Source: Candidatus Gastranaerophilales bacterium
Lineage (GTDB): Bacteria > Cyanobacteriota > Vampirovibrionia > Gastranaerophilales > Gastranaerophilaceae
Assembly (NCBI GenBank): GCA_944325085.1
Contig: CALUYT010000028.1
Coordinates: 43,331-107,330 of the forward strand
Length of the DNA: 64,000 bases
Direction of reading: 5' to 3'
How positions within the stretch are numbered: the stretch's first letter is position 1; each line of letters begins with the position of its first letter. Positions 1-64,000 of this stretch are shown here, piece after piece. The notes beneath the pieces were generated by a model, which saw only the letters and a program-made list of their open reading frames with translations, was not told the DNA's origin and ran no database searches. Made by a program: the position numbers and the translations under genes.

Positions 1-1310
1 TGACAATTAACAATGGAGAATACGGTGACGGACAAGCTAACTTTGCTATTGATTTATACGCAAGAAGCAATGGAAATGCAGGTTCTGATACCTTCAGTGC
101 AGATTCTATAAAAGTAGCAACAAAAGGCGAAAATGGTACTATCCACATTTCTGATTGGAACATTGCCGGAGATATTAACGGTTATGATGCACCAATCGAA
201 AAACACATAAGATTAGGAAAAATATTTAAAGCTGATGACATAGATAAAGAAGTAACTTTTACTTCAACTGACAAAGAAATATTTACTCCAATAGGTTACT
301 ATAGATTAAATTCTTCATCTGCAAATGATGGAAGTTATTCTCTTGATTTAACAAGATTTAACCCACAAGTATTCAGAGGACAAGTTGCAACTGCTGCTTC
401 TTATATGAACCAACTTGTAGTAAATGATACATTATTCAACAGAGCACAAATAAGACGATATGGCGCAAGCTATGATCAATTATTCAAAAATAAAACAGCA
501 ATTCTTGATGGTACTGCTAGCTACGAAAGAACACTAAAAGAAGGAAGTCTATGGACTGAAGTCTTTGGTAACTTTGAAACTTTAAAAATGAATAATAGTC
601 TTGATAAAGTTCGAAACAACTCTTGGGGCTTTATTGTAGGTGCTGATTTTGGATTAAGAGAATTAAAAAATGGTTGGACATATATGCCAACAGCATACAT
701 TGCATATAATGGAGGCCACCAAACATTTAACGGTGTCGGAATGTGGGAAAACGGTGGTCAAATTGGTTTTATGAGCAGTTGGATGAAACGTCAGTTTATT
801 GAAACCGCAATGATTTATGGTGGTGTTTATGGAACTGAAATGAGCGTTGCTGGAACATCAGAAGATGCATTCAATTACTTTGTTGGTGTTGCAAGTAAAA
901 CTGCATATGATTGGAATTTAGGAAAATATTTCAAAATTCAACCATCATTAACACTTGCTTATAATATGTTTGGTCAACAAAATTGGCATAGTGACTTTGG
1001 ACAAATGGGTATGAGTTCAGGTTTCTTAAATGGTTTCAATGTTGCACCTGGCGTTAACTTTATATTCCAAAGAGAAACTTGGAGTGCATATGCGACCATA
1101 GCATATGCTTGGAACTTCTTTGCAGGAATAGACGGTCAAGCCGGATATGTAGATTTGCCTAGTATAAAAATGGCACAAGGATATTTACAATACGGCTTTG
1201 GTATGACAAAAACATTCTCTGATAGACTAAATCTATTTGCTCAAGCAACAGTAAGAAACATTGGCAGAACAGGTATTATCTGTCAAGGTGGTCTAAACTG
1301 GAGATTATAA
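1..1310 (+). CDS. C-terminal part of an autotransporter-type surface protein (5' end outside window)
   Basis: The reading frame is open from base 3, so the gene begins left of the window; about 435 residues are visible. The first ~130 residues are polar and rich in G, N, D and T, like the end of a beta-helical passenger. From about base 405 the protein shows alternating aromatic/hydrophobic strands with many Y, W, F and G, and it ends in NWRL, as expected for a 12-strand-type autotransporter beta barrel that inserts in the outer membrane. The methionine at 405 is internal and probably not the start. It would export or anchor the passenger at the cell surface. Family call is by composition and architecture only; passenger ligand unknown. 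A tRNA gene follows 34 nt downstream. Confidence 0.6.
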   Translation, partial: TINNGEYGDGQANFAIDLYARSNGNAGSDTFSADSIKVATKGENGTIHISDWNIAGDINGYDAPIEKHIRLGKIFKADDIDKEVTFTSTDKEIFTPIGYYRLNSSSANDGSYSLDLTRFNPQVFRGQVATAASYMNQLVVNDTLFNRAQIRRYGASYDQLFKNKTAILDGTASYERTLKEGSLWTEVFGNFETLKMNNSLDKVRNNSWGFIVGADFGLRELKNGWTYMPTAYIAYNGGHQTFNGVGMWENGGQIGFMSSWMKRQFIETAMIYGGVYGTEMSVAGTSEDAFNYFVGVASKTAYDWNLGKYFKIQPSLTLAYNMFGQQNWHSDFGQMGMSSGFLNGFNVAPGVNFIFQRETWSAYATIAYAWNFFAGIDGQAGYVDLPSIKMAQGYLQYGFGMTKTFSDRLNLFAQATVRNIGRTGIICQGGLNWRL

Positions 1311-1344
1311 AATACTTTTCATGATAAAATTAAATACATAATAT

Positions 1345-1416
1345 GCGGGCATAGTTCAGTGGTAGAATGTCTCCTTCCCAAGGAGAAGATCGCGAGTTCG
1401 AGTCTCGTTGCCCGCT
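1345..1416 (+). tRNA. tRNA-Gly (anticodon CCC)
   Basis: Cloverleaf folds fully: acceptor GCGGGCA (1345-1351) pairs with TGCCCGC (1409-1415); D-stem GTTC/GAAT; anticodon stem TCTCC/GGAGA around loop TTCCCAA, with CCC at 1377-1379; T-arm GCGAG/CTCGT with TTCGAGT loop. CCA is not encoded. A T-rich run follows immediately and could end transcription. Confidence 0.95.
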
Positions 1417-1466
1417 TTTTTATTTTTTATTGGCAAAAATTTATATTCAGCAATTTTAAAAAAGCT

Positions 1467-2240
1467 ATGAATATACAAATCACACCAAAAATTTCAAATA
1501 TACAAAATACTCCTATATATAAAAAAAATTATAATGAATACAAAAATATTCATAAACCAATTATAGATACTTGCTCGTTTGGAAATAGTAATATAATTCC
1601 AATATATGAACATCAATACGGAACACTAAAATCAATAGAGTTTAAAGAACCTATTGAAGTTTCTAAAGCTTTTTTAGAAATAGCACACACCAATGAAGAT
1701 TTAATTAAATATAATCTACTTCGATACACTCATACAATCGAAAGTATAAAAGAAATAGGAGAAATTCTATCAAACCAAGAAATCGGAAAAACAAAAGTAA
1801 AATCTTTAATTGGTATAGGAACATTTGCATTAGCATTTGAAACTGAAAACGGACAAGTCCTAAAAATTACAGATATTGAACATTTCCAAAATGGTAGAAA
1901 GCCTGCAAAATTTGATTTGCCTATCATTAAAAGCGGCCGGCTAGCAAAATACCCTCCTTATCATTATTATCTTGAAGAAAAAGTAACTCAAAATGATATT
2001 ACGCAAGAAGAATTGAAAGCTTTAGTTAAAGAAATAAAAAATTTAGGTTATAAAATGAAAGATTATTTAGTACATTTTAGTACCGATGATGAAGAATTAA
2101 TAAAAGTAGAACAATTCGGGCGAGCAAAAAATGGAAAAATTTATTTAATAGACCCTGGTTGTGCGTTTGAAACAGATAATGTATATAATCCTGCTAAAAA
2201 ATATAACTTGAAAAATTTATTCAAAAAACTATTAAAATAA
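1467..2240 (+). CDS. Hypothetical protein with a kinase-like (pseudokinase?) core
   Basis: A 257-residue protein. An in-frame start at 1359 lies inside the tRNA and is rejected; ATG 1467 is the first start beyond it, though no clear ribosome-binding site precedes it. Residues 114-134 (LIGIGTF...GQVLKITD) resemble the glycine-rich loop and the VxK lysine (K133) of protein kinases. Residues 226-231 (YLIDPG, D229) resemble the metal-binding DFG-type motif, preceded by YLVHF (200-204), where a catalytic-loop HxD would be expected but no canonical HRD is present. The fold may thus be a small or degenerate kinase. No signal peptide. Could equally be an unrelated lineage-specific protein; kinase resemblance is inference. 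Confidence 0.45.
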   Translation: MNIQITPKISNIQNTPIYKKNYNEYKNIHKPIIDTCSFGNSNIIPIYEHQYGTLKSIEFKEPIEVSKAFLEIAHTNEDLIKYNLLRYTHTIESIKEIGEILSNQEIGKTKVKSLIGIGTFALAFETENGQVLKITDIEHFQNGRKPAKFDLPIIKSGRLAKYPPYHYYLEEKVTQNDITQEELKALVKEIKNLGYKMKDYLVHFSTDDEELIKVEQFGRAKNGKIYLIDPGCAFETDNVYNPAKKYNLKNLFKKLLK

Positions 2241-2253
2241 AAAAACAAAATTA

Positions 2254-2282
2254 TTGACAAACAAAAATCTAATTGCTACAAT
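2254..2282 (+). promoter_or_regulatory. Sigma-70-type promoter of the SprA-related gene
   Basis: Consensus TTGACA (2254-2259), 17-nt spacer, TACAAT (2277-2282), followed by AGGAG at 2294-2298. Near-perfect housekeeping promoter, giving a leader of about 15 nt. Confidence 0.85.
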
Positions 2283-2303
2283 AGTAGCATAAAAGGAGTG
2301 TGT

Positions 2304-2660
2304 ATGGCAATAAATTGTTTATCAAAACAAGATATAATTAATCAAAATTATAATCATATTTATAACCATGAAATGGCTCACAAAGCAGCTGGCGGAGTTT
2401 TTGCCGGTGCAATTTCAATAGAAAGAAATGCTGAGGGAATACCAGTTTCAGGTCATGTTCCAATACAGATGCCAACACTTGATAGAAAAAACCCACAAAA
2501 AACTATTGACCACGCTAATACAGTTATTAAAGCAGCATTAGCTCCATCAGATCCTTCAGGTCAAGATTATAAAGTTGCAGCCCAAGCTGAACAAATAAAA
2601 ATGCAAGCTCAAGCTGTTAAAAACGAAAAACAAGGGAAAAAATTAGATATCCAAGCATAA
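2304..2660 (+). CDS. Small SprA-related (CJM1_0395-type) putative metallopeptidase
   Basis: A 118-residue protein. ATG 2304 is chosen because AGGAG lies 5 nt upstream; a GTG at 2298 overlaps that site. The sequence HEMAHKAAGG (near residues 24-33) gives an HExxH zinc motif in the context seen in the SprA-related putative metallopeptidase family (HEQAHKAAGG in typical members). The later ALAPSDPSGQDYKVAAQA also matches the conserved block of that family. It is much shorter than usual proteobacterial members, lacking their long N-terminal region, and has no signal peptide, so it is a minimal version probably located in the cytoplasm. Substrate unknown. It has its own promoter and precedes ftsZ by about 130 nt. 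Confidence 0.8.
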   Translation: MAINCLSKQDIINQNYNHIYNHEMAHKAAGGVFAGAISIERNAEGIPVSGHVPIQMPTLDRKNPQKTIDHANTVIKAALAPSDPSGQDYKVAAQAEQIKMQAQAVKNEKQGKKLDIQA

Positions 2661-2788
2661 TTTATTTGAATATTTCCTATGATACAAAATGCTAAATATA
2701 ATGACTTTTTGCTAATTATTACAAAATATTCAAATACGTGAAAAGTTGATTTTTTAGTATATAATATAATTGTAATGTAGGAGGTATA

Positions 2789-3925
2789 ATGGAAAATATT
2801 GTATCAAGTTACCAAGGTAACGAAAGATCAAATATAAATCCCACTAGAATAAAAGTTGTAGGCGTAGGCGGCGGCGGTGGGAACGCTGTTAATAGAATGA
2901 TTAATGCTAAACTTGCAGGTGTTGAATTTTGGTTAATGAACACAGATTTGCAAGTACTAACATTTAGTAATGCTGAACACAAATTACAATTAGGTTCTAC
3001 AACAACACAAGGTTTAGGTGCAGGCGGTGATCCATCAACTGGTGAAAGAGCTGCATTAGAAGCTAAAGATGAAATTACCAAAGCTTTAGATGGAACAGAT
3101 ATGGTATTCATCACTGCCGGAATGGGTGGTGGAACAGGAACAGGTGCTGCTCCTGTTGTTGCACAAATTGCTAAAGATTTGGGCATTTTAACAATTGCAT
3201 TTGTCACAAAACCATTTAGCTGGGAAGGCAAAAAAAGAATGGCTCAAGCTGAATCCGGTATTGAAAAATTGAAAAAATATGTCGATGCAATACTTGTAGT
3301 TCCAAATGACAAATTATTACAAGTTGTTGAACGCCAAATGGGATTAAGAGAAGCATTCTGTGTTACTGATGAAGTATTATATAGAGGAATTCAAGGTATT
3401 TCAGACCTTATCACAATCCCAGGTATGATAAACATCGACTTTGCTGATGTTAAGAAAGTTGTTAAAGATTCTGGTACAGCATTAATGGGTATTGGTAGAG
3501 CCCAAGGTGAAGGTAGAGCCGTTAAAGCTGCTGAAATGGCTATCAATTCTCAATTACTTGAATCTTCTATTGATGGAGCATCAGGTATCGTTGTTAACAT
3601 TACAGGTAGCTCTAATATGACATTGTATGAAATCAACGATGCTACTGCAATAATTAACAATGTAGTTAAAGATGATGCTGATGTTATTATTGGTACTGCA
3701 ATTAATGAATCATTCCAAAACGAAATTCAAATTACAGTTATTGCAACAGGTTTCTCAGAAAAACCAAAAACTCCGGCTATGCCACAAATGTCAGCTGCTG
3801 AGTATTTCCAGGGTAAACCTTCAACATCTACATCAACATCTAGTTCAACATCTTCTTCAGGTTTTGATTTTCCAAAAATGCCTGATTTGAATTTGGATGT
3901 TCCTGATTTCCTTAGAAAAGAATAA
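2789..3925 (+). CDS. ftsZ: Cell division GTPase FtsZ
   Basis: A 378-residue protein that polymerises with GTP into the cytokinetic Z ring. Visible motifs are VGVGGGGGNAVNRM (about 24-37, nucleotide base contacts), the tubulin signature GMGGGTGTG (111-119), and the T7 loop region around NIDFADV. After the core comes a short Ser/Thr linker, then a C-terminal peptide DVPDFLRKE, which normally binds FtsA, SepF or similar partners. Length is normal for the family. AGGAGG lies 4 nt upstream of the ATG. No ftsA or ftsQ is adjacent, so it stands outside a dcw cluster. A bidirectional terminator follows. Confidence 0.98.
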   Translation: MENIVSSYQGNERSNINPTRIKVVGVGGGGGNAVNRMINAKLAGVEFWLMNTDLQVLTFSNAEHKLQLGSTTTQGLGAGGDPSTGERAALEAKDEITKALDGTDMVFITAGMGGGTGTGAAPVVAQIAKDLGILTIAFVTKPFSWEGKKRMAQAESGIEKLKKYVDAILVVPNDKLLQVVERQMGLREAFCVTDEVLYRGIQGISDLITIPGMINIDFADVKKVVKDSGTALMGIGRAQGEGRAVKAAEMAINSQLLESSIDGASGIVVNITGSSNMTLYEINDATAIINNVVKDDADVIIGTAINESFQNEIQITVIATGFSEKPKTPAMPQMSAAEYFQGKPSTSTSTSSSTSSSGFDFPKMPDLNLDVPDFLRKE

Positions 3926-3948
3926 TTATTATTATAAAATAATTAAAT

Positions 3949-3979
3949 AAAAGAGTAAGTTTAATACACTTACTCTTTT
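3949..3979. terminator. Bidirectional intrinsic terminator between ftsZ and the giant gene
   Basis: Perfect 12-bp stem AAAAGAGTAAGT / ACTTACTCTTTT around a 7-nt loop. It has U-runs in both directions and sits between convergent genes. Confidence 0.9.
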
Positions 3980-3983
3980 ATTT

Positions 3984-6900
3984 TTATTCATCATACAAAT
4001 CATCTTCTGTTTCAACACTTTGAGTCGATAAATCAATATTTGGGAAATTTTTACTTTGTGTTGCAATATATTCTTCTAATTTACTAAAATCTTCAAGATA
4101 TTTTTTACGTGCCTCATTGGCAGGTGAATCTTCTGGTAATGTTAAATTCACAATCAAATTCTTTACTTTTTGAATTTTCATTAATTTTTGATTTAGTAAA
4201 TTTATATTATACTTAGCCGCCACAATGGAAGCACTTTTAGCCTCTTCCATGTGTAAATACAATAACGCGGTTTTAGATCTTTCCGGATGTTCTTCCATTT
4301 CTTTTAATGCGTTTTCAAAAGATTTTCGTATTATTTTAATACTTATTCTATAATTTGTATTTTTAAATTTTCGTACAATTCTTTCTTCCATAGCTTTAAC
4401 TTTTTCTTTGTAATTTGGATCCTTATCAATATTACCCAAATTATTAAGTTCAGCTTCTACTATTGAAGTTTGCTTAGATACAGATGATAATATACTATTT
4501 ATTCTTTTTATATTTTTTAACGCTTTATCAAAAGAATTATTTTTTTGAGCCATTTCAACAACTCGATCTGCCAAACCTAGTTGCTCTAAAAATAAGATAG
4601 CAGAATCTAAATCTTCATCTGCAAGAAGAGGTGCTAACATAATATCTATCGCTATATCTGAATCTAAACTTACAATTGATCCATTTTTTAATTGTAATTT
4701 TGATTTTTTAAATTCATCTTTAACAACATTTAAATTAGCTTCACTAGCACAAGACATAAATAAATGCTGCATTTCTAATAAACTTGCTTGGTATAATAAC
4801 CCGCGAATATCATCATGCAATGAATTTATCATTCGTTCTGTATTCTTATTAGTTTCAGAAGTTTCACCTGCATCAGGCTTTGCTAACAATAACAGATATT
4901 GATTTAACATTTCTTCCGGAGTTCTTGTTATAATATGTTTATCAAGCATTTTATGAAACTCTTGATAATACTTATCTGCATCAGGTAAATTTTTATATTT
5001 TGCAGAAATCCATTTATTCAAAAGACCTTCTGCTCTTACTCTATATTTAGGATTCATTAAATTCAAAATATCTTGTTTTATATCTTTGATTGAATCAAGA
5101 GAAATTTTCACTGCATCTGTCATACTCTTTCCATCAGCAGTTGAAAGGTACATATTTAATTCATCTCGCATTATAGATATAAAGTACTTATAATCAGAAC
5201 TTTTTGCACTATCATCTAATTTAAGCAAATTATTAGCAGCATCAATTGTATCCTGTATTGATGTATCATCGCCATTAAGTTCTAAAAATTCTTTTATATT
5301 TTGAGTTATATGTTTCTTTTGTCCTTTTGATAATATCTCATTATCTGAAATTCTATTTATATATTTATCTAAATCATTGATAATTTTGATAGATTTATCT
5401 TGTACTTTATATGCATCAATTGCTTCAATTTCATCATTTATATCATTATAAATTTTCTTAGCAATATTACTAATATTCTCTTTCTTATCAAAATTATATT
5501 TTGGACAACCAGGAAACATTCTATACATTTTAAATGCCTGTTCACTCAATCTATTATATGCCTTATCCAAAGTTAATAATTTTAATGCATAATAATATTC
5601 TAAATATAAATCATCAACTGATCTTTTAGCATTTGAATATTTTGCACCCCTAAGCTTACGTTCCAATTTATTGTAATCATATACAGGAGTTGTTTCACTC
5701 ATTTTTAAATTTAATCCCATACGTTGATTGAATAATAAATTATACAACATATTATGCGTACGCTCATCCATATTTTTGAATTGACACAATACGTCATAAC
5801 CTGTTACTTTTTTAATTCCTATAGCTTGATCAGTAATTTTATCATTATATTTCTGATTGAATTCAGATGTTGTCATATTCCTTAAATTATTTATAATTTG
5901 AACAAGTTCTTCATCTGTTGAAGGATCAAATGTTGCATCAATCCAATCGATAATATTTTTCATACTATCGCTAGCAAATGAAGAACTGTCCAAATCAGCT
6001 AATGTGAATCCCATATTTGCACGTAATAAATTACGTACACCATTAGCTAACTTTTCAATACTTTCATCTTTATTTTCAAAACTTGGAGTTTTTTTATTTA
6101 ATATCTTAACAAAACTTTCTATCATCAAATCTATAGTTTTATCAAGACTTCCATCAAATTTTTCTTTTGATATATTTTTCAAAGAATTTACAACATCTAA
6201 TTTTAATTGGTTATTAATTTTTATATGATTGTTTTGAGCAAAATTATCTAAAAGTAAATTGACTTCTTCTCTTACACTTTCAGCACCATATTTTGCAATA
6301 TCTATATTTTTTGCAAATGTATAATCAAAATTCTTACGAGCTTCAACTTTTATTTGTTGTTTTATTTTTTGCAATTCAGGCATTGTATTTTCTTTAAATA
6401 AAATCTTTTGATCAGGAATAGCCTTATAAGATCTTATCAATGCCATTTTTTCAAATAGAATTTTCAACTTATCATTATCTGGTAATTTATCATAATCTTG
6501 TTTTGTTTCTATTCCTTTTTCAAAAGGTTTATTACCATTTATACGATTTTCATAATCACTGTATTCTTTACCTAAATTCGTAGAAAGAGTTTCTGCTTTA
6601 TTAATCAATGCCTTAACTTCACTTTTTGTCATTGATTTAACTTGTGATTCTAATTGAGGCATAAATACAGATGAAGGTATTAGTGTATTTTCCCTTATTT
6701 GTCTAACAAATTTATCAGGATTTGGATATGTTCCAGGAGTAATAATATCGCAGAACATAGGGAATTTATAATCTGATGAACTTACTAATCTTCTATAATT
6801 TTTATTATTGATATCTTTAGATTTAAATTCACCTATTTCACCCAACAAATTATCAACCAATTTACCTGTTAAGTATTCATCATCCGTAATATAACCTAAA

Positions 6901-9884
6901 CTTCCACCATAATTTGATGAATAATCAGTTCTTAATAAGCCATTTTCATCAACCCAAGTATTTCTATGTTCCCTTGGTCCCCAAGTATTATCATGGAAAA
7001 CTGCATCTTTTAATTCTACTTTATCATCAGTTTTTACAGGTAAAGACCTTATATCAGCAATATATTGAGCATGCCAAGCTGGTGCCATAGCATATACGGA
7101 AGTAGATGAAACACCAGAATAAGGAGAGGCTTTAATTTTTTTAACAGCATACTTACCATTGTTTTCTATATAATATGGTCTATCTGTCATATGTTCAAAA
7201 AGTTTCACTTGTTGATTAGAAGACAAACCACTTGAAGCTTCAGGGCCTACCCAATATCTACCGGTTTTAATTCCTGCTTGTCGATTCAAATCTGCTAAAG
7301 GTTCTTTTAATTTTTTATATTCTACATCTAATGCTCTTGTTGTATATGAATACCAACCATTAATACATTCTTCAATATGTTTCATTACAGCTTTTTCTCG
7401 AGGAGTGAATGTAGTTAATTCTTTAGGTAACTCATCATATTTCAAGGCAGATTCATCTGATTGAGTACGGGCATATTCTATTTTTGATAATTTGTCTCTA
7501 AATAAAACTAAATCTCGAACTGGAATTACATCACCCATATTTTCCATTTTTTTAATAATAATCATTTTCGGATTAACAGTATTTAAGACCTCACCATCTT
7601 CATTTCTAATATTTAATGCCTTTTGGTAAGCTCCTATCAAGCCAACATATTGATTATATACATCACCAATTCTGTTATAAATTTTTAATGTTTCTTCTAT
7701 TGGTGCATCTTTTGGTAAGTTATTTTTTAAATTAAATCCTTGTAATATAACAGAATTTTTATTATCTTCATTAAATAGAATTTCACCCAATCTGCTAAAT
7801 GTATCTTTAAAAGTTAGCAACTGAGAAGAATGTCCTATTTTATTCAATATAGTTAAATACTCTTTTTCAGTACAATTTTCAGATGATAATTGATTTATAT
7901 ATTTATCTAAAATTTCTAAAACATCTTTCTTCTTATTATCTTTTACTTTCAATTTCTCTGCCATATCCAGTAAAACGTTTTCATCATTTCCTTCTTCTAT
8001 AGCATTTTTTATGGCAATGATTTCATTTTTCAATGAAGTCTTTTTATCTACAGCAAGGCAACAATTATACAAATCATCCATAGATTTTAAAATTACTTCT
8101 ACAGTCTCTTTATTACCTTTTAAAGATTCTGCCAAAGCTTCATTATCATCGTCTGATGCAAAATTCTTAGCCAAAATTGCTCGTAATTTTGGATCAATTG
8201 TTCCTTTTTCTAATTTTTTAATCAAATAATCCATATTTTGAACAATCAAAGTTTCTTCATCAGGAATATTCATTTTTTGAATTGATTCTTGAAGATAAAC
8301 AGGTATATCCAACTTGAATATACTTTGCGTTCTATATGCGGCTGCAGCATTATACAAACTTTCAGCTCTCATTATTTGTTCTGCTACATATGAACCTTCA
8401 GATTTTTTATCAAAAGACTTTCTTACTACTAATAAATTATAAAGTTCATTTGCAAATTTATCAGTAATTTTTCCAGATTCATCACTCGAGAATGCAATTG
8501 TTAAAAAAGCTTTGATTTTTTCTGTCTTAGCCTTTTCAGTTTCATTAGGTAAATATACAAAATCACGTTTGTAATCTTTTACTTTTTGAGCTCTTTCAGC
8601 ATTTGGAACTTCTAAATTTAATAAATCTGTTACCACTTCATGTATTTTATTAGAATTTGCATTTGGCGCTATCTCTTTTAATTTTGAAGCTATTAATCCG
8701 GTATATTTAGAAAGAAATTCAAGATTTTCTTTTTTAGATTCTAAATATAAATTTGATTGATACTTTTCATAAGCAGCCTTTTTCTTACAAACCTTAATTA
8801 AATCTTTTGCTTTTGCTAAACTTCTATACCAATCTTGTTCTAACACTAAACTATCATCTAAATCAGAAGTTAAATGTGAATCATGAAAAGAATCAAAATT
8901 TTCTTTATCAAAAGGTTTATAAACTCCAACAAATTCATTTGCAGCACCTGCAGTATCTGCAACATTCATCCAATTTAATGCTGCAGCATCAATTATTCTA
9001 TAACCTTTTGAAAGTGCATAAGCATAATCTACATCAGCTTTTGCAATAGGTATTTTTGTATGTGTACCCAATTTGGTAATATCATAAACTTGTAAATAAT
9101 CGCTATCATCTAATTCTGACAATATCATATCTACATAATTTACCTTATCTTCATAAGCCAAAGCCTTTCTACATATAGAAATTGCTGCACACATGCCATG
9201 AAGCTTTTGGTTAACAGCTTTGATATTAGGAACCTTTGATTCAGGAGTATCAATAACTAAATCATTAACAATCTCTGCTAAAGCTCTAGTTTTTTGATTC
9301 TCTAACTGAGGATTTATTTTATAATCAGGACTCATAAAATAATTTAAGCGCTGCATTATATATAATTTTTGAAATAAAGGAACCTCAGATGAAACAATAA
9401 AATAATCAATATTTCGGTCTAAATTTTTTATATTTTTATTTAAAATACTATTTAATAAATCCCTATCAACTTTTGATAAAATAGATTTTCTCAAATCTAA
9501 AATTTGCAATTCTGTCTCATTTAAATCTTTAGGAGAATTTTCTATTTTTTCTAAACGTTTCAACAATTTTGATTTAACATTATCATCAGATAATTCAATA
9601 GATTTTCTTGCAGCATTATTTAATTTTACGCGCCAATCATTGTATGGTTGCTTACCTAAATCAATATTGGTACCATATTTTAAGTTTTCAGACACATCTA
9701 ATAAAAAGTTAGCATTATCTTCACCTGGAACATTTGCCAAATTTTCAATTGCATTAGAAATATTACGCTGATTAATTACATTTAAATCATATACATTATC
9801 TTTTTGTAATTGTGAAACTGTTTTTCTATCTTGTCTTTTACCCTGAAAATATGGTGTAAAAGGATTTATATTGTATATTTTCAT
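3984..9884 (-). CDS. Giant 1966-residue protein of unknown function, possible Cys/His active site
   Basis: By far the largest gene here; not recognised. It is charged, mostly alpha-helical and Lys/Asp/Asn-rich, with no signal peptide or membrane segment. The N-terminus carries the short FxG motif (PYFQGKRQ) seen in several unrelated proteins of this window. Two less helical patches stand out. KLHGMCAAIS has C232 after Q226, like a papain-fold nucleophile region. VFHDNTWG (H964, N966) is followed by a Trp-rich segment, like the His/Asn-x-Trp-Gly region of such enzymes. The 730-residue gap between them is large, so a cysteine-protease or transglutaminase-like role is only a guess. It could be an intracellularly made effector. 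Its ribosome-binding site lies in a hairpin (9889-9912). C-terminus is acidic (ETEDDLYDE). Confidence 0.8.
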   Translation of the reverse strand: MKIYNINPFTPYFQGKRQDRKTVSQLQKDNVYDLNVINQRNISNAIENLANVPGEDNANFLLDVSENLKYGTNIDLGKQPYNDWRVKLNNAARKSIELSDDNVKSKLLKRLEKIENSPKDLNETELQILDLRKSILSKVDRDLLNSILNKNIKNLDRNIDYFIVSSEVPLFQKLYIMQRLNYFMSPDYKINPQLENQKTRALAEIVNDLVIDTPESKVPNIKAVNQKLHGMCAAISICRKALAYEDKVNYVDMILSELDDSDYLQVYDITKLGTHTKIPIAKADVDYAYALSKGYRIIDAAALNWMNVADTAGAANEFVGVYKPFDKENFDSFHDSHLTSDLDDSLVLEQDWYRSLAKAKDLIKVCKKKAAYEKYQSNLYLESKKENLEFLSKYTGLIASKLKEIAPNANSNKIHEVVTDLLNLEVPNAERAQKVKDYKRDFVYLPNETEKAKTEKIKAFLTIAFSSDESGKITDKFANELYNLLVVRKSFDKKSEGSYVAEQIMRAESLYNAAAAYRTQSIFKLDIPVYLQESIQKMNIPDEETLIVQNMDYLIKKLEKGTIDPKLRAILAKNFASDDDNEALAESLKGNKETVEVILKSMDDLYNCCLAVDKKTSLKNEIIAIKNAIEEGNDENVLLDMAEKLKVKDNKKKDVLEILDKYINQLSSENCTEKEYLTILNKIGHSSQLLTFKDTFSRLGEILFNEDNKNSVILQGFNLKNNLPKDAPIEETLKIYNRIGDVYNQYVGLIGAYQKALNIRNEDGEVLNTVNPKMIIIKKMENMGDVIPVRDLVLFRDKLSKIEYARTQSDESALKYDELPKELTTFTPREKAVMKHIEECINGWYSYTTRALDVEYKKLKEPLADLNRQAGIKTGRYWVGPEASSGLSSNQQVKLFEHMTDRPYYIENNGKYAVKKIKASPYSGVSSTSVYAMAPAWHAQYIADIRSLPVKTDDKVELKDAVFHDNTWGPREHRNTWVDENGLLRTDYSSNYGGSLGYITDDEYLTGKLVDNLLGEIGEFKSKDINNKNYRRLVSSSDYKFPMFCDIITPGTYPNPDKFVRQIRENTLIPSSVFMPQLESQVKSMTKSEVKALINKAETLSTNLGKEYSDYENRINGNKPFEKGIETKQDYDKLPDNDKLKILFEKMALIRSYKAIPDQKILFKENTMPELQKIKQQIKVEARKNFDYTFAKNIDIAKYGAESVREEVNLLLDNFAQNNHIKINNQLKLDVVNSLKNISKEKFDGSLDKTIDLMIESFVKILNKKTPSFENKDESIEKLANGVRNLLRANMGFTLADLDSSSFASDSMKNIIDWIDATFDPSTDEELVQIINNLRNMTTSEFNQKYNDKITDQAIGIKKVTGYDVLCQFKNMDERTHNMLYNLLFNQRMGLNLKMSETTPVYDYNKLERKLRGAKYSNAKRSVDDLYLEYYYALKLLTLDKAYNRLSEQAFKMYRMFPGCPKYNFDKKENISNIAKKIYNDINDEIEAIDAYKVQDKSIKIINDLDKYINRISDNEILSKGQKKHITQNIKEFLELNGDDTSIQDTIDAANNLLKLDDSAKSSDYKYFISIMRDELNMYLSTADGKSMTDAVKISLDSIKDIKQDILNLMNPKYRVRAEGLLNKWISAKYKNLPDADKYYQEFHKMLDKHIITRTPEEMLNQYLLLLAKPDAGETSETNKNTERMINSLHDDIRGLLYQASLLEMQHLFMSCASEANLNVVKDEFKKSKLQLKNGSIVSLDSDIAIDIMLAPLLADEDLDSAILFLEQLGLADRVVEMAQKNNSFDKALKNIKRINSILSSVSKQTSIVEAELNNLGNIDKDPNYKEKVKAMEERIVRKFKNTNYRISIKIIRKSFENALKEMEEHPERSKTALLYLHMEEAKSASIVAAKYNINLLNQKLMKIQKVKNLIVNLTLPEDSPANEARKKYLEDFSKLEEYIATQSKNFPNIDLSTQSVETEDDLYDE

Positions 9885-9888
9885 AAAA

Positions 9889-9912
9889 AATCCCCATAAA
9901 ATTATGAGGATT
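9889..9912 (-). promoter_or_regulatory. Hairpin containing the ribosome-binding site of the giant gene (or terminator of the gene before)
   Basis: On the minus strand an 11-position stem (one mismatch) with a minimal AT loop ends in GGGGATTTTTT directly before the ATG at 9884. The GGGGA Shine-Dalgarno lies in the 3' arm, 6 nt from the start. The same stem plus U6 looks like a terminator for the upstream L,D-transpeptidase gene, so it may couple termination with translation control. Confidence 0.55.
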
Positions 9913-9969
9913 ATAAGTAATCTAAAAATTTTTTTTGTTAGCTTTTAACAAAAATATTAAGAATTTTTA

Positions 9970-10746
9970 TCATTTTAATTTTTCCTGATACTCATATCTA
10001 TATTTTTTCTGAAAAAATTTATAAGTTCCATCAGCTTGTTTTTCAAGATATAAAGAATTACCTTTTTCTTCTGGCAAAATATAAACTTTAGTTGAAACAC
10101 CCTTAATTAATGATTTCATTTTATCAAAAGTTTCTACTAAAAAATTTACACATCCGAACGATACTCTATTATCTTTTATAGTTTTATTTTGTAAAGCACT
10201 AACTCTTAATTTACCCATAGAAGATTTTGGAACTCGATGCAATGCTAATACTTGTGATTTTTTATAAGCTTCTTGGGTATGGTCACCTGCCAGAATAAGA
10301 ACCCTTTGGCCATATAATTTTTCATCACTCGAACCTTTTTTTACACCTTCCCGAACAATAGTATATTCACCAGGAGTAGTATATGCGGCTAGCTTTGCAC
10401 CTTTTACTTTATATCCGCCTGAACGTTTATCTCCTATATTTCGCCCTAGCAAAACTTGGTTCATTTGTAATGTATCACCGGAAGGACTTAATACAAAAGC
10501 CTTGCATTTCTTTTTATCAACGACAACATAATTACCGTTTGACATTCCATACTTATTTAGTAATTTATTATACTCAATAACTTTTGTCATATCAGACATT
10601 TTCTTACTAAAAGTATCCACCAATATAGTTTGTAATTTTGGATCTTCAGCTAACTGTACAACACGGGGAACTGCTTTTTCTCCACAAGTAGTAAATATTG
10701 GAGATGTTGCTATTAATAATGTTGGAAATATATTTTTAATATTCAT
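9970..10746 (-). CDS. Exported L,D-transpeptidase-like (YkuD) protein
   Basis: A 258-residue protein. The N-terminus (about 1-25) is hydrophobic and ends in FTTCGEK, suggesting a signal peptide or lipoprotein-like anchor. A YkuD-type fold is indicated by NYVVVDKKKCKAFVL, a PGEYTI strand, a conserved His in ALHRVPKSS, and the catalytic block SFGCVNF (SxGCxN). Such enzymes make 3-3 crosslinks in peptidoglycan or attach proteins to it. The His-to-Cys spacing is longer than in the minimal motif. It is paralogous to the next gene upstream (10822-12036), sharing the VLLG, TTPGE and ILPEEKGNSL-type segments. The SD (AAAAAGG) is inside a strong hairpin. Confidence 0.75.
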   Translation of the reverse strand: MNIKNIFPTLLIATSPIFTTCGEKAVPRVVQLAEDPKLQTILVDTFSKKMSDMTKVIEYNKLLNKYGMSNGNYVVVDKKKCKAFVLSPSGDTLQMNQVLLGRNIGDKRSGGYKVKGAKLAAYTTPGEYTIVREGVKKGSSDEKLYGQRVLILAGDHTQEAYKKSQVLALHRVPKSSMGKLRVSALQNKTIKDNRVSFGCVNFLVETFDKMKSLIKGVSTKVYILPEEKGNSLYLEKQADGTYKFFQKKYRYEYQEKLK

Positions 10747-10790
10747 AAATAAACCTTTTTGACTTACGTAAAAACCAAAAAGATTTATTT
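10747..10790 (-). promoter_or_regulatory. 15-bp hairpin masking the SD of the YkuD gene
   Basis: Inverted repeat of 15 nt: arms at 10776-10790 and 10747-10761, with one position that is a U-G wobble in RNA, around a 14-nt loop containing TTACGTAA. The 3' arm ends exactly at the base before the ATG (10746) and includes the AAAAAGG SD. It may control translation (thermosensor- or riboregulator-like) or terminate upstream transcription. Confidence 0.6.
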
Positions 10791-10821
10791 TTCACAAAAT
10801 ATATAAAAATATTACATTTTA

Positions 10822-12036
10822 TTAAGTTTCACTAAACCAAGTCATTGGATTATACCAAACGGAATCTTGTTTTTTAGGTGGCTCTTTTTGTTGAGCAATA
10901 TTTTGATTAGCTCCTGCAAAACTTTTTTGAAGTTTCTTACTTTTTATTTTTTGCTGTACTACTGCTAATTTTCTGTTTTGTTCAGAATTTTTATATTGAG
11001 TAACAAATTTTACAGAACCATCTTCCTGTTCTTTTAAAACAAGCTTATTACCTTTATCCTCAGGCAAAACATAAACAGTTGAACCAACTTTTATTCCATA
11101 CTTCATTTCCATTTCTTTTAAGTTATCAACAGGGATATTTACACATCCCATACTTTGTCTATTATCAGCCAAATTACCATTACCATAGAATTGATCTCTA
11201 ACTTTTGGGTTAGCAGTCCCATGCATAGCCTGAAAACCTCCGGCTAATTTCTTTTTACCACCACTACCTGGAGCATCCGGTCTCATTTCTACTTCAGGAT
11301 CAAAAGTTCCGTTTAAATCACCAAAATAATACAATCCACCAAATGTTCCTGATTTACCTGTTAAAGGAAATTCTCCAGGAACTGTTGTGTATACCCTTTT
11401 GGAAGGATCTTTTGCATAAGCAGTAGATAAATTATCTCCCTTATGTTGACCTAATAATACTTCATAAGAATCTAATGCCCTGCCTTCTTTATTATATACA
11501 GTAGCTCGGCAAGTTTTCTTGTCTATAATTACATAATTACCTTTTGCATGTTTCTTATTATATTCAATAATTCTTTGAGTATCAGTACCTAAACTGTTTA
11601 TTTTGATTATTTCAGCCTTCTTTGCTGCTTCTTTGGATTGGATATACTTCTTTGGTAAAAATGAAGTAACATCTCTTTGTGGTCTTGTTGTATCCTGAAT
11701 AGCAGTCATATCCTCAGGTTTTAAATGGACAGAAGAATCCGCAGCAACAACACTTCCCCTAGAACTTGCAGAAGCTTGGGATTTAGCAGAAGCTTGAGAC
11801 TTTGCTGGGGCGTTATCATTTTCATCAATCACAAATTTACTACCAATCTTGGAGAAAAATTTGTTATTAAAATCATTAACAGATTCACAATTATTCAATT
11901 TTGCCAAACGCTGCATTTCTTTTGTAATTTCAGCATTACTTGCTTTTTTACCTTTTGCTTTTAAATTATTTGCAGCAACTGACCAAGCACAATCACCTTG
12001 TCTAACTGTTCGCATATTAGGATTAATATCTGTCAT
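10822..12036 (-). CDS. LysM-like plus L,D-transpeptidase (YkuD) protein
   Basis: A 404-residue protein. ATG 12036 is preferred because GGAG lies just upstream; the in-frame ATG at 12048 overlaps that site. The N-terminus (MRTVRQGDCAWSVA, about residues 8-21) resembles a LysM peptidoglycan-binding domain, followed by a Ser/Ala/Gln linker with a repeated AKSQAS. The catalytic domain covers about 150-370: NYVIIDKKTCRATVYN, TTVPGEFP, the catalytic His in FQAMHGTANP, and SMGCVNIP with the nucleophile Cys. A basic tail follows. No signal peptide is visible, odd for a periplasmic enzyme, so export may use another route. Paralogue of the gene at 9970-10746. Confidence 0.8.
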   Translation of the reverse strand: MTDINPNMRTVRQGDCAWSVAANNLKAKGKKASNAEITKEMQRLAKLNNCESVNDFNNKFFSKIGSKFVIDENDNAPAKSQASAKSQASASSRGSVVAADSSVHLKPEDMTAIQDTTRPQRDVTSFLPKKYIQSKEAAKKAEIIKINSLGTDTQRIIEYNKKHAKGNYVIIDKKTCRATVYNKEGRALDSYEVLLGQHKGDNLSTAYAKDPSKRVYTTVPGEFPLTGKSGTFGGLYYFGDLNGTFDPEVEMRPDAPGSGGKKKLAGGFQAMHGTANPKVRDQFYGNGNLADNRQSMGCVNIPVDNLKEMEMKYGIKVGSTVYVLPEDKGNKLVLKEQEDGSVKFVTQYKNSEQNRKLAVVQQKIKSKKLQKSFAGANQNIAQQKEPPKKQDSVWYNPMTWFSET

Positions 12037-12136
12037 TTTTATCTCCATTTTTGTAACTTCACATGTTATTAAAGTATATATCTTTTATATAATTGCTATA
12101 TATTTATACATTGTTAACTTTTGTTACTTTGCATTT

Positions 12137-12167
12137 TTGTCAATTTATATCTTTGACGTGATACAAT
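12137..12167 (+). promoter_or_regulatory. Putative promoter of the TSCPD/NifX-like operon
   Basis: TTGTCA (12137-12142), a long 19-nt spacer and TACAAT (12162-12167), followed by AAAAGGAG before ATG 12188. Confidence 0.5.
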
Positions 12168-12187
12168 TAAGTAAAAAGGAGAAAATT

Positions 12188-12463
12188 ATGTCAGAAGAAA
12201 TTATACAATATCACACACAAGGTACCTGCTGTCAGGTAATGCAAGTTAAAATTGAAGATAATAAAATTATAGATGCCGAATTCTTTGGCGGATGCAATGG
12301 AAATTTAAAGGGAATAAAAAGCCTTATAAAAGGAATGAACATTGATGATGTTATTGAAAAATTACAGGGAATTACCTGTGGTCCAAAACCAACAAGCTGC
12401 CCTGACCAACTTGCAAAATGCTTAATAGAATATAAAAACAAAGTTACATCAAACATAAAATAA
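12188..12463 (+). CDS. TSCPD domain protein (TIGR03905-like)
   Basis: A 91-residue protein starting at ATG 12188, with AAGGAG 7 nt upstream. An upstream in-frame extension from 11849 is rejected because it runs through the promoter region. Features include GTCCQVMQVKIEDNKI, GGCNGNLKG and PTSCPDQLAKCL, matching the stand-alone TSCPD family. A similar module sits at the C-terminus of some B12-dependent ribonucleotide reductases. The five or so cysteines suggest metal or redox chemistry. It is followed 10 nt later by a NifX-like gene, so the two are co-transcribed. Biochemical role not established. Confidence 0.85.
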   Translation: MSEEIIQYHTQGTCCQVMQVKIEDNKIIDAEFFGGCNGNLKGIKSLIKGMNIDDVIEKLQGITCGPKPTSCPDQLAKCLIEYKNKVTSNIK

Positions 12464-12473
12464 GGAGATACAT

Positions 12474-12872
12474 ATGAAAGTTGCAGTAACATATAATAAT
12501 AATGAAATTTTTCAACATTTTGGCCACAGTGAACAATTTAAAATATATGATATTGAAGATAATAAAATTATCAATTCAGAAGTTGTTAATACTCAAGGAG
12601 CAGGACACGGTGCTATTGTACAATTTTTAGTTAATAATAACATCGATACTTTAATCTGCGGTGGTATTGGCGGAGGAGCACAAAATGCTTTAGCCGAAAA
12701 CAATATAAAATTATTCGGTGGAGTTTCAGGTAATGCTGATGAAGCTGTAAATGCTCTTATTTCAGGGAATCTTGAATTTAATCCTAATGTAAGATGCTCA
12801 CATCATGACCATGAACACGGAAATGAACAGCATACATGTGGTTCACATGGTTGTGGCAAGTGTCATCATTAA
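12474..12872 (+). CDS. NifB/NifX-type iron-molybdenum cofactor-like protein with His/Cys-rich tail
   Basis: A 132-residue protein preceded by AGGAGA. The N-terminal ~100 residues match the dinitrogenase FeMo-cofactor accessory fold: MKVAVTYNNNEIFQHFGHS, CGGIGGGAQNAL and GVSGNADEAV. The last ~30 residues contain about ten His and five Cys (HHDHEHGNEQ, CGSHGCGKCHH), a likely metal-binding tail. No nitrogenase genes are near. In non-fixing bacteria such proteins are thought to handle Fe-S or other metal clusters. Paired with the TSCPD protein and followed by a strong terminator. Confidence 0.9.
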   Translation: MKVAVTYNNNEIFQHFGHSEQFKIYDIEDNKIINSEVVNTQGAGHGAIVQFLVNNNIDTLICGGIGGGAQNALAENNIKLFGGVSGNADEAVNALISGNLEFNPNVRCSHHDHEHGNEQHTCGSHGCGKCHH

Positions 12873-12891
12873 AATTAACAAATTGATATGA

Positions 12892-12932
12892 AAAATAACT
12901 TCCTAATCAATAAAATCATAGGAAGTTATTTT
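12892..12932 (+). terminator. Intrinsic terminator after the NifX-like gene
   Basis: 14-bp stem AAAATAACTTCCTA / TAGGAAGTTATTTT, 13-nt loop, then a T-run. Confidence 0.9.
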
Positions 12933-12994
12933 TTTTGTATAAATTAAGCAATTTTTTTTCACAAAAAAACTTTATTTATATATAAGGGGATAAT

Positions 12995-13693
12995 ATGTCA
13001 ATTTTAACTACAGGATTAAAATATTTAAAAGGTATTAGTAAAAACACCAATATTAGTTCGAATGTAACTAAAACTCTTAAAGAAACACCACCGAACAAAA
13101 TGTTTTGCCAAGAGTATTGGAAAGAAGCACTTGATAGCAGAATAGTAAGAAATACAAACAAAACAAGTGTACCAAACCACGGGTTATTAAACGGTATAAA
13201 TCACCATTTTATACATTCACCACACCCTGAGCATCTTGATATGCCAGCGTGTAACTCTGATCTAACAGTCCGAGAATTAATCAGAGAAACTGACTGGGAT
13301 TTTAAATCCCTTAAACCAACCACACAAAAAATGACAACATATAGATGCGTAGGCGAAAAACCGGAGTTTTTTGCCGAATACAAACAGTATCAAAAAGCTC
13401 GTAATGTTAAAAAAGGTGATATCATAACAATGAGAGAATATGCTTATGCAACATCTGACAAAAATTATGCAGAAGTATATTTGCCAAATAGACGTGGAAT
13501 ATACTATGAAATTGAAATTCCTGAAAATTCACGAGTATCCCGAACAGGAATTATTGGAACTAATGATGAAATAGTTTTTCCAAGATCCTCTCAATTTGAA
13601 TGTCTTGATACAAAAGAAGTAAAAGACGAAATAAATGATTATTTAATGGTCAAATTAAGATATATTCAGCCTAAAGAATATTGGCGCGCTTAA
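12995..13693 (+). CDS. Putative ADP-ribosyltransferase (ADPRT exoenzyme / ART fold)
   Basis: A 232-residue protein, ATG preceded by AAGGGGATAAT. The C-terminal half carries the signature order of R-S-E class mono-ADP-ribosyltransferases. TTYRCVG has R117, on the strand that binds NAD. KKGDIITMREYAYATS (A152-T153-S154) occupies the STS position. NDEIVFPRSSQF has E192 at the catalytic Glu position, with N190 where ExE or QxE enzymes carry Glu/Gln. The N-terminal ~110 residues are unrecognised and lack a classical signal peptide, so secretion would need another system. Such enzymes modify host or competitor proteins using NAD. Transcription converges on proA with one base between the stop codons. 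Confidence 0.6.
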   Translation: MSILTTGLKYLKGISKNTNISSNVTKTLKETPPNKMFCQEYWKEALDSRIVRNTNKTSVPNHGLLNGINHHFIHSPHPEHLDMPACNSDLTVRELIRETDWDFKSLKPTTQKMTTYRCVGEKPEFFAEYKQYQKARNVKKGDIITMREYAYATSDKNYAEVYLPNRRGIYYEIEIPENSRVSRTGIIGTNDEIVFPRSSQFECLDTKEVKDEINDYLMVKLRYIQPKEYWRA

Positions 13694-13694
13694 A

Positions 13695-14951
13695 TTATGC
13701 TAAATCCTTGTGGTGAAAACTTTTAATACCTTTAGCATAATCATCTACAATATGCCCTTGACCAATCAATTTATATTTATAAATCGTTAGTCCTTCTAAA
13801 CCAACAGGACCTCTTGCGTGAGTTTTATTTGTTGATATACCGACTTCAGCTCCAAAGCCATATCTGAAGCCATCAGCAAATCTCGTAGATGCATTCATAT
13901 ATACACCTGCAGAATCTACATTATTCATAAATTTTTCTGCATTTTCAACATTTTTTGTAATAATACAATCTGTATGTCCAGAACCATAAGTGTTTATATG
14001 ATTTATAGCTTCATCTGTATTTTCAACAAATTTATATGCTAAAATTTTATCTCCATATTCAATATCCCAAGCTTCAGGATTTGAAATTAATTTAATTTCA
14101 GATAATTGTAATGAAGCTAATAATTCATCTGACTTTTTGAAATCTTTATGAATTAACAATGTTTCTACCGCATTACAAGCACTTGGATACTGTGTTTTTG
14201 CATCAGTCACAATTTTAGATGCCATCTCAATATCTGCGGATTCATCAACAAATATATGGCAAATACCATTAGCATGACCTAATACAGGGATTTTTGTATT
14301 TTCTTTAATATATTGCACCAATTTATTTCCCCCGCGCGGAATAATCAAATTGATATAATTATCACACTTTAACATTTGCGCAACATCTTCTCGAGAAAAT
14401 ACTTGTTGTACAACATTTTTAGGAAATCCATCAACTTTTTCCAATGCTAAATTAATAATTTCTAAAATTTCTTTATTTGTATTTTTAGATTCTTTACCAC
14501 CTTTTAAAATTACAGCATTTGATGATTTTATTGCCAATGAAGAAATTTGAGAAATTACATCAGGTCTTGCTTCAAAAATTATTCCCAAAACCCCAATAGG
14601 ACATGAAACTTTATTTAAAACTAACCCTTCATCAAGTTCTCTTACAAAAAGTTTTTTACCAATTGGATCTTCTAAATGCGCTATATCACGAACACCTTGA
14701 ATCATATCACGCATTTTATTTTCATCTAATTTTAAACGATTAAATGTAGATTTTGTAATTTCACCATTTTTAACTAAATCTTCTGCTGCTAACAAATCTT
14801 GTTTATTTGCTGCAAATATTTTTTCTTTATTTTCTTCAAAAGCATCAGCTATTTTATTTAATGCAAGGTTTTTAACTTCAGTACTTAAATCTGCAATTTT
14901 TAAAGATGCTTCCTTTGCCTTTTGTGCAATTTCAATAAAATTATTTTCCAT
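13695..14951 (-). CDS. proA: Glutamate-5-semialdehyde dehydrogenase (gamma-glutamyl phosphate reductase)
   Basis: A 418-residue enzyme of the second step of proline synthesis, reducing gamma-glutamyl phosphate with NADPH. It has the aldehyde dehydrogenase fold. Visible are the early block CPIGVLGIIFEARPDV, ILKGGKES, NLIIPRGG, the catalytic cysteine region YPSACNAVET, and the terminal HARGPVGLEGLTIYKY, all typical of ProA. Length is normal. It lies 7 nt downstream of proB, forming a proBA operon. The start has a weak AGG element within the proB end, so it may be translationally coupled. Confidence 0.97.
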   Translation of the reverse strand: MENNFIEIAQKAKEASLKIADLSTEVKNLALNKIADAFEENKEKIFAANKQDLLAAEDLVKNGEITKSTFNRLKLDENKMRDMIQGVRDIAHLEDPIGKKLFVRELDEGLVLNKVSCPIGVLGIIFEARPDVISQISSLAIKSSNAVILKGGKESKNTNKEILEIINLALEKVDGFPKNVVQQVFSREDVAQMLKCDNYINLIIPRGGNKLVQYIKENTKIPVLGHANGICHIFVDESADIEMASKIVTDAKTQYPSACNAVETLLIHKDFKKSDELLASLQLSEIKLISNPEAWDIEYGDKILAYKFVENTDEAINHINTYGSGHTDCIITKNVENAEKFMNNVDSAGVYMNASTRFADGFRYGFGAEVGISTNKTHARGPVGLEGLTIYKYKLIGQGHIVDDYAKGIKSFHHKDLA

Positions 14952-14958
14952 TTTTAAC

Positions 14959-16107
14959 CTATAAAATTGTTATATTATCTCTTGTAATAATTGCGTCGTA
15001 ATTTTTAAAACCTAAAATATCAACAATATTATCAGAATGACTTCCTAAAAGTTTTTTGCAAGAATCAGAATCATAATTAACAATCCCACGTGCAAATTCA
15101 TTCTTATTTTCATCTAAAATTGATATTACATCACCTTTTTTAAAGGTATTCTTTACTCCAATCACACCGATTGGTAATAGGCTTTTTTCTCCTGTTAAAA
15201 GAGCTTTTTTAGCACCGCCATTTACGATTATCTTTCCTATAATATTAGTAGCATAACCAATCCAACGCTTTTTATCAGGCATATTTTCATTTTGTGGTAA
15301 AAACATTGTACCTAAATCTTCACCATCAAAAATCTTTCTAATAACAAAAGGCTCTTTACCATTTGCAATTAATACCTTACCTCCAAATCTTGTAACAAGT
15401 CGGGCAGCTTTTAATTTTGTTTCCATTCCGCCTCTGCCACCTTCTGATGCTCCAGATGCCATTGCAAATATTTCATCATTAACTTCCGGTACAGATTTTA
15501 ACAATTTAGCATTTGGATTTGTTTTAGGATTATCATCATATAAACCGTTGATATCTGATAAAATTATTAACAAATCTGCATCTAATTCACTTGCAACAAG
15601 TGCTGATAATTTATCATTATCAGAAAAACATACTTGCATATCTTCTTTAATATAACGTAAAGCAACATCTAAAGTAGATACTGTATCATTCTGATTAATT
15701 ACAGGAATAACACCCATTTCTAACAACTTGTTCAAAGTTGTTCTCAAACTTAGATATCTTTCTCTTACAGAAAAATCATCTTCAGTTAATAAAATCTGAG
15801 CAGCTGTCAAGCCATAAGTTTCAAAACCACTTTCATATATCGACATCAATTTACCTTGTCCAATGGCAGCACATGCCTGTTTAACCGCAGTTCCTTGAGT
15901 ATCTGATAATCCCAGTTTCTTTTTCCCTAAGCTTACAGCTCCTGAGGTTATTACAATAACTTCTTTTCCTTTATTAACGAGTTTGGCTATATCTTCAATA
16001 AATGTATAAACTCTTGGTAATGATACAAAACCCTCGTCATTTCTTAATACATTTGTTCCTAATTTGATTACAATTCTATTTGCATTTATAAATTCTTGTC
16101 TGTCCAT
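14959..16107 (-). CDS. proB: Glutamate 5-kinase with PUA domain
   Basis: A 382-residue enzyme that phosphorylates glutamate at the start of proline synthesis. The amino-acid kinase domain covers about 1-260 (VIKLGTNVLRN, VITSGAVSLGKKKLG, ASGASEGGRGGMETKLKAA). The C-terminal ~100 residues form a PUA domain (INGGAKKALL-like KIIVNGGAKKALL). Proline feedback inhibition is usual for the family. No Shine-Dalgarno is seen: a TAAAAT -10 ends 7 nt before the ATG, suggesting a leaderless mRNA for the proBA operon. Confidence 0.97.
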   Translation of the reverse strand: MDRQEFINANRIVIKLGTNVLRNDEGFVSLPRVYTFIEDIAKLVNKGKEVIVITSGAVSLGKKKLGLSDTQGTAVKQACAAIGQGKLMSIYESGFETYGLTAAQILLTEDDFSVRERYLSLRTTLNKLLEMGVIPVINQNDTVSTLDVALRYIKEDMQVCFSDNDKLSALVASELDADLLIILSDINGLYDDNPKTNPNAKLLKSVPEVNDEIFAMASGASEGGRGGMETKLKAARLVTRFGGKVLIANGKEPFVIRKIFDGEDLGTMFLPQNENMPDKKRWIGYATNIIGKIIVNGGAKKALLTGEKSLLPIGVIGVKNTFKKGDVISILDENKNEFARGIVNYDSDSCKKLLGSHSDNIVDILGFKNYDAIITRDNITIL

Positions 16108-16114
16108 ACTAAAA

Positions 16115-16120
16115 ATTTTA
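16115..16120 (-). promoter_or_regulatory. -10 element for leaderless proB
   Basis: TAAAAT on the minus strand ends 7 nt before ATG 16107, which places the predicted transcription start at or beside the start codon. The -35 is not obvious. Confidence 0.5.
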
Positions 16121-16186
16121 GCACAAGTACTTTATATATGCTACAAATTATTATTATGTTATATTTAAATTGAAAAAGGGGTAATT

Positions 16187-16939
16187 ATGAAAATAGGAAT
16201 AATTGGTTTAGGATTAATTGGTGGCTCTATATTCAAGGATTTATCAAAACTTGGTTATGATGTTATTGGAATTTCACAATCTCAAACAGGAAATAATATT
16301 TACAAAGATTATAACGAATTAAAAAATTGTGAAATTATTTTTGTATGTTCCGCCATGAACAAAACTCTATCAATACTTGATAAGCTTGAAACAATAATAA
16401 GTCCAAACACAATTGTTACAGATGTTTGTTCACTAAAAAGTTTTGTATGTAATAAAAAACGACCATACAAATTTATACCATCACACCCAATGGCAGGAAC
16501 TGAACATAAAGGATTTGAAAATTCATTAGAAGGTTTATTTAAAAATGCAAAATGGGTTATTACTCCTGTATTTGGGAGTGATGAAAAACTTGTAAAAATA
16601 ATTGAACAGCTTGGAGCAAAAGTTGTCAAAACAACTCCCCAAAAACATGATGAAGCCGTTGCATTAATTTCACATATGCCAATGCTAATAGCTCAAGCAA
16701 TTTTTAAAACCGCACAAGAAAATGAATTAGCCCTTGAAATTGCATCATCAGGATTCCGAGATATGACACGTCTTGCAATGTCTAACCCTGAAATGGCAAA
16801 TGATATGATAAATATGAATGCTGATAATATACAAATGAGTCTTTTAAAACTATATAAATCAATCGGCGATTTAACTAATTCTAATTATCTTGAACAGATA
16901 AATGAGATTAAATTAAATCGCCAATCGATGTTTATATAA
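16187..16939 (+). CDS. tyrA: Prephenate/arogenate dehydrogenase
   Basis: A 250-residue NAD(P)-dependent dehydrogenase of tyrosine synthesis. The Rossmann motif GLGLIGGS (7-14) starts the protein. The family signature SHPMAGTEHKGFENS lies around 96-110, and ISHMPMLIAQAIF and GFRDMTRLA in the helical C-terminal domain are typical. It has no ACT or chorismate mutase domain, so it is the short monofunctional type also found in cyanobacteria, where arogenate is the usual substrate. Which substrate is used here cannot be told. SD AAAGGGG is 6 nt upstream. Another aromatic gene (aroF) lies 1 kb away on the other strand. Confidence 0.93.
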   Translation: MKIGIIGLGLIGGSIFKDLSKLGYDVIGISQSQTGNNIYKDYNELKNCEIIFVCSAMNKTLSILDKLETIISPNTIVTDVCSLKSFVCNKKRPYKFIPSHPMAGTEHKGFENSLEGLFKNAKWVITPVFGSDEKLVKIIEQLGAKVVKTTPQKHDEAVALISHMPMLIAQAIFKTAQENELALEIASSGFRDMTRLAMSNPEMANDMINMNADNIQMSLLKLYKSIGDLTNSNYLEQINEIKLNRQSMFI

Positions 16940-16953
16940 GTTGTTTTATTTAA

Positions 16954-17847
16954 CTATGCCGCAACGTTAGAAGCTTTTTGCAAATTCTCTAATTTTGCCA
17001 CTAACTTAGCTTTAGCAGCTTGAGCATGTTGTGCCCATTTTTCCATACCAGGTTTTGACCATTGTGCAATAATTTCATCTTGTTTTGCAATTTGAGCTTG
17101 TAAATCTGCAATCTTTTTCGCATTATCAGCTACTGGATTTAATGGTACAGCTGTAGGAGTTGGAGCTTTAGGTTTTTGCTCTAAAATAACTCTACCTGAT
17201 TTATTTTTAGTTCTTACAATACCTTGAGATTCCATTACATCTGCTAAAGAATTTGTTGCTGCTTTATTATTCTTTTGCATATATGCAAGTTCTTCTGCTG
17301 TTGCTGGGGTTCTCATTGAATTGTGAAGTGCATCTAAGTCTTTTTGTGTAAATGCTTCCATTTCTTCATTAAGTTTGGTTTGTGCAATAATTTGTTTTTT
17401 ATTATGTCTTATTTTTCTATTGTAATTTTTACCTTTTGGTTTAACTTTTGTATTTGGAGCTAAATCTGCATTTTCAGCAATCACAACAGCTTTAGCTTTT
17501 GGTTTTACAACCTTTTTAGTTTTCTTAATTACATTTTTTACATCAGGTGCAACATCTGCTGCAGCTTTTGAACCTGCTTTACCACCACTAGTAAAGAAAT
17601 TCCTTAATTCATTAATTAAACCTTTGCCCTTGCCTTTAGTAAAAAACCATATAGCACCAGCACCAACAAAAATTAATCCTGCGGTAACTAAATTCTTTTT
17701 ACGTTTTTCTGCCTTTTCACGTTGCACAGGATCATAAAGTCCCGGCTTAAAATCTTCGGGTCCACGGTATTCTCCATATTTATTACCAGTATATGTTACA
17801 CTGTAAGGAGAATATGCGTACGCACTAACATTACTAATACCTGACAT
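16954..17847 (-). CDS. Lineage-specific membrane-anchored protein with coiled coil
   Basis: A 297-residue protein, not recognised. An N-terminal Tyr/Ser-rich stretch with TYTGNKYGEYRG (the FxG-like motif seen elsewhere in the window) is followed by a basic region (KAEKRKK-like) and one membrane segment (LVTAGLIFVGAGAIWFF, about 50-67). The middle is highly basic, Lys/Ala/Val-rich, and the last ~50 residues (ADLQAQIAKQDEIIAQ) look like a coiled coil. Orientation and function are unknown. SD AAAGGA precedes the ATG. An 11-bp inverted repeat lies in its leader. Confidence 0.7.
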   Translation of the reverse strand: MSGISNVSAYAYSPYSVTYTGNKYGEYRGPEDFKPGLYDPVQREKAEKRKKNLVTAGLIFVGAGAIWFFTKGKGKGLINELRNFFTSGGKAGSKAAADVAPDVKNVIKKTKKVVKPKAKAVVIAENADLAPNTKVKPKGKNYNRKIRHNKKQIIAQTKLNEEMEAFTQKDLDALHNSMRTPATAEELAYMQKNNKAATNSLADVMESQGIVRTKNKSGRVILEQKPKAPTPTAVPLNPVADNAKKIADLQAQIAKQDEIIAQWSKPGMEKWAQHAQAAKAKLVAKLENLQKASNVAA

Positions 17848-17856
17848 AAAAATTCC

Positions 17857-17923
17857 TTTCTAATCTTTCAACCTTACAAAGTAATAAAAAAATTTTTCAT
17901 ACTAAAATTGATAAGATTAGAAA
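17857..17923 (-). repeat. 11-bp inverted repeat in the leader of the coiled-coil membrane protein
   Basis: TTTCTAATCTT (17857-17867) and AAGATTAGAAA (17913-17923) are exact reverse complements 45 nt apart. The arm nearest the gene abuts the AAAGGA ribosome-binding site. It could form a long-range stem or be an operator pair. Confidence 0.45.
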
Positions 17924-17972
17924 TTAAGGTTTAATATTTCTTAACAAACTCTCAGTTATAAAATTTGCAAAC

Positions 17973-19022
17973 CTACTCTAAAGAAGGAATTTCAATGTTC
18001 TTTTCCAAATGCAAAGTTTCAATAAGTGAATTTAGTTTTGTAAACACTTCTTTAAATTGTGGAATAGATAAACTTTGTTTACCATCACTTAATGCTTTTG
18101 TCGGATTGTGATGAACTTCAACCATAACACCATCAGCACCAACAACCAATCCTGCTTTTGCCATTGGTTCAATTAAATATCTTTGTCCTGTACCATGACT
18201 AGGATCTACAATAATTGGTAAATGAGAATACTTTTTAATAACAGGAATTGCTGAAATATCAAGTAAATTTCTTGTAAAAGCACTATCAAAACTTTTCAAA
18301 CCTCGTTCACACAAAATAACTTTTTCATTACCGTTATACATGATATGCTCAGCCGCAAGTAAAAATTCTCTGATAGTACTTGCCGGTCCTCTTTTTAAAA
18401 CAATAGGTTTATTACAATGACCTACAGCTTTTAATAACTTAAAATTCTGCATATTTCTTGCACCGATTTGAATAACATCAGCATAGTCACAAACCATATC
18501 CAATTCAGCAGAATCCATTAATTCAGTAACAACCAACAATCCTGTTTCTTCTTTTGCTCTGGCTAAATATTTTAAGGCTTTTTCACCTAACCCATCAAAA
18601 TCATAAGGTGAAGTTCTTGGTTTAAAAGCTCCGCCTCTCAAAAACTGACAACCCATTTCTTTAGCTGCCAAGGCAACTTGTAAAAGTCCGTCATAATCAT
18701 CTTCAACAGAACAAGGTCCAACCATAAATACAGGTCTATTTGCTCCACCAATTTTTACACCATTTTCAAATTCAATAACAGTATCTTCAGCTTGTCTATC
18801 TCTTGATGCTAATCTAAATGGTTCTCTTATAAATTTTATTTTTTTAACACCGTCCATAGCATCAATTCTGCCAGGCGACAATGTTGTTTTATCACCAAGA
18901 GCATCAATTACAGTATGTACATCACCTTCGTGAACAATAACTTTAAAACCATGTTCTTTTAGTAATTCTGTGACAGCTTGAATATTAGCAGCTGTCGCAT
19001 CCCTTTCCATAATTATAATCAT
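17973..19022 (-). CDS. aroF: 3-deoxy-7-phosphoheptulonate (DAHP) synthase, type I-beta
   Basis: A 349-residue enzyme condensing phosphoenolpyruvate and erythrose-4-phosphate, the first step of the shikimate pathway. The first ~75 residues (MERDATAANIQAVTELL) form the ferredoxin-like regulatory domain typical of type I-beta/KDSA-like enzymes. The barrel shows VGPCSVEDDYDG, RGGAFKPRTSPYDFDGLG, KRGPASTIREFL, ILCERGLKSF and PIIVDPSHGTGQR, with the metal- and phosphate-binding residues. Length is normal. GAGGT lies about 11 nt before the ATG. No adjacent shikimate genes, though tyrA is close. Confidence 0.96.
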   Translation of the reverse strand: MIIIMERDATAANIQAVTELLKEHGFKVIVHEGDVHTVIDALGDKTTLSPGRIDAMDGVKKIKFIREPFRLASRDRQAEDTVIEFENGVKIGGANRPVFMVGPCSVEDDYDGLLQVALAAKEMGCQFLRGGAFKPRTSPYDFDGLGEKALKYLARAKEETGLLVVTELMDSAELDMVCDYADVIQIGARNMQNFKLLKAVGHCNKPIVLKRGPASTIREFLLAAEHIMYNGNEKVILCERGLKSFDSAFTRNLLDISAIPVIKKYSHLPIIVDPSHGTGQRYLIEPMAKAGLVVGADGVMVEVHHNPTKALSDGKQSLSIPQFKEVFTKLNSLIETLHLEKNIEIPSLE

Positions 19023-19150
19023 AGTGTATCTTTACCTCGTTCCAGAATATTAAGTAAATTATATACAAAATTTTACAATTAATCAATTTACATATACTAA
19101 ATTACGTTTATAAAAATAAGGGGATAAAAGAAAGTAAAAGGGGTCTATTT

Positions 19151-19702
19151 ATGATTAACAAAATTATTGCAAAAACTATTACTAAAAGCATTCCAAAAAA
19201 TCCGTCACTAAACGTATTTGCAAGAAAAATAGTTTCAAAAGGTAACGGTCAAAGAAGAACTATTGTTAAAGGTTTTGGAGGCGTAAACTTAGATGAAACA
19301 AATTACTTTAATAGAATAAATAATTTCAATTTTTGGAATATCAGACCGGTAGTTACAGGCTTTTCAAATGAAGGACGACCTTTAGTAAAGAAAATCAGCC
19401 TTCCTCAAAATAAAGCTAATATAAGATTTTTCCCAAATTATAAATCATTACGTATATCCAGACACTTTGTTTATGATATACCAACTCAAAGAGCTCAAGT
19501 TAAAGGCTTTGGAGGTAATACTGAAACTGTAACAGGTTCAATACCAACAAAACCAGTAAAACTACCGACAAGAGATGAAATTCTAGCTCAAGAAAGAGTT
19601 GTAGTTCAAGGTTTTGGTGGAGACTCAACAAAACCTATTTACAAAAAAATGGACAATAGCAATTCCACACCTAGAACAGTTGTTAAAGGATTTTTGGGTT
19701 AA
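19151..19702 (+). CDS. Unrecognised protein with five R-x-V-V-K-G-F-G-G repeats
   Basis: A 183-residue protein with no known family. Five copies of a nonapeptide occur at residues 36-44 (RTIVKGFGG), 65-73 (RPVVTGFSN), 114-122 (RAQVKGFGG), 149-157 (RVVVQGFGG) and 175-183 (RTVVKGFLG), the last one forming the C-terminus. Spacers are polar and basic with no common length. No signal peptide or membrane segment. AAAAGGGG lies upstream of the ATG, with a second AAGGGG further up. Its last 20 bases overlap the 3' end of eno on the opposite strand. Repeated short motifs suggest a multi-site ligand, a structural repeat or a multi-core precursor; none is proven. Confidence 0.7.
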
Positions 19703-20960
19703 AAGCATTTATTCCAAAATATTTTGCACTATCTCCAAGTTGCTGCTCAATTTTTAAAAGTCGATTGTATTTAGCAACTCTTTCGCTACGCGATAGTGAT
19801 CCTGTTTTGATTTGTTTTGAATTTACACCAACAGACAAATCTGAAATAAATGTATCTTCAGTTTCTCCTGAACGATGAGAGATTATTGTCGTATATCCAA
19901 AATTCTTAGCATAACAAATTGCATCTAAAGTTTCAGATAATGTACCTATTTGATTTAACTTTATTAACACAGAATTAGCTATAGATTCCTCTATACCTTT
20001 TTTAATTCTGCTAATATTGGTTACAAACAAATCATCTCCTACTAGCTGGCACTTTTTATTAAGACGGGTACTTAATAATCTCCAACCTTCCCAATCTTCT
20101 TGCGCCATTCCATCTTCTATAGAAATTATTGGATAATCCATTACCAAATTTTCTAAAATTTCTGCTAAATCAGAATTAGAATAATAATTACCTTGAATAA
20201 AATATTTACCATTATTATAAAACTCGCTAGATGCAATATCCAAACAAATTTTCACTTGTTCTGTCGTATAATTAGCTTTTTCTATTGCATCTATAATTAT
20301 TTCAATCGCCTCTGAATTATTATTGAGACTTGGCGCAAAACCACCTTCATCACCAACTGAAATAGATAAACCCATTTTTTTTAAAATTTTCTTTAATGTA
20401 TAAAAGATTTCAACACCCATTTGCATTGCTTCTGAAAAACTCTTAGCTCCAACCGGCGCAATCATAAATTCTTGAAATTCTATATTATTATCTGCATGAA
20501 CACCACCATTTATAATATTCATCATTGGTACAGGCAAAATATTGGCATCTATTCCACCCAAATATTTATATAATGGAATTTCATTATAATTTGCACTCGC
20601 CCTTGCACAAGCTAATGATACACCTAATATAGCATTTGCTCCTAAATTAGCTTTTGACTGAGTGCCATCTAATTCTAATAAAATATTATCTATATTATAT
20701 TGTTCTGTTACGTCTTTATTTAACAATACAGGAGCAATAATTTTATTTACATTATCAACAGCAATATTGACACTCTTGCCATCAAAATCCGGTTCATTAT
20801 CCCTTAATTCTAAGGCCTCATATTTACCCTTCGAAGCCCCTGAAGGAACTGACGCTACACCTTTTTCGCCTGAAAATAATACTACTTCAACTTCTATTGT
20901 TGGATTCCCTCTGGAATCTAAAATTTGACGAGCATGAATATTTTTTATTGCAGATGACAT
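19683..20960 (-). CDS. eno: Enolase
   Basis: A 425-residue glycolytic enzyme interconverting 2-phosphoglycerate and phosphoenolpyruvate. Family motifs in order are [51 protein letters not shown], the metal site [24 protein letters not shown], the catalytic lysine in [10 protein letters not shown], and [15 protein letters not shown]. The C-terminus (NAFNPKIL) is normal, and its last codons overlap the convergent KGFGG-repeat gene by 20 bp. SD is GAGGA upstream of the ATG. Confidence 0.98.
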
Positions 20961-21038
20961 TTGATTTTCCTCATAATTTATTTACTAAAACAAATTAAAG
21001 TAAAAATCTAAAATATACTACTGCACAATATATTTAAC

Positions 21039-21695
21039 CTAGTTTTCTAAATATTTAATTATCTCTTCAGGACTATTAACTATAATTTTTGCACCATGCT
21101 CTATTAAAAAATCAGTATCTTTAAATCCCCAAGTTACACTGATACAAGGCATATTAGAATTTTCAGCAGTCATAATATCTACTTCTGAATCGCCAACATA
21201 TATTGCCTTATCATTTTCTAAACCAAAATCTTTTAAAACTTTTAAAACAGTATCAGGTGCAGGTTTCTTTTTTATTCCTTCAGCTTCATTCTCTCCAATT
21301 GCAATATCAACTAAATCTTCAAAATACTTTGCACACAATTCTTTTACTGCAGCATCAAATTTATTTGATACAACTGCAATTTTAAAACCACGATTACGTA
21401 AAGCTATCAACATATCTATTATGCCTGGATATGGCGCAGTCTTATTATACATATTTTCTGCATAACATTTTTTAAAAAAAGATAAACATTCATCAAATTT
21501 TGGATTACTCAAACCATCAGGAATAGCCCTTTCGATCAATTTAGCTACACCATTACCTACAAAATTTCTAACCTCTTCAACACTACGCTGAGGAAAACCA
21601 TAATGAGAAAGCGCTAAATTTGTACTATCTGCCAAATCATTTAATGTATTTAATAACGTTCCATCTAAATCAAAAATTACAATATCTTTTTTCAT
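21039..21695 (-). CDS. gph: HAD-family phosphoglycolate phosphatase
   Basis: A 218-residue HAD hydrolase. Motif I FDLDGTLLNT (nucleophile D9 and D11) is followed by an alpha-helical cap. Motif II is VVSN, and motif III/IV is KPAPDTVLKVL plus YVGDSEVDIMTAENS. The order and length match Gph-type phosphatases, which remove 2-phosphoglycolate formed by DNA repair or oxygenation; other phosphate esters are possible. GAGGT precedes the ATG. Lies downstream of eno on the same strand coordinates order (gph is transcribed first toward lower coordinates elsewhere), with 78 nt between the two genes, so they may be co-transcribed. Confidence 0.85.
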   Translation of the reverse strand: MKKDIVIFDLDGTLLNTLNDLADSTNLALSHYGFPQRSVEEVRNFVGNGVAKLIERAIPDGLSNPKFDECLSFFKKCYAENMYNKTAPYPGIIDMLIALRNRGFKIAVVSNKFDAAVKELCAKYFEDLVDIAIGENEAEGIKKKPAPDTVLKVLKDFGLENDKAIYVGDSEVDIMTAENSNMPCISVTWGFKDTDFLIEHGAKIIVNSPEEIIKYLEN

Positions 21696-21772
21696 AAATT
21701 GTTACCTCATGTTTATTATATAGCAAATTTTTTATATATTAAATATGAAAATAATTCTAAGGATTAAAAAAT

Positions 21773-22177
21773 ATGAAAAATAGAAAAATTTTTACAACCA
21801 TAGCAATTATCGCTTTTTTTATTTTCGTAACAATAATAGTTTTACTAACTAATTATAAACAAGAAACTCTTATATGCTCTAAAATCGATAATATTTGCAA
21901 TATAGAAAAAATAAATTTGCTAAATATGAAAAGTTCTAAAAAACTTGTCAATTATGATGAAATTGCAGATGTTAGTTACATAAAACAGAAAATAAAAGGT
22001 AATAGATACGCACAAGGTTATACGGAATATTTACTTGATTTTATTTTAAAAAATAATAATAGAAAAATAATTTTTTCAAAATCTTTTTATGAAAAAAACG
22101 AAATTGACCATTATATACTAGATTTAAGACAACAAATGTTTTCGGATAATGATAAAATTATAATAAACAGAAACTAA
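21773..22177 (+). CDS. Small single-pass membrane protein, unknown
   Basis: A 134-residue protein beginning with a basic stretch and a membrane segment (IAIIAFFIFVTIIVLLT, about 11-27). The rest is a soluble domain with two cysteines (LICSKIDNICN) that could form a disulfide outside the membrane. Later Tyr/Asn/Lys-rich strands may be a small beta domain. AAGGA is 9 nt upstream of the ATG. A terminator follows immediately, so it is a single-gene unit. Not recognised. Confidence 0.65.
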   Translation: MKNRKIFTTIAIIAFFIFVTIIVLLTNYKQETLICSKIDNICNIEKINLLNMKSSKKLVNYDEIADVSYIKQKIKGNRYAQGYTEYLLDFILKNNNRKIIFSKSFYEKNEIDHYILDLRQQMFSDNDKIIINRN

Positions 22178-22179
22178 AT

Positions 22180-22202
22180 ATCAATCTTTTGATTGGTTTT
22201 TT
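22180..22202 (+). terminator. Terminator after the small membrane protein
   Basis: Seven-pair stem ATCAATC/GATTGGT with TTTT loop (one wobble) and a T-run. Confidence 0.75.
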
Positions 22203-22553
22203 ATAAAAATTTCGGCTATCAAAATTTTGCTAAAATTTTGATTGTAAAAAATGCATCAATTTCAATTATATCAAGCATCTAAACTTTTAATTATCAAAAA
22301 ATTATATGAAAAATTTTTTATTTTAAGCCAAAAAATCGCAAAATTTTATCAAATCTTCTAAAATTTTAAAAAAAATACTCTATTTTTATGAATTTTTTTT
22401 TATAAATTTATTATATATTATAAAAAGATTTAGAAATATTAAGCATTCAAAGCCTTGCTATAGCTTAATTTTCCAGAGTTTATCAAATTGATTATTCCAT
22501 TAATTTTAAAAAAGTAGTATTATAAATTTGTGATTTTAAAGGAGGTTACGAAC
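22203..22553. other. 351-bp AT-rich intergenic region
   Basis: No convincing ORF is seen. It is rich in A/T palindromes such as CAAAATTTTG (around 22220 and 22240), and similar TAGCAAAA/TTTTGA words occur upstream of pgeF near 52540. A 7-bp inverted repeat ATTAAGC/GCTTAAT (22438-22444, 22463-22469) brackets an 18-nt loop. The right end holds AAAGGAGGT (SD of the next gene) and AT-rich -10-like words. Could contain a small RNA; nothing decisive. Confidence 0.4.
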
Positions 22554-22784
22554 ATGTTTACATCAAGCAAAAAAGAACAAAAAGAAATGCAAGCTCAAAT
22601 TATTGAATCTGCAGGTAAAATTTACAATTACTTATCAGACAAGGGTGAAGTTACTATCAACAAATTAAGAAAAGATATGGATTTAGATGATAATTTCACT
22701 TACATGGGTTTAGGTTGGTTATCAAGAGAAGACAAAATCTCTTATACTCAAAAACCAAAATCAGTTACTGTTAGATTAAGCTAA
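22554..22784 (+). CDS. Winged helix-turn-helix protein (DUF2582-like)
   Basis: A 76-residue protein. ATG 22554 is chosen because the very strong SD AAAGGAGGT lies just upstream; a GTG at 22530 precedes that site and is rejected. The sequence IYNYLSDKGEVTINKLRKDM then MGLGWLSREDKISY is a compact winged helix, as in the DUF2582 family of small DNA-binding-like proteins. A basic tail follows. It lies alone between a 350-bp AT-rich region and a strong terminator, so it is a monocistronic and probably well-translated gene. Target unknown. Confidence 0.8.
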   Translation: MFTSSKKEQKEMQAQIIESAGKIYNYLSDKGEVTINKLRKDMDLDDNFTYMGLGWLSREDKISYTQKPKSVTVRLS

Positions 22785-22811
22785 TTTTCAGTAAGTGTTT
22801 TTATGTTCGTT

Positions 22812-22845
22812 AAGGGCTGATTTACAAAAGTAAATCAGCCCTTTT
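22812..22845 (+). terminator. Strong intrinsic terminator
   Basis: Perfect 14-bp stem AAGGGCTGATTTAC / GTAAATCAGCCCTT, loop AAAA, then TTTT. Confidence 0.95.
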
Positions 22846-22912
22846 ACATTTTTTCATATACTTTTTTTATTTTTAATTCAATGATATAATAAATGTCAAT
22901 TAAGGAGAGTTT

Positions 22913-23347
22913 ATGAATAATAATATTTTGAGTCCGAAAGGAAAAATTGATCAAAGTTTATTTATTATATACTACATTTTATTAACAGTAGTATATATTG
23001 TGGGTGGATTATTTTTATTGATTTATATATACAAAAATAATTTACCATCATTATATTTTATATGGCCATTATTGATAATCAAACTTTTGATTGCATTTAA
23101 TTATAAAAAAAGATTAATGGATATTTCTAATAATATCTGGTTATCTGTTATTTTAGGATTTGTATTAACTTTCGATACAGAATGTCTTGTTGCTTGTAAA
23201 TTAATCAAAGATTTACACGCATCTATGATTACATTTTTTGTTCTTGGCATATTTATATTATTTATACAGCCAGCAATTATAGCACTTATTCCTGGTAAAG
23301 ATAATACACCTAAACAAATCGAAAACAATGAAACTAATCAAGAATAA
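22913..23347 (+). CDS. DUF805-like integral membrane protein
   Basis: A 144-residue protein with about four hydrophobic segments (IIYYILLTVVYIVGGLFLL, YFIWPLLIIKLLIAF, LSVILGFVLTF, FFVLGIFILFIQPAIIALI). The N-terminal SPKGKIDQSLFIIYY and the following KKRLMDISNNIW resemble the DUF805 family (small membrane proteins starting with an F/GRIxR-type motif). The C-terminus is polar. AAGGAG precedes ATG 22913 and a TATAAT lies at 22885-22890. The end overlaps the next gene by 20 nt, so translation is probably coupled. Function unknown. Confidence 0.6.
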   Translation: MNNNILSPKGKIDQSLFIIYYILLTVVYIVGGLFLLIYIYKNNLPSLYFIWPLLIIKLLIAFNYKKRLMDISNNIWLSVILGFVLTFDTECLVACKLIKDLHASMITFFVLGIFILFIQPAIIALIPGKDNTPKQIENNETNQE

Positions 23348-23900
23348 GCAAAATAATATTAATCAAATATATTCCGAAATGCAAAAACTTTTCCCTAAAG
23401 AAGAACTCAAACCAAAAACTTCTATGGAAAAAGTTTTTGCTATTGAGTCTTATAACGTTTTTGATATTTACACAGATAATGATATAAAATGCGGATTTCT
23501 TACGACTTTCGAATTTGATGATAATACAATTTTAATTGATTATTTGGGAATTTTTAAGGAATTTCATTCTAAAGGATACGGCTCCGAAACTTTAAAAACC
23601 ATAATAAACCAACAAAAATGGAAAGGTTGTTATCTTGAAGTTGAGAAAGAAAATATAAACGACATAAATACAACAAGAAGAATCAAATTTTATAAAAATT
23701 TAGGAGCACAACTTCTTGATATAAATTACTTATATCCAAACAATTACAAACTATTACCAATGGATTTATATTATTTACCCATTAACAGCAAGTACAAACC
23801 ATCAAAACAAGTTGTTTTATCAAATATAAAAACTCTATTCGATAAAATTCATTTTGATATAGAAAATATAGACTCTATTTATGAAAAAATTGTAAACTAA
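23328..23900 (+). CDS. GNAT-family N-acetyltransferase
   Basis: A 190-residue protein. The acetyl-CoA-binding region is FKEFHSKGYGSETLKTI (about 82-98), the GNAT motif A (R/K-x-x-G-x-G-x-x), preceded by a strand DNTILIDYLGI. The later RRIKFYKNLGAQLLDINY is the typical motif B. Substrate cannot be told: small molecule or protein N-terminus. The start codon lies inside the preceding membrane-protein gene (20-nt overlap). The end meets the minus-strand PQ-loop gene with a 4-bp overlap. Confidence 0.85.
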   Translation: MKLIKNKQNNINQIYSEMQKLFPKEELKPKTSMEKVFAIESYNVFDIYTDNDIKCGFLTTFEFDDNTILIDYLGIFKEFHSKGYGSETLKTIINQQKWKGCYLEVEKENINDINTTRRIKFYKNLGAQLLDINYLYPNNYKLLPMDLYYLPINSKYKPSKQVVLSNIKTLFDKIHFDIENIDSIYEKIVN

Positions 23901-24175
23901 TGAGCTATTTCAGTAACCGGAACTTTATTATGGCGATACTTCCAATATAAAGCCATATCAAGTAACAGAAATGCCGTATTAAGTAAATACAACCAAAATA
24001 CCCAATCCATATTATTTAATATTTTATGAGTAATACCAAAAATATAACCCAACAAAATTAACATAGAAAAATGAATACTTTTTCCACTTACACATTTACA
24101 TCTATATGTTTTTAATGCGGCTATAGGCCAACTTATACCAAAACAAACCATCATGCCTGCTTCAAATACACTCAT
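23897..24175 (-). CDS. Small PQ-loop/SemiSWEET-like membrane protein
   Basis: A 92-residue protein with three hydrophobic helices. The first segment ISWPIAALKTYRCKCVSGKSIHFSMLI follows the pattern of a PQ-loop repeat (W-P-x-x-L-K then G-x-S). The remainder (WVFWLYLLNTAFLLLDMALYW) supplies the other helices. A single three-helix unit is the size of bacterial SemiSWEET sugar transporters, which work as dimers. ATGA overlap with the gene before indicates translational coupling in a three-gene operon (25379 down to 23897). Substrate unknown. Confidence 0.65.
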   Translation of the reverse strand: MSVFEAGMMVCFGISWPIAALKTYRCKCVSGKSIHFSMLILLGYIFGITHKILNNMDWVFWLYLLNTAFLLLDMALYWKYRHNKVPVTEIAH

Positions 24176-24846
24176 GCAACAGCCTCCAATTTTTTATTAT
24201 TTTCATTCAAACTTTTATAATCCATTTTTTCTACTGGTTTATCTTGTACTTTTTCATTTTGCTTAAACCCTAAAACATTCATTATCGGGTGTAATATATA
24301 ATTGCTAAGTTCAGATGCAATCCAGGCTAAACCAATAACTGTACCAACTAAATTACTTAATTCAATAACACCTTTTGGAAATGGAAATTCAGGTGGTTTT
24401 TCATCATTCAACAAATGTTGTTTTAATGTCAAATTATCATCATTATTAGCTTTTAACGTATCAGAAATTTTTGCTAATAATTTATGATTTTTACGTTCAT
24501 GAATATCCATTTTAGAAAGTTTTGTATAATTTAAAAATTCATTAGCATCTTTAAATGCAGGAAAATCCTTATCACCTTTCATAAATTTTTGAGCTAACTT
24601 AAAACCATACTTTTGAAAAATAAAAGGAATCATTGTAAGATAAATAACCAAACATAAAGCTTGATATAATCCTTCTTTTGTCGCCGCATATTTTCTTGTA
24701 TCTTTGCTAACTTTATTATCCATCATAATAGCAGCAGGTCTTCCTGTAGCTTTGAATAAAGATTCTGTTGTCACTGTATATTTTGTATTATTAGCAAAAT
24801 TTACGAATTGAGGATTTAGAAGTATATTAGCAACTTTATCAAGCAT
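24172..24846 (-). CDS. Lineage-specific membrane protein, family A
   Basis: A 224-residue protein. The segment GRPAAIMMDNKVSKDTRKYAATKEGLYQAL matches GILRPTFTMMDKKQDRDSRVYTAFREGL of the next gene upstream (common pattern RPxxxMMDxKxxxDxRxYxAxxEGL), so the two are paralogues. At least two hydrophobic segments (LCLVIYLTMIPFIF and VIELSNLVGTVIGLAWIAS). GGAGG 6 nt before ATG; the start codon overlaps the stop of the gene before by one base. No recognised function. Confidence 0.6.
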   Translation of the reverse strand: MLDKVANILLNPQFVNFANNTKYTVTTESLFKATGRPAAIMMDNKVSKDTRKYAATKEGLYQALCLVIYLTMIPFIFQKYGFKLAQKFMKGDKDFPAFKDANEFLNYTKLSKMDIHERKNHKLLAKISDTLKANNDDNLTLKQHLLNDEKPPEFPFPKGVIELSNLVGTVIGLAWIASELSNYILHPIMNVLGFKQNEKVQDKPVEKMDYKSLNENNKKLEAVA

Positions 24847-25379
24847 TATATACCTCCAATCTTCATGCCGGAATTATAAAAATTATTAAAATGATAAACA
24901 TTCATATTTTTATAACCTTCAAAATTAACATTTTTCACCGGCTGTTTACTAACAAGAGCGGGTTGATCTATAGATTTTTTATTTTTAGAAGTAAAAGCAT
25001 TTAATAAAGGTTTTGTAATCGCATTACATATTGCAGGAATTATAAATAGTGCAGTTAAGCTAACACTAATCAATGATAATGTAGATTTCATTTTAGGAAG
25101 TTCTTTTAAATGGTTAGTTTTTTTAGCAATATGAGTAGCCAATTTTTCAACAATTGCGTCGGTTGCAATATAAGAACAAAATGCAACAGCACCGGTCAAC
25201 CCTTCTCTAAATGCTGTGTAAACCCTGGAATCTCGATCTTGTTTTTTATCCATCATTGTAAACGTTGGACGCAAAATTCCTTTAGATACAGCAATAGTTA
25301 AAGCTCCATACAAAGCTTTATTATTTTTTCCAAGGCTCATACATAAATTTTTAAATTTATTTTGTAATGGGGTAAGCAT
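24846..25379 (-). CDS. Lineage-specific membrane protein, family A
   Basis: A 177-residue protein; ATG 25379 is used because GGAGA lies just upstream, while the longer TTG start overlaps that site. Paralogous to the next gene (RPTFTMMDKKQDRDSRVYTAFREGL region). It has hydrophobic stretches (GAVAFCSYIATDAIV, LSLISVSLTALFIIPAICNAI). The C-terminal NVNFEGYKN contains the FxG motif; the 461-residue protein at 56426-57811 also ends near VFEGFRK. First gene of a three-gene operon divergent from a LysR gene 113 bp away. Function unknown. Confidence 0.6.
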   Translation of the reverse strand: MLTPLQNKFKNLCMSLGKNNKALYGALTIAVSKGILRPTFTMMDKKQDRDSRVYTAFREGLTGAVAFCSYIATDAIVEKLATHIAKKTNHLKELPKMKSTLSLISVSLTALFIIPAICNAITKPLLNAFTSKNKKSIDQPALVSKQPVKNVNFEGYKNMNVYHFNNFYNSGMKIGGI

Positions 25380-25480
25380 ATCTATCTCCAATTATATTTT
25401 AGACAATTAAAAATATTTTGTAAAATACAAAAATCATTATAATAATTATAGGTTTTTCTTATAATAAATCGTATTTATGA

Positions 25481-25486
25481 TATAAT
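25481..25486 (+). promoter_or_regulatory. -10 element for leaderless lysR gene
   Basis: TATAAT ends exactly 6 nt before ATG 25493, and no SD is present. The transcript would begin at or next to the A of the ATG. Confidence 0.65.
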
Positions 25487-25492
25487 TTAGTT

Positions 25493-26374
25493 ATGAACAT
25501 AAATCAATTAAAATACATAGTAACAATAGCCAACGAGCAAAATATCTCAAAAGCTGCGGAAAAATTATATATTTCTCAGCCCTCACTCAGCCAATGCATC
25601 CACAATATTGAAAAAGAACTTGGTACAAAGTTATTCGATAGAACAAAAACACCCTTAAAAATCACATATGCAGGAGAAGTATATATAGAATGGGCAAAAA
25701 AAGTATTAAATTCTTATAATGAAATAAATACTAAAATTGCAGATATTTCAGGTCAAACAAACATAAGATTAATAATAGGAATTTCATCATATAGAAGTAC
25801 CTGCATATTACCGCCTGTAATAAAAGAATTTAAAAAAATCTATTCAAAGTGCCACATAATAATAGAAGAACACCCAACTCCTATTTTACATAATATGCTG
25901 GATGAAGACAAAATTGACTTACTTATAGATACACCTCACCCGGATACCACAATATACAAAAGTATTCCACTGATAAATGAAAACATATTGCTAGAAGTAC
26001 CGGAAGATTGGCATTTTAAAGGAAAAGAAATAAATTTATCAGATTGTGCAGACAAACCATTTATAATGTTATCAAAAGAACAATTACTAGGACAAATATC
26101 CAGAGAATTATGCCTAAAAAACAATTTTGAACCAAATATTGCCCTGGAATGCCATAATATAGAAACCGCACATGCTTTTGTATCTCAAGGATTAGGAGCC
26201 GCATTTGTCCCGGAATTATTTGTAAAATACAGAAATCAAAAAACAAATTTCTATAAAATTAAAGGCTTCAAAATTGATAGAAAATTCTGTGTCATATACA
26301 ACAAGAAAAAATATTTACCAAAAGCATCTGAAGATTTTATAAATATATTAAACCAATTTTTACACATTACTTAA
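25493..26374 (+). CDS. LysR-family transcriptional regulator
   Basis: A 293-residue regulator. The N-terminal winged helix-turn-helix is canonical: MNINQLKYIVTIANEQNISKAA then LYISQPSLSQCIHNIEKELG and LFDRTKTPLKITYAG. The effector-binding domain covers about 90-290 and includes IGISSYRSTCILPPVI and SQGLGAAFVPELF. The ligand cannot be deduced. It is divergent from the family A membrane operon, the usual arrangement for a LysR target, so that operon may be controlled by it. No SD; leaderless promoter layout. Confidence 0.9.
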   Translation: MNINQLKYIVTIANEQNISKAAEKLYISQPSLSQCIHNIEKELGTKLFDRTKTPLKITYAGEVYIEWAKKVLNSYNEINTKIADISGQTNIRLIIGISSYRSTCILPPVIKEFKKIYSKCHIIIEEHPTPILHNMLDEDKIDLLIDTPHPDTTIYKSIPLINENILLEVPEDWHFKGKEINLSDCADKPFIMLSKEQLLGQISRELCLKNNFEPNIALECHNIETAHAFVSQGLGAAFVPELFVKYRNQKTNFYKIKGFKIDRKFCVIYNKKKYLPKASEDFINILNQFLHIT

Positions 26375-26481
26375 TTTCATATTTTGTTACATTATACAAA
26401 AATACTGCAATTCTTAAACAAAAATCCACTTTTATAATATATAAAAAAATTTATATAGCTTGGTTAAGGGGAAATTATATT

Positions 26482-27384
26482 ATGTTCAGATTTACTAGAG
26501 CCGGAGCAATGGAAAGATGTATTATGGGCTTACTAAGAAAAAGTGGCCCAGAAACAATGATACAAAATTTTAAAAAACTGGATCTTGATAAAATATATAA
26601 AAATTTTCATAAATTATCTTATAGAGATACTTTGTATAAAAAAGCTACAAATAGTATTTTTAAACCAAATATTGAAAATAAGTATATATATAAAATAGTT
26701 TTAAATGATGAAAATACTAAAATCGGTAAAAGTTTGTATAACATAACCATGGATGCATTATCACATTTATGGGGTCAAAAAAATGTAAACGCAAATATAA
26801 GTGAACACATAACTCAACATATCAAAAACTTTAATGTATCAAATACATTTGGGATACAAGGTTGCCATTTTAAAAGTTTCTTTGACGGAATATTAGATCT
26901 AGCTAAAAAAGCTACCGGTAAAAAAAGTATAGATATTACAGATTATATTAATCAATTTGTAGAAAATGAGCATTTTTCTAATGTGTTATTACGAAAAAAT
27001 TCTGATAACACACTGAACTTGTTATTCCACCGAACTGGTAACCCTCCTATATCTATAAACAATTTCAAAATGATAGATATTCCGGGAAGCTCACAACTTG
27101 CATCATGCAGTTACACATGTAATGGTAAAAACTATGTAAAAACAGTATGCAAAGATTCTATGCTCAACAGAATTATTTCTAAACTTCATACATCTGGAAT
27201 CCCAATTATTCAAGACGGAACTAGGGAAGGTGAAGGATTTTTCAGAACAATGGTTAATCACAAACCAAATTACTTCTTCCTTTGTGACTCAACATTGTTC
27301 CCAGTTGAAGAAAATACAATGTTAAATAGATTAGGTTTTAACACAATAAATCCGGTTGAAGTTCCAATGTTATCATTAATGTAA
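26482..27384 (+). CDS. Hypothetical protein, 300 residues
   Basis: Not recognised. It starts MFRFTRAGAMERC, is basic and rich in Asn, Lys, Phe and Ile, and has no membrane segment or signal peptide. The C-terminal third (IPIIQDGTREGEGFFRTMVN, then YFFLCDSTLFPVEENTMLNRLGF) is the best-structured part. Cysteines are scattered (C14, LASCSYTCNG). AAGGGG lies 11 nt before the ATG and TATAAT at 26433-26438. Base composition matches its neighbours. A strong terminator follows, so it is monocistronic. Confidence 0.6.
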   Translation: MFRFTRAGAMERCIMGLLRKSGPETMIQNFKKLDLDKIYKNFHKLSYRDTLYKKATNSIFKPNIENKYIYKIVLNDENTKIGKSLYNITMDALSHLWGQKNVNANISEHITQHIKNFNVSNTFGIQGCHFKSFFDGILDLAKKATGKKSIDITDYINQFVENEHFSNVLLRKNSDNTLNLLFHRTGNPPISINNFKMIDIPGSSQLASCSYTCNGKNYVKTVCKDSMLNRIISKLHTSGIPIIQDGTREGEGFFRTMVNHKPNYFFLCDSTLFPVEENTMLNRLGFNTINPVEVPMLSLM

Positions 27385-27392
27385 TACAAAAT

Positions 27393-27424
27393 AAAAAAGG
27401 ACTTAGATAACCTAGTCCTTTTTT
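27393..27424. terminator. Bidirectional terminator
   Basis: AAAAAAGGACT / AGTCCTTTTTT, 11-bp stem with a 10-nt loop. It serves the plus-strand gene and possibly the tRNA on the minus strand. Confidence 0.9.
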
Positions 27425-27427
27425 AAT

Positions 27428-27501
27428 TAGCAAGGGAGAGACTCGAACTCTCGACCTCTCGGGTATGAGCCGAACGCTCTAGCCAGCTGAGCTACCTTGC
27501 C
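27428..27501 (-). tRNA. tRNA-Met (anticodon CAT)
   Basis: Minus-strand cloverleaf: acceptor GGCAAGG / CCTTGCT with a G1-U72 pair and A73; anticodon stem TTCGG/CCGAG around loop CTCATAC; T-arm GAGAG TTCGAGT CTCTC. The paired first position argues against initiator tRNA. Elongator Met is likeliest, but tRNA-Ile with a modified CAT anticodon cannot be excluded. Confidence 0.9.
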
Positions 27502-27591
27502 ATACCTTATTCCTATTAATCTTCTGCGAAATAACTCCGCGTATGTCTATTTTGCCATGAAGAAAAAATTTTTTCAAGTATTTTTTTGCTA

Positions 27592-27597
27592 TATAAT
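27592..27597 (+). promoter_or_regulatory. -10 element for leaderless MATE gene
   Basis: TATAAT ends 7 nt before ATG 27605, with no SD. Confidence 0.55.
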
Positions 27598-27604
27598 TAT
27601 TTGT

Positions 27605-28969
27605 ATGATTAAAGACTTAACAAAGGGAGAACCACTAAAATTAATCTTTTTATTTTCAATACCATTACTCATTGGAAATATCTTTCAACAATTATATAAC
27701 CTTGCTGATATCGTAATTGTCGGAAGAACATTAGGAGTCGATGCTTTAGCATCTGTTGGCGCAGTAGCTCCATTATTTTTTCTTATTATGTTTGCAGTTG
27801 TCGGAATGAATAACGGTTTTGCAGTTATTACAGGACAACGTTTTGGAGCTAAAGATTATGTCGGAGTTAGAAGATCTGTTACTCTTTCTACAATTTTAAG
27901 CACCGCATTCACTGCAATATTTACAATTATATTTGCGGTATTAATGAAACCAATTTTATTTATGATGAATGTGCCTGCAGATATTATGCATAATGCGTTT
28001 TGGTATATTCAAATATGTATATTAGGTCTTGTTACCGTAAATTTTTATAACTTGTTAGCAAGTATTGTAAGAGCATTAGGAGACAGTAAAACTCCATTAT
28101 ATTTTCTAATTCTGGCATCTATACTTAATATTTTTCTTGCACTATTATTCATTTTAAAATTTCATTGGGGTGTTCCAGGTTCTGCTGTAGCCGTCGTTCT
28201 ATCTCAAGGATTTTCTGCATTATTATGCGTAATATACATAAAATTCAAGTTTCCCATATTACACATAAAAAAAGATGAATGGAAATTCGACTTTATACAC
28301 AACAAAGACGATATTAATTTTGCAAAAGAGCACTTGGCTGTTGGAATACCAATGGTTATTCAATTTTCAATATTGGGAATAAGCATATTAATTATTCAAT
28401 GTGTATGTAATTCCTTTGGTGCAAATGTTATAGCTGCATTTACGGCAGCCTTGAGAATTGAACAAATTGCAACAATGCCTATGATATCTTTTGGTATTGC
28501 ATTAGCTACATTCGTCGCTCAAAACTTTGGAGCAGGAGAAATAAAAAGAATAAGACAAGGGGTCAAAAGAGCATCTGTTATTAATATTTGTTTAAGTATA
28601 ATTATGGCATTTATTATGCGATATTATGGAAGCCATATTGTACAAATATTTATTGGAAATGGAAGTCCTGAAGTTATTAAAATTGCACATGATTATCTTT
28701 GGATTAGTACAATATTTTACTTTTTCTTAGGTCAAATTTTTATCTTCAGAAATGCACTCCAAGGTATAGGAAGACCTTTAATACCTATGACATCATCTTT
28801 TGCAGAACTTATGGTAAGATCATATGCTGCAGTTTATCTTGCAGTAAAATATAGTTACTTTGGAATTTTCTACGCAGGACCAATCGCCTGGGTTACAGCT
28901 TCAATAATTCTTGCTATTGGTTATTTGATTAATAAACATAAATTAGAACAAAAATATCCAAATATATAA
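27605..28969 (+). CDS. MATE-family efflux transporter
   Basis: A 454-residue inner-membrane antiporter exporting drugs or metabolites with Na+ or H+. ATG 27605 (MIKDLTKGEPLKLIF) is the usual MATE start; in-frame upstream codons run into the tRNA. About 12 membrane segments in two repeats. Family motifs are PLLIGNIFQQLYNLADIVIVGR, ASIVRALGDSKTPLYF, VAQNFGAGE and NALQGIGRPLIPM. Length is normal. Leaderless promoter layout, terminator behind. The NorM/DinF-type subclass and the substrate cannot be assigned. Confidence 0.95.
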   Translation: MIKDLTKGEPLKLIFLFSIPLLIGNIFQQLYNLADIVIVGRTLGVDALASVGAVAPLFFLIMFAVVGMNNGFAVITGQRFGAKDYVGVRRSVTLSTILSTAFTAIFTIIFAVLMKPILFMMNVPADIMHNAFWYIQICILGLVTVNFYNLLASIVRALGDSKTPLYFLILASILNIFLALLFILKFHWGVPGSAVAVVLSQGFSALLCVIYIKFKFPILHIKKDEWKFDFIHNKDDINFAKEHLAVGIPMVIQFSILGISILIIQCVCNSFGANVIAAFTAALRIEQIATMPMISFGIALATFVAQNFGAGEIKRIRQGVKRASVINICLSIIMAFIMRYYGSHIVQIFIGNGSPEVIKIAHDYLWISTIFYFFLGQIFIFRNALQGIGRPLIPMTSSFAELMVRSYAAVYLAVKYSYFGIFYAGPIAWVTASIILAIGYLINKHKLEQKYPNI

Positions 28970-28971
28970 AT

Positions 28972-29004
28972 AAAAAAGGTGGAATAATGAATTCCACCTT
29001 TTTT
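28972..29004. terminator. Bidirectional terminator between MATE and parvulin genes
   Basis: AAAAAAGGTGGAA pairs with TTCCACCTTTTTT; the loop is about 7 nt. Genes converge here. Confidence 0.9.
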
Positions 29005-29021
29005 ATTATATTTCTAAAACC

Positions 29022-29399
29022 TTAACGCTTATCCGTTGTCTTGATTATATGCCAGCCAAACTTTGTACCTACCGGATCGGAAATTTCACCAACTTTCAAA
29101 TCAAAAGCTGTATCCGCGAATTGTTGAACCATTTGTTTTCTGTTAAAATAACCTAAATCGCCACCCCTTTGACCTGATGGGCACAAAGAATATTGTCTTG
29201 CAGCATCTTCAAAAGTTATTTCGCCATTTTCAATTTCTTTTTTAATTTTTACTGCTTCTGATCTTGTTTTAACTAAAACATGACTTGCTCGAACTTCATG
29301 AATATCTAAATTTGGATTTAAAAATTTGCCAAATGCAAAAGAACTTAGTCCTGCAAAACAAATTACTAATACCATAAATATTTTTATAAACAGTTTCAT
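29022..29399 (-). CDS. Exported parvulin-type peptidyl-prolyl isomerase
   Basis: A 125-residue protein. A signal peptide or anchor (IKIFMVLVICFAGLSSFAFG, about 5-24) precedes a minimal PpiC/rotamase domain: ASHVLVKTRSEAVKI, ENGEITFEDAARQYSLCPSGQRGGDLGYF, and VGEISDPVGTKFGWHIIK. These are the parvulin landmarks (SHILV, GGDLGxF, FGxHII). It likely helps fold envelope proteins in the periplasm. It lacks the SurA chaperone region. SD GGAGGG directly before the ATG. Confidence 0.93.
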   Translation of the reverse strand: MKLFIKIFMVLVICFAGLSSFAFGKFLNPNLDIHEVRASHVLVKTRSEAVKIKKEIENGEITFEDAARQYSLCPSGQRGGDLGYFNRKQMVQQFADTAFDLKVGEISDPVGTKFGWHIIKTTDKR

Positions 29400-29458
29400 T
29401 TTTCCCTCCTTTTTTCATATACTAAGATATAATATTACATAAATATAAAAAGAAAATA

Positions 29459-30142
29459 CTACAATTGTATTGTACGTAATACAAAATAATATCTATAATT
29501 ACCCCAATAAACAATTATTGATATAAAATTATTATCTAAATCTGATGCTTCAAGATATGTATCAGGAATAGGTTTCCTTTTTGAACTATCCACATTTTTA
29601 CCAACAAATTTCAAAAACTTTTCTCTAATTAATTGCACTTTTGTCATTTTAACTTGTGGCAAATTATTTTTATAAAAGTCCAAAGGAACCATCTCTTTTT
29701 TATAACAAGGAATAATATACTTAACTTTTCCAGCCTCTTTAAACAAAATATACCAAGCACCCTCATGTTCCCTTGGTGTTAAAAGGTAATATCCTGGCTC
29801 AATTGCTATAGATTTAAAAAATAAAGGCGCAGTTAACCTAAATAATGGATATGGAGACCAAGTAGAATACATTGTATCTTGATATTCTCCGGGATCAATA
29901 TTATGAACATATTTAAAATCCGGAACAGGTAAATCTCTATACATTTGCTCAATATCAATATCTTCTGTGTATTCATCAGGAGCAATTTCTTCAGCATCTA
30001 CATCTTCAGGATATGAAGCAGCAGCAGGAGCAGAAGAATTATCGGTTTTAGAAGCAGGCGAACTTTCTGCTGCCATCAATGTTGGCATTATACTAAACAA
30101 ACTGATAAATACTATTGAAAAAATTATAAATACCCGCTTCAT
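29459..30142 (-). CDS. Secreted hypothetical protein
   Basis: A 227-residue protein. A clear signal peptide (VFIIFSIVFISLFSIMPTLMA, cleavage after about residue 24) is followed by an Ala/Ser-rich and then acidic linker (about 25-70). The folded part begins near PDFKYVHNIDPGEY and ends in hydrophobic strands (ISIIVYWGNYRYYFVL). No known family. Upstream lies a TTGACA-like box and a TAAGAT that ends 6 nt before the ATG, so leaderless start is possible. Probably periplasmic. Confidence 0.65.
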   Translation of the reverse strand: MKRVFIIFSIVFISLFSIMPTLMAAESSPASKTDNSSAPAAASYPEDVDAEEIAPDEYTEDIDIEQMYRDLPVPDFKYVHNIDPGEYQDTMYSTWSPYPLFRLTAPLFFKSIAIEPGYYLLTPREHEGAWYILFKEAGKVKYIIPCYKKEMVPLDFYKNNLPQVKMTKVQLIREKFLKFVGKNVDSSKRKPIPDTYLEASDLDNNFISIIVYWGNYRYYFVLRTIQL

Positions 30143-30269
30143 ACAATAATCTTAATATTATTTTGTCAAAAATCAATCATTCTTATAATTGATAGATTTA
30201 ATTTAAAAAAATTATATATAATGACAAATTTTATTTTTTCAAGTTTTATATAATCACAAAGGAAAAAAT

Positions 30270-31235
30270 ATGGACAACAAAACTCAAAATACAATACAAA
30301 ATACAGCAGGTATCGGATTAGGTTTAGGAGCATACTACGGAACTAAAAAAATTCTAACTAATACAAATAGAATGATTATCAACAAACTTGAACCTAAATT
30401 AACTCCTCAACAAATTGATACTTTTAAAAAAGCAGTTTATCAAGTCCATGAAACACAGGGATTAAAAAATAGAGGTCTGGTTATCCTTGATACATCTAAA
30501 TTAGACTTTGAAACATATTCAAAAAGCCGCCTTAATTTAATAAATCAGTTCTATGACCACAAATTAAGTATCGCTAAAAATTCTATCCAAAAATATATTA
30601 TTAATTTAAAAAGAAATTTTATTTTAAAAAATGCACGCACATTAGATTTATTAACATTTAACGGTCAAAATGCATATTTTAATAAAATTGCAAAACCTGA
30701 AATTCAAAATGGAAAAGCAACTTTTCGTATTGTAGAACAAGTTGTTATTAATATGGAAAAAAATCCTATATTTGCATTTCACGAATTTGGTCATGCTAAA
30801 AATTATAGCAACAAAAACTTTGAAAAATTATTACAAAAATATTTCAAAAATCCATTTGTTCAAAAAGCAGCACTTGGAGTTATCTTAGCAACAGCACTAT
30901 TAACCCCAAAACAAGATAAAAATCAGAAAAATCATAAAAATAACATATTTACACAAATTGGCTCAACAATTAAAAACAATTGCGGCATTTTAGCATTTAT
31001 AGTTATGCTTCCAAATGTTTTAGAAGAAGGTCTTGCAAGTCTTAATGGTCAAAAAATGGCTAACAAAATACTTGATAAAGCTAATTTAAAAACTTTAACG
31101 AAATCCCATTTGCTTTCATTTGGAAGTTACTTATCATTTGCAATAATTACAGCACTTAGTATGAGTTTAGCTAACAAAATAAAAGATGAAATATCTCAAG
31201 GTAAAAAAGCAAAGAATAGCCAACAACTATCCTAA
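30270..31235 (+). CDS. Membrane-associated zinc metallopeptidase-like protein (HEFGH)
   Basis: A 321-residue protein, AAGGA before the ATG. The zinc motif FHEFGHAKNY (about 172-181) is the HExxH of gluzincin/metzincin-type peptidases. A downstream EEGLASLNGQKMA (about 251-263) can give the third zinc ligand (Glu) as in M48-like enzymes. Hydrophobic segments occur around 198-212 (AALGVILATALL), 238-251 (GILAFIVMLPNV) and near the end (YLSFAIITALSMSLA). The order HExxH - membrane - ExxxA - membrane fits a membrane-embedded peptidase. No close named family; substrate unknown. Confidence 0.65.
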   Translation: MDNKTQNTIQNTAGIGLGLGAYYGTKKILTNTNRMIINKLEPKLTPQQIDTFKKAVYQVHETQGLKNRGLVILDTSKLDFETYSKSRLNLINQFYDHKLSIAKNSIQKYIINLKRNFILKNARTLDLLTFNGQNAYFNKIAKPEIQNGKATFRIVEQVVINMEKNPIFAFHEFGHAKNYSNKNFEKLLQKYFKNPFVQKAALGVILATALLTPKQDKNQKNHKNNIFTQIGSTIKNNCGILAFIVMLPNVLEEGLASLNGQKMANKILDKANLKTLTKSHLLSFGSYLSFAIITALSMSLANKIKDEISQGKKAKNSQQLS

Positions 31236-31238
31236 CTT

Positions 31239-31940
31239 TTACAATTTTTTACCCATAGATTTTGAAATTCTTGAATGAATCATATTAGCTTGATTTAAGT
31301 ACTCTGTTAATTTCTCATAATTTTGTACTTTTTCGCCATAAGGAACATTCATTTCAACCAATTCATCAACACTTTTACTTATTTGAGATAATTGATCTAA
31401 TGAATCGCTCAAAGTGATTACAGAATTTATTTTTTTAGAAACTCTTGCTAAAATATGACGAGATATGAAAGACTGTATTTTATATATTATTGGCATTTTC
31501 TCTTTGAAAGCTTTACTTGAAAACGGTTGTTTTTCTCCTAAAACTCTGCCACCATACATTTGTTGTTTTCTTAGAGTATCCAATTCTTGCAAAATTCTCT
31601 GACGCTTTGCTTTTAAACCTAATGCTTCATTTTGGGTACCATAATTATCTGCAACCTTAATTTTTGCATCCAAATCTTTTATTATAGACTCTTTTTCTTT
31701 GATTCTATAATCAATACTCAAATCTTCACCTTCAGAACCTTCAAAGGTAGTTTTATTTAAAATAGCAGAATCATAGCCATTTAAACGCTTGATAGGATTT
31801 GTAGCAGATTTATTTAACTGCTGATTGTTTGGAATTTCAGCAGGATTAAAATTTCCACTAAAAGGATTCACCTGAGAAAAATTATATTTCTGGCTAAAAA
31901 TATTACCATCTATTTTATTGTTTTTTCCACTACTATCCAT
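31239..31940 (-). CDS. Hypothetical coiled-coil protein
   Basis: A 233-residue, charged protein. N-terminus is Asn/Ser-rich with VNPFSGNFNP (FxG motif). A coiled coil is likely at about 78-122 (KEKESIIKDLDAKIK, LKAKRQRILQELDTLRKQ), followed by helices with heptad character up to the end. No signal or membrane segment. Ends 3 bp from the convergent HEFGH gene. A TAAAAT -10 ends 6 nt before the ATG and no SD is visible. Not recognised. Confidence 0.6.
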   Translation of the reverse strand: MDSSGKNNKIDGNIFSQKYNFSQVNPFSGNFNPAEIPNNQQLNKSATNPIKRLNGYDSAILNKTTFEGSEGEDLSIDYRIKEKESIIKDLDAKIKVADNYGTQNEALGLKAKRQRILQELDTLRKQQMYGGRVLGEKQPFSSKAFKEKMPIIYKIQSFISRHILARVSKKINSVITLSDSLDQLSQISKSVDELVEMNVPYGEKVQNYEKLTEYLNQANMIHSRISKSMGKKL

Positions 31941-31946
31941 ACAATC

Positions 31947-31952
31947 ATTTTA
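31947..31952 (-). promoter_or_regulatory. -10 element for leaderless coiled-coil gene
   Basis: TAAAAT on the minus strand, 6 nt before ATG 31940. Confidence 0.5.
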
Positions 31953-32002
31953 AATCAAGAAAAAAAAATTTTTCACCATTAAAAGTATGATTTTACAAAG
32001 TA

Positions 32003-33151
32003 TTAAGTAATAGTGTAAACTTTTTTGTAATATAAGCAAGTTCCCCAAATTGTTAATATAATATTTGGCAACCATGCAGCCAAGAATGGTGCTAAAGAAC
32101 CAGCTTCACCAAATGATAACGATAATGCTCTAACTACATAATATGCAAAGATTATTAAAATACTAAATAAGAAACCTCTGTTATATCTAACCCTAGGCGG
32201 TGTAATAGCCAAAGGTACACCCAATAATACAAAAACTATTGTTGTCAAAGGCAATGCTATTTTATCAAATAATTCTATTGTATAAACTTGTTTATCTTCA
32301 GGCTTAATTTCCGGTCTGGAAATATATTTTAGTAAAGATACAAAATTCATTTCCTTAGCAACATTTTTATTTAATTCTTTAGACAAATCTAAACCAAACT
32401 TAACCAACGAATTGTCAAATAAAGTTGTATTCAAAACTTGTCCATCATTTGCAATTGTATATGCTGCACCTTTTTCAAATTCCCAACCCTTTGGAGAAGT
32501 CTTGCCTTCTCTTGCCTGTAAAACTTGGATTGTTCCATCTTTAGAATTATCCAAAACCGTTACATTATATAAAGTTTTGTTTTTACAATATCCTACATAA
32601 AATAATCGTTTTAAAACGCCATCATCATTCAATTCCTTGAATACAAAATTCTGTTTCCCATCCGGAATATTTTTTTGTCCCAATGCCCACAAAGCTAAGT
32701 CCTTAGCCTGTTTAGCCATTACAGGAACTATACTTTCGTTAATTACAAAGCTTGATAAAGCCATTACTACTGCAAAAATAAATATCGGTTTTGCTATTCT
32801 ATTTAAACCAATACCGCAAGCTCTCATTACAGTAATTTCGGAAGATAAACTTAATCTATTTAATGTCATTACTGTTGATAATAAAACACCCATAGGAATA
32901 GTCATTACAATTACAGATGGCAAATTCAGTAAAATTATAATAAACGCAACCTTAAACGGAATACCAAATTTCGCAATTTGTTTTATCAAAGTAATAAAAG
33001 TATCCGATGCAAAAATGATAGTAGTAAAAACAAATACTCCCATCAAAAACATCTCTATAATCTGTTTCAAGATATATCTATCTAAAATTTTTATGTTTTT
33101 ATATTTATCTTCTATACTTGCCAGAGCTATTTTAAATTTATCTTTGAGCAT
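32003..33151 (-). CDS. lptG: LptF/LptG-family permease (lipopolysaccharide export)
   Basis: A 382-residue permease of the LPS transport bridge, working with LptB in the inner membrane. Three N-terminal membrane helices include the conserved NLPSVIVMTIPMGVLLSTVMTLNRLSLSSEI segment. A periplasmic beta-jellyroll domain covers about 135-270. Three C-terminal helices end near TIWGTCLYYKKV. The family is clear, but LptF versus LptG cannot be decided, and only one copy is here. It indicates an LPS-bearing outer membrane. No SD: TTGCTT-17-TAAAAT lies 6 nt before the ATG. Confidence 0.85.
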   Translation of the reverse strand: MLKDKFKIALASIEDKYKNIKILDRYILKQIIEMFLMGVFVFTTIIFASDTFITLIKQIAKFGIPFKVAFIIILLNLPSVIVMTIPMGVLLSTVMTLNRLSLSSEITVMRACGIGLNRIAKPIFIFAVVMALSSFVINESIVPVMAKQAKDLALWALGQKNIPDGKQNFVFKELNDDGVLKRLFYVGYCKNKTLYNVTVLDNSKDGTIQVLQAREGKTSPKGWEFEKGAAYTIANDGQVLNTTLFDNSLVKFGLDLSKELNKNVAKEMNFVSLLKYISRPEIKPEDKQVYTIELFDKIALPLTTIVFVLLGVPLAITPPRVRYNRGFLFSILIIFAYYVVRALSLSFGEAGSLAPFLAAWLPNIILTIWGTCLYYKKVYTIT

Positions 33152-33157
33152 ATTTTG

Positions 33158-33186
33158 ATTTTAATAGAAAAATAAGTTTTAAGCAA
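33158..33186 (-). promoter_or_regulatory. Complete promoter for leaderless lptG-like gene
   Basis: On the minus strand TTGCTT (33186-33181), exactly 17 nt, TAAAAT (33163-33158), then 6 nt to ATG 33151. Best example of the leaderless layout. Confidence 0.65.
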
Positions 33187-33191
33187 ATGAA

Positions 33192-33836
33192 TTAATTTGA
33201 TTCTTTCAAAATTAAAATAGTTTGCTCTATTTCTGTTTTTAAATATCCTAATTGTTCTGTAATACTATTTGGATTATATATATAACCTGCATCACCGTAA
33301 GCTAAATATGGATTATATTTTTCTGCCTCATTTCTTAATAATGCTATAGATCTTGCATGTAAACTAAGTTCCATCAAGCGTTTATATGAAACAAAATGAC
33401 TTTCAGGTTTATTCTGATATTTATCTCTGAAATAATCCGCATTTTTATTAAAATAATAAACTTTTGCATTAAAAATTTGCACGTTACTATTATTTTCAAT
33501 CAAGTCATAAATATCTTCTAATAATGGAATAAATTCATTCAAATCATTCACATATTGAGAGGTTTTATCGGTTTTTAAAATCATATTCACAAAAGCAGGA
33601 TTATCCCTTGGAACAGGTTTTAATTCATTTTCCGAATTAAAATCTTTCGCAGGATTCATTTCCGGAGTAGATTGTTTTGGCTCTTGCGGCTCATAATTTC
33701 TTGTCAAATCAGGTAGTGTCCCAACATAACCTTTACCATCAAAACTTTCCGGTCGTTGCTTAGCATCACAAATATTGCATTGTATAAAAAACAACGCAAA
33801 AATAATTAAAAAATAAATTACACGATAGCGCTTCAT
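33192..33836 (-). CDS. Secreted hypothetical protein
   Basis: A 214-residue protein. ATG 33836 is preferred because it starts the signal peptide (KRYRVIYFLIIFALFFIQCN); upstream codons overlap a TATAAT. The mature part starts with a Pro/Glu-rich linker (about 30-75) and continues with helical segments containing many Tyr and Asn (NAKVYYFNKNADYFRDKYQ). A Cys in the signal region (IQCNICDA) could be a lipoprotein site, but context is weak. Unknown function. Lies 40 nt upstream of the lptG-like gene, so some co-transcription is possible. Confidence 0.6.
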   Translation of the reverse strand: MKRYRVIYFLIIFALFFIQCNICDAKQRPESFDGKGYVGTLPDLTRNYEPQEPKQSTPEMNPAKDFNSENELKPVPRDNPAFVNMILKTDKTSQYVNDLNEFIPLLEDIYDLIENNSNVQIFNAKVYYFNKNADYFRDKYQNKPESHFVSYKRLMELSLHARSIALLRNEAEKYNPYLAYGDAGYIYNPNSITEQLGYLKTEIEQTILILKESN

Positions 33837-33842
33837 ACCATA

Positions 33843-33848
33843 ATTATA
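33843..33848 (-). promoter_or_regulatory. -10 element for leaderless secreted-protein gene
   Basis: TATAAT on the minus strand ends exactly 6 nt before ATG 33836; no SD. Confidence 0.6.
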
Positions 33849-33898
33849 ATAATTCTTATGCAAAAATCATCATTTACTTACAGTATTAAAACTAACAG

Positions 33899-34516
33899 CT
33901 ATTCTTCCCTACCGATTGGACAAGCATATTTGGCAGGATCACCAAATGGACGCATTTGGGGATTTGATTTATAATAATCTTTTCTGTGTTCTGCCTGCTT
34001 ATAATCATTTTTTTCTAATTTTTTTATTAAATTATATTTAGTACGTTGAAGACTGGTTAATGATTTTGTAAAAGTTTTATTTTCTTTTTCTACTATTTTT
34101 TCTATTTCTTTTTTAATTTTTTTAATAACTTTCTTTTGAGATTTTATATCTGATGATGAAGCATTAGCTTCCTCTAAAACTTTCAATTTAAGACTTTCTT
34201 TTATCAACTGATCAAATTTTTCTTCATATATCGGAGCATTTTCGTTTACCAACTTTTCTTTTAATTGAATTTGTTCATCAGTTAAATTCAAAGCATTATA
34301 AACTGTAGCTCTATCCATTTGCAATTGCATAATGTACTTTTTATATCTTAGAGCTTCTTGAGGATAATCTTCTTTTTTAAACTGCAAATCCGAATTGCAA
34401 GATTTAGAATTTGAAATTGTAACTTTTTGCTTTGAATTCTGAATAACACAATCTGCATAAACAATCTGTGTACTTAAACTTACTAAAAATATATATAACA
34501 AAACTTTTTTAATCAT
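33899..34516 (-). CDS. Periplasmic helical protein, LTxxQ (Spy/CpxP)-like
   Basis: A 205-residue protein with a signal peptide (VLLYIFLVSLSTQIVYA, cleavage near residue 21). The mature part is mostly alpha-helical and very Lys/Glu-rich. ALNLTDEQIQLKEKL is an LTxxQ motif as in Spy/CpxP-like periplasmic chaperones and metal-stress proteins, and SLTSLQRTKYNLIKKL may be the second copy. The C-terminus (MRPFGDPAKYACPIGREE) is conserved-looking and has one Cys. SD GAGGG precedes the ATG. A stress or envelope role is inference. Confidence 0.55.
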   Translation of the reverse strand: MIKKVLLYIFLVSLSTQIVYADCVIQNSKQKVTISNSKSCNSDLQFKKEDYPQEALRYKKYIMQLQMDRATVYNALNLTDEQIQLKEKLVNENAPIYEEKFDQLIKESLKLKVLEEANASSSDIKSQKKVIKKIKKEIEKIVEKENKTFTKSLTSLQRTKYNLIKKLEKNDYKQAEHRKDYYKSNPQMRPFGDPAKYACPIGREE

Positions 34517-34584
34517 AAATATCCCTCACTGTATTTCTATTTTTACATCAACCATAAAAAATATCAAATAGTAAATATTTGTAG

Positions 34585-34590
34585 TAAAAT
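34585..34590 (+). promoter_or_regulatory. -10 element for leaderless mrnC
   Basis: TAAAAT ends exactly 6 nt before ATG 34597, with no SD. Confidence 0.6.
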
Positions 34591-34596
34591 CAGCAT

Positions 34597-34959
34597 ATGG
34601 AAGAAATTAATTTAAGAAATTATGCCTACATAGGTGATGCCATATGGGAATTGTTTATTAGAGAAAAAACAATTCTTCAAACAAATAATGCAAAAAAATT
34701 ACACCAAATAACAACAAACTTAGTAAAAACAAACTTTCAAAGTGAACTACTGCACTATATAGAACCTAATTTGACAGAAGAAGAAAAAGAGTTAACAAGA
34801 CGAGCAAGAAATCTGCCAATTCCTGTAGGAAGACGAAACATTCAAACCGAATACAGACAAGCAACTGCCTTTGAAACTTTAATTGGCTGGTGGCATTTTA
34901 ATGATAAAAATCGTCTTAATGAAATATTAAAACTTACAGAAGATAAAATTACATTTTAA
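34597..34959 (+). CDS. mrnC: Mini-ribonuclease III
   Basis: A 120-residue enzyme consisting of the RNase III catalytic domain without a dsRNA-binding domain. YIGDAIWELFIRE (about 9-21) carries the catalytic Asp, LTRRARN the middle signature, and YRQATAFETLIGWWH the second acidic cluster (Glu). In Firmicutes and cyanobacteria it matures 23S rRNA. Length and motifs are normal. Leaderless layout upstream; strong terminator at the stop codon. Confidence 0.95.
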   Translation: MEEINLRNYAYIGDAIWELFIREKTILQTNNAKKLHQITTNLVKTNFQSELLHYIEPNLTEEEKELTRRARNLPIPVGRRNIQTEYRQATAFETLIGWWHFNDKNRLNEILKLTEDKITF

Positions 34960-34986
34960 AAAGACCTCCTAAAAAAGAGGTCTTTT
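34959..34986. terminator. Terminator after mrnC
   Basis: AAAAGACCTC / GAGGTCTTTT, 10-bp perfect stem with an 8-nt loop, also usable by the convergent gene at 35026. Confidence 0.9.
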
Positions 34987-35025
34987 AATTTCACTCGGGT
35001 TTATATAAATATTGCCTTAAAAAAA

Positions 35026-35988
35026 TTAATCTTCTAATTCATCCATAGCTTTTACATATTTCAAGCGTAACTCTTTATCATTGATAGCTTTAATCTTAAA
35101 ATCTACAACATGATCATCAGTTGGATATTCACCAATTAAATTTTTCAATAAAATTGAATTAGCGCCTAAATATCCTTTTGCAACTTTACCTGTTTCCACA
35201 AATTCATTTGAATTTTTGCGCTTAGCAACATTTAAAGTATCGCCATTTGTTTGACAAAATGCTCTTGATTTAAGTGTACAATCCAAAATAGAAGATCCCT
35301 TTTCATCAAAGTCATTTTCATATTCTTCTACAAAAATACCTTTTGGTGAATGTAAAGTTCTTCCATCTTTTGTAGTTATAGTAAATTTGCTTGTTGGAAT
35401 TCTAAAAATTCTTTTACCATAAGAAATATGATCACCTTTATAATCAACAATTTCAGTATCATATACTAAATTATTTTTAGGTGTAGATTCTAAAATATTC
35501 ATATCACCAATTTCTCTGGTATTATATTCCCATTCTCTTACACCTTCATAGTGAATAATATTTCTTTTAGCTGTAGAATCATTTAAATCAATATCAGTAC
35601 TGTCAATATCCCAATTATGGAAATTATTCATCAATGTATCCAATGGTAGAGGTCTTTGATATTTGTAATACCACTGTATGATAGTATCTCCGCAATGATG
35701 ATATCCAGTAGTATCAATTGAAACTTCAGCATTAGCATTTGCATTTGCTTCTTCATAAGCATAAGCAGGGTCATCATCACAACTAGACATTACCATAGAT
35801 CCTGCTGCAGGCAACATACATAACGCAAGAATTGTATTTCTCATTGCTCTACTTGCTTTTTTATCATCACCTGTAAAATAAACATTAGGTTGTGCAGATA
35901 TTTTATTTTCATTTTGCAAACCTAAATTGTTTGAAAAATTTTGATTTGTCTTTTGACAATTATAATTGTTTATTGAACTTACACGCAT
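35026..35988 (-). CDS. Lineage-specific lipoprotein-like exported protein
   Basis: A 320-residue protein. A ~45-residue N-terminal extension rich in Asn/Gln carries PNVYFTGDDK (FxG motif). Then comes a hydrophobic segment (TILALCMLPAAGSMVMSSC) whose end resembles a lipobox. The mature part is acidic and Thr/Asp-rich with an Ala-Asn repeat (EEANANANAEV), and has beta-like segments (TSKFTITTKDGRTLHS). Placing a long extension before a lipoprotein signal is unusual, so actual export is uncertain. AGGAGG precedes the ATG. Not recognised. Confidence 0.6.
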   Translation of the reverse strand: MRVSSINNYNCQKTNQNFSNNLGLQNENKISAQPNVYFTGDDKKASRAMRNTILALCMLPAAGSMVMSSCDDDPAYAYEEANANANAEVSIDTTGYHHCGDTIIQWYYKYQRPLPLDTLMNNFHNWDIDSTDIDLNDSTAKRNIIHYEGVREWEYNTREIGDMNILESTPKNNLVYDTEIVDYKGDHISYGKRIFRIPTSKFTITTKDGRTLHSPKGIFVEEYENDFDEKGSSILDCTLKSRAFCQTNGDTLNVAKRKNSNEFVETGKVAKGYLGANSILLKNLIGEYPTDDHVVDFKIKAINDKELRLKYVKAMDELED

Positions 35989-36134
35989 AAGTGCCTCCTG
36001 GTTATATAACTTTTCATTCTAAAACCAAACATGAATAATATTGCTATTATAATTCAAAAATTTTACACTTAAACGCAAACCGTTACAAAATTTAAAAACG
36101 GAATTCAAATTAAAAACACATATAATAAACGAAA

Positions 36135-37154
36135 TTAAGATTCAGCTAATTTTTCACGAACAAGTTTTTCAACTTCAGCCAAAACTTCAGGATTTTGCTC
36201 CAAAAATTCCTTAGCTTTTTCTCTACCTTGACCTAATTTTTCATCGTTATAGCTAAACCAAGCACCAGCTTTTTTAACAATATCCAAGTTTACAGCTACA
36301 TCTAAAATATTACCTATCTTAGAAATACCTTTACCAAAGATAATATCAAATTCAGCAGTTCTAAATGGAGGAGCAACTTTATTTTTCAAAACTCTAACAC
36401 GAACATGGTTACCAATTTCACCATCATCACCTTTTAGAGTTTCTGTCTTTTTAATCTCCATACGAACAGATGCATAATATTTTAAAGCATTACCACCGGT
36501 AGTTGTTTCAGGATTACCATACATAACACCAATCTTCATTCTCAATTGGTTTATAAAAATTACAGTAGTGTTAGTTTTTCCAATAATACCGGTTAATTTT
36601 CTCAACGCTTTAGACATCAAACGAGCTTGTAAACCCATTTGTTGATCTTCCATAGAACCTTCAATTTCAGCCTTTGGAACAAGAGCAGCAACAGAGTCAA
36701 CAACAACAATATCAACAGCTCCTGAACGAACTAATTCTTCAGTAATATCAAGAGCTTGCTCACCTGTATCAGGTTGAGAAATTAATAAATCATCTACTTG
36801 AACACCTAAATTTCTTGCATATTCAGGATCAAGAGCATGCTCAGCATCAACAAACGCAGCAATTCCGCCTTTCTTTTGACACTCAGCAACTATATGTTGG
36901 GCAAGAGTTGTTTTACCAGAACTTTCAGGACCATATATTTCAATAATACGGCCTCTTGGAATTCCTCCAATACCAAGAGCTACATCTAATGACAATGCGC
37001 CTGTAGGGATAGCATCAACATTGACAGTTGTCTTATCACCAAGCTTCATTATTGAGCCTTTACCAAAATCCTTTTCAATTTTCTCGATAGCTAACTTTAG
37101 CGCTTTACTTCTTTCTTCGCTAATGTTTGCAGGTGATTCTTCTTTAACTGCCAT
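36135..37154 (-). CDS. recA: Recombinase RecA
   Basis: A 339-residue DNA strand-exchange and SOS-coprotease ATPase. The Walker [10 protein letters not shown] is near residue 75, Walker B is [14 protein letters not shown], and the L2 DNA-binding region is [31 protein letters not shown]. Length is normal, though the C-terminal acidic tail is weak (LVREKLAES). SD AGAGGA before the ATG. Preceded by a MerR-like gene with 12 nt between, so the two form an operon. Confidence 0.98.
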
Positions 37155-37166
37155 TATATATTCCTC

Positions 37167-37691
37167 TTATTCCCAAACGTAAACTTCTTTTTTCTTATAA
37201 AAACCAAGAGCAACCGGTTTATAGCTATTTAATTCATTTTTCAACTGATAAACTTCTTTATTTAAATCAACGATTTTTTGTTTTAAAGTTTCATTATCAG
37301 TTTTGCAACGAATTAATTCAACTACAACATCGTCCATGCCTTCTAGTTTTTCATCAATAACTTTTGCAATTTTGTTGCTTAATTTCACTTCTAATTCTTG
37401 AAGAGTATTTAAAATACTTCTTACAGCAGCACTATTGCTTTGAGCTGCGCTAGAAGCCATTGCAGGTGTTCTTACAGCAATCGGATCTGTAACTAATCCT
37501 TTTACTTGAGCTTGAATTTTTCTTAAGTTTTTAACTTCATCATAAGAAAAATAAGTATGACCTTTTGCATTTTTTCTAGGTCTAATTGCAGCTTTTTTGC
37601 ATAAATCAACAATTTCCTTGTTGTCTGCTTTTAAAATAGTTCTAACCTCTTGAGGTGTCAAAGTTCTCTCATTTAATCTGTCTTTTATCAT
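37167..37691 (-). CDS. MerR-like HTH protein with coiled coil, upstream of recA
   Basis: A 174-residue protein. The first ~60 residues (LTPQEVRTILKADNKEIVDLC then HTYFSYDEVKNLRKIQ) resemble a MerR/excisionase-type winged helix. A coiled coil covers about 95-160 (LQELEVKLSNKIAKVI, KQKIVDLNKEVYQLKNEL). The C-terminus GFYKKKEVYVWE is distinctive. AAGGGA lies before the ATG. It is co-transcribed with recA and could regulate it or DNA repair, which is inference. Family name not certain. Confidence 0.6.
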   Translation of the reverse strand: MIKDRLNERTLTPQEVRTILKADNKEIVDLCKKAAIRPRKNAKGHTYFSYDEVKNLRKIQAQVKGLVTDPIAVRTPAMASSAAQSNSAAVRSILNTLQELEVKLSNKIAKVIDEKLEGMDDVVVELIRCKTDNETLKQKIVDLNKEVYQLKNELNSYKPVALGFYKKKEVYVWE

Positions 37692-37833
37692 TCTTATCTA
37701 TCCCTTAAAAAACATTCCCAACATCATTCTATTACATTCATAAAAAACTGGCAAATAAATTTTGATAATCATAAAGAAATGTAAAGGTCAAAATTTACAA
37801 AAATATTATTATAAAACGCTTTCAAACAAAAAT

Positions 37834-37861
37834 AAAAAAGACCTCGATTGAGGTCTTTTTT
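37834..37861 (-). terminator. Terminator after rpmB
   Basis: 12-bp perfect stem AAAAAAGACCTC / GAGGTCTTTTTT with a 4-nt loop GATT. Confidence 0.95.
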
Positions 37862-37885
37862 ATAAAACTCATATTCTAATTAAAA

Positions 37886-38077
37886 TTATATAGCTTTTTG
37901 AACTTTTCCTGCTTTTAAACAAGAAGTACATACTCTAATTCTTTTAGTAGAACCGTTTACAACAGCTTTAACAGTTTGTAAATTTGGTTCTTGTGTATGA
38001 ACAATTTGTTTATGAGAGAAAGTCAATTTAGCTGCTTTAATTGGAGCTTTTCCGCATATGTCACAATGTTTTGCCAT
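37886..38077 (-). CDS. rpmB: 50S ribosomal protein L28
   Basis: A 63-residue ribosomal protein. CDICGKAP and CTSCLKAG give the four cysteines of the zinc-ribbon form of L28. The basic middle (VKAVVNGSTKRIRVC) binds rRNA. Length is normal. SD AAAGGA before the ATG. Single-gene unit with its own terminator. Confidence 0.97.
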   Translation of the reverse strand: MAKHCDICGKAPIKAAKLTFSHKQIVHTQEPNLQTVKAVVNGSTKRIRVCTSCLKAGKVQKAI

Positions 38078-38217
38078 AATTATTTATCCTTTTCTAGCTA
38101 GTTTATTACTTCAATAAACCCATGATATCCCAAAAATACATTTTTGCAAGTAACTTGTTAAAAATGGTTTACATAGAAAATGTGAACAATAAACACTCAC
38201 AATAAAAATGTTTATGA

Positions 38218-38223
38218 TACAAT
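38218..38223 (+). promoter_or_regulatory. -10 element for leaderless hom
   Basis: TACAAT ends exactly 6 nt before ATG 38230 and there is no SD. Confidence 0.6.
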
Positions 38224-38229
38224 AGTCAC

Positions 38230-39507
38230 ATGGAAAGTAAAAAAATAAAAATCGGATTAATTGGCCTTGGAACAGTAGGCTCTGGAGTATTCAAAACTCT
38301 AAAAAACTTTGACAATGTTGAAGTTGTAAAAATTGCAGTACGCAATAAAAGTAAAAAGCGTAACATTGAAGGATTAGATGAAAGCATAATAACAGATGAT
38401 GCTTATGAAATCGTTAATGATCCTCAAATCGATATTGTAGCTGAATTAGTAGGAGGAGTTTCTCCTGCATTTGATCTTATTAAAACTGCAATAAAAAATG
38501 GTAAACATATCGTTACTGCTAACAAAGAATTACTAGCAAAGCATGGTGAAGAATTATTCAACTATGCAGAAGAACATAACAAAGTAGTTCTATATGAAGC
38601 AGCAATTGCTGGTGGTATTCCACTAATAATGCCAATAAAAACAATTCTTGCAGGTAATAAAATCAACAAAATCAAAGCAATATTAAACGGTACAACAAAT
38701 TACATTTTAACAAAAATGGATGTACAAGGTGCATCATATACAGATGTATTAAAAGAATCTCAAGAATTAGGTTATGCTGAAGCTGACCCAACAGGAGACG
38801 TTGAAGGTTTTGATGCAGCATATAAAATTACAACATTAGCAACTATTGCTTTTGGCAAAAGAGTTAAAATTGAAAATGTATATCGTGAAGGAATAACAAA
38901 AATCAGTCCTGAAGATATGCAAGCAGCCAATGAAATGGGATATAAAATTAAACTTATCGCATCAGCTGAGATTACAGAAGATAATAAAGCAGATGTTAGA
39001 GTTCATCCTATGCTAATTTCAAAAAATAATCCATTGGCACATATAGATTATGTAACTAATGCTGTTACTTTAACAGGACACCCTGTTGGTAGTGTAACTC
39101 TATCTGGTCCTGGAGCTGGAGAATTCCCTACAGCAAGCTCTGTTGTTGGTGATATTTTAGCAATAGCTTCAGAAATCGGCAAAACTGATTACTTACTTCC
39201 AATGATGAGATGTCAACACAACGAAAATGCTGAACCTATTGATATTTCTGAAACAAGAAATAAATATTATATTTCAATGACAGCAAAAAATAGTCTTGGT
39301 GTTATTGGTAGAATAGGTAAAGCTTGTGAAGATAATCAAATCAGCTTGGCAAGCATTGTTCAAAAAGAAGTTTCTCAAGATAATGCTGCACATATTAGAG
39401 TAATTACAGATGTATGTAAAGAAAAAGATATGCAAAAAGTTATTGATATTTTCAATAATGATTCTGCTATCACATCTGTAAATAGTCTTATCCGGGTACA
39501 AGTCTAA
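38230..39507 (+). CDS. hom: Homoserine dehydrogenase
   Basis: A 425-residue enzyme reducing aspartate semialdehyde to homoserine for threonine, methionine and isoleucine. The Rossmann motif GLIGLGTVGSGVFK opens the protein. VTANKELLAKHG and AIAGGIPLI lie around 93-130. Catalytic-domain signatures are LNGTTNYILTKM and ELGYAEADPTGDVEGFDAAYK. A C-terminal ACT domain (about 350-425, YYISMTAKNSLGVIGRIG) suggests feedback by threonine. Followed by a 45-codon ORF and thrC, so a threonine operon; no homoserine kinase here. Leaderless promoter layout. Confidence 0.97.
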   Translation: MESKKIKIGLIGLGTVGSGVFKTLKNFDNVEVVKIAVRNKSKKRNIEGLDESIITDDAYEIVNDPQIDIVAELVGGVSPAFDLIKTAIKNGKHIVTANKELLAKHGEELFNYAEEHNKVVLYEAAIAGGIPLIMPIKTILAGNKINKIKAILNGTTNYILTKMDVQGASYTDVLKESQELGYAEADPTGDVEGFDAAYKITTLATIAFGKRVKIENVYREGITKISPEDMQAANEMGYKIKLIASAEITEDNKADVRVHPMLISKNNPLAHIDYVTNAVTLTGHPVGSVTLSGPGAGEFPTASSVVGDILAIASEIGKTDYLLPMMRCQHNENAEPIDISETRNKYYISMTAKNSLGVIGRIGKACEDNQISLASIVQKEVSQDNAAHIRVITDVCKEKDMQKVIDIFNNDSAITSVNSLIRVQV

Positions 39508-39521
39508 ATCATAGGAATTAT

Positions 39522-39659
39522 ATGAGTTGTTCAACAGCAAAAGTATATTTATATACTGTAGGTTGTAATGATAGCAAAGGACGTCAATTTGCATTATTTG
39601 ACACATATATTCATGACAAAGAAAGAACACAAACAAACGTTGATACACTCAATGTATAA
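39522..39659 (+). CDS. 45-residue small protein between hom and thrC
   Basis: ATG 39522 is preceded by AGGA and reads 45 codons to [22 protein letters not shown]... then ...[10 protein letters not shown]. It sits 14 nt after hom and 44 nt before thrC in the same direction, so it is likely in the same transcript. Two cysteines lie in the first 15 residues. No known family. A minus-strand ORF overlaps it but lacks an SD. Could be a leader or coupling peptide, or a bona fide small protein. Confidence 0.55.
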
Positions 39660-39703
39660 AAAAGAAACAGTATTCAAATAAAAATAGAAGGAACGAGGGT
39701 ATT

Positions 39704-40756
39704 ATGTACTATCAAGGATTAATTAACAAATACAAAGAATATTTACCTGTTACAGACACTACTCCTATTGTCACATTAAATGAAGGTAATACACCTTTGA
39801 TTAAAGCTGAAAATTTAGCTAAAAAAATCGGAATTAATGCAGAAATTTATTTAAAATTCGAAGGTTGTAACCCAACGGGTAGTTTCAAAGACCGTGGCAT
39901 GACAATGGCAGTTACAAAAGCAAAAGAATCTGGTTCCGGCGCAATAATATGTGCATCAACAGGAAATACCTCAGCTTCAGCTGCTGCATATGGTGCTAAA
40001 GCTGGTTTAAAAACTTATGTTTTAATTCCTGATGGATACATAGCACTTGGGAAATTGTCTCAGGCAATGATGTATGGAGCAGAAATCATAGCAATTCAAG
40101 GTAATTTTGATAGAGCTTTGGAAGTTGTAAGAGAAATTGCTGAAAAATACCCTATAACTCTTGTAAATTCAGTAAATCCATATAGAATTGAAGGTCAAAA
40201 AACAGGTGCATTTGAAATTTGTGAAGCCTTAGGTCAAGCACCTGACTATCACTTTATACCTGTAGGAAATGCCGGAAATATTACAGCATACTGGAAAGGT
40301 TATAAAGAATGGTTTAATTTAGGCAAAATTCCAGCTTTACCTAAAATGATGGGATTTGAAGCTGAAGGCGCTGCGGCAATTGTTAAAGGCAAAAGAATTA
40401 TGAATCCTGAAACACTTGCAACTGCTATACGTATTGGTAACCCTGCAAGTTGGAAATTCGCTGAAGCAGCTCGTGATGAAAGTAATGGAATGATAAACTA
40501 TGTAACTGATGAAGAAATAGTTAAAGCATATAAGCTTATCGCATCTTGTGAAGGCGTATTAGCTGAACCGGCTTCAGCTGCATCTGTTGCAGGACTTATC
40601 AAAGTAAAAGACCAAGTTAAAGAAGGTTCTAAAATCGTTTGTATTCTAACAGGAAATGGTTTAAAAGATCCTGATAATGCTATTAAATATTCTAATGATG
40701 AAGTTAAGAAAACTACATCAGACTTAAATGATATCCTAAAAGCTATGAATATATAA
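39704..40756 (+). CDS. thrC: Threonine synthase
   Basis: A 350-residue PLP enzyme converting O-phosphohomoserine to threonine. The PLP lysine is in [11 protein letters not shown] (about 57-67). Other landmarks are [37 protein letters not shown] (phosphate-binding loop), [16 protein letters not shown] and [13 protein letters not shown]. It is the short cyanobacterial/Gram-positive type. GAGGG before the ATG. It shares a transcript with hom, and a perfect palindrome terminator follows. Confidence 0.97.
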
Positions 40757-40777
40757 AAAAATAACTACAAATAACTC

Positions 40778-40810
40778 AAAGGCAGAACTAATATTAGTTC
40801 TGCCTTTTTA
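40778..40810. terminator. Terminator between thrC and the graspetide precursor
   Basis: 30-nt perfect palindrome AAAGGCAGAACTAAT / ATTAGTTCTGCCTTT followed by TT; works on both strands for convergent genes. Confidence 0.9.
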
Positions 40811-40832
40811 TATAATCAACACTATACAAATT

Positions 40833-42062
40833 TTATAATAAACCTTTTTTAGGGTCTATAATATCTGAGCCACCTTCTTCACTTGTAGCTATTGTAGTTA
40901 ATCTGTGTTCTTTTATATACTCGTCAAATATTTTTTGTATTTCTTCTTTTGTTTTTCCATCAATCTTAATTGGATCTCCGCCTTCTTCGCCAACAGCTTG
41001 AGTAGTCAGCTTTTGGTCCTTTATATACTTATCAAATATTTCTTGTATTTCTTCTTTTATTTTAGGATCTATTTTAATTGGATCTCCGCCTTCTTCACCT
41101 ACGGCCATTGTGGTATAATCAGCACCACCTTCTTCGCCTAAAGCCATTGTAGTGTAATTAGAACCACCTTCTTCATTTAAAGCTTTGGTAGTAGCAGAAT
41201 CCACACCACCACCTTCTTCACCTACGGCCATTGTAGTGTAATTAGAACCACCTTCCTCGCCTATAGCTTTAGTAGTAGTTGCATCTGCACTGCCACCCTC
41301 TTCACCTATAGCTTGAGTAGTATATTTTCGTCCTTTTAAATATTTATCCAATAGCTCAGCAATTTCTTTTTTGGTTTTATCATCAATATTAATTGACTCT
41401 CCACCTTCTTCGCCTACAGCTAGTGTGGTATAATTAGAACCACCTTCTTCGTTTGTAGATTTAGTAGTAATATCTGCACTGCTACCATTTTCACCTAGTG
41501 CATAGGTTACTAATGAACCGCCTTCTTCGCCTGTGGATTTAGTAGTAATATCTGCGCTACTACCATTTTCACCTAGTGCATAGGTTACTAATGAACCGCC
41601 TTCTTCACCTGTAGATTTAGTAGTAATATCTGCGCTGCTACCATTTTCACCTAGTGCATAAGTTACTAATGTGCTACCTTCTTCGCCTATAGATTTGGAA
41701 ATTGCACCGGAACTTCCACCTTCCTCACCTACAGCCATGGTAGTCATTTTGCCGCCATTTTTTAAATATTCATCAATTATTTTATCAATATTTTTATTTT
41801 CTTTTTGTATATTTTTAGTCGCACCATCTTTATAATCTACAAAAGTATTATCATCAGGATTTTGTTCAACAAAAAAGCCTTTTACTTTTACTTTTAAGTC
41901 ATTTTCAGATGATTTCAGATTAGCTTCTTTATTTAAATTAGCAAGTGCCTCTTTTATTTCTTTACTTGTAGGTTTGTTATTTTTTTGAGATTTACCTTGA
42001 GCTTTAGTTTTTTTCAACTCTTTATCGTAATTATCTCCAGTACCATCTACTCGTAATGTCAT
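40833..42062 (-). CDS. Putative multi-core graspetide precursor (17 TTxxxxEE-type units)
   Basis: A 409-residue protein. ATG 42062 has AAGGAG 5 nt upstream; a longer start is rejected. Residues 1-90 are a polar Lys/Asn-rich leader. From 107 to 396 there are 13 exact TTxxxxEE octads: 107, 147, 173, 199, 212, 248, 263, 276, 291, 304, 317, 353 and 389. Most read TT-x-A-x-G-E-E-G-G. Four degenerate units are ISKSIGEE (121) and VTYALGEN (133, 159, 185). TTxxxxEE is the plesiocin graspetide core, where Thr and Glu side chains are joined by esters. A helix I-x-x-[IL]-[IFL]-D-[KE]-Y-[IL]-K recurs at 92, 234, 339 and 375, about 9 residues before a core. The divergent ATP-grasp gene supports this call. 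Alternative: an uncommon structural repeat protein. Confidence 0.72.
   Translation of the reverse strand: MTLRVDGTGDNYDKELKKTKAQGKSQKNNKPTSKEIKEALANLNKEANLKSSENDLKVKVKGFFVEQNPDDNTFVDYKDGATKNIQKENKNIDKIIDEYLKNGGKMTTMAVGEEGGSSGAISKSIGEEGSTLVTYALGENGSSADITTKSTGEEGGSLVTYALGENGSSADITTKSTGEEGGSLVTYALGENGSSADITTKSTNEEGGSNYTTLAVGEEGGESINIDDKTKKEIAELLDKYLKGRKYTTQAIGEEGGSADATTTKAIGEEGGSNYTTMAVGEEGGGVDSATTKALNEEGGSNYTTMALGEEGGADYTTMAVGEEGGDPIKIDPKIKEEIQEIFDKYIKDQKLTTQAVGEEGGDPIKIDGKTKEEIQKIFDEYIKEHRLTTIATSEEGGSDIIDPKKGLL
41445..41678 (-). repeat. Three tandem 78-bp repeats inside the precursor gene
   Basis: Copies begin at 41445, 41523 and 41601 (exact 78-bp spacing), near-identical at DNA level. A partial fourth copy starts at 41679. 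Each encodes a 26-residue unit with one VTYALGEN and one TTKST[GN]EE. Recent in-gene duplication. Confidence 0.9.
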
Positions 42063-42136
42063 AATTGCTCCTTTCAAAATTTTGCACACTTCGATTACTT
42101 CGGAAATATTTAGTACAAACTTTAATGAAATTTTAA

Positions 42137-42177
42137 AATTGTAACAATTGGCAATATTAGTGAAAATCCATTAAGAT
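42137..42177 (+). promoter_or_regulatory. Promoter and possible operator of the ATP-grasp gene
   Basis: TTGGCA (42148-42153), 18 nt and TAAGAT (42172-42177) precede AGGAGG and ATG 42194. A perfect 6-1-6 palindrome AATTGTAACAATT (42137-42149) overlaps the -35. A direct repeat ACTTCG-ATT-ACTTCG at 42088-42102 lies in the divergent precursor leader. The 131-bp spacer may co-regulate both genes. Confidence 0.4.
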
Positions 42178-42193
42178 AAATAAGGAGGTTCAA

Positions 42194-43060
42194 ATGATTA
42201 TTGTAATAGGAAGTAAAGAAGACTTTCACTCTCAATATGTATTTAATAAACTAACGACACAAAATATTAAAGTTAAATATCTTGATTCCAGAAAATTCCC
42301 AATTATTAATTGGTCTCCTGAAGGAGAACAAGATTATATTATTCTTGATGAAGAAAAAATATACATAAAAGATATCACAGGAATATACTGGAGATGGTAT
42401 TATGGAGTGACTTTTGGAACTTCTGATATTGTATATAGAGAAAAAACATCCGCGCTAGAAAGCTTTTTATGTTCAGTTGAACCTATTAGTTGGAATTCAT
42501 TACAAGCTGTAGAACTTCATAGAAAAAAAGGACTACAAAGCAAAATAATGCAAGATAATGGAATTAGAATTCCAAAAACCATTGTTACAAACGATGCAAA
42601 TGCTCTTGAAAAATTTTATATCGAAAATAATAAAAATATTATTTATAAACCGGTAAGAGGTGGCGCTTATACTCAAAAATTAAAAGATGAAGATTTGCTA
42701 AGAAAAGAATCTCTTATTAATTGCCCTTGTCAATTACAAGAATGCATTGACGGTATTGATATAAGAGTTTATGCCTTTGAAACCGGTGAAATATACGCAG
42801 GTGAAATTCTTGCTCAAAGTCTTGATTTTAGAGCAGATGAAAACGCCAAAATAAATAAACATAACTTGCCTAAAAAAATACAAAAAGATTGTCTAAAAAT
42901 TATGAAATTACTTGGTCTAAAATATTCCGGTATAGATATTAGATTAAGTAATAGTGGAGAATATGTATTTATAGAAGCAAATCCGGCACCAATGTTTGTT
43001 CATTTTGAAAATATGACAGGTTATCCAATCACAGACACTTTAATAAAAAATTTAATATAA
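42194..43060 (+). CDS. ATP-grasp peptide ligase (MvdD/PsnB-type graspetide cyclase)
   Basis: A 288-residue ATP-grasp enzyme, SD AAGGAGG. The pre-ATP-grasp part has ITGIYWRWYYG (61-71), like the IxxVWxRR motif of microviridin ligases. The ATP-binding lysine is in YKPVRGGA (K152). LQECIDGIDIRVYAFETGE (181-199) and SLDFRADEN (209-217) match the DIRV and DxR core of RimK/MvdD-type enzymes. Metal ligands are D248 (SGIDIR) and E261/N263 (EANPAP). It would activate Glu side chains with ATP and join them to Thr in the divergently encoded repeat precursor. Without that neighbour, a generic RimK-like ligase would be the alternative. Confidence 0.8.
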   Translation: MIIVIGSKEDFHSQYVFNKLTTQNIKVKYLDSRKFPIINWSPEGEQDYIILDEEKIYIKDITGIYWRWYYGVTFGTSDIVYREKTSALESFLCSVEPISWNSLQAVELHRKKGLQSKIMQDNGIRIPKTIVTNDANALEKFYIENNKNIIYKPVRGGAYTQKLKDEDLLRKESLINCPCQLQECIDGIDIRVYAFETGEIYAGEILAQSLDFRADENAKINKHNLPKKIQKDCLKIMKLLGLKYSGIDIRLSNSGEYVFIEANPAPMFVHFENMTGYPITDTLIKNLI

Positions 43061-43093
43061 AAAAAAGCTCCTAATAATATAGGAGCTTTTTTT
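43061..43093. terminator. Terminator between ATP-grasp and rpoC2
   Basis: AAAAAAGCTCCTA / TAGGAGCTTTTTTT stem of about 13 bp with a 6-nt AT loop; bidirectional, with T-runs. Confidence 0.9.
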
Positions 43094-43115
43094 ATATTGT
43101 ATATGATTAAATAAA

Positions 43116-46100
43116 CTAATTTTCATCATCTACATTAAAATCAGGAGCACCAAACATACCTTCAATTTCTTCTAAAATTGCAGATGGTTTTCTAGCCTGA
43201 TTTCTTTGTGCAACAGCGCGTTTTCTTTCTTCTCTGTCACGTTCTTCATCAGCGTTAATTAGGTGATGGAAGCCAGTACCTGCAGGGATTAAACGACCGA
43301 TAATTACGTTTTCTTTTAATCCTCTCAACATATCTTTCTTACCATCAACTGCTGCTTCTGTAAGAATTCTTGTTGTTTCTTGGAATGATGCTGCTGAAAT
43401 AAAGCTTTCTGTATTTAATGAAGCTTTTGTAATACCTAACAACATGTATTCACATTTTGCAGGTTGTTTACCAGCTTCTTCAGCAAGTTTATTTTCTTTT
43501 TCGAATGTTTGCATTTCAATCAATTCACCAGGCAACAAGTTTGTATCGCCAGCATCAATAACTTTTACTTTCTTAGTCATTTGACGAACGATAATTTCAA
43601 TATGCTTATCAGCAATTTCAACACCTTGAGAACGATATACACGTTGTACTTCGTCAACTAAGTATTGTTGAGCTGCCTCAGGACCGCATAATCTCATTAC
43701 ATCATGAGGATTCATAGGTCCAGATGTTAGAGGTTGACCTTTTGTAATTTTTTGTCCGTTTGAAACAATTACATTTGAATCAATCGCATATTTAATTTCT
43801 ACAGAAGATCCATCATTATCAACTAAGAACAATCTTGGTAAACCATCGTCATCAATTTCAATCTTAGCTGTACCATCATATTCTGCTAATATAGCACAAT
43901 CTTTTGGTTTTCTACCTTCTAACAACTCTTCTACTTTCGGAAGACCTTGAACGATATCGCCTGTTTTTTCTCTTTCAAATACTAATGTTGCAAGTAAATC
44001 ACCTCTTAAAACTAACGCTCCAGAGTCGATTTGTAACATTGTACCTGGGCTAATCAAATATGGACGACCATTTCTAATAGAAATTTCGCCTTTATTAACA
44101 GCAGTTACGATACCTGAAACAGGAGATGTTTCTCCACTTTCAGCTAAAACTTTATCAGTTTTAATAAATTCACCTTTCTTAACTACTGCTTTGCCTTTTA
44201 CAGCAACTTTTGTTTCTGAACTGTCAGAAATTAAAAGAAGTCTTCTTACATCTTCATCATCACCCTTGATAGAAGCTACAGCATCATGCATAGCTAATAC
44301 TTGAGTTTTTGCTACAGGAGTTTTTGGATCAATTGTTTCACCATCTTTTACCAATAACTCAGTTTGTAATGAAGATGATTTTGATGAACCTTCCATTTCA
44401 CGACGTACAATTAAGTTTTCTAATACAACAATTCTCAAAGCTCCTTGAGCATCAAGTTCTACCATACCTTTAAGGTGTGATAAATAGCCTTGCATTTGAA
44501 GAACTAAACTTGTTCTTGTAATTGTTGCACCATCAACATTTCTAACTCTTGCACCATCTTTGTATTGTAATTGAGTTACAGGAATAATATCAATTAATTC
44601 ATCTGTTGTATTAAATTTAATTGAAACATCTTTTGGTGTAACTTCTAATACTTGAACCGGTCTTACAAGAATTTGAACTGGTTGATTTGCAATTGAATCG
44701 TCATCTAATGATAAAGCTGAATCTAATTCTTCATCTAAATCATCTAAAGGTAAATTATCTACTGAAGAATCCATTATTGTAACGATAGAAGTTTCTTTAA
44801 CCTTGATACCTTCAGCAATAAGTGTACCTTTTTTAACTACTTCACCTTCATCAACTTTCAATTCTGAAATATTTGATAATGTATGAACTTCACCAGGTCT
44901 AATTGTAATTTCATGAATTACATCGTTGTATTCTTTGAATTCAACAACACCATCTATATGGCAATAAACGTCTTTTACAATTTCTGTACCTGCAGTAACT
45001 GCTGTTCCGTTTTCTACCATTTTTAATGTGCTATCTTTATTAATTTGATGAATTTCTTCTGGAATAAATACAACTTTACCAGGTTTTGTAATAATTTGAT
45101 TTTCATCAACTTCTACATCAACATATCTGATTTCACCAGAAGATGAAACAGCGCATTCATCATCGATAAGTTCGGCTATAATCATACCATTTTCAACTGT
45201 AGTATCTACAGGAGCTTTAACGATATATTTTTCGCCAGTTTTATCAACTGTCCAAAGTTGTTCTTTTTTAGTTTGTTCAAATGCTGCATTTTCTGGTTGT
45301 AATGAAGCTATAACAATTGTTAATTCTTTACCTTGAACAATTTTCTTAATCTTCTTACCATCAAATGTATCATCTTCAATAACTAAATCGCTGCCAACTC
45401 TTACTTCACCACCGTGTTCAGAAATTGTTAATGTTTCTGCTAATTTTTCACCGGCAGATATTTTTTGGCCATCTTTTACAAGAACTTTTGAACCACCAGG
45501 TAATGTATAAACGTCACCGCCTAAAACCCAAATAATACCTTGTTTATTTGTAGTTCTTGATACGTTACCTTGTCTATCTTTTTTCTCATCAGCTTTAAAG
45601 TCTTCAAATACAACTTCACCAGAGATATCAGTTGTAATATCCTTTGTAGCTTTTTCTGTTAAACGAGAGCTGTCACCTTGTGAAGTTGGTGCGTGTTCAG
45701 CCATTTTTTGACCTTTAGCAACTTCCATTCCGTCTGTAATAAATAATGTTGCACCAGCAGGAATATGATATTTAGTTGTTCTTTTTTCACCTTTAACTTC
45801 AATATCAGCTTCATACATTGAAACTTGAACGATATCACCGTGACGAGTTCTAAGTTCTCTTGCTTTAATTTTAGAAATTACTGTACCTGCTTCACGAGCA
45901 ATAATTTCTTTTTTAGCTTCTTTAACGCCAACAGCACCACCAGTGTGGAATGTTCTCATTGTTAACTGAGTACCAGGTTCACCGATTGACTGAGCTGCAA
46001 TAATACCAATTGCTTCTCCGATATCTACCAGTTTTTGAGTTGTCATTGCCCAACCGTAACATTTTTGGCATACACCATATTCTAAGCCACAAGTTAAACC

Positions 46101-46973
46101 TGAACGTACTCTTAATTCTTGTAAATCTAAACCAGAGATCTTCTTGATATCATCACGATCCATAGTTGTTCCGTTAGCAACTAATACATTACCTTCAGCA
46201 TCAACAATATCTTGAGCGACTGTTCTACCTAATAATCTATCAATTAATGGAACAATAACTACATCACCATCAGTGATTGGTTTCATATTAATATATTTTT
46301 CTGTATGACAATCATCAGCTCTGATTATTACATCTTGTGCTACGTCAACCAAACGTCTTGTCAAGTATCCTGAGTCAGCTGTTTTCAACGCTGTATCTAC
46401 AAGACCTTTACGAGCACCGTATGATGAAATAATGTATTCAGTTACTGACAAACCTTCTTTAAAGTTAGATTTAATAGGTAAGTCGATGATCTGACCTTGT
46501 GCGTCTGCCATCAAACCTCTCATACCAACTAACTGTGAAACTTGTGATAAATTACCACGAGCTCCAGAGAATGCCATCATATATACCGGGTTTAATTTGT
46601 CGAAGTTTTCAACTACTTGTTCTGTCAATTTTGCAGTTGTTTCAGACCAAGTATCGATAACTTTTGTATATCTTTCAACTTCTGTAATTTCACCTTTTAA
46701 GTATCTGTTTGTTGATTTTTCAATTTCTTTTTCTGCTGATTCCAATAACTCTTTTTTTACAGATGGAACTGACAAATCTGCAATTGAAATAGTTGTACCT
46801 GAAATAGTAGCGTATTTATAACCTAAGTTTTTCAAAGCATTAGCTAATGCTGCAGCTTTTGCTCCGCCGTATTCCAAATACATTTGACCTAAGAGTTTTT
46901 TCAACGAACCTTTGTCCATTTGTTTATTAATGAAATCAGGTGTTTTCTTAGTATTTGTATATGTTCTTTCCAT
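43116..46973 (-). CDS. rpoC2: RNA polymerase subunit beta-prime, C-terminal part (RpoC2)
   Basis: A 1285-residue subunit containing the trigger-loop half of beta-prime. The zinc site [13 protein letters not shown] (about 294-306) and the bridge/trigger region [20 protein letters not shown] (about 319-340) are clear. An insertion of about 600 residues (roughly 350-1000) follows in the trigger loop, made of repeated beta sandwich-barrel-hybrid-like segments, as in cyanobacterial rpoC2. The end has [17 protein letters not shown] and [29 protein letters not shown] motifs, the latter interrupted here for brevity. Lies 44 nt after rpoC1. A split beta-prime is a hallmark of Cyanobacteria and their non-photosynthetic sisters. 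Confidence 0.97.
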
Positions 46974-47017
46974 TCTAATTTTCCTTCAATTAGTTTCTTT
47001 TACACTGATTTTTACAC

Positions 47018-48727
47018 TTATACAAGTGCTTTTCTAACTTCTTCGTTGAAGATAATTCTACCAACTGTTGTTTCTATTCTTTCACCTTTATCGTCTCTTA
47101 CTATAATCTTATCGTGAAGCTTGATTACACCAACTTCTAAAGCTGCAATTGCATCTTGGAAATTGTAGAAGTAACCTTTCACTTCTTGAGTTGGATCTTT
47201 TATAGTAGTTAGGTAATACATACCCAATACCATATCTTGAGAAGGTGTTACGATAGGTTTTCCGTTAGCAGGTGCTAACAAGTTGTTAGTAGCCAACATC
47301 AACATTCTTGCTTCTGCTTGAGCTTCAATTGATAGTGGAACGTGAACAGCCATTTGGTCACCGTCGAAGTCAGCGTTGAACGCTGTACAAGCAAGTGGGT
47401 GTAATTGGATTGCACGACCTTCAACCAATTTTGGTTCGAATGCCTGAATACCTAATCTGTGAAGGGTTGGAGCACGGTTCAATAATACTGGGTGTCCATC
47501 GATTACCTCTTCCAAGATATCCCATACAATGTGTTCTGAACGTTCTATCTTTTTCTTAGCAGATTTGATGTTTTGAACATATCCTCTTTCGATAAGTTTA
47601 TTAACAACAAATGGTTTGAATAATTCAATTGCCATTTCTTTTGGCAAACCACATTGATTCAATTGTAATGAAGGACCTACTACGATAACTGAACGACCTG
47701 AGTAGTCAACACGTTTACCTAATAAGTTTTGTCTGAAACGACCTTGTTTACCTTCAATAATGTTAGACAATGATTTCAATGCTCTGTTGTTAGGACCAAC
47801 AACAGTACGTCCGCGACGACCGTTATCAATCAAAGCATCAACTGCTTCTTGTAACATTCTTTTTTCGTTTCTTACAATGATTTCTGGAGCACCCATTTCC
47901 AATAATCTTTGTAAACGATTATTTCTGTTAATTACACGTCTGTATAAATCGTTTAAATCAGATGTTGCAAATCTTCCACCATCTAATTGTACCATTGGTC
48001 TTAAATCTGGTGGTGTTACAGGAAGTACATCCATTATCATCCAAGTTGGATTTGTTTCTGAAGAAATTAATGAATCTAACAATCTTAATCTCTTAATTAA
48101 TTTTGCTTTCTTTTGAACAGATGTTACATTACCTGCTAGTTCTACTCTTATTTCTTCAGCCAATCCTTTTACATCAATTTCTGAAAGAAGTTCTTTTATA
48201 GCTTCTGCACCGATACCAACTTTTAATGTTGATTCTTCGTTTTCAGCCATAAAATCTTCATATTCTTCTTCAGTTAATAATTGAAGTTTTTTGAAATCAC
48301 TATCACCGCCATCTATTACAACATAGCTGTTGAAATAAATAACTTGTTCTAGATCTTTCAATGTCATATCTAATAATAAGCCTAGGTATGATGGGATACC
48401 TTTCAAGAACCAGATATGTGATACTGGAGCTGCAAGTTTAATGTGTCCCATTCTGTGACGACGTACTTTTGAATCTGTAACTTCAACACCGCAACGTTCA
48501 CAGATAATACCTTTATGTCTTACTCTTTTATATTTTCCGCAATAACATTCCCAGTCCTTTGTAGGTCCAAAAATTCTTTCGCAGAATAAACCGTCTCTTT
48601 CTGGTTTTAATGTACGGTAGTTTATTGTTTCCGGCTTAGTAACTTCACCGTGTGACCATTGAAGTATTCTTTCCGGAGACGCTATACTTATTCGTATATA
48701 ATCAAAATAATCAATACTTGTAGACAA
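47018..48727 (-). CDS. rpoC1: RNA polymerase subunit gamma (beta-prime N-terminal part, RpoC1)
   Basis: A 569-residue subunit with the catalytic Mg-binding motif [10 protein letters not shown] (about 447-456). The N-terminal zinc finger is [20 protein letters not shown]. The clamp and rudder regions include [20 protein letters not shown], and [19 protein letters not shown] precedes the active site. It ends ~100 residues after the Mg loop, where the cyanobacterial-type split occurs. The start is TTG 48727 with GGAG 8 nt upstream, the only plausible start. It is 17 nt after rpoB. Confidence 0.97.
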
Positions 48728-48744
48728 TTTTAATTCTCCTTATA

Positions 48745-51700
48745 TTATAGATCACCGAAAGTAGTTGGTGTTTCAAAGAAATTAATATTTAATAACTCTG
48801 AATCAACATCTGACAATGTACGTTTTGGAGCTGCTTTTCTCAAATCGTCCATATCTGTCATCAAATCTACTTCTTGACCGTCTTTTTTAGCTACTGTGAT
48901 ATCTAAACCGATACTTTGCAATTCTCTTACAAGTACCTTAAATGATTCAGGAATACCTGGTCTTGGGATATTGTCACCTTTAACAATTGCTTCATATGCT
49001 CTGTTACGTCCGTTAACATCATCTGATTTGATTGTTAACATTTCTTGAAGAGTATATGCTGCACCGTATGCTTCCAATGCCCAAACTTCCATTTCACCAA
49101 ATCTTTGACCACCGAATTGAGCTTTACCACCCAATGGTTGTTGAGTTACTAGTGAGTATGGACCAGTACTTCTTGCGTGAATCTTGTCATCTACTAAGTG
49201 AACAAGTTTCAAGAAGTATGTTAAACCAACAGCTACAGGTCTATCAAATGGTTCACCTGTTCTACCATCAATTAACATTACTTTTCCGTCTTCGCCAACC
49301 CAATCACAACCTGATTCTTTTATACCTCTTAAAAGTTCAGCTTTTGTTGCAATTTCTGATTGGTTTTCACCGTACATTTCATCGAATGCCGGAGCTTCGT
49401 AGTGATCACCTGTTAAGTATGATGCCAAACCTAACAACAATTCATAAGTTTGACCAACGTTCATACGTGATGGAACACCAAGTGGGTTCAATACGATATC
49501 TACAGGAGTTCCGTCTGGCAAGAATGGCATATCTTCTTTTGGAAGAATTCTTGATACAATACCTTTGTTACCGTGACGTCCTGAAAGTTTATCACCTACT
49601 GATACTTTACGTTTTTGTGCGATGTAAACTCTGATTACTGTATTTGCTCCTGGTGGTAATTCATCACCTTTTTCTCTATCGAATACCTTAACGTCAAGTA
49701 CTCTACCGCCTTCACCGTGAGGTACACGTAGTGAATTATCTTTAACATCTCTTGCTTTTTCTGCAAAGATTGCTCTTAATAATTTTTCTTCTGGTGGATG
49801 TTCTGATTCACCTTTTGGTGTAACTTTACCTACCAAAATATCATCTGCATAAACTCTTGCACCAATACGAACAATACCACGTTCATCTAAGTGTCTTAAT
49901 GCATCTTCTGATACGTTAGGAATTTCACGTGTAATTTCTTCTGGTCCAAGTTTTGTTTGTCTTGCTTCGATTTCTAATTTTTCGATGTGTAATGATGTAA
50001 ATATATCATCGTGAACACAACGTTCTGATAAAAGAATAGCATCTTCGAAGTTATAACCCTCCCAAGGCATATATGCTACCAAAATATTTTTACCAAGTGA
50101 TAATTCACCGCCGCAAGTAGAGGCACCATCAGCAATTACATCACCTGCTTTAACCTTGTCACCTTCGTGAACGATTGGTCTTTGGTTAATACATGTATCT
50201 TGGTTTGATCTTACATATTTCATTAGAGTGTATATGTGAGGTTTTCCTTGTAAATCTCTTACAACGATTTCTTCACCAACAACTCTTTCAACTGTTCCGT
50301 CAACATCAGCTACAATTACCATACCTGAGTCTTTTGCAACTCTAGATTCAAGACCTGTACCTACTCTTGGTCTTTGTGTAATTAAAAGAGGTACTGCTTG
50401 ACGTTGCATGTTAGAACCCATCAATGCACGGTTAGCATCATCGTGTTCGATGAACGGAATCATTGATGTTGCAACAGAAATGATTTGGATAGGACATACA
50501 CCTACAAAGTCGATTTTTGAAGCATCGCACATAATAAATTCTGAACGATATCTTGCCGGTACAACTTTTTCTACAAATCTTCTGTCTTTTGTTAATTTAA
50601 CGTCAGCTGGAGCACAACGATAATTTTCGTCAGCATCTGCTGTCATATATACAACTTCATCAGTTACAACACCGTCTTTTACAACGAAGAATGGAGATTC
50701 TACAAATCCATAATCGTTAACTTTTGCGTGTGTTGCTAATGAACCGATCAAACCTGCGTTTGGACCTTCCGGAGTTTCAATAGGACAAATACGTCCGTAG
50801 TGAGAAGGGTGAATATCACGAACAGCAAATCCTGCTCTTTCTCTTTGTAAACCACCAGGTCCTAATGCTGAAATACGACGTTTGTGTGTTAATTCAGCAA
50901 GTGGGTTTGTTTGGTCCATAAATTGTGATAATTGAGAAGATCCAAAGAATTCTTTCAATGATGCAACCAATGGTTTTGTATTTAATAAGTTCAATGGAGT
51001 TAATGTTTCTGAATCTTGAAGTGTCATTCTTTCTTTAACAATTCTTTCGATTCTTGATAAACCAACTCTGAATTGGTTTTGTAACAATTCACCAACTGAA
51101 CGAATTCTTCTGTTACCTAAGTGGTCGATATCATCCAATTGACCTTCATCATATGTTAAATTAATTAAATATTCTATTGTTGAAACAATATCTTCTACTG
51201 TTAATGTTCTTTGATTGTTTGGAATATTTAAGTTTAATTTTTTGTTTAATTTATAACGACCTACACGACCTATGTCATATTTCTTTTCATCAAAGAATCT
51301 TGATTCTAAGATTTGACGCCCACCTTGTGGTGATGCAGGATCGCCTGGTCTTAATTTTTTATATAATTCAATTAATGCTTCATCTGTTGTTTCTGTTGGA
51401 TCTTTTTCTAATGTTTTTTTCAAGAATTCAAAGTGAGTAAACTTAGATTCCATTTCAGAAACTGTAATACCCATAGCTTTCAACAATGTTGTAGCTAAGA
51501 TTTTTCTATTTTTGTCGATTTTAACGTGAATAATATCGTTAGAATCTGTTTCAATTTTTAACCAAGCACCACGGTTAGGAATCATTGTTGCGTTATATAA
51601 ACGTTTTCCTGTTGGTGATGGATCACATTTAAAGTAAACACCAGGAGAACGAACGATTTGTGATACGATAACACGTTCTGCACCGTTTACAATGAATGTA

Positions 51701-52062
51701 CCTTTGTCAGTCATTGTAGGGATATCACCGATGTAAACTTCTTGTTCTTTAATTTCACCGCTATCACGGTTTACAAGTCTGATCATAACGCGCAATTGTT
51801 TTGCATATGTTGCGTCATGGATTCTTGCTTCTTCTACTGTATACTTTGCATTGTCAAAAGTATAATTTGGTAAGAAGTGTAACTCTAATCTTCCGGTATA
51901 GTCTTTAATTGGAGAGAATGAAAGTAATTCTTCTTTCAAACCTTCTTTTAAAAACCATTCAAACGATTTTTTTTGCACTTCAATAAGGTCCGGTAAATCA
52001 TCCAAACGAGTATGAGGAATACCCATTGGTGTTACTCTTTTTGCATATTTTGTCTTAGACAT
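48745..52062 (-). CDS. rpoB: RNA polymerase subunit beta
   Basis: A 1105-residue subunit, close to cyanobacterial length and lacking the large E. coli-type insertions. Family motifs are the rifampicin region [54 protein letters not shown] and [24 protein letters not shown] segments. ATG 52062 follows GAGGTGA; a TTG one codon upstream is less likely. First gene of the rpoB-rpoC1-rpoC2 operon. rplJ/rplL are not upstream as usual; instead there is a 540-bp gap and the divergent pgeF. Confidence 0.98.
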
Positions 52063-52592
52063 CAATTCACCTCGTTAAATAATGGTGTACGTACTATAAA
52101 AATTTATTTTTCTAACTTAAGGCTGTAAACCCTCTACCTATTTTTAGGTAAATGTCTGCAATTGTTAATGTTCTGTTAAAGTTGGTCAAATCCGCTCATA
52201 ATCAAACTTCCAAGATTTAGGCACACTTCGCCCAACTTTACTTTTGCATGTTACTCCATCTTATTACATCAATATCTATAGTCAAGGTAATATGCCATGA
52301 TTTTTGGTAAAATTTTTCATTTTTCTTAATAAAAATTTACATTAAGTTTTACAAAAGCTGTAAGTTTGACTATATAAGGGTTTTAACGTCAAGCCTACTT
52401 GTAAATTATTACTAAACATTGCATAAATAAAGACTTTTTTAATATTTGGCTAAAATACAGACATAATCAAACATTCAGCACATTTTATGAAAAATTTATA
52501 TTTTTAATAAAATTTTAAATTTTTATGGGTAAAATTTAGCAAAAATTTTGATTAAGTAATGATAAAAATTATGTAAATTTTAAAATATAGAA
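52063..52592 (-). other. 530-bp rpoB upstream region with long leader
   Basis: No convincing ORF. If the promoter at 52258-52285 is used, the rpoB mRNA leader is about 190 nt. It holds a TACCTA...TAGGTA hairpin near 52136-52150 and several short G/C-rich words, unlike the surrounding AT background. It may be a regulatory leader or hold a small RNA. The right part (52290-52592) is plain AT-rich, with CAAAATTTT-type words near pgeF. Confidence 0.4.
52258..52285 (-). promoter_or_regulatory. rpoB: Candidate rpoB promoter
   Basis: On the minus strand TTGACT (52285-52280), 16-nt spacer, TAAGAT (52263-52258). Start site predicted near 52251. Confidence 0.5.
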
Positions 52593-52598
52593 TATAAT
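52593..52598 (+). promoter_or_regulatory. -10 element for leaderless pgeF
   Basis: TATAAT ends exactly 6 nt before ATG 52605, with no SD. Confidence 0.65.
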
Positions 52599-52604
52599 CA
52601 TAAT

Positions 52605-53342
52605 ATGTTTTACTATGACAAAATAAATAACAAAAAGGTCTTAAAATCTGACTTATTAGCCAATGTTGAAGCCTTTTTCACAACAAGAGAAATTTGCATA
52701 AAATCAAAAGAAGATAATATGCAAAATATTGTTGAAGAAAATAAAAATATAATTTGTAATTACTTAAAAATAGACAGAAAAAACCTAATTTCGCCATCAC
52801 AGACACATACCGCAAATATAGAATTAGCAAAAGAATCAAGGCATGACTACCCAGATTGTGATGCGTTAATTTTAACAGACAAAAACTTAGGAATATTTTT
52901 AAATTTTGCAGATTGTACACCGGTTATTTTATATGACGAAAAACAAAATATCGGAGCAATAGCTCATGCCGGATGGAGAGGAACAGCACAAAAAATTGCA
53001 CCATTAACAGTAAAAAAAATGGTAGATAATTTCAATTCAAAACCTGAAGATATCATAGCTGTTATTGGGCCTGCAATCGGCTTTTGTTGCTACAATGTTG
53101 GCGAAGAAGTTTTTGAAAAATTATCTGCTACAGTAAAAAACTTTGATAAACTTTCAGAAATCAGACAAGGTAATATTTTCGTAAATTTAAAAGGTATAAA
53201 TCAACGTCAATTGGAAGAAATAGGGCTTAAAAAAATCGATGTTTGCCCTTATTGTACAGTTTGTAACAATGATCTTTTCTATTCATACAGAAAAGAAAAT
53301 GCAACAACTAACAGACATAGTGCAGTTCTTCGTTTAAGGTAA
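52605..53342 (+). CDS. pgeF: Peptidoglycan editing factor PgeF (YfiH/laccase domain)
   Basis: A 245-residue protein of the multicopper-like YfiH family. Landmarks are SQTHTANIELA (first metal His), DCDALILTD, FADCTPVILYD (Cys), AIAHAGWRGTAQKI (paired His), VIGPAIGFCCYNVGEEVFE, and the C-terminal CPYCTVC...YSYRKENATTNRHSA. Members remove mis-incorporated serine stem peptides from UDP-MurNAc, and some show purine nucleoside activity. Length is normal. It is 2 nt from the following DUF1653 gene. Leaderless layout; divergent from rpoB. Confidence 0.93.
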   Translation: MFYYDKINNKKVLKSDLLANVEAFFTTREICIKSKEDNMQNIVEENKNIICNYLKIDRKNLISPSQTHTANIELAKESRHDYPDCDALILTDKNLGIFLNFADCTPVILYDEKQNIGAIAHAGWRGTAQKIAPLTVKKMVDNFNSKPEDIIAVIGPAIGFCCYNVGEEVFEKLSATVKNFDKLSEIRQGNIFVNLKGINQRQLEEIGLKKIDVCPYCTVCNNDLFYSYRKENATTNRHSAVLRLR

Positions 53343-53344
53343 AT

Positions 53345-53557
53345 ATGCAAGAAATAACAATAGGGAAAATATATAAACATTATAAGGGCAATTTATATAA
53401 GATAATTGCAATAGCAAAACACTCAGAAACCATGGAAGATATGATTGTGTATCAATCAATAAACACTAATGAAATTTGGGTTCGTCCAAAATTCATGTGG
53501 AATGAATATATAGAATCCAGTAAAAGTTTAAGATTTACTTTAGTAGAAAATATATAA
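53345..53557 (+). CDS. DUF1653 small protein
   Basis: A 70-residue protein. IGKIYKHYKGNLYKIIAIAKHSET is the typical DUF1653 opening (xYxHYKGxxYxV...AxHSET), followed by MIVYQSI and WVRPKFMW, where the family has WVRPxxMF. A small beta-rich cytoplasmic domain of unknown role. It starts 2 nt after the pgeF stop, so it is in the same operon. No separate SD is needed if coupled. Confidence 0.9.
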   Translation: MQEITIGKIYKHYKGNLYKIIAIAKHSETMEDMIVYQSINTNEIWVRPKFMWNEYIESSKSLRFTLVENI

Positions 53558-53617
53558 ACATGTTTATTAGCTAAAAGTATATTGTACTAAATAAAAATAT
53601 TTATTAAAAAAATAAAT

Positions 53618-54001
53618 ATGAATATTTGGTATCAAGCATTAAAAAAACCGCCACTAACCCCACCTGCTTCATATTTTCCAATAGCTTGGGGTATTTTATA
53701 TACTTTAATGACAATTGCGTTTTTTATTGTTCTTTCTAAGCCTCATAGCCAACATAAATATATCGCAGTAAATTTATTTTTATTCCAATTAATATTAAAT
53801 TTTACTTGGAGCTATGTATTTTTTGAAATGCAATCAATGAGACTTGCATTACTTGATGTAATTTTCTTACTTATAGTTTTAATTTTCACAATAATATACT
53901 TTTTTAAATTGTCCAAAATTGCAGGATTTTTACTTATACCGTATCTATTACAAGTTATATTTGCACTATATTTAAATTTAGGATTAATAATATTAAACTA
54001 A
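53618..54001 (+). CDS. tspO: TspO/MBR-family membrane protein, short form
   Basis: A 127-residue protein. WYQALKKPPLTPPASYFPIAWGILYTLM is the canonical TspO motif (WY-x2-L-x-KP...PP-x4-FPxxW-x2-LYxxM). About four membrane helices follow, including LILNFTWSYVFFEMQSM (conserved Trp and Asn) and the C-terminal pair. Normal TspO has a first helix before this motif, about 25-30 residues more. Here an in-frame stop at 53588 blocks extension, so it is a four-helix truncated form. Family members bind porphyrins and other ligands. No strong SD is visible. Confidence 0.85.
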   Translation: MNIWYQALKKPPLTPPASYFPIAWGILYTLMTIAFFIVLSKPHSQHKYIAVNLFLFQLILNFTWSYVFFEMQSMRLALLDVIFLLIVLIFTIIYFFKLSKIAGFLLIPYLLQVIFALYLNLGLIILN

Positions 54002-54103
54002 ATATTAAGAATAGTAAATTTTTATCATAAAAAATGCACTTTTTTATTTGACAATCGTTATATAAGCAGGTAAAAGGAAAATTAGTAAAGGGTGTGTGTA
54101 TTT

Positions 54104-54430
54104 ATGAAAAAAATTTTAGCATTATTTTTTGTATTACTTTTAACAAGTAATATTGCATCAGCAAGAACTGTTATGGTACGTTATGGACAATCTACATATA
54201 GATTTGGAAACAACGCTATATATACTCCTGCAAATAGAGTTCGCGCAGGTCAAAGACTCAGAGCAATTCAATATGAAAACGCAATGATCAATGCGTTAAA
54301 CAATAGAAACAAACATCAAATTACAATTAATACATCAGCTTCAACTCCTGAAATATCAAGATTTAATAAAGAAAATACTATTCAACCACAAAGAAGTTAT
54401 ACTCGTGGTGGAGTTACTTATTATGATTAA
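54104..54430 (+). CDS. Small secreted protein 1 of a three-gene GVTYY family
   Basis: A 108-residue protein. ATG 54104 starts a clean signal peptide (KKILALFFVLLLTSNIASA); a GTG 12 nt upstream is less likely. The mature part contains NNAIYTPANRVRAGQRLRAIQ, also seen in the third gene of the set, and ends GGVTYYD. Rich in Asn, Arg and Thr, no cysteine. The SD is AAAGGG, rather distant. Unknown function; probably periplasmic. Next gene starts inside its last codons. Confidence 0.7.
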   Translation: MKKILALFFVLLLTSNIASARTVMVRYGQSTYRFGNNAIYTPANRVRAGQRLRAIQYENAMINALNNRNKHQITINTSASTPEISRFNKENTIQPQRSYTRGGVTYYD

Positions 54431-54851
54431 TAAAAAAATAGTCTTGATAAAAAAAATATTTTTAATATTTATATCGCTAATAATAGTAGCCACAGGTAAT
54501 TGTGTAAATGCCGAATGTTATTTATATTACGGTAATTACAACAACTATCATGATTACTATCCTCAAGTTAAAAGACAAAATCGCAGATATGTTACAAACA
54601 GATTTGCAAAACCTGTTAATTGTTTTGCAAGACCAAGAATAAAAACATCTTATGAAATCAATCAAAAAAGAATTTTAAACAGAACATACAGAAGAAAATT
54701 AAATGCACAAAGATATTTATATACTTCAGAACCAACAACAGTTACAAGTATGGATTCCAGATTCAACAAAAATCACAACATAGCACAATATAATAAAAAA
54801 ATATCTTGTGGTGGAGTCACATATTATGGTACAATAAATCCATGTAAATAA
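54423..54851 (+). CDS. Small secreted protein 2 of the GVTYY family
   Basis: A 142-residue protein; ATG 54423 overlaps the end of the gene before by 8 nt (ATGATTAA), so translation is coupled. Signal peptide KKIFLIFISLIIVATGNCVNA. The mature part is very basic and Tyr/Asn/Arg-rich (NYNNYHDYYPQVKRQNRR) with five cysteines. Near the end it reads SCGGVTYYGTINPCK, sharing the GGVTYY motif with its neighbours, here between two cysteines that may form a disulfide. Confidence 0.65.
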   Translation: MINKKIVLIKKIFLIFISLIIVATGNCVNAECYLYYGNYNNYHDYYPQVKRQNRRYVTNRFAKPVNCFARPRIKTSYEINQKRILNRTYRRKLNAQRYLYTSEPTTVTSMDSRFNKNHNIAQYNKKISCGGVTYYGTINPCK

Positions 54852-54869
54852 AAAAGAAGAGGTCGTTAG

Positions 54870-55289
54870 ATGAAAAAATATCTTTTAATTCTTGGAGTTA
54901 TATCTGTATGCGCACTAAGTGCAAATGCAGCAGTAGTAAAATATACACCTGCAGGAGCAATTAAAGATAATACTCAAAATACATTTGGTTCAAATGCAGC
55001 ATTTACTCCTGCAAATAGAGTACAAGCTGGCGTTAATCAAAGATATATCGAAAACGAAAAATCATATTATAAACAATTTGAAAATGCCAATAAAATTGAA
55101 GTAAATATAAATACTAATAATAGTAGTAATGATAACAGTAACAACAATAAACAAGAAGTTACCGAAAAGACTACCTCAAGTCAAACGGCTAAAACCGATA
55201 CAAAGAAAAACATAAACTATATTAAGAGCTGGCAATTTTGGAAAAAAGATAATGGGCTTAAAACTATTAATGGTGTAACATATTACTAG
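54870..55289 (+). CDS. Small secreted protein 3 of the GVTYY family
   Basis: A 139-residue protein with signal peptide (YLLILGVISVCALSANA) and SD AGAGG. The mature part opens VVKYTPAGA, then NAAFTPANRVQAGVNQRYIE, closely matching gene 1. A low-complexity Asn/Ser/Lys/Thr linker (about 75-115) follows, and it ends IKSWQFWKK...INGVTYY. The final GVTYY is at the very C-terminus. Third gene of the operon, before a terminator. Confidence 0.7.
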   Translation: MKKYLLILGVISVCALSANAAVVKYTPAGAIKDNTQNTFGSNAAFTPANRVQAGVNQRYIENEKSYYKQFENANKIEVNINTNNSSNDNSNNNKQEVTEKTTSSQTAKTDTKKNINYIKSWQFWKKDNGLKTINGVTYY

Positions 55290-55297
55290 AAATAAAA

Positions 55298-55335
55298 TAA
55301 AATGGATTATCTTAAAGATAATCCATTTTATTTTT
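55298..55335. terminator. Bidirectional terminator
   Basis: TAAAATGGATTATCTT pairs with AAGATAATCCATTTTA (about 16 bp) with a 1-3 nt loop and T-run; it overlaps the ogt stop codon on the other strand. Confidence 0.9.
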
Positions 55336-55783
55336 TATATTTTTGTTCAAGATTAATTAAATATTTTTTTATATCTAATCCTCCTGCATACCCGACTAGT
55401 TTTTTATTACTACCTATAACACGATGACAAGGTACGATAATAGCTATTTTATTTTTATTATTTGCAAGTCCAACTGCTCGTGAAGCATTTGGATTACCTA
55501 TTTTTTCGGCAATATATTTATATGAAACGATTTGACCATACGGAATTTTCATCAATTCATTCCATACTTTTGTTTGAAATAAAGTCCCATCTAAACTCAA
55601 TGGAACATTGAAATTTGTTCTTTCTCCAATAAAATATTCATTTAATTGTTTAAAAGTTTCAATAATTAAAGGAGTTTCATTTTTGATACCGTTTATCTCT
55701 GAAAAAGCTACATGAACAATTTTATTATTTTCTTCAGCAATCCAAATTTCACCAATACAAGTTTTATAATTAAATTTGTTCAT
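55328..55783 (-). CDS. ogt: Methylated-DNA--protein-cysteine methyltransferase
   Basis: A 151-residue suicide DNA-repair protein that takes methyl groups from O6-methylguanine. The active-site block IVPCHRVIG (C about 121) is canonical, followed by YAGGLDIKKYLINLE. RAVGLANNKNKIAI and the helix-turn-helix (PYGQIVSYKYIAEKIGNP) that inserts into DNA are present. ATG 55783 follows GAGGA; the longer TTG start overlaps that site. Lies 41 bp from a divergent GDSL gene. Length is typical of Ogt (no Ada domain). Confidence 0.95.
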   Translation of the reverse strand: MNKFNYKTCIGEIWIAEENNKIVHVAFSEINGIKNETPLIIETFKQLNEYFIGERTNFNVPLSLDGTLFQTKVWNELMKIPYGQIVSYKYIAEKIGNPNASRAVGLANNKNKIAIIVPCHRVIGSNKKLVGYAGGLDIKKYLINLEQKYKK

Positions 55784-55788
55784 AACAT

Positions 55789-55817
55789 TTGTCCTCAAAT
55801 TGAGATTATTATATAAT
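55789..55817 (+). promoter_or_regulatory. Promoter for leaderless GDSL hydrolase gene
   Basis: TTGTCC (55789-55794), 17 nt, TATAAT (55812-55817), then 7 nt to ATG 55825. No SD. Confidence 0.65.
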
Positions 55818-55824
55818 AAAACTT

Positions 55825-56445
55825 ATGAAAAAGATTTTATGTTACGGAGATTCAAACACTTTCGGATTTAATCCGCAAAATTGTAAAAGGTATGACAAAA
55901 ATACACGCTGGAGCGGAATTTTATCAGAACTTTTAAAAAATAAATTTGAAATAATTGAAGAAGGTATGAATAATCGTACCGGATTTTTTAAAAACCCTGA
56001 AGGTCTAAAACAAAGCGGAAGTGAATATTTACCAATATATTTGCAAAATCATAAAGATATTGATATTTGTATTTTATCTTTGGGAACAAACGATGCTCAA
56101 TTTTTCTATAATTTGAATAGCCAAATTACAAAAACTGGACTGGAAAAACTTATTTCTACAATAAAAGATACAAATTCAGATACTCAAATTATTATTATAC
56201 CGCCAGTTAAAATTACAGAAAACATTTTAAACAGTGGTTTTTCATTAATGTTTAATAAAAATTCCATAGAAACAATCAAACAAATATTTCCTACATTTGA
56301 ACAAACCGCAAAAGAAAACAATTGTCTTTATTTAGATTTAAATGAAATTGTTTCGCCCTGTATATATGATGGTTTACATTATAGCGAAGATTCCCATAAA
56401 ATTATTGCAGAAACTTTAGCAAAATTTATTTTACAGACTTTCTAA
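55825..56445 (+). CDS. SGNH/GDSL hydrolase
   Basis: A 206-residue hydrolase. Block I ILCYGDSNTFGF carries the nucleophile Ser (GDSN), block III is ILSLGTNDAQ (GxND), and block V is IYDGLHYSEDSHKI (DxxH, catalytic Asp/His). The set matches SGNH esterases such as arylesterases, acetylxylan esterases or lipases. No signal peptide, so it is likely cytoplasmic. Substrate unknown. Overlaps the convergent gene at 56426 by 20 bp. Leaderless layout. Confidence 0.93.
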   Translation: MKKILCYGDSNTFGFNPQNCKRYDKNTRWSGILSELLKNKFEIIEEGMNNRTGFFKNPEGLKQSGSEYLPIYLQNHKDIDICILSLGTNDAQFFYNLNSQITKTGLEKLISTIKDTNSDTQIIIIPPVKITENILNSGFSLMFNKNSIETIKQIFPTFEQTAKENNCLYLDLNEIVSPCIYDGLHYSEDSHKIIAETLAKFILQTF

Positions 56446-57811
56446 AACCTTCAAATACAGGACTTTCCTTTACAAAAATCATATTATTTAGACTATTAAG
56501 ATTAGTATCACTATTTTGAGATTGTTTTACTTGATGGTTGTATCTATATTTTGTCCAAATTCTTGTTACTGCGCTAAGCGTAAAGCCCATTACCAATAAA
56601 CCAAATACATATGGAACACCTGTAATAATTGATTTTTGTTTGATTAATTTTTCTAACTCTTTATCTACAGATGAATTATTCTTTAATGCTAATTTTTCAG
56701 CTATTTGAGGTAATTCTTTACGTGTAGGAACTTTGATAATTCCATTTTCATCTTTCTTTATAAGTTCAGGAAATTTACCCTTTTTAGCTAAAATATTTTT
56801 AAAGCCTTCATCAAAAATTGAAGATCCAAATATAGTATATAAAACAACTAAAGGTACTCTTGTCCAAACTTCATAAAAATCTAATTTCCCTCTATCTTTA
56901 GCAGCATTTGAATATCCAAATAAACCTGTTGTACAAATCACTGCTAATTGCCCTTTACTTAATGCTAATTTCCCTGCATTGTTTTCAAAATCTAATTTCA
57001 AATATTCTTTTAAGAAATTTTCAACCCTTTGGGATTTTAAACCCAATTTCTTTAATCCATTCGCTAGTTTTTCACCAGGTTCTAAAATATATTCAGAAAA
57101 CTTTGTTAACTTTTCTGATTTATGCCCTTTTGCAGCAAGTGCTAAACCTGCGCCAACACCTGCAGCTGAAATTATTCCTGCTTTTAATAATTCTTTTTTT
57201 GAATGCTCTTCAACTCGCTTTTGCTGATTTATATCTTCTTTTTTGTCTTTATTCAGATTTGCAATATTATTAAAATCACTTATTTTAAACACTTTTAATG
57301 TAAATAAATTTTTAGCAAAACTCAAAGAATATTCTAATACCGGAATTGCTAAACAACCTAAAACCATGCCTGCTTTTGTATTAATAAGTCGTCCCTTTAA
57401 ATTTTTATCTAAATTAGATTTCTTAATAGTTTCTAAACTGTCAGGTATATGTTTAACAATATTTTCTTTCATATTTTTAGGCTGAATAGCTTTAAATAAA
57501 CCTTTTCTAAATAAATGTTCTCCAAAAAACGGAGCAGCATAATAAAATAAACCGGATTCCAAAAACTCTAAAAATGTAAATTCCCAAAAATCAGCCTTAC
57601 TACGTGATAATAATGCTTTTGGCAACCAATTTGTAGCAGTGTCTTGTATAAATCTTGTAGAAGATAAATTTTCTTGTGATTTTATGAACGTATCTAAAAA
57701 TTTTACTAAACCTGAACCTCCATTACCTTTAAATGAAGTTTCATTATTATTATTTTTTTTATAACTATATTTTCTACTATTAATAATATTATTATCTATT
57801 GATGTAATCAT
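56426..57811 (-). CDS. Lineage-specific multi-pass membrane protein
   Basis: A 461-residue protein, not recognised. The N-terminus is Asn/Tyr-rich with ETSFKGNGGSG (FxG motif), and the C-terminus has PVFEGFRKSVK. Hydrophobic segments lie at about 157-170 (GCLAIPVLEYSLSF), 212-226 (AGIISAAGVGAGLALA), 292-310 and 400-420 (VPYVFGLLVMGFTLSA). The layout resembles the family A proteins at 24172-25379 (a helical segment, a Gly/Ala-rich pair, C-terminal FEG), though identity is low. AGGA lies upstream of the ATG. Overlaps the GDSL gene at the 3' end. Confidence 0.6.
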   Translation of the reverse strand: MITSIDNNIINSRKYSYKKNNNNETSFKGNGGSGLVKFLDTFIKSQENLSSTRFIQDTATNWLPKALLSRSKADFWEFTFLEFLESGLFYYAAPFFGEHLFRKGLFKAIQPKNMKENIVKHIPDSLETIKKSNLDKNLKGRLINTKAGMVLGCLAIPVLEYSLSFAKNLFTLKVFKISDFNNIANLNKDKKEDINQQKRVEEHSKKELLKAGIISAAGVGAGLALAAKGHKSEKLTKFSEYILEPGEKLANGLKKLGLKSQRVENFLKEYLKLDFENNAGKLALSKGQLAVICTTGLFGYSNAAKDRGKLDFYEVWTRVPLVVLYTIFGSSIFDEGFKNILAKKGKFPELIKKDENGIIKVPTRKELPQIAEKLALKNNSSVDKELEKLIKQKSIITGVPYVFGLLVMGFTLSAVTRIWTKYRYNHQVKQSQNSDTNLNSLNNMIFVKESPVFEGFRKSVK

Positions 57812-57852
57812 TTTATTTATATCCTATTCTGTTTCAAAACTACTAACTCAAA

Positions 57853-57879
57853 AAAAACCGCCCTTGAAAGGCGGTTTTT
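57853..57879 (-). terminator. Terminator for the Met-rich microprotein gene
   Basis: AAAAACCGCC / GGCGGTTTTT, 10-bp stem with a 7-nt loop and T-run, GC-rich compared with its surroundings. It lies 23 nt past the stop of the 29-codon gene. Confidence 0.85.
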
Positions 57880-57901
57880 ATATCGTTTAATCATTTAATC
57901 T

Positions 57902-57991
57902 CTAGCACATTCGATCAACACAACAAAAACCACCTTTACTTAGGCTTTGCATCATCATCATTTGCATCATCATTGTTGCGTTATTTTTCAT
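57902..57991 (-). CDS. Met-rich 29-residue microprotein
   Basis: Reads MKNNATMMMQMMMMQSLSKG then GFCCVDRMC and stop. Eight of the first 14 residues are Met, and the tail has three Cys. It has a complete transcription unit: TTGACA-17-TATTAT promoter, SD AAGGA 7 nt before the ATG, and a strong terminator. It lies in the 278-bp gap between the MsbA-like gene and the 57811 gene. Met/Cys runs could bind copper(I), but this is inference. No family known. The ATC-rich repeat of the plus strand reflects the ATG run. Confidence 0.65.
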   Translation of the reverse strand: MKNNATMMMQMMMMQSLSKGGFCCVDRMC

Positions 57992-58010
57992 ATTACTTTC
58001 CTTCGAACAC

Positions 58011-58039
58011 ATAATATAATAATAAATTTTTATTGTCAA
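58011..58039 (-). promoter_or_regulatory. Consensus promoter of the Met-rich microprotein
   Basis: Minus strand TTGACA (58039-58034), exactly 17 nt, TATTAT (58016-58011). Start predicted near 58004, giving a leader of about 13 nt with the SD at its front. Confidence 0.75.
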
Positions 58040-58089
58040 TTATACAATATATAAAATTGCTAATAAAAATTTTTGCTACCTTATAAAAT

Positions 58090-59886
58090 TTATACAAATG
58101 CTTCAACTTTTGCAAATTGAGATTCATATAAATGTTTATACACACCATCTTCAATATGCATTAATTCATGGTGACTACCAAGCTCTACAAGTTTGCCATC
58201 TTTAATTACAGCAATTCTATCTGCATTTTGAACTGTTGTAAGTCTATGTGCAATAACAAATACCGTTCTATCACGCATCAAATTTTCAATAGCTTGTTGA
58301 ACAATTTTTTCTGCTTCATTATCTAAAGCACTTGTTGCCTCATCTAAAATCAATATTGGGGCGTTTTTCAAAAAGGCTCTTGCAATACCAATTCTTTGCT
58401 TTTGACCGCCTGATAACAATACACCTCGTTCTCCGATGTTTGTATCTAAACCTTTTTCAAGACTATTGATAAAATCTTCTAAATAAGAATCTTTTATTGC
58501 CTCTTTCAATTCATCTTCTGTAGCATTTAAATTTCCAATCATTATATTATCTCTAATAGTTCCTGAAAATAAGAAATTATCTTGAAATACTACTGAAATA
58601 TTGTTACGTAAAGATTCTAATGTATAATCTCTAACATCTATACCATCTATTAATATATTTCCTGATTTTATATCATAAAATCTCGGAATTAAATTAACAA
58701 TAGTACTTTTACCACCACCTGAGTTTCCAACAAGCGCAAAAGTTTCACCTTTTTGAACTTTAAAAGATACATCTTTTAATACAGGTTTGTTTTTCTTATA
58801 TTCAAATTTTACATTTTTGAATTCTATAGAATCATTCAAACCTTTTAATATTTTTGCATCAGCTTTATCTTTTATTCTTGGAACAGCATCCAATTGTTTA
58901 ATTACACGTTCTAAAGCTAATAAAGCATTTTGCATATTTTTTGCATTGTTACCTAGTAATTTTATAGGAGTATATAACATAATTAAAGCAGTTATAAATG
59001 AAACAAAGTTACCACTTGTAATAGTACCTTTTACAATCATATAACTACCTAAACCAATAACAGCGGCAATACCAACTGATACCATAATATGCATCATTGG
59101 AGATAACCAACCTGTTTTTTGAGTAATTTTCATACCCAATCCAAACTGAACATCCAAATCTTTATCAAAAGCTTTATTTTGATGTTCATACAAATTATAC
59201 GCAGTAACAACTTTGTTCCCTGCAAAAGCCTCATTATATGCCGTAATAATTCTGCCACCAGCTGATTCGGATTTGCTTGTAATAGATTTTATTAACTCTC
59301 TCATTTTTGTTAAAGGAATTACTGCACATATTAAGACTAAAATTGCAATAATTGCCAATTGCCAAGAGTTATACAATAAAACAGCTACAAGTGAAATTGA
59401 TGAAAATACTCTTGATATTCCTGTTTTCAAATTATTCAACAAACTACTACAAGATGTATTTGCATCATTATTAAATAAACGAATAATATCCCCTGATGTT
59501 TTTGTATCAAAAAATGTTGCATCTTTATGCATTAATTTATTGTATAAAGTTTTTTTCAAATCATTGGTAACTTTACCGCCAACCCAAGCATTCATATATG
59601 TTGACAAATAATTTAAAAACCCTTGAGTTGAAGTAAATGCAACAATCAATAATGGGATGTACCAAGGTGATTGAACAGTTTTATCAACCATAACTATATC
59701 CATATATGGTTTTAAAGACAATGCAATAACAGCATCTAATGAACCTATTGGAATCGCTAATCCTAAAGCTAATGCCGTTCTAAACCAATATTTTTTAAAA
59801 TATGGCAAAACTTTCATATAATTAGTCATTACACCATCTTTATCAAACAATTTTGTTAAACTTAATACTTTTTCTTTTAATGTCAT
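58090..59886 (-). CDS. MsbA-like ABC transporter (permease plus ATPase)
   Basis: A 598-residue half-transporter. Six membrane helices lie in the first ~330 residues. The ATPase domain has Walker A VGNSGGGKST, the signature LSGGQKQRIGIARAF, Walker B ILILDEATSALD and the switch VIAHRL. It has no N-terminal peptidase domain, so it is not a bacteriocin exporter. The type matches MsbA-like lipid or glycolipid flippases, also used for polysaccharide precursors. It begins 3 nt after galE and is the last gene of the Stealth-glf-galE operon, so it probably exports a galactofuranose-containing glycan or lipid. Confidence 0.92.
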   Translation of the reverse strand: MTLKEKVLSLTKLFDKDGVMTNYMKVLPYFKKYWFRTALALGLAIPIGSLDAVIALSLKPYMDIVMVDKTVQSPWYIPLLIVAFTSTQGFLNYLSTYMNAWVGGKVTNDLKKTLYNKLMHKDATFFDTKTSGDIIRLFNNDANTSCSSLLNNLKTGISRVFSSISLVAVLLYNSWQLAIIAILVLICAVIPLTKMRELIKSITSKSESAGGRIITAYNEAFAGNKVVTAYNLYEHQNKAFDKDLDVQFGLGMKITQKTGWLSPMMHIMVSVGIAAVIGLGSYMIVKGTITSGNFVSFITALIMLYTPIKLLGNNAKNMQNALLALERVIKQLDAVPRIKDKADAKILKGLNDSIEFKNVKFEYKKNKPVLKDVSFKVQKGETFALVGNSGGGKSTIVNLIPRFYDIKSGNILIDGIDVRDYTLESLRNNISVVFQDNFLFSGTIRDNIMIGNLNATEDELKEAIKDSYLEDFINSLEKGLDTNIGERGVLLSGGQKQRIGIARAFLKNAPILILDEATSALDNEAEKIVQQAIENLMRDRTVFVIAHRLTTVQNADRIAVIKDGKLVELGSHHELMHIEDGVYKHLYESQFAKVEAFV

Positions 59887-59889
59887 AAT

Positions 59890-60906
59890 CTATACACCTA
59901 ATTTAATATTTTCTGTTAATTTACATTCCCAATCGTAAGCCGTTTTTATACTTTCATTTAATGATTTTTCAGGAACCCAACCTAAATCCGTTTTCGCTTT
60001 TTTATTATCAGCAATTAATGTTGCAGGATCACCTTCTCTACGAGGTTTTTCCTCCAACGTAATATTTTTACCGGTAACATTTTCGCAAGATACGAAAACT
60101 TCTTTTACACTGTTTCCTTCATTTGTTCCTAAATTGAAGTAATTTGTGCTACCACCATGTTCTAAATATTTTAATGCCAATACATGAGCATTAGCCAAAT
60201 CTTCAATATTAATATAATCTCTTACACAAGTACCATCTTTTGTCGGATAATCAGTACCAAACATTTGGAATGTTTTTCCGCCGCTAAATGTTGATTTCAA
60301 AATATTAGGAATCAAATGAGTTTCAGGTTCATGCCATTCTCCCACTCTATTTTGACTATCTGCTCCGGCAACGTTAAAATATCTTAAACGAACGCTTCTT
60401 AAACCATAAGCTTTGTCATAATCATCCATTATATTTTCAATCATCAATTTTGTTTTGCCGTATGTATTTATTGGTTTTTGAGGGTGATTTTCATCAATTG
60501 GAACATAATCAGGTTCGCCATAAGTTGCTGCTGTTGATGAAAATACTATTCGTTTTACATCATTTTTAAGCATTGCACATAACAAATTCATTGTTCCATA
60601 TACATTGTTGAAATAATATTTTTGAGGATTTTTTACAGATTCTGCAACTTGTGAATACGCTGCAAAATGAACTACCGCATCAATTTGATATTTTTCAAAT
60701 ACAGATTCAATATCACTAAGATTTTGTAAATCACCTTTTATAAAATCTATAACTTTTCCTTTTGAAACAATATTTTTTAAAGTATTAACAGTTTCTATAT
60801 GTCCAAGTTCTAAATTATCAAATATAACAACGTCATATCCAGCATTTAATAATGCTATAACATTATGACTTCCAATATATCCAGCTCCGCCTGTTACTAA
60901 TATCAT
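59890..60906 (-). CDS. galE: UDP-glucose 4-epimerase
   Basis: A 338-residue short-chain dehydrogenase-type enzyme making UDP-galactose. NAD motif MILVTGGAGYIGSH, VVHFAAYSQVAESV, the catalytic YGKTKLMIE (Tyr/Lys) preceded by FSSTAATYG, and RYFNVAGAD are canonical. Length is normal. One-base overlap with glf (TAATG). It supplies the substrate of the upstream UDP-galactopyranose mutase, so galE-glf makes UDP-galactofuranose. Confidence 0.97.
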   Translation of the reverse strand: MILVTGGAGYIGSHNVIALLNAGYDVVIFDNLELGHIETVNTLKNIVSKGKVIDFIKGDLQNLSDIESVFEKYQIDAVVHFAAYSQVAESVKNPQKYYFNNVYGTMNLLCAMLKNDVKRIVFSSTAATYGEPDYVPIDENHPQKPINTYGKTKLMIENIMDDYDKAYGLRSVRLRYFNVAGADSQNRVGEWHEPETHLIPNILKSTFSGGKTFQMFGTDYPTKDGTCVRDYINIEDLANAHVLALKYLEHGGSTNYFNLGTNEGNSVKEVFVSCENVTGKNITLEEKPRREGDPATLIADNKKAKTDLGWVPEKSLNESIKTAYDWECKLTENIKLGV

Positions 60907-62021
60907 TACTTAATCTCCTCAAATAATTCAATTGCCCTTAATATTGCTTTATCCATATCATAATATTTATAATCACCTAATCTGCCAAGAAAATATACAT
61001 TTTCTAACTTCTTAGATTCTTCTAAATATTTTTCATACAATTTTGTATTTTCCTCTTTTGGAATTGGATAATATCTTTCATTTTTACCTAATTCAAAAAA
61101 TTCAGAATATTCTTTGGCAATTACAGTTTTATCTGATTTGTCGTCAAGATAATATTTATACTCGTGAATTCTTGTAAAATCATAGTTACAAGGATAATTT
61201 ACACAAGCATTTGATTGATAATATTCCTTGTCGTATGTTTCCATTTTAAAATTAACACTTCTATATGGCAATTGCCCGAATTTGTAATCATAAAATTCAT
61301 CAATTGGTCCTGTGTAGAAAACTCTTTTAAATTTTTCATTCTTTAATTCTTTATAATCAGTATTTAATTTAACTTTTATGTTCTTATGATCAAGTATTCT
61401 TTCTACAACTTTTGTATATCCATCTAAAGGAATACCTTGATATTTATCTTGGAAATATCTGTTATCTTTGCTTAAATACACAGGAACTCTTGCAGTTACT
61501 GCACCATCAACTTCTTCTGGTGAAACTCCCCATTGTTTTGTTGTGTAATGCAAAAATATTTTTTCATATACATAATTTGCTAAAAATTTTAAATCATCAT
61601 CATCTTGTTTTTGGAATTCCAAAATTGGAACTTTACTATTTATTTCAAATATATCTAATAATTTTTGTTCTAATCTTTTTGCTAAAGTTTGTGGGAAAAC
61701 ATCATATAAAGTATTAAAATTGAATGGAATATGAGTTTCTATACCATCTAAAATCCCAACAACTTTATGCATATAAGTATTAAAATCAGTAAATCGCTTC
61801 AAATATTTCCAAACTTTTTCAGACTTTGTATGGAAAATATGAGAACCGTATTTGTGAATCATAATTCCGTTTTCATCGCGATAATCATAACAATTACCTG
61901 CAATATGATCTTTTTTATCAATAACTAAAACTTCTTCGCCTAACTCTGTTGCTAATAAATTTGCAATAACAGCACCTGAAAAACCGGCACCTACAACAAG
62001 ATTTGTATTTTTATACTCCAT
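60906..62021 (-). CDS. glf: UDP-galactopyranose mutase
   Basis: A 371-residue flavoenzyme converting UDP-galactopyranose to UDP-galactofuranose. The N-terminal FAD motif VVGAGFSGAVIANLLA, VLVIDKKDHIAGNCYD and HKYGSHIFHT, then TARVPVYLSKDNRYFQDKYQ and CNYDFTRIHEYKY match Glf. Galactofuranose is a non-mammalian sugar in surface glycans. The start codon lies inside the end of the upstream gene (11-bp overlap, with AAGGAG), so translation is coupled. Confidence 0.97.
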   Translation of the reverse strand: MEYKNTNLVVGAGFSGAVIANLLATELGEEVLVIDKKDHIAGNCYDYRDENGIMIHKYGSHIFHTKSEKVWKYLKRFTDFNTYMHKVVGILDGIETHIPFNFNTLYDVFPQTLAKRLEQKLLDIFEINSKVPILEFQKQDDDDLKFLANYVYEKIFLHYTTKQWGVSPEEVDGAVTARVPVYLSKDNRYFQDKYQGIPLDGYTKVVERILDHKNIKVKLNTDYKELKNEKFKRVFYTGPIDEFYDYKFGQLPYRSVNFKMETYDKEYYQSNACVNYPCNYDFTRIHEYKYYLDDKSDKTVIAKEYSEFFELGKNERYYPIPKEENTKLYEKYLEESKKLENVYFLGRLGDYKYYDMDKAILRAIELFEEIK

Positions 62022-63858
62022 ATTGCTCCTTCCAGTGTTTTTTTCTTATTCCAAACTTTGTAATAATCTTATATATTTTTGTTCGCAGTTGAAATATATC
62101 ATAACGTTTTTTATTTAATTCACAATATACAACCGGAACTTCCTTTACTTTTAAACCTTTATTCTTTCTGTATTCAACATATACAGTAAATAATCTTTCG
62201 GATAAAAAACCATAAACTCTTTGTTGATATAAATCTCTATTTTCAATATCTGATTGAATTTCAGCTTCTAATGTAAATAAAATATCAAATAACCAAGAAG
62301 CATAATCATTTAAAAATTCCTTTGTTGAAACAAACATATTATATAAATACATTTCATTCTTATTTTTTATAATATCTTCGGCTACAGGATAGATTTCAGG
62401 AGTCTTTGATTTTATTATTTCAAGAACTCTATCTAAATCATTAATATAATGCTTCTTTTTATAATATTCATATATGGATTTACTTTTTGAAATTACCCTT
62501 TTCATAGGCAAAATTATATCATAGTCCGATAATAAAAAGTTTAAGTATTCTTTATTCAAAAATAATTTATCCTCAATATTTTCAGGGAATTTATGATACC
62601 ATCTTTTTTCTCCACATCCTAAATCAAATAACCTCCTATAATGCATTAAGCCTTTATATGAAGCATCTGAATTTTTCCAAAGCCAGTATAATGCTGTTAA
62701 TTCTGAATAATATTTATTTTTAGCAGAAATATTATCATCTGAATTGTCCTTTAATACCCCTAAATCAATATTCGAAATTTCAGCACCGACTTGTATCGGT
62801 TTTAATATTTCATTTTGAATTAAATTAAATTCTTTATGATAACAAATCAATATATCGGCATTTTTTAAATTATCTTTTTCAAAGGTGGAAGGTTCCGGAA
62901 AAGCTTGTTCTAAAAACATTTTCATAGCAATTCTATCATCATTATCCGTTTTTAAACCATCATTCAAACAAAATAAATATGGTTTTATTTTCTTTATATA
63001 TTCAAGCTTTTCTTTTTTTAACTCAAACATAATAGAATCTAATGGTTTTTTATTAATTAGTGAATTAAGTTTTGCACTAAAATTATTTACAATTTTATAT
63101 TCTCCAAGAGAGTTTGCTAAAGAATAATACTCATAAATTGAGCGCTGAATACAATCTTTTTCACGGAATTTTTGCTTTGCAGTATTTTCAAAACCTTCTT
63201 TATATTCCATATAGCATTTTTCAATATCAGATTTTCTATAAGCATCAATATTATGGTGTGGGAAATAAGGAACAGATTTTCCATATTTCTTTTTTACTAA
63301 TTTATAGGCATGAGAAATCATATACCCATACAAATGTTTATAAACTTTATTTATAATTCGACGATTTGAAAATCTAAAAATTGGTAAGCCATCTTCATTA
63401 AAGAAAAATTTCTTAGAAACAAAATTTCCAAAAAACATATCATCATTTGCAAAAAGAAAATGTTCAGATAAATTTGGAATTTTATGAATAGCAGATTCTA
63501 TAGCGGATGCATTAAACGTTGGTAAATTGTCGGTTGGTAAAATATCTTTATGATCGATTATATGAATTTTAGGGTTTGAAGTATCTAACCAGCTTGGAAT
63601 TTGATTATCTGTGACAATGAAAATATTATTAATCCAAGGAGCATATTTTTCTAAAGAACGCAGGGAATATTTTAATTCATCATTTTCAATAAAACGACAT
63701 TCCCCAGTAGAATCTTTATCTAAGGATTTACCGTATTTTTTAAGTTCATTATTTTTTTTCTCGCACCATTTCTTATCATGAGAATCACACCATAGATATA
63801 CAATATCTACAGGAAAATCCTTGACTATATCACAGCTATTACCAATTCCAACAACCAA
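62011..63858 (-). CDS. Stealth-family phosphotransferase fused to a DUF4422 glycosyltransferase-like domain
   Basis: A 615-residue protein. Residues about 12-330 have the Stealth conserved regions: CR1 FPVDIVYLWCDSHDKKW, CR2 LKYSLRSLEKYAPWINNIFIVTDNQ with HIIDHKDILP and FLFANDDMFFG, and later SVPYFPHHNIDAYRKS. Stealth proteins transfer hexose-1-phosphate in capsule synthesis. The second half has DUF4422 traits: ILICYHKEFN, IQVGAEISN, SELTALYWLWKNS and GLMHYRRLFDL. The start is TTG 63858, the first plausible codon; no good SD. First gene of the glf-galE-MsbA operon, so it probably builds a phosphate-linked surface glycan. The fusion itself is notable. Confidence 0.88.
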   Translation of the reverse strand: MVVGIGNSCDIVKDFPVDIVYLWCDSHDKKWCEKKNNELKKYGKSLDKDSTGECRFIENDELKYSLRSLEKYAPWINNIFIVTDNQIPSWLDTSNPKIHIIDHKDILPTDNLPTFNASAIESAIHKIPNLSEHFLFANDDMFFGNFVSKKFFFNEDGLPIFRFSNRRIINKVYKHLYGYMISHAYKLVKKKYGKSVPYFPHHNIDAYRKSDIEKCYMEYKEGFENTAKQKFREKDCIQRSIYEYYSLANSLGEYKIVNNFSAKLNSLINKKPLDSIMFELKKEKLEYIKKIKPYLFCLNDGLKTDNDDRIAMKMFLEQAFPEPSTFEKDNLKNADILICYHKEFNLIQNEILKPIQVGAEISNIDLGVLKDNSDDNISAKNKYYSELTALYWLWKNSDASYKGLMHYRRLFDLGCGEKRWYHKFPENIEDKLFLNKEYLNFLLSDYDIILPMKRVISKSKSIYEYYKKKHYINDLDRVLEIIKSKTPEIYPVAEDIIKNKNEMYLYNMFVSTKEFLNDYASWLFDILFTLEAEIQSDIENRDLYQQRVYGFLSERLFTVYVEYRKNKGLKVKEVPVVYCELNKKRYDIFQLRTKIYKIITKFGIRKKHWKEQYGV

Positions 63859-63990
63859 TTTACTTATCTTTCAAATATTATAGCTATACGGGTAATTTAC
63901 TAATAAAAAATTTATAGTAAAATACCAAATTAATTATATAAATTAAAATAGCTAATTCAACAGATAAATAAGAAATATTAAGGATTTAAA

Positions 63991-64000
63991 ATGGATTTAT
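63991..64000 (+). CDS. Start of a gene cut by the window edge
   Basis: ATG 63991 is preceded by AAGGA at a normal distance; only MDL is visible. Product unknown. Confidence 0.4.

Follow-up and report, generated by a model that had tools for sequence, protein, structure and literature searches.

Plesiocin is a graspetide in which a single ligase, PsnB, acts on the precursor PsnA2. Its precursor contains four tandem units (PMC12291112), compared to 17 in the precursor described here, and each carries two ester links arranged in a ring-within-ring topology (PMC13097080). Thuringinin contains three units (PMC12291112), and graspetide precursors with several repeats were already noted by Makarova et al. 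(PMC8939145), whose leader rule is of the Phhx(1,2)h or PFFARFL kind. The term melainabacteri* has no mentions in that survey. Among the papers listed in searches of an open library, none is, judged by title and abstract, on graspetides in Melainabacteria or Gastranaerophilales.

Here we analyzed a 64,000-nucleotide stretch of DNA (the window) from a member of the Gastranaerophilales, a gut group of non-photosynthetic relatives of cyanobacteria. Two divergent genes, 131 bp apart, very likely encode a graspetide ligase and its precursor. The features of the locus are as follows.

42194..43060, + strand: ligase, PsnB-like ATP-grasp graspetide synthetase, 288 aa (coding 42194-43057 plus stop)
40833..42062, - strand: multi-core precursor, 409 aa (ATG at 42062, stop ends at 40833)
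40778..40807, - strand entry only: palindrome resembling a terminator, in the gap between the thrC and precursor 3' ends
43060..43093, + strand entry only: palindrome resembling a terminator, in the gap between the ligase and rpoC 3' ends

The pair is flanked by thrC (39704-40756) and rpoC (43116-46973), both named from their translations, and in the window no protease or transporter adjoins it, as the sequence-only reading had stated. The list of open reading frames begins the precursor at a GTG nine codons upstream, which would give 418 aa. Read directly from the sequence, Shine-Dalgarno-like AAAGGAG precedes the precursor ATG, and AGGAGG precedes the ligase ATG. Promoter prediction was uninformative, with 12 found compared to 13.3 in shuffles.

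The YKP, DIRV, DFR (earlier given as DxR) and EANP motifs described for the ligase are all present. Using NCBIfam models, the ligase scored 111 bits for MvdC, 104 for MvdD and 97 for SAV_5884 vs 59 for the RimK family. These scores are far under the curated cut-offs of MvdC, MvdD and SAV_5884 (111 vs 425 and so on), indicating a divergent branch. A profile of its relatives compared against the PDB scored PsnB at 193, MdnC 127, AMdnB 119, CdnC 109, MdnB 107 and PruB 67, with ArgX (44) and RimK (38) as the next matches. The tree separates E. coli RimK and GshB from its 35 remaining rows at 95/95 with a long-branch warning, and the long branches of GshB, RimK, G390, CdnC and PsnB leave the deep splits unsure. 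The microviridin ligases MdnC, MdnB and AMdnB group in a branch of their own (AMdnC is absent from the tree). PsnB is the best match of the ligase in both sequence and fold, and its branch is not placed firmly in the tree. The NCBIfam ranking, the PDB profile and the tree thus agree that the ligase groups with graspetide synthetases and not with the RimK/glutathione type, and the latter identity was dropped on these three lines. Searching the genome at E <= 1 matched this one ligase and turned up neither a second ligase nor a second precursor.

The precursor features are listed below, all on the - strand.

41919..42062: N-terminal head, residues 1-48, LysM-derived by hhalign, with the GDTLW part lost
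41832..41846: TFVDY, predicted leader recognition motif, residues 73-77
41760..41789: predicted helix before the first core, residues 92-101 (low-confidence model)
40869..41744: core array, residues 107-398, 17 units with short or helical spacers
41481..41666: stretch of three VTYALGENG units (residues 133, 159 and 185), one inner ring each predicted, in the 78-bp tandem repeat
41334..41381: predicted helical spacer, residues 228-243 (low-confidence model)
41016..41066: predicted helical spacer, residues 333-349 (low-confidence model)
40902..40949: predicted helical spacer, residues 372-387 (modelled helix 372-392; low-confidence model)

Tandem TTxxxxEE cores define the plesiocin-type subgroup, and the 13 exact octads claimed for the 409-residue protein were confirmed, compared to a mean of 0.056 and a maximum of 2 in 2000 residue shuffles. 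The claimed total of 17 units also holds, with three VTYALGENG and one ISKSIGEEG added to the exact octads and unit starts at residues 107 to 389. Examples are TTLAVGEE, TTMAVGEE, TTQAIGEE and TTKAIGEE. The residue following TT in the exact units is K in five, M in four, Q in two, and L and I in one each; by analogy with microviridins, this is presumably the protease-facing position. The unmodified protein is 43.3 kDa with a pI of 4.6 and no Cys. Tandem repeats of 78 bp (3.3 copies, 91% matches) and 84 bp (2.3 copies, 82%) point to unit duplication. A database relative, P0121, is nearly identical to the window precursor at both ends and has 317 residues, 9 exact octads and 12 units in total. 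The unit number therefore probably differs between strains, with repeat collapse possible in the assembly of either record.

By profile comparison, the head of the window precursor derives from LysM, a descent read at the profile level. Pfam itself gives no PF01476 (LysM) match for this protein. Among related precursors, an N-terminal LysM exceeds the Pfam cut-off of 20.9 in P0141 (24.3 bits) and P0158 (22.2 bits), and P0144, P0149, P0152 and P0165 are slightly below it at 20.3 to 20.7. Aligning window-type heads (12 sequences, Neff 2.4) with LysM-type heads (6 sequences, Neff 1.5) in hhalign gave a probability of 96.6% and an E of 5.7e-10 for one comparison, compared to at most 0.8% in five column-scrambled controls. 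A leader motif of the form [TSP]F[VI]x[YF] is found ahead of the first core in 13/17 family precursors, at residue 7-83 of proteins that span 58 to 549 residues. Shuffled pre-core regions give an expectation of 0.39 of 26 for this pattern, which was picked after viewing the sequences. The motif is missing in G081, G112, G033 and G064. One family leader, PFVKF, fits the Phhx(1,2)h rule, and the TFVDY of the window lacks the Pro. The AlphaFold model of the precursor has a mean pLDDT of 36 and provides a mere hint of helical spacers. A PDB search with the window precursor returned no usable match (best E 0.12). Searching with a relative's precursor found the PsnB-bound peptide PsnA2(14-38), which ends in TTLAIGEE, at a weak score (E 0.42).

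The ligase is present at E <= 1e-15 in 20/383 family genomes, including that of the window, at 22 places. Twenty of these were fetched with longer flanks; the remaining two are the window's own locus and G092:C4, the latter with its precursor read separately. We took as precursor the nearest ORF with one exact octad, two T.AYPSDD or one [TS]....YEEGG. The pair recurs in relatives, with a precursor within 155 bp of the ligase at 17/20 loci (16 divergent, 1 convergent) and no recognized precursor at G290, G314 and the second place in G251. Exact octads are present at 13/20 loci with 1 to 13 each, counts that are lower bounds for G120 (partly masked) and for G042 and G092 (contig ends). In genus g33 the core is instead T..AYPSDD, found at four places, three of them within the 20-locus set. 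At the DNA level, the pattern TTxAx-G-EEGG matched 20/386 phylum genomes, and the reversed control matched none. All nine matches inside the family are in ligase-bearing genomes. G033 and G064, which carry the ligase and were in the pattern sample, have no match, in keeping with their PSDD cores. Eleven matches fall outside the family; that in G496 is in a 51-residue ORF with no ligase within 18 kb and looks like chance.

The thrC-pair-rpoC arrangement is seen in G000, G197, G258 and G045, and the pair sits elsewhere in G156 and G120. We compared 30 rpoC loci of the genus, taken from 41 matches in 39/46 genomes. The ligase is present in 4, thrC without the ligase in 8, and neither within the flank in 18. 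Two of the eight thrC-rpoC loci without the ligase have a gap of about 110 bp (G294 and G208), and the other six have intervening ORFs. The site resembles a hot spot for cargo genes, with a terminator on either side. The flanks of the pair differ in other genera. Clustering the 20 loci gave eight gene families besides ligase and precursor that occur in more than one genus. The nearest recurrent neighbor, in G120 and four g41 loci, is a metalloenzyme-superfamily gene that is housekeeping-like by Pfam, and it alone lies close by in two genera, g1 and g41. Other annotated neighbors include chorismate synthase and NadA (g41) and a PEPCK-like gene (G120). No recurrent dedicated protease or transporter was found beside the pair among the flanking genes annotated, which are some of those at the 20 loci. 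A gene for an outer-membrane efflux protein follows the G092 ligase at about 320 bp, with no counterpart among the few flanking genes annotated.

Variation among the units carries a signal about ring topology. We gathered units by positions 4, 6 and 9, with no constraint on the four ring positions and with T and S, and likewise E and D, treated as equivalent. This gave 188 distinct 9-mers from 149 precursor-like entries, some of them redundant. All four ring residues are kept in 126/188. T1 and E8 are lost jointly in 24/188, T1 alone in 10 and E8 alone in 3, and none of the 188 lacks a crossed pair, whether T1 and E7 or T2 and E8. The other 25 units comprise 14 with none of the four residues, 5 with only E8, and six states found once each, including one T2-with-E7 loss; most of these look like chance matches of a loose rule. 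The association of T1 with E8 has a Fisher p of 9e-18, inflated by related sequences. Since 19/24 outer-pair losses are from the window's own N-terminal cluster, and 4/21 clusters have any, there were fewer than 24 independent events. The direction of the paired losses fits nested T1-E8 and T2-E7 rings with a dispensable outer ring, in agreement with the plesiocin topology described above (PMC13097080). Based on this pattern, the three VT....EN units of the window would carry one ring each.

The ligase grouping and the recurrence of the pair support the earlier reading as a graspetide pair, for which the ester chemistry is predicted. We lean towards a plesiocin-type two-gene cassette whose product is a long hairpin chain, acting whole as a many-headed serine-protease inhibitor. 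In this scheme the PsnB-like ligase likely recognizes the leader motif of the neighboring 409-residue precursor and would activate Glu carboxylates with ATP, joining T2 to E7 as the inner ring and T1 to E8 as the outer ring. The 13 full units would then contain 26 esters, two per unit as in plesiocin, and the four partial units one each, for about 30 water losses, which would take about 540 Da off the 43.3-kDa chain. Each of the VT....EN units would close just its inner ring. As published for PsnB and AMdnC, the ligase likely works distributively. Since the residue after TT varies along the chain, the heads would suit different proteases.

Whether the chain is cut bears on this reading. The usual double-glycine enzyme is a C39 peptidase. 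We found no PF03412 match at E <= 1 in the draft genome (96% complete), and the same search matches 8/14 control genomes. The predicted hairpin chain is therefore likely uncut at GG, and double-glycine cutting at the EEGG after each core, which we had considered, is unsupported. The genome has 19 ABC-transporter stretches at E <= 0.001, none of them linked to the pair, and the window precursor contains neither an RR pair nor any hydrophobic, membrane or signal peptide-like segment. A microviridin that keeps its leader is still an elastase inhibitor (PMC11672978), so cutting is unneeded for activity in a cousin. Together with the missing C39 match, this favors a long uncut product. A possible but less probable reading keeps the same ligase and ester hairpins and treats the long chain as a carrier, from which a general or host protease cuts the spacers to free one- or few-core peptides. 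Lys or Arg two residues ahead of TT at four helix-core junctions (GGKMTT, GRKYTT, DQKLTT and EHRLTT) would make trypsin-like cutting possible, and three same-family relatives have one-core precursors of 58-72 aa, so one core can suffice as a product. However, these basic residues are not kept at every junction in relatives (for example, the G156 precursor), the genome lacks a C39 match, and, with a few flanking genes annotated, none of the cross-genus neighbor families was recognized as a protease.

The other two explanations dispense with a working ester product. It is very unlikely that the locus is a decaying cassette whose repeats expanded without function. Some units have lost ring residues, the precursor dN/dS is 0.36 vs G258, and the distribution is sporadic across the family. 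However, the codons of the retained ring residues vary synonymously (T2 is ACT in 7 units, ACA in 5, ACC in 4 and TCC, for Ser, in one; E7 is GAA in 15 and GAG in 2), losses tend to take ring partners jointly, both frames are open, and the ligase dN/dS is 0.08 vs G258, with dS undefined in 5/7 ligase comparisons. Even less likely is a RimK-like glutamate ligase beside an ordinary structural repeat protein with no esters. Pfam does label the ligase RimK (PF08443, 28.9 bits, over the cut-off), and some relatives carry source names saying RimK-type, against which stands the grouping with graspetide synthetases.

A more speculative extension of the inhibitor-chain reading, which we regard as doubtful, is that graspetide chemistry here staples a whole protein. 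The product would be a polymer of the cell envelope with a LysM head and 17 hairpins, each locked by esters and together of mixed specificity, and would be part of a wider, unnamed class of ester-stapled proteins with plesiocin-type cores on LysM, Calx-beta, tyrosinase or twin-arginine-exported proteins. T1 and E8 would be shed as a pair, turning bicyclic heads into monocyclic ones. If the proposed chemistry is true, one 288-residue enzyme installs about 30 esters on one chain, and the farthest cores lie about 310 residues from the leader motif. Incomplete modification is already seen in engineered graspetides with only two or three cores (PMC12291112, PMC13003496). Within a single bacterial family the core number ranges from one to many, a natural experiment in how a ligase handles distance and number. 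Two genes in E. coli would be enough to test for both a multi-headed protease inhibitor of gut-group origin and the stapling of whole proteins by esters.

Multi-core graspetides are a known kind, and the array length is less exceptional than the sequence-only reading proposed. Of 227 precursor-like proteins, 120 were listed; at least 5 exact octads are present in 113 of these and at least 10 in 38, with a maximum of 19, so the long array was dropped as a unique feature. This search scored 7996 candidates and admits only 0.55-1.75 times the query's length, and therefore favors long proteins. The proteins listed include Okeania, Trichodesmium and planctomycete names. In the literature consulted, we have not seen described the LysM-derived head, the predicted spacer helices, a series from one to 17 units in one family, or the paired-loss pattern.

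Plesiocin likewise has a single PsnB-like ligase, and its core is nearly identical, with TTxAxGEE here and TTLAIGEE there. The window precursor differs from it in its predicted helical spacers, LysM-derived head and TFVDY motif, and in a genome without a C39 match. The same core as in the window is found in TTLALGEEGG precursors from other classes of the phylum, presumably photosynthetic cyanobacteria. A PsnB-like ligase accompanies 9/12 fetched TTLALGEEGG stretches, one of the 12 being from the window's family. Unlike the window precursor, these precursors start with HPFD or HPFE in 8/9 loci with core and ligase outside the family, and 7/9 measure 75-106 aa, contain 1-3 exact cores and have a GG ahead of the first one. 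Another, L110, has 586 aa with Calx-beta domains. Corallotide (CorA/CorB) is a large repeat-bearing graspetide of about 22 kDa with a predicted helical N-terminal domain (PMC13097080), but it differs from the window pair in its KxxxD lactams, hydroxylation at five sites and further cluster enzymes. AMdnA has three microviridin cores with a motif unlike that of the window, and its ligase AMdnC distributively processes several cores per chain (PMC5934393), as we propose for the ligase described here.

The gap between thrC and rpoC, which holds the graspetide pair in the window, appears to be a hot spot for cargo genes across the genus. The pair lies in this gap at 4 of 30 rpoC loci of the genus and other ORFs occupy it at 6; at 2 it is empty and only ~110 bp long, and at the remaining 18 thrC was not seen within the flank available beside rpoC. 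In the window, the gap spans 40757-43115.

Several relatives carry precursors of other types beside related ligases. In genus g33 (stretches L017-L019 and L021), the units are T[TK]xAYPSDDAxG-like and separated by a helix-like stretch, and the neighboring ligase is 42-43% identical to the window ligase. They represent an Asp-Asp version of the layout of the window pair. The L006 and L007 precursors (384-390 residues) have mixed, in part decayed cores, together with Cys residues and His/Trp-rich HHHWGHHHWGG-like stretches; the adjoining ligase is 77% identical to that of the window. The precursor of L014 (genome G185), of ~250 residues, has repeats of GTPGPGVHLDEGQEGKKIQ between its two cores.

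More distantly, L020 and L022 each encode a ligase, 32% identical to the window ligase, followed by a conserved gene of 361-376 residues. The next ORF in L020 is the start of a repeat protein (GVKTSEKI), which may represent a further precursor type. Genome G092 has a second repeat ORF, at a contig end in L120 (G092:C20), in which QQFIEMIQNYQS recurs alongside TTKAIGEEGG units; a ligase was not found in the 9.3 kb examined around it.

Core arrays also occur together with other domains, including on one protein in another class of the phylum:

L110, 7913-10581: precursor of 586 residues that has 5 exact TTxxxxEE cores as well as Calx-beta domains (118 bits)

It has HPFE close to its N-terminal start and a PsnB-like ligase 8 bp away, and is a large multi-domain protein bearing putative graspetide cores. 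The length-limited protein-database search also lists P0167, P0174, and P0228, in which core arrays are fused to a partial tyrosinase domain (P0167) and to PrcB_C domains. P0167 has 19 exact octads, the maximum among the matches listed (the best 120 of 227).

The LysM-type heads of related precursors are resembled by another protein of the window:

10822-12048, minus strand: YkuD L,D-transpeptidase, first 70 residues similar to these heads

This protein, too, lacks an obvious signal peptide. LysM-headed proteins of the lineage may be exported by a common, unusual pathway. Among the database matches, P0151, P0179, and P0231 have a twin-arginine-like start (RRQALAA, RRDFLRR) followed by 10-11 exact octads. 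By source name, P0179 and P0231 come from planctomycetes; a twin-arginine signal is mentioned in one of the names. This layout would fit modification in the cytoplasm and subsequent export in the folded state.
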